Positions 1 through 12,972 of a stretch of 12,972 nucleotides of DNA are shown here, one piece after another (the stretch's first letter is position 1; every line of letters begins with the position of its first letter). The translations under genes were made by a program, and so were the position numbers. Under the pieces are notes generated by a model. The model worked only from the letters and a program-made list of their open reading frames with translations. It was not told where the DNA came from and ran no database searches. The stretch is taken from contig SYBY01000039.1 in assembly GCA_005788585.1 (NCBI GenBank), positions 1 through 12,972 of the forward strand, read 5' to 3'. This DNA comes from Actinomycetota bacterium (GTDB lineage Bacteria; Actinomycetota; Thermoleophilia; Solirubrobacterales; Solirubrobacteraceae).

Positions 1-12
1 GCTACCCGCCGT

Positions 13-2580
13 TCAGCCTGCAGCCCTGAGCCGCGCCTCCAGCTCGTCCGGCGGCAGGGGCCGGTCGAGCAGGAAGCCCTGGGCGTACTGGCAGCCGAGC
101 TCCTTCAGGCGGTCGAGCTGCGCCTCGGTCTCGACGCCCTCGGGGATGACGTCCACGCCGAGGGCGCTGGCCATGCGGACGATGGCGGTGACGATCGCGA
201 GGTCGCCGCTCTCGTCGTCGGCGATGCCGTCGATGAACGAGCGGTCGATCTTCAGGACCTCGATCGGGTAGCGCTTGAGGTAGCTCAGCGACGAGTACCC
301 GGTGCCGAAGTCGTCGATGACGAGGCGCACGCCCAGGCGCTGCAGCCGGCGCAGGGTGTCGGCGGTGGTCTGCGCGTCCTCGATGAGCACGTGCTCGGTG
401 ATCTCCAGGCCGACGTCGTTCGGGTGCACGCCGGCCTCGTCGATGGCCTCCGCGACGGTGTCGACGATGTCGTGCTGCGTGACCTGCCGGGCGGAGAGGT
501 TGACGGTGATCCGCAGGTCCTCGGCGGCGTCGACCGACCGGCGCCAGCGGGCCAGCTGCCGGCATGCGCGCTGGAGCACCCACGCGCCGAGCGGCACGAT
601 GAGCCCGCTCTCCTCGGCGATCGGGATGAACTGGTCGGGACCGACGAGCCCGCGCTCGGGATGGTTCCAGCGCACGAGCGCCTCGCAGCTGGCGATGCGC
701 CCGGAGCGCAGGTCGTGGATCGGCTGGAAGAAGAGCTGGAGCTCCTCGCGGTCGAGCGCGCGGCGCAGCTCGTTCTCGACCTGCAGGCGCGCGACGGCAC
801 GCGCGCGCATGCCCTCGTCGAAGACCTCGTAGCGGCCGCGGCCGGCCTCCTTCGCGCGGTACATCGCGGCGTCGGCGTCGCGCAGCAGCTCGGAGGCCTC
901 GATGTGCGAGTCGGCCACGACGAGGCCGACGCTGGCCGTCGCGAACTGCTGCTCGCCGCCGAGAGCGAACGGGCGCAGGAAGCACGCGCCCAGGCGCTCG
1001 GCCATCTCCTGCGCCTCGCGCTCGTCCTCGAGGTCCTCGCAGAGGACGGCGAACTCGTCGCCGCCGTGCCGGGCGACCGTGTCGCTCGCGCGGACCGCGC
1101 CGGAGAGGCGGGGCGCGACCTCGCGCAGCAGCTCGTCGCCGACGAGATGACCGAGGGAGTCGTTGATGAGCTTGAAGCGGTCGATGTCGAGCAGCAGGAC
1201 CGCCAGGGGTGACCGGTCGCGCTCGCTGCGCGCCAGCGCCTGGGCGAGACGGTCGCGGAACAGGACGCGGTTCGGCAGGCCGGTGAGCGGGTCGTGCATC
1301 GCGTCGTGGCGGGCCTGGTCCTCGGCACGGCGCGCGGCGATCGCCGTCGCGAGCACGTGGGAGACCGCCTGCAGCAGGTTCGTGTCGTCGTCGGTGAAGA
1401 CGCGGCGTTCCTGGCTGTAGGCCCCGAGCATGCCGAGCGGGCGATCGCGCTCGCCGAGCGGCACCGCCGTCCCGCTGATGATCCCGTGCTCGCGCAGCGG
1501 CTCGATCATCACCCCGCTGGGGCTCTCGTCGAGATCGAGGAACGTCACCGGCCCGCGCTCGAGGCGCCGGAACGCGGCGGTCCGGACGTCGTCGGGGGCG
1601 CGCATCCGCGAGCCGAGCATGCCGCTGTTCAGCCCGACGCCGGCGGCGACGAGCATCTCGTGGCTGCCGCGCTCGAACTCCAGGACGACGGCGAGCGGCA
1701 CGTCGAGGGTGCGGGAGACCGCCTCGCAGGCCTCGCGCAGCAGGTCGGGGACCGGCATGCCCGTCAGCGCGCGCTCGCCGAGCGCGGCCACCGCCGACTG
1801 CTGGGCCAGGCGCCGCTCGAGCTCCTGGGCGTCGCGCCGGCGGGCGGTGATGTCCTGCGTCGAGCAGCGCACCTCCGCCACCCGGCCGTCGTCGCCGGTG
1901 ATCCCCGCGCACGTGGTCTCCAGCCAGCGCACGTCTCCGCGCGCGTTGCGCAGCCGGTAGGCGACCGTGACGGTCTGCCCCGCGCGCACGGCCGGATCGA
2001 TCTCCGCGCGGACCCGCGCGCGGTCGTCCTCGTGAACCAGCTCGTAGATCGACCGGCCGACGAGCTCCTCCTGCTCGATCCCCAGCTCGCTCACCGAGGG
2101 CGAGACGTAGAGCACGGTGCCGTCAGGGCTGTGGCGGGTGACGATGTCGGTCGCGTGCTCGGCCAGTGACCGGAACGCCGTCTCGCGCTCACGCAGCTCG
2201 AGCTCGGCCTGCTGGCGCTGCGACGCGTCGAACGTGACGACGAGACCTCCGACCACGGTGCCGTCGCTGTCGACGACCGGTGAGGCCACCGCCAGATGCA
2301 GCGCGCGCTCGTCCGGCGTGGACAGCTCGAAGCGCCGGTCCTCCCCGGCGAGCACGGCGCGCCAGACGGTCTCGGACGGCGCGACGACGCCCGCGGGCAG
2401 CACCTCGGAGATCAGACGACCGCGGCCCGGTCCGTCGATGACCCGCAGCTCCTGGTCGAACCGGTGGACTCCGACGCCCGGAACCGCGCCCGCGTCCGCG
2501 CCTGCGGCCGTGGCACGGCCGTGTTGAGGGACAGAGGAGTCGCGCCGGGTCGGCACCGTCACGAGGCCAACTATCGGCAA
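13..2580 (-). CDS. PAS-PAS-GAF-GGDEF-EAL bifunctional cyclic di-GMP signalling protein
   Basis: This predicted cytoplasmic sensor (855 aa, no membrane segment) makes and/or degrades cyclic di-GMP. Domains in order: a weak PAS-like region at about 35-118, a clear PAS with PAC at about 131-245 (ending TQDITARRR), a GAF domain at about 262-418, GGDEF at about 428-585 and EAL at about 600-850. The cyclase half looks active: DIDRFK at 465-470 and an exact GGDEF at 506-510. An inhibitory I-site RASD lies at 497-500, five residues before GGDEF. The phosphodiesterase half keeps EALVRW (633-638), NLSA (694-697), EITEH (726-730), DDFGTGYSS (756-764), KIDR (777-780) and EGVET (814-818). All residues usually needed for both activities are therefore visible; which activity dominates cannot be read from sequence. 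The furthest upstream start is TTG; GTG codons at residues 7 and 9 are alternatives, so the first ~35 residues are uncertain. It is divergent from the operon beginning at 2678. Domain identity is certain; the sensed ligand is unknown. Confidence 0.96.
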   Translation of the reverse strand: MPIVGLVTVPTRRDSSVPQHGRATAAGADAGAVPGVGVHRFDQELRVIDGPGRGRLISEVLPAGVVAPSETVWRAVLAGEDRRFELSTPDERALHLAVASPVVDSDGTVVGGLVVTFDASQRQQAELELRERETAFRSLAEHATDIVTRHSPDGTVLYVSPSVSELGIEQEELVGRSIYELVHEDDRARVRAEIDPAVRAGQTVTVAYRLRNARGDVRWLETTCAGITGDDGRVAEVRCSTQDITARRRDAQELERRLAQQSAVAALGERALTGMPVPDLLREACEAVSRTLDVPLAVVLEFERGSHEMLVAAGVGLNSGMLGSRMRAPDDVRTAAFRRLERGPVTFLDLDESPSGVMIEPLREHGIISGTAVPLGERDRPLGMLGAYSQERRVFTDDDTNLLQAVSHVLATAIAARRAEDQARHDAMHDPLTGLPNRVLFRDRLAQALARSERDRSPLAVLLLDIDRFKLINDSLGHLVGDELLREVAPRLSGAVRASDTVARHGGDEFAVLCEDLEDEREAQEMAERLGACFLRPFALGGEQQFATASVGLVVADSHIEASELLRDADAAMYRAKEAGRGRYEVFDEGMRARAVARLQVENELRRALDREELQLFFQPIHDLRSGRIASCEALVRWNHPERGLVGPDQFIPIAEESGLIVPLGAWVLQRACRQLARWRRSVDAAEDLRITVNLSARQVTQHDIVDTVAEAIDEAGVHPNDVGLEITEHVLIEDAQTTADTLRRLQRLGVRLVIDDFGTGYSSLSYLKRYPIEVLKIDRSFIDGIADDESGDLAIVTAIVRMASALGVDVIPEGVETEAQLDRLKELGCQYAQGFLLDRPLPPDELEARLRAAG

Positions 2581-2665
2581 TTTGCCCTGCTAACTCAAGG
2601 TGGCACGTCAGCGCTCGTCGCCCAGGCACCCCGGAACACCTGCGCCCACCGGCCGGTCTGAGGAC

Positions 2666-2671
2666 TACGCT
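2666..2671 (+). promoter_or_regulatory. Candidate -10 hexamer (TACGCT), possibly leaderless
   Basis: TACGCT fits the actinobacterial TANNNT -10 pattern and ends 6 nt before the ATG at 2678, so transcription would begin at or next to the start codon. No Shine-Dalgarno is visible upstream of that ATG, which fits a leaderless mRNA. No convincing -35 is seen. This is inferred from position only. Confidence 0.4.
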
Positions 2672-2677
2672 CCGCCC

Positions 2678-3433
2678 ATGACGCCCAAACTGGACACCGC
2701 CGGCACGCTCGAGCGGATCTTCGAGATGTACTCCCGGCAGTTCGGCGTGCTGCTGCCCGCCGCGCTCATCATCTACCTGCCCGTCGCGATCTTCCAGGTG
2801 ATCGCCGGCACGAACTTCGTCCTCCTGCTGCTCGCCTCGATCTTCGCGCTGATCGCCGGCACCCTGTTCCAGGGCGCCGTCGTCCAGGCCGTCCGCGACA
2901 TGCAGGACGGCAAGCGCGACTTCTCGGTCGGAGAGCTCATCTCGTCGGCCGTCCCGTTCATCGCGCCGCTGCTCGGCGCGGGCATCCTCGCGGGCCTGGG
3001 CATCGGCATCGGCCTCATCCTGCTGATCGTCCCCGGGCTGTTCCTGCTGACGATCTGGGCGGTCATCGCGCCGGTCATCGTCGTCGAGAAGACCGGCGTC
3101 TTCCCGGCCTTCGGACGCAGCAGGGAGCTCGTCAAGGGCCAGGGCTGGCGCGTCTTCGGCGTCCTCATCGTGATGTTCCTCATCACGATCATCGCCCAGC
3201 AGATCCTGCTGGTCATCGGCGAGGGCATCGGCGACGAGATCGGCCGCGGTGTCGGCTTCCTCGTGGCCGCGACGCTCACCGCCCCGCTCGGTGCGCTCAC
3301 CGCGGCCATCCTGTACTTCACGCTCAAGGGCCTGAAGGGCGAGGCCGCGGCGCCGCCCGTCGAGTCCGCGCCGCCCGCCGACTCGCCGTTCGGCGGCCCG
3401 GCATCGGGCGGTCCGTCGCCCTTCGGCCAGTAG
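2678..3433 (+). CDS. Six-helix integral membrane protein of the GlpQ-membrane-domain/YIP1-like type
   Basis: This 251-residue protein is almost entirely membrane-embedded. Hydrophobic segments lie at about 22-43, 46-66, 91-113, 114-136, 157-181 and 193-217, with short loops between them. The stretch VPGLFLLTIWAVIAPVIVVE (118-137), followed by FGRSRELVKGQGWRVFGV (145-162), is typical of the uncharacterised membrane family related to the membrane domain of glycerophosphodiester phosphodiesterases. No catalytic motif is present, so no enzymatic role is proposed. The C-terminal ~30 residues are a Pro/Gly/Ser-rich tail with PFGG, PSPFG repeats, probably disordered and cytosolic. The ATG at 2678 is chosen over an upstream in-frame start at 2600 because the extra 26 residues are polar, Pro/Arg-rich and unlike the family, and a -10-like hexamer sits just before this ATG. 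It leads a three-gene operon; the thioesterase gene starts 7 nt after its stop. It could be a transporter-like or lipid-associated protein. Confidence 0.9.
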   Translation: MTPKLDTAGTLERIFEMYSRQFGVLLPAALIIYLPVAIFQVIAGTNFVLLLLASIFALIAGTLFQGAVVQAVRDMQDGKRDFSVGELISSAVPFIAPLLGAGILAGLGIGIGLILLIVPGLFLLTIWAVIAPVIVVEKTGVFPAFGRSRELVKGQGWRVFGVLIVMFLITIIAQQILLVIGEGIGDEIGRGVGFLVAATLTAPLGALTAAILYFTLKGLKGEAAAPPVESAPPADSPFGGPASGGPSPFGQ

Positions 3434-3440
3434 CCGGGAG

Positions 3441-4163
3441 ATGGACACCGCGCTCGTCGCGCCGCGGCCCGGCGGGCGCACCTTCACGGCGGAGGTCATC
3501 GCCGGGCTCGGGGACACCGCGCCCGGCGGGCGGGTCCGCGTCGATGCGATCGCGCGGTGGCTGCAGGACGTCGCCTACCGCGACGTCGGCGACGCCGGGC
3601 TGCTCGACGACGGCACGTGGATCGTGCGGCGGCTGCGCATGCGCGTGGAGGCGTTCCCGCGCTTCGACGAGCGCTGCGAGCTGACCACCTTCTGCAGCGG
3701 CGTCGGCGCCGTCCTCGCCGAGCGCCGCACCACGATCCGCGGCGCCGCGGGCGCGCACGTGGAAGCGGTCGCGCTGTGGGTGCACCTCGAGCCCGGCGGC
3801 GACGGGCTGCGGCCGCCGTCGGACGCCTACCGCGCGGTGTACGGCACGAGCGCGGGCGACCGCCGCGTGCGGGCGCGGCTGTTCCATGACCCCAAGCCGC
3901 CGGACGATGCCCCCGCGCGCCCGTTCGCCTTCCGCGCCGCCGACCTCGACGTCGCGGACCACGTCAACAACGCGGCGTACTGGACCGCGCTGGAGGAGCT
4001 GCTCGCCGGTGCCGATGATCCGGCCGTGCCCTTCGACGCCGAGATCGAGCACCGCGCGCCCGGCGACGCCGGGACCGTGACGATCGCCGGTCGCCCCGCC
4101 GCCGCCTGGATCGTCGACCCCGCCGGCACGACCCTCGCGACCATCAGGGAGCTCACCGCATGA
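3441..4163 (+). CDS. Acyl-ACP thioesterase-like double-hotdog protein
   Basis: This 240-residue protein resembles the acyl-[acyl-carrier-protein] thioesterase family, which releases free fatty acids from ACP in the cytoplasm. The first hotdog has the characteristic helix VDAIARWLQDVAYRDV (34-49), then GTWIVRRLRMRVEAFPRFDE (58-77) and an LTTFCSG strand. The second hotdog contains DLDVADHVNNAAYWTALEE (168-186), matching the family signature DxDxNxHVNNxxY. The position normally holding the conserved Asn of the DVNxH motif is Ala172, while Asp170 and His174 are kept, so activity may be altered. The ATG at 3441 is directly abutted by GGGAG with no spacing, so it is not a well-placed ribosome site. 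With the 7-nt gap from the previous stop, translation probably relies on coupling. Its stop overlaps the GH15 start in ATGA (4160-4163). The family assignment is fairly sure; the acyl substrate and catalytic competence are not. Confidence 0.88.
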   Translation: MDTALVAPRPGGRTFTAEVIAGLGDTAPGGRVRVDAIARWLQDVAYRDVGDAGLLDDGTWIVRRLRMRVEAFPRFDERCELTTFCSGVGAVLAERRTTIRGAAGAHVEAVALWVHLEPGGDGLRPPSDAYRAVYGTSAGDRRVRARLFHDPKPPDDAPARPFAFRAADLDVADHVNNAAYWTALEELLAGADDPAVPFDAEIEHRAPGDAGTVTIAGRPAAAWIVDPAGTTLATIRELTA

Positions 4164-5995
4164 CCGTCTCCGACGACCGCTACCTGCCTATCGCCGAGCA
4201 CGGCCTGATCGGCGACCTCCAGACCGCCGCGCTCGTGGACACGCGCGGGGCGATCTCGTGGTTCTGCTGCCCGCGCTTCGACTCTCCCAGCATCTTCGCC
4301 TCGCTCCTGGACGCCGACCGCGGCGGGCACTTCTCGATCACCGTCCCGGGCGAGGACGTCGTCGTCAAACAGCTGTACCTGCCCGACACGGCGATCCTCG
4401 TGACGCGGTTCCTGACCCCGGGCGGGGTCGGGGAGGTCGTCGACTTCATGCCGATCAGCGACCCGTCGGTCGCCACCGACCACCACCGCATCATCCGCGC
4501 CGTGCGCGTGGTGCGCGGCGAGGTCACGTTCGAGATGGAGTGCACGCCGCGCTTCGACTACGGGCGTCGCGACCACGGACTGCACCTGACCGATCACCAC
4601 GCGATGTTCACGACACCCGTGCAGGAGATCACGCTGCAGTCGACCGCGAAGCTCGAGCGCCTCGGCGAGCACGACGTGCGCGCGACCTTCACCCTGGCGG
4701 CCGGCGACGAGGGCGGCGTGGCGCTCGCCGCCGGGGCACCCGGACTGTCCCCGGGACCGCTGCAGGTCGGGCAGGTGCGCGAGCTGGGCGACCAGACCGC
4801 GAAGTTCTGGCGCGACTGGCTGCACGGCTGCACCTACCAGGGGCGCTGGCGCGAGACCGTCCGCCGCTCGGCCCTGACGCTGAAGCTGCTGACGTACGCC
4901 CCGACCGGCGCACCGGTCGCGGCGCCGACCACCAGCCTGCCCGAGCAGCTCGGGGGCGAGCGCAACTGGGACTACCGCTACACGTGGATCCGCGACGCGT
5001 CCTTCAGCCTCCAGGCGCTGCTGCAGCTCGGGTTCGCCGACGAGGCCGAGGCGTTCGCCCGCTGGCTCGACGACCGCGTCGTCGAGCAGGCGGGCGACGA
5101 GTCCGGCCCGCTGAAGGTCATGTACCGCGTCGACGGGTCCAGCGACCTCGACGAGGTCTCGCTCGAGCACTGGGAGGGCTACGAGGGCTCGGCTCCCGTC
5201 CGCGTCGGCAACGGCGCCGCCGACCAGCTCCAACTCGACATCTACGGCGAGGCGCTCGATTCGATCTACCAGGCCACGCGCCACGGCCGCCCTGTGACGC
5301 ACCACGGCTGGCTCAAGCTCTGCCGCATCGTCGACTGGCTGTGCGAGCACTGGGACGCGCCGGACGAGGGGATCTGGGAGACGCGCGGCGGGCAGAAGGC
5401 CTTCACGTACAGCCGCCTCATGTCGTGGGTTGCGCTCGACCGCGCGATCCGTATCTCCCGCCACCGTGGCCTGCCGGCGGACATCACACGGTGGCGGGCC
5501 TCGCGCGACGCGATCTACCGGCAGATCATCGAGCATGGCTGGGACGCCGATCGCGCCGCGTTCGTGCAGCACTACGACGGCGGCATCGTCGACGCCGCGC
5601 TGCTGAAGATGCCGCTGGTCGGGTTCCTCGCGCCGAGCGATGAGCTGTGGCACCAGACCCTGGCCGCGATGCGCGAGGACCTCGTCTCGGACAGCCTCGT
5701 CTACCGCTACGACCCCGCGGCGTCACCGGACGGTCTGCGCGGCAGCGAGGGCACGTTCTCGCTGTGCACCTTCTGGTTCGTCGACGCGCTCGCGCGGACC
5801 GGCGAGCTCGACGAGGCGCGGCTGACCTTCGAGAAGATGCTGACGTACGCCAACCACCTCGGCCTGTTCAGCGAGGAGATCGGGCCGACGGGCGAGCAGC
5901 TCGGCAACTTCCCGCAGGCGTTCACGCACCTCGCGCTCATCAGCGCGGCGGTGAACCTCGACGAGGCGCTCAACGAGCGCGAGCGCGTCCGTTAG
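4160..5995 (+). CDS. Glycoside hydrolase family 15 protein (glucoamylase/trehalase-type)
   Basis: This 611-residue enzyme is predicted to hydrolyse alpha-glucosidic bonds by inversion; mycobacterial relatives of this architecture act as trehalases, others on alpha-1,4-glucans. The N-terminal beta-sandwich (about 1-215) opens with YLPIAEHGLIGDLQTAALVD and ISWFCCPRFDSPSIFASLLD, typical of the bacterial trehalase-like subgroup. The (alpha/alpha)6 barrel follows, with GGERNWDYRYTWIRDASFSL (265-284). The likely general acid is Glu407 in GIWETRG, and the likely general base is Glu579 in GPTGEQLGNFPQAFTHL, both at the expected places. Length is normal for the group and there is no signal peptide, so it should be cytoplasmic and act on internal trehalose or glycogen-derived oligosaccharide. 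The start is fixed by the ATGA overlap with the thioesterase gene, implying translational coupling. Its TAG shares bases with the opposing hydrolase stop. Substrate is not decidable from sequence alone. Confidence 0.95.
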   Translation: MTVSDDRYLPIAEHGLIGDLQTAALVDTRGAISWFCCPRFDSPSIFASLLDADRGGHFSITVPGEDVVVKQLYLPDTAILVTRFLTPGGVGEVVDFMPISDPSVATDHHRIIRAVRVVRGEVTFEMECTPRFDYGRRDHGLHLTDHHAMFTTPVQEITLQSTAKLERLGEHDVRATFTLAAGDEGGVALAAGAPGLSPGPLQVGQVRELGDQTAKFWRDWLHGCTYQGRWRETVRRSALTLKLLTYAPTGAPVAAPTTSLPEQLGGERNWDYRYTWIRDASFSLQALLQLGFADEAEAFARWLDDRVVEQAGDESGPLKVMYRVDGSSDLDEVSLEHWEGYEGSAPVRVGNGAADQLQLDIYGEALDSIYQATRHGRPVTHHGWLKLCRIVDWLCEHWDAPDEGIWETRGGQKAFTYSRLMSWVALDRAIRISRHRGLPADITRWRASRDAIYRQIIEHGWDADRAAFVQHYDGGIVDAALLKMPLVGFLAPSDELWHQTLAAMREDLVSDSLVYRYDPAASPDGLRGSEGTFSLCTFWFVDALARTGELDEARLTFEKMLTYANHLGLFSEEIGPTGEQLGNFPQAFTHLALISAAVNLDEALNERERVR

Positions 5996-7752
5996 CGGAT
6001 CGCCCGCAGGCGGCGTGCGACCGTCCGCGCGCTGACCTCGCCGTCGCGATCGGCGGCCTCCGCGGTCGGCAGCGTCCCCGCGTGGGTGAGCATGAAGTCG
6101 ACGACCGCGGCCGCCGTGTCCTCCGGCTGGCCGTCGTTCTGGCGCGGCGAGGCGGTGACGACATCGAGGTGGTCGTAGCCCGGCAGCGTCACCGCAACGT
6201 CGCCCGGACGGGCCGGCGGCGCCTTGCGGTCGGTCACGCCGTCTGCGGCGAACACCGTCAGGCGCGGCCGTGCCGCGGGCCCCCCGGCGTAGCGGACGTG
6301 CGCGAGGTCGCCCGCCCGGAACCCGGCCTGGGAGAAGCCGACGTCCGTGGTGATGCGGGTGGGGAAGTACTCCTCGGCGAAGTCGAGCGGCCCGTTGCCG
6401 AGCACCCGCGCCATGTCCTGGATGTCGGTGACCTCGCTCTCCGGCGTGCTGTACGGCAACCCGTTCGGCTGCGGGAAGGCCGGCAGCGCGTCGTCGAAGT
6501 TCGCCCAGCCGTAGAGCTGGCCGGTCGCCGTCGGGAAGAGCAGCGACCCGCCCTGCGACCAGGCCTTGCGACCGACCGGGCCGCGGTCATACACGCCGAG
6601 GCTCGTGCGGATGAAGCTCAGCGGCTGCGTGTCGTCGTCGAGGAACGCGCCGAGCAGCGCCTCGCCGGTCAGCTGCTGGCGGCGCAGCATCGCGACGGGG
6701 GCGACGAGGTCGGCCGCCGTGCGCGAGTGGAACAGGCGCAGTCCCTGCTCGGCCGCGCCGCGCGTGGGAATGCGCGCCACGAGGTCGGACGTGTCGGTGT
6801 CGGGCCGCAGCTGGGCGGTCACGCCGACGCCGAGGAGCGTGCCCATCGTCTCGGGCCCGATGAAGCCGAAGTCCACGACGCGCAGCGACGAGTTCACGAA
6901 CGACGTGACCGCGTGGTACGCGTACGAACGGGTGCGCTGCACCGACTCGCTGACCAGCGGGACGTCGCCCAGGCCCGAGGGGTCGGCCGTCACGACGCTG
7001 TCGAGCGCGATCGACGCGCGGCACAGCTCGTAGCCGGCGTCGCCGGTGGTGGCGTCGTCGCCGTCGAAGTCCCAGGCCATGAGCTGGCCGGTGAGCGAGC
7101 CGCCGAGGCTGTGCCCGCCGCAGAACAGCTTGCGCGCCCGCACGTCGGCGTCGGGCATGCCGTCCACGATGACGGTGCGGTAGTCCTCGATCGTCTGCTT
7201 GAGATCGAAGTGCGCCGCGATGGCGACCTGGCCGTTCTTCAGGAAGCCGCCGAACGTGCGCCCCTCGACCTCCTTGCGGCCGAAGTAGTAGTCCAGCGCC
7301 GCGGCCGGGTCGTTCGCGCGCAGCGCGGCGTCGAGCCCGTGGCGGTCCTCCAGGCAGTTCGAGCGGCGGTCCAGCGCCCACACCTCGACGCTCCGCCCCC
7401 GCTCGGCGGCGAGCTGCACGACCCCCAGGCCGTGCATCTCCAGCGAGCCCGCGCCGCCCAGCACGCCGGGCATGTTCACGAAGACGGCGTCGGCCTGCTG
7501 CGGGTCGGCGGGCCCACCGGCGCGGCGGTAGCGGTAGTAGCGCAGCTGGTCGCAGGCCGCCGGGTGGGCGGGCACGCCCGCGGGCATCGGGGCGTCGAGC
7601 GTGACGAGCGAGCGGGTGACGTCGGCGAACGGGCCGGGCGGAGTGGCGAGCGGCTGCTCGGTCCGCGCCGCGGATGCCGCCGCGGGGGCGAGCAGCGCGA
7701 CGGCGGCGCTCACCAGCGCGGCACGGCGGACCTGCGGGAACCTGCGATGCAC
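5992..7752 (-). CDS. Large secreted alpha/beta-hydrolase
   Basis: This 586-residue exported protein has a signal peptide: MHRRFPQVRR basic region, hydrophobic 11-25, and a likely AxA cleavage after ASA (26-28). The nucleophile elbow GGHSLGGS (212-219) puts the catalytic Ser at 215. A late GYDHLDV places the probable catalytic His at 528, and Asp504 or Asp508 in VFAADGVTD is a candidate acid. Cysteines at 67, 133, 211 and 244 could form disulfides outside the cell. An esterase, lipase or peptidase-like role is plausible, but I do not recognise a named subfamily; it is long for a simple esterase, and the region between Ser and His (~310 residues) must contain a large lid or cap. The GTG start is supported by a strong GGGGAG six bases upstream; no in-frame ATG lies nearby. 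It follows the quinone oxidoreductase gene by 39 nt on the same strand, so it is probably co-transcribed. The stop overlaps that of the convergent GH15 gene. Confidence 0.88.
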   Translation of the reverse strand: MHRRFPQVRRAALVSAAVALLAPAAASAARTEQPLATPPGPFADVTRSLVTLDAPMPAGVPAHPAACDQLRYYRYRRAGGPADPQQADAVFVNMPGVLGGAGSLEMHGLGVVQLAAERGRSVEVWALDRRSNCLEDRHGLDAALRANDPAAALDYYFGRKEVEGRTFGGFLKNGQVAIAAHFDLKQTIEDYRTVIVDGMPDADVRARKLFCGGHSLGGSLTGQLMAWDFDGDDATTGDAGYELCRASIALDSVVTADPSGLGDVPLVSESVQRTRSYAYHAVTSFVNSSLRVVDFGFIGPETMGTLLGVGVTAQLRPDTDTSDLVARIPTRGAAEQGLRLFHSRTAADLVAPVAMLRRQQLTGEALLGAFLDDDTQPLSFIRTSLGVYDRGPVGRKAWSQGGSLLFPTATGQLYGWANFDDALPAFPQPNGLPYSTPESEVTDIQDMARVLGNGPLDFAEEYFPTRITTDVGFSQAGFRAGDLAHVRYAGGPAARPRLTVFAADGVTDRKAPPARPGDVAVTLPGYDHLDVVTASPRQNDGQPEDTAAAVVDFMLTHAGTLPTAEAADRDGEVSARTVARRLRAIR

Positions 7753-7757
7753 AGCCG

Positions 7758-7766
7758 TCTCCCCCC
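7758..7766 (-). promoter_or_regulatory. Strong ribosome binding site deciding a GTG start
   Basis: On the minus strand GGGGGGAGA precedes GTG at 7752, with six bases between GGGGAG and the start codon. This supports GTG as the true start of the secreted hydrolase and contrasts with the apparently leaderless genes nearby. Confidence 0.7.
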
Positions 7767-7791
7767 GGAAACTGGACGAACGCCCAAGAGT

Positions 7792-8775
7792 CTACGGCTC
7801 GAGGACGACCTTGCCCACAGCCTGGCGCGCGTCGATGACCTTCAGCGCGTCGGCGGCATCCTCGAGCGCGAAGCGCGGCCCAACGATTGGACGCACGTGG
7901 CCGGAGGCGATGAGCTGGTCGATCGCGTCACCGGCCTCGGCGGCGTACGCCGGGTTCGCCAGGAGGTACTCGCCCCAGCCGGCACCGATGACCTCGGTGT
8001 TCTTCAGCAGCAGCCGGTTGACCTTGACCTCGGGGATCGACCCGCCCGTGAAGCCGACGACCACGACGCGACCGGTCCGAGCGAGCGAGCGCAGGCTGTC
8101 GGTGAACCGATCGCCGCCGACCGGGTCGATGACGAGATCCACCCCGCCGCCCGACAGCGCGACCGCGTCGTCCTTCCACGCGCCGTCACTGCGCACCACG
8201 TGATCGGCGCCGGCGTCCGTGGCGATCTTCGCCTTCTCGTCGGAGGAGACGACGGCGATCGTCGTGGCGCCCAGGCCCTTCGCGACCTGGATCGTCGCGG
8301 TGCCCACGCCCCCCGCCGCCCCGTGGATGAGCACCGTCTCACCGGCGCGCAGGCGCCCGCGGGTGACGAGCGCGAAGTACGCCGTGTGGTAGTTGAGGAC
8401 GAGTCCCGCGCCCTGGGCGAAGTCGAGCGCGTCGGGGAGCGCGAACGTGTAGTTCACGGGCGCGACGGCCTGCTCGGCGAACCCGCCGAGGAAGCAGAAG
8501 GCGGCCACGCGATCGCCCGGCTGCAGCGACGTGTCGCCCGCGACGGCGCGCACGGTGCCTGCCACCTCGCTGCCTGGGACGAACGGCAGCTCCGGCTTCA
8601 TCTGGTACTCGCCGCGGGTCTGCAGGACCTCGGGGAACGACACCCCGGCGGCTTCGACGTCGACGACCACGCCGGCACCTGGCGTCATGAAGTGCGACGG
8701 CTCGGGGATCGGGAGGTCCACGAGCTTCAGGGCGGAGTCCGGGCCGGAGTAGTCGACGATCTGGAGGGCGCGCAT
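7792..8775 (-). CDS. Zinc-independent MDR-family NADPH:quinone oxidoreductase
   Basis: This 327-residue medium-chain reductase should transfer hydride from NADPH to a quinone or an alpha,beta-unsaturated carbonyl in the cytoplasm. The N-terminal GroES-like domain contains AAGVSFPEVLQTRGEYQ (42-58) and FVPGSEVAG (65-73), the quinone-reductase form in which GSE replaces the zinc-alcohol-dehydrogenase GHE; no structural four-Cys lobe is present. The nucleotide-binding domain has HGAAGGVGTATIQVAKGLGA (151-170), then VVSSDEK (175-181) and DLVIDPVGG (213-221). The protein ends GKVVLEP, standard for the family, and length is normal. The ATG at 8775 is chosen because it precedes MRALQ at the usual domain start; the reading frame stays open far upstream, but that part is only the reverse complement of the divergent gene. 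A TACTTT hexamer 8 nt upstream suggests a near-leaderless transcript. It probably heads an operon with the secreted hydrolase. The physiological substrate is unknown. Confidence 0.95.
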   Translation of the reverse strand: MRALQIVDYSGPDSALKLVDLPIPEPSHFMTPGAGVVVDVEAAGVSFPEVLQTRGEYQMKPELPFVPGSEVAGTVRAVAGDTSLQPGDRVAAFCFLGGFAEQAVAPVNYTFALPDALDFAQGAGLVLNYHTAYFALVTRGRLRAGETVLIHGAAGGVGTATIQVAKGLGATTIAVVSSDEKAKIATDAGADHVVRSDGAWKDDAVALSGGGVDLVIDPVGGDRFTDSLRSLARTGRVVVVGFTGGSIPEVKVNRLLLKNTEVIGAGWGEYLLANPAYAAEAGDAIDQLIASGHVRPIVGPRFALEDAADALKVIDARQAVGKVVLEP

Positions 8776-8783
8776 GACCCAGG

Positions 8784-8789
8784 AAAGTA
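8784..8789 (-). promoter_or_regulatory. Candidate -10 hexamer (TACTTT) for the quinone oxidoreductase gene
   Basis: On the minus strand TACTTT matches TANNNT and ends 8 nt before the ATG at 8775, with no Shine-Dalgarno between. This would give a transcript with little or no 5' leader. No clear -35 is seen. It lies in the 69-bp divergent spacer shared with the gene starting at 8845. Confidence 0.4.
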
Positions 8790-8831
8790 CGCGTCCTGTC
8801 CACCGTTGGTCTCGGTAGGCCGCAGCAGGAG

Positions 8832-8837
8832 TAGGTT
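8832..8837 (+). promoter_or_regulatory. Candidate -10 hexamer (TAGGTT) for the secreted protein gene
   Basis: TAGGTT matches TANNNT and ends 7 nt before the ATG at 8845, the spacing expected for a leaderless mRNA. An AGGAG at 8827-8831 is 13 nt from the ATG, too far to be a good ribosome site. A TTGGTC at 8806-8811 is 20 bp upstream of the hexamer, a poor distance for a -35. Confidence 0.4.
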
Positions 8838-8844
8838 GGACGCC

Positions 8845-10665
8845 ATGCTCCGCGCTCCGGCCGTCCTGGTCGCCCTCGCCCTCCTGGCCGCCGCTCCAGG
8901 GGCCGCCGACGGGGCGACGGCCAAGAAGCCGCGCTGCAAGAAGGGCCAGGTGGCGTGGAAGCTCGAGGGACGCACCCGCTGCGTGAAGGCCGTGAAGGTC
9001 ACGCTCCCGCGCAAGCCGGCGCGACGTTCGCAGCTCGCGGTCACCCGGCTCCTGGAGGGGGCGACGGCGTCGAAGCCGAAGCTGCCCGCCACGGAGCTGA
9101 CGCCCGCCATGCGCGCGCTGCTGCGCCGCCCGTCGGTCGTCGCGGCCGCCGTGCAGGCCGAGGCGCTCGCGCGCACGCGCGCCACCGCGTCGCGGGTGAC
9201 ACCCCGTGCGTCGCAGACCCTGACGGGCCCGTCCTTCTCCGAGACCGCTGGCTCGGCCACCATGACCGGCACCACGAGCGCCACGCTGAGCGACACCGGC
9301 CGGGTGGCCATCGAGCTGGGGCTGCGACTCGCGCAGGGCGGCGCATCCACCGAGATGAAGGTCGGCGTGGAGCTCAGCCCGGACGCGAGCATCACGAACC
9401 TGTGCCCGGACGAGACCGGCAGGGTGGTGGTCGAGCGGACCACCGGCGGCAGCCTGACGACGCTGGTGCGCAAGGGCGGCAACGTCGAGAGCGCCGAGAC
9501 CGTGCGCGCGCGGACGACGACGCGGTCCGTCGGCCAGGTCGGCTCCGACGGCCGGCTGGACACCGTCACCTCCAGCGCGACGACGACCACCACGATCGCG
9601 CGCCGCGGGCTGCAGATCGCGATCACGACCCGTGAGTCGGTCGCCGGCCCGCACGGAGCCCCCGGGAAGTCGACGGGCACCCCGTCGGTCTCCGCGACGG
9701 TCAAGGGCGACGGGCTCTCGGGCGCCGAAGCGCGGGCGATCGAAACGAACCTCGCCACGAAGGCCGCGGCGGACGCCACCGACGCGAAGATCGAGAAGGG
9801 CATGAGCGACATCGGCCGCAACCAGCTCAACGAGGCGTCGAAGAACTGGGAGTCGCTGGAGAACAACGGCAGCAACGCGTGCCTGAAGGTCACCTGGACC
9901 CCCGGCCCCGGCACCGTGCTGAAGACCGGGCAGAGCAAGACCGTGAAAGGGCGGGCCGTTGCACGCAACGGCGGGAAGTCCGTGGCGGCGACGTGGACCG
10001 TCGTCTCGGTCGACCCCGGCAGGTTCACCGGTGGCGGTGCGGCGGGACCCGGCGGCCAGACGTTCACAGCGACTGGCGGCAAGCGCAGCGCGACGGGCGA
10101 CACGGTCGTCGCCAGCGTCGTGGTCGCGTCCGTCGCAGGCCGCGTGCGCGAGCCGTGGGTCGCGAAGGACCAGCCGTCGTTCGCGTTCGAGCTCGACGAT
10201 CGCCCCACGGGCGAGTTCGCCACGCACAGCGCCACCGGCTGGCTCAACACCAAGACGACGCTCAAGCTCGTGCCGGACAGCAGCCCCGCCCGCTTCGAAT
10301 CGGGTCCGGTCACCCTGTCCTGGCAGCAGGTGACGGCGACGTCGAAGATCCCGCCGTGCACCTACCACTCGCCTCTGGGCGGCGGCACGATGAGCGTCAC
10401 CGCGGTGCAGACCGGAGAGCAGCTCACGGTCACCATGGACTTCACCAAGGACAGCAGCGTGTCGTGGACGGTCAGCTGCCCGAGCGACGACGGGCCTCCG
10501 GCCGAGGTGGCTGGTCAGGCAGGGGTCAGCGTCCTGGCGATGCGCCCGCTGACGTTCACGGTGCCCATGGCCGGCGGCGTGCAGCCGATAGCCGGCGAGG
10601 TGCTCCTCGGCAGCGACGGCTTCCGGTCGAACGGCACGGTCACGGTCACGCCGGTGGGAGGCTGA
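8845..10665 (+). CDS. Secreted beta-rich protein of unknown function with Lys/Cys N-terminal motif
   Basis: I do not recognise a named family for this 606-residue protein. It has a signal peptide (hydrophobic core about 5-18, probable cleavage near ADGA at 21-24). The mature N-terminus carries a basic two-Cys knot, KKPRCKKGQVAWKLEGRTRC, with Cys31 and Cys46, a style common in exported proteins of deep-branching actinobacteria. The rest is Thr/Ser/Gly-rich alternating beta sequence with one predicted helical stretch (about 290-340). Six cysteines in total (31, 46, 187, 346, 505, 545) suggest up to three disulfides; 505 and 545 flank one C-terminal beta region. There is no transmembrane anchor, sortase motif or catalytic motif, so a cell-surface or extracellular binding/structural role is only a guess. 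The ATG is chosen because it precisely precedes the signal peptide; the same frame is open for kilobases upstream, but only as antisense of other genes. It is divergent from the oxidoreductase, and the LLM gene follows closely. Confidence 0.88.
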   Translation: MLRAPAVLVALALLAAAPGAADGATAKKPRCKKGQVAWKLEGRTRCVKAVKVTLPRKPARRSQLAVTRLLEGATASKPKLPATELTPAMRALLRRPSVVAAAVQAEALARTRATASRVTPRASQTLTGPSFSETAGSATMTGTTSATLSDTGRVAIELGLRLAQGGASTEMKVGVELSPDASITNLCPDETGRVVVERTTGGSLTTLVRKGGNVESAETVRARTTTRSVGQVGSDGRLDTVTSSATTTTTIARRGLQIAITTRESVAGPHGAPGKSTGTPSVSATVKGDGLSGAEARAIETNLATKAAADATDAKIEKGMSDIGRNQLNEASKNWESLENNGSNACLKVTWTPGPGTVLKTGQSKTVKGRAVARNGGKSVAATWTVVSVDPGRFTGGGAAGPGGQTFTATGGKRSATGDTVVASVVVASVAGRVREPWVAKDQPSFAFELDDRPTGEFATHSATGWLNTKTTLKLVPDSSPARFESGPVTLSWQQVTATSKIPPCTYHSPLGGGTMSVTAVQTGEQLTVTMDFTKDSSVSWTVSCPSDDGPPAEVAGQAGVSVLAMRPLTFTVPMAGGVQPIAGEVLLGSDGFRSNGTVTVTPVGG

Positions 10666-10682
10666 TCGCCCTGAGGTGCGAC

Positions 10683-11657
10683 GTGGTGCTGCGCGGTGCG
10701 GCGATCACCGCGGTCGGTGCGCAGGCCGCGCACGCCGAGGCCCTCGGCTTCGACGGGATCGGCGTGACCGAGACCAACGGCAATCCGTTCCTCGCCGCGG
10801 CGCAGGCGGCTCAGACCACGGAACGCGCGCGGATCGCGACCGCCATCGCGCTCGCGTTCCCGCGCACGCCGATGGACGTCGCCTACACGGCGTGGGACCT
10901 CCAGGCGCTGTCGGGCGGCCGCTTCGCACTGGGGCTCGGGACCCAGGTGCGGGCGCACGTCGAGCGCCGGTATGGCGCGGTGTGGTCGCGGCCGGCGGCG
11001 CGGATGCGCGAGTACATCCTCGCGCTGCACGCGATCTGGGACGCGTGGGAGACGGGCGGCCCGCTCGCCTTCGAGGGGGAGATCTACCGCCACACGCTCA
11101 TGCCGCCGAACTTCCGCCCTTTGCCGGCGGCGCACCCTCGCCCGCCGGTCCTGCTGGCGGCGGTGCGCGAGCGGATGACGGAGGTCGCCGGAGAAGTCGC
11201 CGACGGCCTGCTCGGCCACGCCTTCTGCACCGCCGACGTCCTGCGGGACGTCACGCTCCCGGCGCTCGAACGTGGACTCGAGCGCGGCGGACGGGCACGC
11301 ACCGACGTCGAGGTCACCGCGTCGGTCTTCGTCGCAGGCGACGACGAGGCGTGGGAGGCCAACCGGCGGCGCGTCGCGTTCTACGGCTCGACCCCCGGGT
11401 ACCGCCACGTGCTCGACCACCACGGGCTCGGGGAGCTGTTCGAAGCCCTTCACGCGCGCTCGCGCGCGGGCGCGTGGGACGAACTGCCGGGGTTGATCGA
11501 CGACGACGTCCTCGCGCTGTTCTGCGTCCGCGGTGACGAACCCGGCGCGATCGCCGCCGAGGTCACGGCGCGGGTCGGCGGCCTGGCCGACCGCGTGTGC
11601 CTGGTGACGGAGGCCGCGGATCCGTCGGCCGTCGCGCCGATCGCGTCGGCGCGCTGA
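10683..11657 (+). CDS. LLM-class (luciferase-like) F420-dependent oxidoreductase
   Basis: This ~324-residue TIM-barrel enzyme belongs to the luciferase-like monooxygenase superfamily and most resembles the F420-dependent subgroup called TIGR03617/MSMEG_2256-like. Visible family blocks, numbered from this GTG: LGFDGIGVTETNGNPFLAAA (21-40), ERARIATAIALAFPRTPM (47-64), TAWDLQALSGGRFALGLGTQ (69-88), HVERRYGAVWSRPAARMREY (92-111) and GEIYRHTLMPPNF (132-144). It presumably uses reduced F420 or flavin for hydride transfer; the substrate is unknown. GTG at 10683 has GAGG six bases upstream. However, the family's first beta strand (MKxDxxL) aligns with residues translated from 10671 (LRCDVVL), where the codon is CTG preceded by GGGAGG at 10656-10661, so the true start may be that CTG. 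The preceding gene stops only 17 nt upstream, so co-transcription is likely. Superfamily assignment is firm; the start is not. Confidence 0.92.
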   Translation: MVLRGAAITAVGAQAAHAEALGFDGIGVTETNGNPFLAAAQAAQTTERARIATAIALAFPRTPMDVAYTAWDLQALSGGRFALGLGTQVRAHVERRYGAVWSRPAARMREYILALHAIWDAWETGGPLAFEGEIYRHTLMPPNFRPLPAAHPRPPVLLAAVRERMTEVAGEVADGLLGHAFCTADVLRDVTLPALERGLERGGRARTDVEVTASVFVAGDDEAWEANRRRVAFYGSTPGYRHVLDHHGLGELFEALHARSRAGAWDELPGLIDDDVLALFCVRGDEPGAIAAEVTARVGGLADRVCLVTEAADPSAVAPIASAR

Positions 11658-11659
11658 GC

Positions 11660-11672
11660 GGCGGACACCGCC
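11660..11672. terminator. Weak candidate bidirectional hairpin between convergent genes
   Basis: GGCGG-ACA-CCGCC forms a 5-bp GC stem with a 3-base loop in the 26-bp gap between the convergent LLM oxidoreductase and membrane protein genes. There is no T tract on either side, so it is at best a weak or non-canonical terminator. In DNA this GC-rich such a stem can arise by chance. Confidence 0.22.
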
Positions 11673-11683
11673 TCGACGTCGTG

Positions 11684-12388
11684 TCAGAGGTCGATGAGGA
11701 AGTGCGAGACGACGAGCGCGCCGGTGTAGAACGTCGAGACGGCCGCGGCGAGGGCGATCCGCCGTGGCCACACGGCTGAACGTCGAAATGTGGTGGCACC
11801 AGCCGCCACATCTCGACGCTCGGCGCCCGGAACCGCCGCATTTCGACGTTCGGCGTTGTAGGCGACGGCGGCGGCCCAGCCGAGCGCCGCTTCGGCCGGC
11901 AGGACGTAGAGCGCGATGCCCGCCAGCTCGAACGGGTCGCCCGCCGGCTCCCACAGCTCGAGCGTCGGCGCCAGTAGCTCCGAGCCGAAGAAGATGCCGA
12001 ACGCCGCCGCGGCCGCACGGCCGGGCCGGGCGTGCGTGAGCGCGAGCGCGAGGAACAGCGGCGCCACCCACATCCCGCCCATCGCGAGGTGGATGCTGTC
12101 GTCGACCCGCGGACCGCCGATCTCGGGGAAGCGCAGCGTCCCGATGAGGTCGGCGAGGATCCAGTCGGGGACGATCTGGAAGACCGAGACGGGCAGCAGC
12201 AGCGCCCACATGGCAAACCAGTCGTCACGGCCCACGGCGCGCGCCGTGAGCGGCAGCGCGACGTTGAACACGACGACCAGCGCGAGGACGAACCAGCCCT
12301 TGGCTGGCGGGTCGAGCAGCAGCGTCGCGGCGGTGCCGGCGAACAGCCCGGCGAAGACCGCCGCGACGGCGCGGACGTCGCGGGTCAC
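11684..12388 (-). CDS. Integral membrane protein of unknown function with an in-frame palindromic insert
   Basis: This 234-residue protein has about six hydrophobic segments: roughly 7-25, 31-50, 58-75, 100-118, 125-141 with 155-177 following, and 209-230. Conserved-looking soluble or interfacial stretches include GRDDWFAMWALLLPVSVFQI (53-72), VPDWILADLIGTLRFPEIGG (73-92) and DDSIHLAMGGMWVAPLF (96-112); the acidic, His and Trp residues within or next to membrane segments suggest a conserved uncharacterised family rather than a random hydrophobic ORF. No known function is assigned. The GTG start is fixed by a GTGA overlap (12385-12388) with the stop of the upstream metallo-hydrolase, so the two are probably translationally coupled. 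Residues 179-205, between the last two hydrophobic segments, are Arg-rich and come from the repeat element at 11775-11855. Without them the protein would read VAYN directly into AVWPRR. The real product is very likely; helix count is approximate. Confidence 0.85.
   Translation of the reverse strand: MTRDVRAVAAVFAGLFAGTAATLLLDPPAKGWFVLALVVVFNVALPLTARAVGRDDWFAMWALLLPVSVFQIVPDWILADLIGTLRFPEIGGPRVDDSIHLAMGGMWVAPLFLALALTHARPGRAAAAAFGIFFGSELLAPTLELWEPAGDPFELAGIALYVLPAEAALGWAAAVAYNAERRNAAVPGAERRDVAAGATTFRRSAVWPRRIALAAAVSTFYTGALVVSHFLIDL
11775..11855. repeat. 81-bp in-frame palindromic repeat element (three 22-bp motif copies)
   Basis: Three copies of a motif with core GAACGTCGAAATG lie here: copy A at 11775-11796 (plus orientation), copies B at 11803-11824 and C at 11833-11854 (both inverted). 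By hand count A and C agree at 19 of 22 positions, B and C at 19 and A and B at 18. A can pair with B (6-base loop) or with C, so alternative hairpins are possible in DNA or mRNA. B and C are spaced exactly 30 bp and encode AERRNAAVPG and AERRDVAAGA in tandem. The segment is 27 codons long, keeps the host gene in frame, and uses AAT, TTT, ACA, TCA, CGT and CGA codons that are scarce around it. It resembles a REP-like or coding-sequence-invading palindromic element; no transposase is present in the window. Confidence 0.72.
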
Positions 12389-12972
12389 GTGCGCGGCGCG
12401 ATCGTCCCGTAGTTCATGCCGCCGTGGCGGTACGTCGGCTTGATCGGCCACTGCAGCCGCAGGTCGGCCAGCTCGGAGGACGGGATGACCTGGCGCCAGC
12501 GCGGGTCGGCCTTCGCCGGGTCGGCGAGCGTCTTCTCGAGCACCATCGAGTCGTACTGGTCCTGGGGGTCCTCGAGCGTGTTCGCGTTGGGCACGATCTC
12601 GCGGCCGAAGAACCGCGCGTACTTCCGCAGCCCGGGGATCTTCGAGAGCTCGGGCTGCCAGTTGTCCAGCGCGACGCCGTTCTCCGAGCTGACCCACACG
12701 CCGTCGGGCGTGTTGACCACGAGCGAGTGGTTGCCGTCGGTGTGCCCGGGCGTCCACGCGATCGCGACGCCGACGCCCAGCTCGACCGAGCCGTGCAGGC
12801 GGCCGAAGCGCTCGACCTGCGCGTCCTTCAGCCCGTCCGGGACGTACCACGCCCACTGCATCGGGTGGCCGTCCTCCATCGTCGCGATCTCGCTGTCCTG
12901 CGCGAGGACGATCGCGTTGGGGAACAGCGGCGCGCGGGGCGCGGCCTCGCCCGGGATCGGCGCGGTGGTGCC
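12385..12972 (-). CDS. Metallo-beta-lactamase-fold hydrolase, N-terminus beyond the window
   Basis: The C-terminal 195 residues of an MBL-fold metallo-hydrolase are present. The frame is open to the right edge of the window, so the ATG at 12879 is internal: the preceding residues (GTTAPIPGEAAPRAPLFPNA, then IVLAQDSEIAT) continue the fold. The block WTPGHTDGNHSLVV carries the third metal-ligand His of the superfamily; the diagnostic HxHxDH motif should lie just outside the window. After it, DGVWVSSENGVALDNW occupies the place where many relatives have a GD metal-bridging aspartate; here the visible acidic residue is Glu in SSENG, so the metal site may be atypical. The C-terminal tail (about 90 residues, rich in aromatic and charged residues, ending GGMNYGTIAPRT) is extended. 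The substrate is unknown; lactonase-like, thioester or phosphodiester substrates are all possible. Its stop overlaps the start of the membrane protein in GTGA, indicating one transcript. Confidence 0.88.
   Translation of the reverse strand, partial: GTTAPIPGEAAPRAPLFPNAIVLAQDSEIATMEDGHPMQWAWYVPDGLKDAQVERFGRLHGSVELGVGVAIAWTPGHTDGNHSLVVNTPDGVWVSSENGVALDNWQPELSKIPGLRKYARFFGREIVPNANTLEDPQDQYDSMVLEKTLADPAKADPRWRQVIPSSELADLRLQWPIKPTYRHGGMNYGTIAPRT

Follow-up and report, generated by a model that had tools for sequence, protein, structure and literature searches.

We propose that an 81-bp block lying in frame within a DUF6989 membrane-protein gene is a solo, non-autonomous terminal palindrome of a nuclease-gene mobile unit, copied there by the nuclease and belonging to the family that we call C42-type; we put the probability of this reading at roughly 0.7. 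The block was found in a window (the whole analysed stretch of DNA) of 12,972 nucleotides from an Actinomycetota bacterium. The insertion itself is of a known kind, and the accessible text of two papers (PMC10969869, PMC3733652) places in-frame palindromes in Rickettsia and other bacteria. What is new is the enzyme partner. A mobile repeat creates protein loops in frame in an actinobacterial lineage, and a nuclease may be what spreads the palindromes, which would give a common and poorly understood kind of bacterial repeat a new partner.

The insert and its host gene

Table 1. Features of the DUF6989 gene and of the palindromic element inside it (window coordinates)
Feature	Position	Strand	Remarks
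DUF6989 membrane-protein gene carrying the insert	11684..12388	-	234 aa, GTG start; dN/dS versus L001: 0.09 ahead of the insert, 0.05 behind it
81-bp three-armed palindromic element, in-gene reading AERRNAAVPGAERRDVAAGATTFRRSA	11775..11855	.	dispersed copies; dN/dS 0.8
50-nt hairpin core (model R1)	11775..11824	.	68.9 bits, E 2.2e-21; z -8.0
Arm, forward copy GAACGTCGAAATG	11778..11790	+	exact
Arm, inverted copy	11809..11821	-	2 mismatches
Third arm, inverted copy	11839..11851	-	exact; 30 bp from the second arm

The window protein (P0001) carries DUF6989 (PF22497), and the block supplies its residues 179-205, a position that its sequence puts between two putative hydrophobic segments. The initial annotation had described three arms, the inverted pair 30 bp apart, and we recover them as two exact copies and one copy with two mismatches. 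It had further given the block as 81 bp, or 27 codons; this extent stands, but the net gain relative to empty orthologues is 23 codons, not 27. The three arms resolve into one 50-nt hairpin unit plus one extra arm. Seven arm matches with at most 3 mismatches occur in the window, a number reached in 1 of 200 shuffles (shuffle mean 2.31). Compared with its own shuffles the hairpin folds with the z score given in Table 1, and the whole block with z -6.1. R1, a covariance model built from 30 copies of which the window copy is one, has the hairpin core as its single significant match in the window.

A near-match at 11729-11741 was rejected as an element, being ordinary coding sequence that is also found in the insert-free locus L003. 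At their C-termini the window protein (11684-11700) and P0003 end in ...FLIDL, 7 residues short of L001 (...FLIDIAGWSITT).

In-frame insertion into two genes

The best matches to the DUF6989 gene in the genome collection are L001, on a contig titled as a Solirubrobacteraceae MAG (95% identity), and L002, from Svornostia abyssi J379 (86%). The genomes of L001, L002 and L003 are referred to as G001, G002 and G003. In an alignment of 37 proteins, the block is common to P0001, P0002 and P0003, whereas it is missing from P0004-P0007 (87-89% identity) and from the more distantly related sequences, all of them collinear elsewhere. The proposed invasion of a membrane-protein gene, which predicted collinear orthologues without residues 179-205, is thus borne out by P0004-P0007 and by L003, where the empty site is visible at the DNA level. 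At the corresponding site Svornostia has a shorter element of one hairpin, read in the same frame, and its net gain is 14 codons against 23 in the window and L001. Between the window and L001, dN/dS is low on both sides of the block and 0.8 within it, the latter a rough figure from 11 changes; the protein is therefore maintained, also 3' of the block, while the block drifts. Together these observations support insertion of a palindromic element in frame into the DUF6989 gene. As regards target-site duplication, L003 offers one DNA-level empty site, strongly diverged around the junction. The L003 record (CAMCUD010000005.1) is titled as a Bifidobacterium breve MAG and is apparently mislabelled; its DUF6989 gene is 80% identical to that of the window, and its genome was recovered from the family to which G002 belongs.

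A second insertion (G003:C5:111742) lies inside an acetyl/propionyl-CoA carboxylase alpha (ACC alpha) gene (L139:2173-4113, minus strand, 647 aa), where it reads AERRGDVAGATTFRRSA at residue 508. It is shared by L139, P0243 and P0244 and absent from the other 11 of 14 aligned proteins, including P0245 (85% identity). The DUF6989 and ACC alpha insertions are independent, and the element is read in one and the same frame in both (AERR...RRSA); a preference cannot be claimed from two events. At about the same loop of ACC alpha, P0263 has an unrelated insertion of GPGPSPKK type, so that the loop looks generally permissive.

Dispersal, conservation and placement of the palindrome

The initial annotation had also anticipated many dispersed copies, and relatives of the host contain them: GAACGTCGAAATGNGG with at most one mismatch matches 30 times in G001, 6 in G002 and 10 in G003, and the reversed pattern used as control 0 times in each. 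At E <= 0.01 on both strands, R1 finds at least 76, 44 and 43 matches, respectively; these are lower bounds, as 150 first-look candidates were scored per genome. Sites analysed below are the matches listed (37, 18 and 21, some of them in the R1 training set), which together with the window copy make a set of 77. Across the order, 23 of 232 genomes have an R1 match at E <= 0.001, strong in few of them. Variant families reach 44, 55 and 12 matches in G054, G056 and G030 (E <= 1e-4, both strands).

The hairpin is conserved as a paired structure. Pairing is retained at 85.9% in the R1 alignment, against 23-47% in slid versions, and covariation is 0.186 against 0.127 in shuffles; two other measures of the covariation test gave no excess (212 and 213 of 500 shuffles equally high). 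At column pair 18/33, 17 copies have GC and 13 have UA; at pair 21/30, 12 have CG and 11 have GC. Since these alternatives partly follow genome boundaries, a small number of events may account for them.

Most sites lie close to coding-type stop codons. Such a stop occurs no more than 150 bp away, on one side or both, for 57 of the 77 sites, compared with 226 of 2000 positions drawn at random from these loci; within 17 nt the figures are 40 of 77 and 43 of 2000. Coding regions were called with a home-made codon score rather than a gene finder. Clearly intragenic are 4 of 77 sites (three DUF6989 orthologues and the ACC alpha gene), and a fifth is doubtful. With 40 sites next to stops and 4 clearly in genes, coding sequence is not the main setting of the element. 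Searches of plasmid and phage collections returned no match, which, together with the divergent and partly broken state of copies, suggests long residence in chromosomes.

Two details of form may be added. An asymmetric bulge (AAATG opposite CTCCT) gives many of the G003 palindromes a direction, which is absent from most G001 copies, and three tandem copies exactly 73 bp apart occur at G056:C6:2353-2548.

An AbiEi + DUF559 nuclease flanked by palindromes

Beyond what the initial annotation had described, genes for a protein composed of AbiEi and DUF559 parts have these palindromes at their flanks. Its predicted fold joins an AbiEi-like region (residues 3-186) to an EDxHD homing-endonuclease/Vsr domain, and the predicted structure has the catalytic fold expected of EDxHD homing endonucleases. 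Seven candidate catalytic residues (E198, E223, D225, E236, D238, H243, D249) are invariant in 52 of 52 sequences.

Twelve core loci (E < 1e-30) were found in 5 of 6 genomes searched, in addition to 15 distant paralogues, 14 of which have a locus. An R1 palindrome lies within about 150 bp of every one of the 12 core loci, and on both sides of nine; as to the remaining three, the match at L179 is single and weak (16.5 bits), L189 runs into the end of its contig, and L196 has a single palindrome according to the model. R1 has no match at E < 0.01 at the 14 distant paralogues. When any palindrome common to both flanks is accepted, 9 of 11 core and 9 of 28 other loci qualify (p <= 0.0053, 1500 random windows). 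In a draw of 396 genomes from the phylum, 52 contain relatives of the nuclease, up to at least six in one genome. Ten of 27 nuclease loci in this draw have paired flanking palindromes (p <= 0.005 each) and 17 fail; about 7 of 19 loci pass outside the order and about 3 of 8 inside it, order membership being judged approximately. Flank-pair scores are 35-95 in passing loci, at most 34 in random windows and at most 37 in mispaired flanks (n 702), so that L278 and L276 pass with scores within the mispaired range.

Flanking palindromes differ in sequence between loci, and their similarity tracks nuclease identity (Mantel r 0.55, 0 of 2000; 21 of 34 loci, namely those having a pair by a looser rule).

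Two side observations concern these flanks. The palindromes of L181, L184, L188 and L261 are very different in sequence but have in common an apical core close to GTCGCTATAGCGAC, also outside the order, and this core might be a common recognition element. L200 (G001) and L202 (G002) look orthologous by eye, judged from their left flanks; their nucleases have different palindromes, with both sides changed alike.

Dispersed families match resident nucleases in G001

Apart from the nuclease flanks themselves, 14 sites of G001 resemble the flanks of the C42 nuclease, 18 those of C143 and one others. Architecture follows the same division: with flanks included, 16 of 16 C42-type sites are three-armed and 20 of 20 C143-type sites two-armed. 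Over the whole set, the arms are spaced by 30 bp in 19 of 23 sites scored as three-armed; a scrambled-core control yielded 3 of 77. The window copy is of C42 type (score 64, next best 41) and three-armed. The palindrome core of L200 has eight exact copies in G001, three of them at L200, and none in four other genomes; with at most one mismatch the counts are 16 against 5, 4, 2 and 2. In G003, 16 of 19 sites resemble the flanks of its own C45 locus.

The cognate rule holds less closely in G002 than in the other two genomes, which slightly lowers our confidence in the main reading. Its sites are mixed, 8 of 16 matching best its own two loci and 8 those of other genomes, and the rule of three and two arms fails there, the four C42-type sites dividing into two and two.

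A possible mechanism and its alternatives

We infer, by analogy with REP/RAYT systems, that the nuclease mobilises the palindrome; the observations to build on are the dispersal, the two same-frame gene insertions, the conserved hairpin, the flanked nucleases and the matching of families in G001. The mobile unit would consist of an AbiEi + EDxHD/DUF559 nuclease gene with a cognate palindrome on each side. Firstly, the AbiEi-like part would bind the palindrome as DNA or as a cruciform. Secondly, the EDxHD domain would nick or cut at it, both steps being modelled on REP/RAYT. Repair or strand transfer might then place copies of the palindrome elsewhere, for the most part immediately behind stop codons, and intragenic copies would persist solely in tolerant loops and with an open frame. 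The window copy would be a member of the three-armed family of the G001:C42-type nuclease.

The flanking palindromes could instead be operator or terminator of an autoregulated AbiEi-like gene, the dispersed copies having spread otherwise and being kept as 3' hairpins. The predicted AbiEi-like fold would suit this, and terminator or mRNA-stability hairpins are expected where so many sites lie, within 17 nt of stops. Against it speak the many nuclease genes with matching palindromes on both sides, the copies inside two genes, and the dispersed G001 families, which keep the architecture of their own nuclease's flanks. We regard this explanation as improbable, though it deserves the first place among the alternatives. 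Somewhat less probable still is a MITE or REP moved in trans by an unrelated transposase, with the nuclease locus merely one of its targets. Movement in trans is indeed what the accessible part of PMC3733652 reports as thought for MITEs and GTAG REPs. However, Y1_Tnp (RAYT, PF01797), the sole transposase family looked for, occurred in 0 of 6 genomes, some of them draft assemblies, with the control positive in 5 of 14, and the association with the nuclease recurs with unrelated palindrome sequences and with co-divergence. A native conserved protein loop, palindromic in DNA by chance, could account for the in-frame presence in the window, in L001 and P0003 and, as a shorter version, in Svornostia, but it is very hard to believe given its absence from P0004-P0007 and L003 and its near-neutral dN/dS, and it is contradicted by dispersal of the same DNA between genes.

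Copying by the nuclease remains our preferred reading, and it has a wider form, to which we give even odds: AbiEi + EDxHD (DUF559) nucleases with cognate flanking palindromes would be a new REPtron-like mobile class across Actinomycetota, each lineage spreading its own family and copies sometimes becoming protein. In the accessible text of the open-licence literature no publication was found that links palindromes to DUF559, AbiEi or EDxHD genes, and the combination of palindrome and nuclease partner is perhaps a new class. If true, this would hint at what a widespread actinobacterial protein family, so far of unknown function, may do. A candidate enzyme is now named, and matched enzyme-repeat pairs are open to binding and cutting tests.

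Comparison with known systems

MITEs are likewise short, non-autonomous, dispersed and palindromic; they differ in that here neither a target-site duplication (at one diverged empty site) nor a parent insertion sequence (in the search for Y1_Tnp) was identified, the nuclease gene being the one gene found so flanked. AbiE type IV toxin-antitoxin systems have AbiEi as antitoxin, whereas here a lone gene with a nuclease domain lies between the palindromes; at L177, palindromes at 1447-2470 enclose a gene at 1501-2376 and leave no space between for a toxin gene. From EDxHD homing endonucleases (I-Bth0305I) and Vsr the protein differs by the joining of this domain to an AbiEi-like region and by its flanking palindromes.

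With rickettsial palindromic elements and CGTC REPs the element shares in-frame palindromes in unrelated genes, here DUF6989 and ACC alpha. The rickettsial precedent invoked by the initial annotation thus holds at the level of behaviour, that is, of in-frame insertion. Unlike in both, few copies lie in genes and a candidate enzyme is present. The CGTC REP tag is moreover unpaired at the end, whereas here CGTC (columns 7-10) is paired in 29-30 of 30 copies. CGTC REPs are stated, in the accessible part of PMC3733652, to lack a dedicated transposase; related nucleases might also explain these orphans.

The closest likeness in organisation is to REP/RAYT systems (REPtrons) and their GTAG REPs. Both have short dispersed palindromes, often just 3' of genes and sometimes intragenic, and an enzyme gene flanked by the same repeats. 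The placement mainly past stop codons is shared, as the 57 of 77 sites within 150 bp show, while the GTAG tetranucleotide that tags the GTAG REP end is absent from the consensus of the 30 copies. The enzyme there is a Y1/HUH tyrosine transposase; here it is an unrelated AbiEi + EDxHD protein. If our assumptions are true, a second, unrelated kind of enzyme is added to the REP field.
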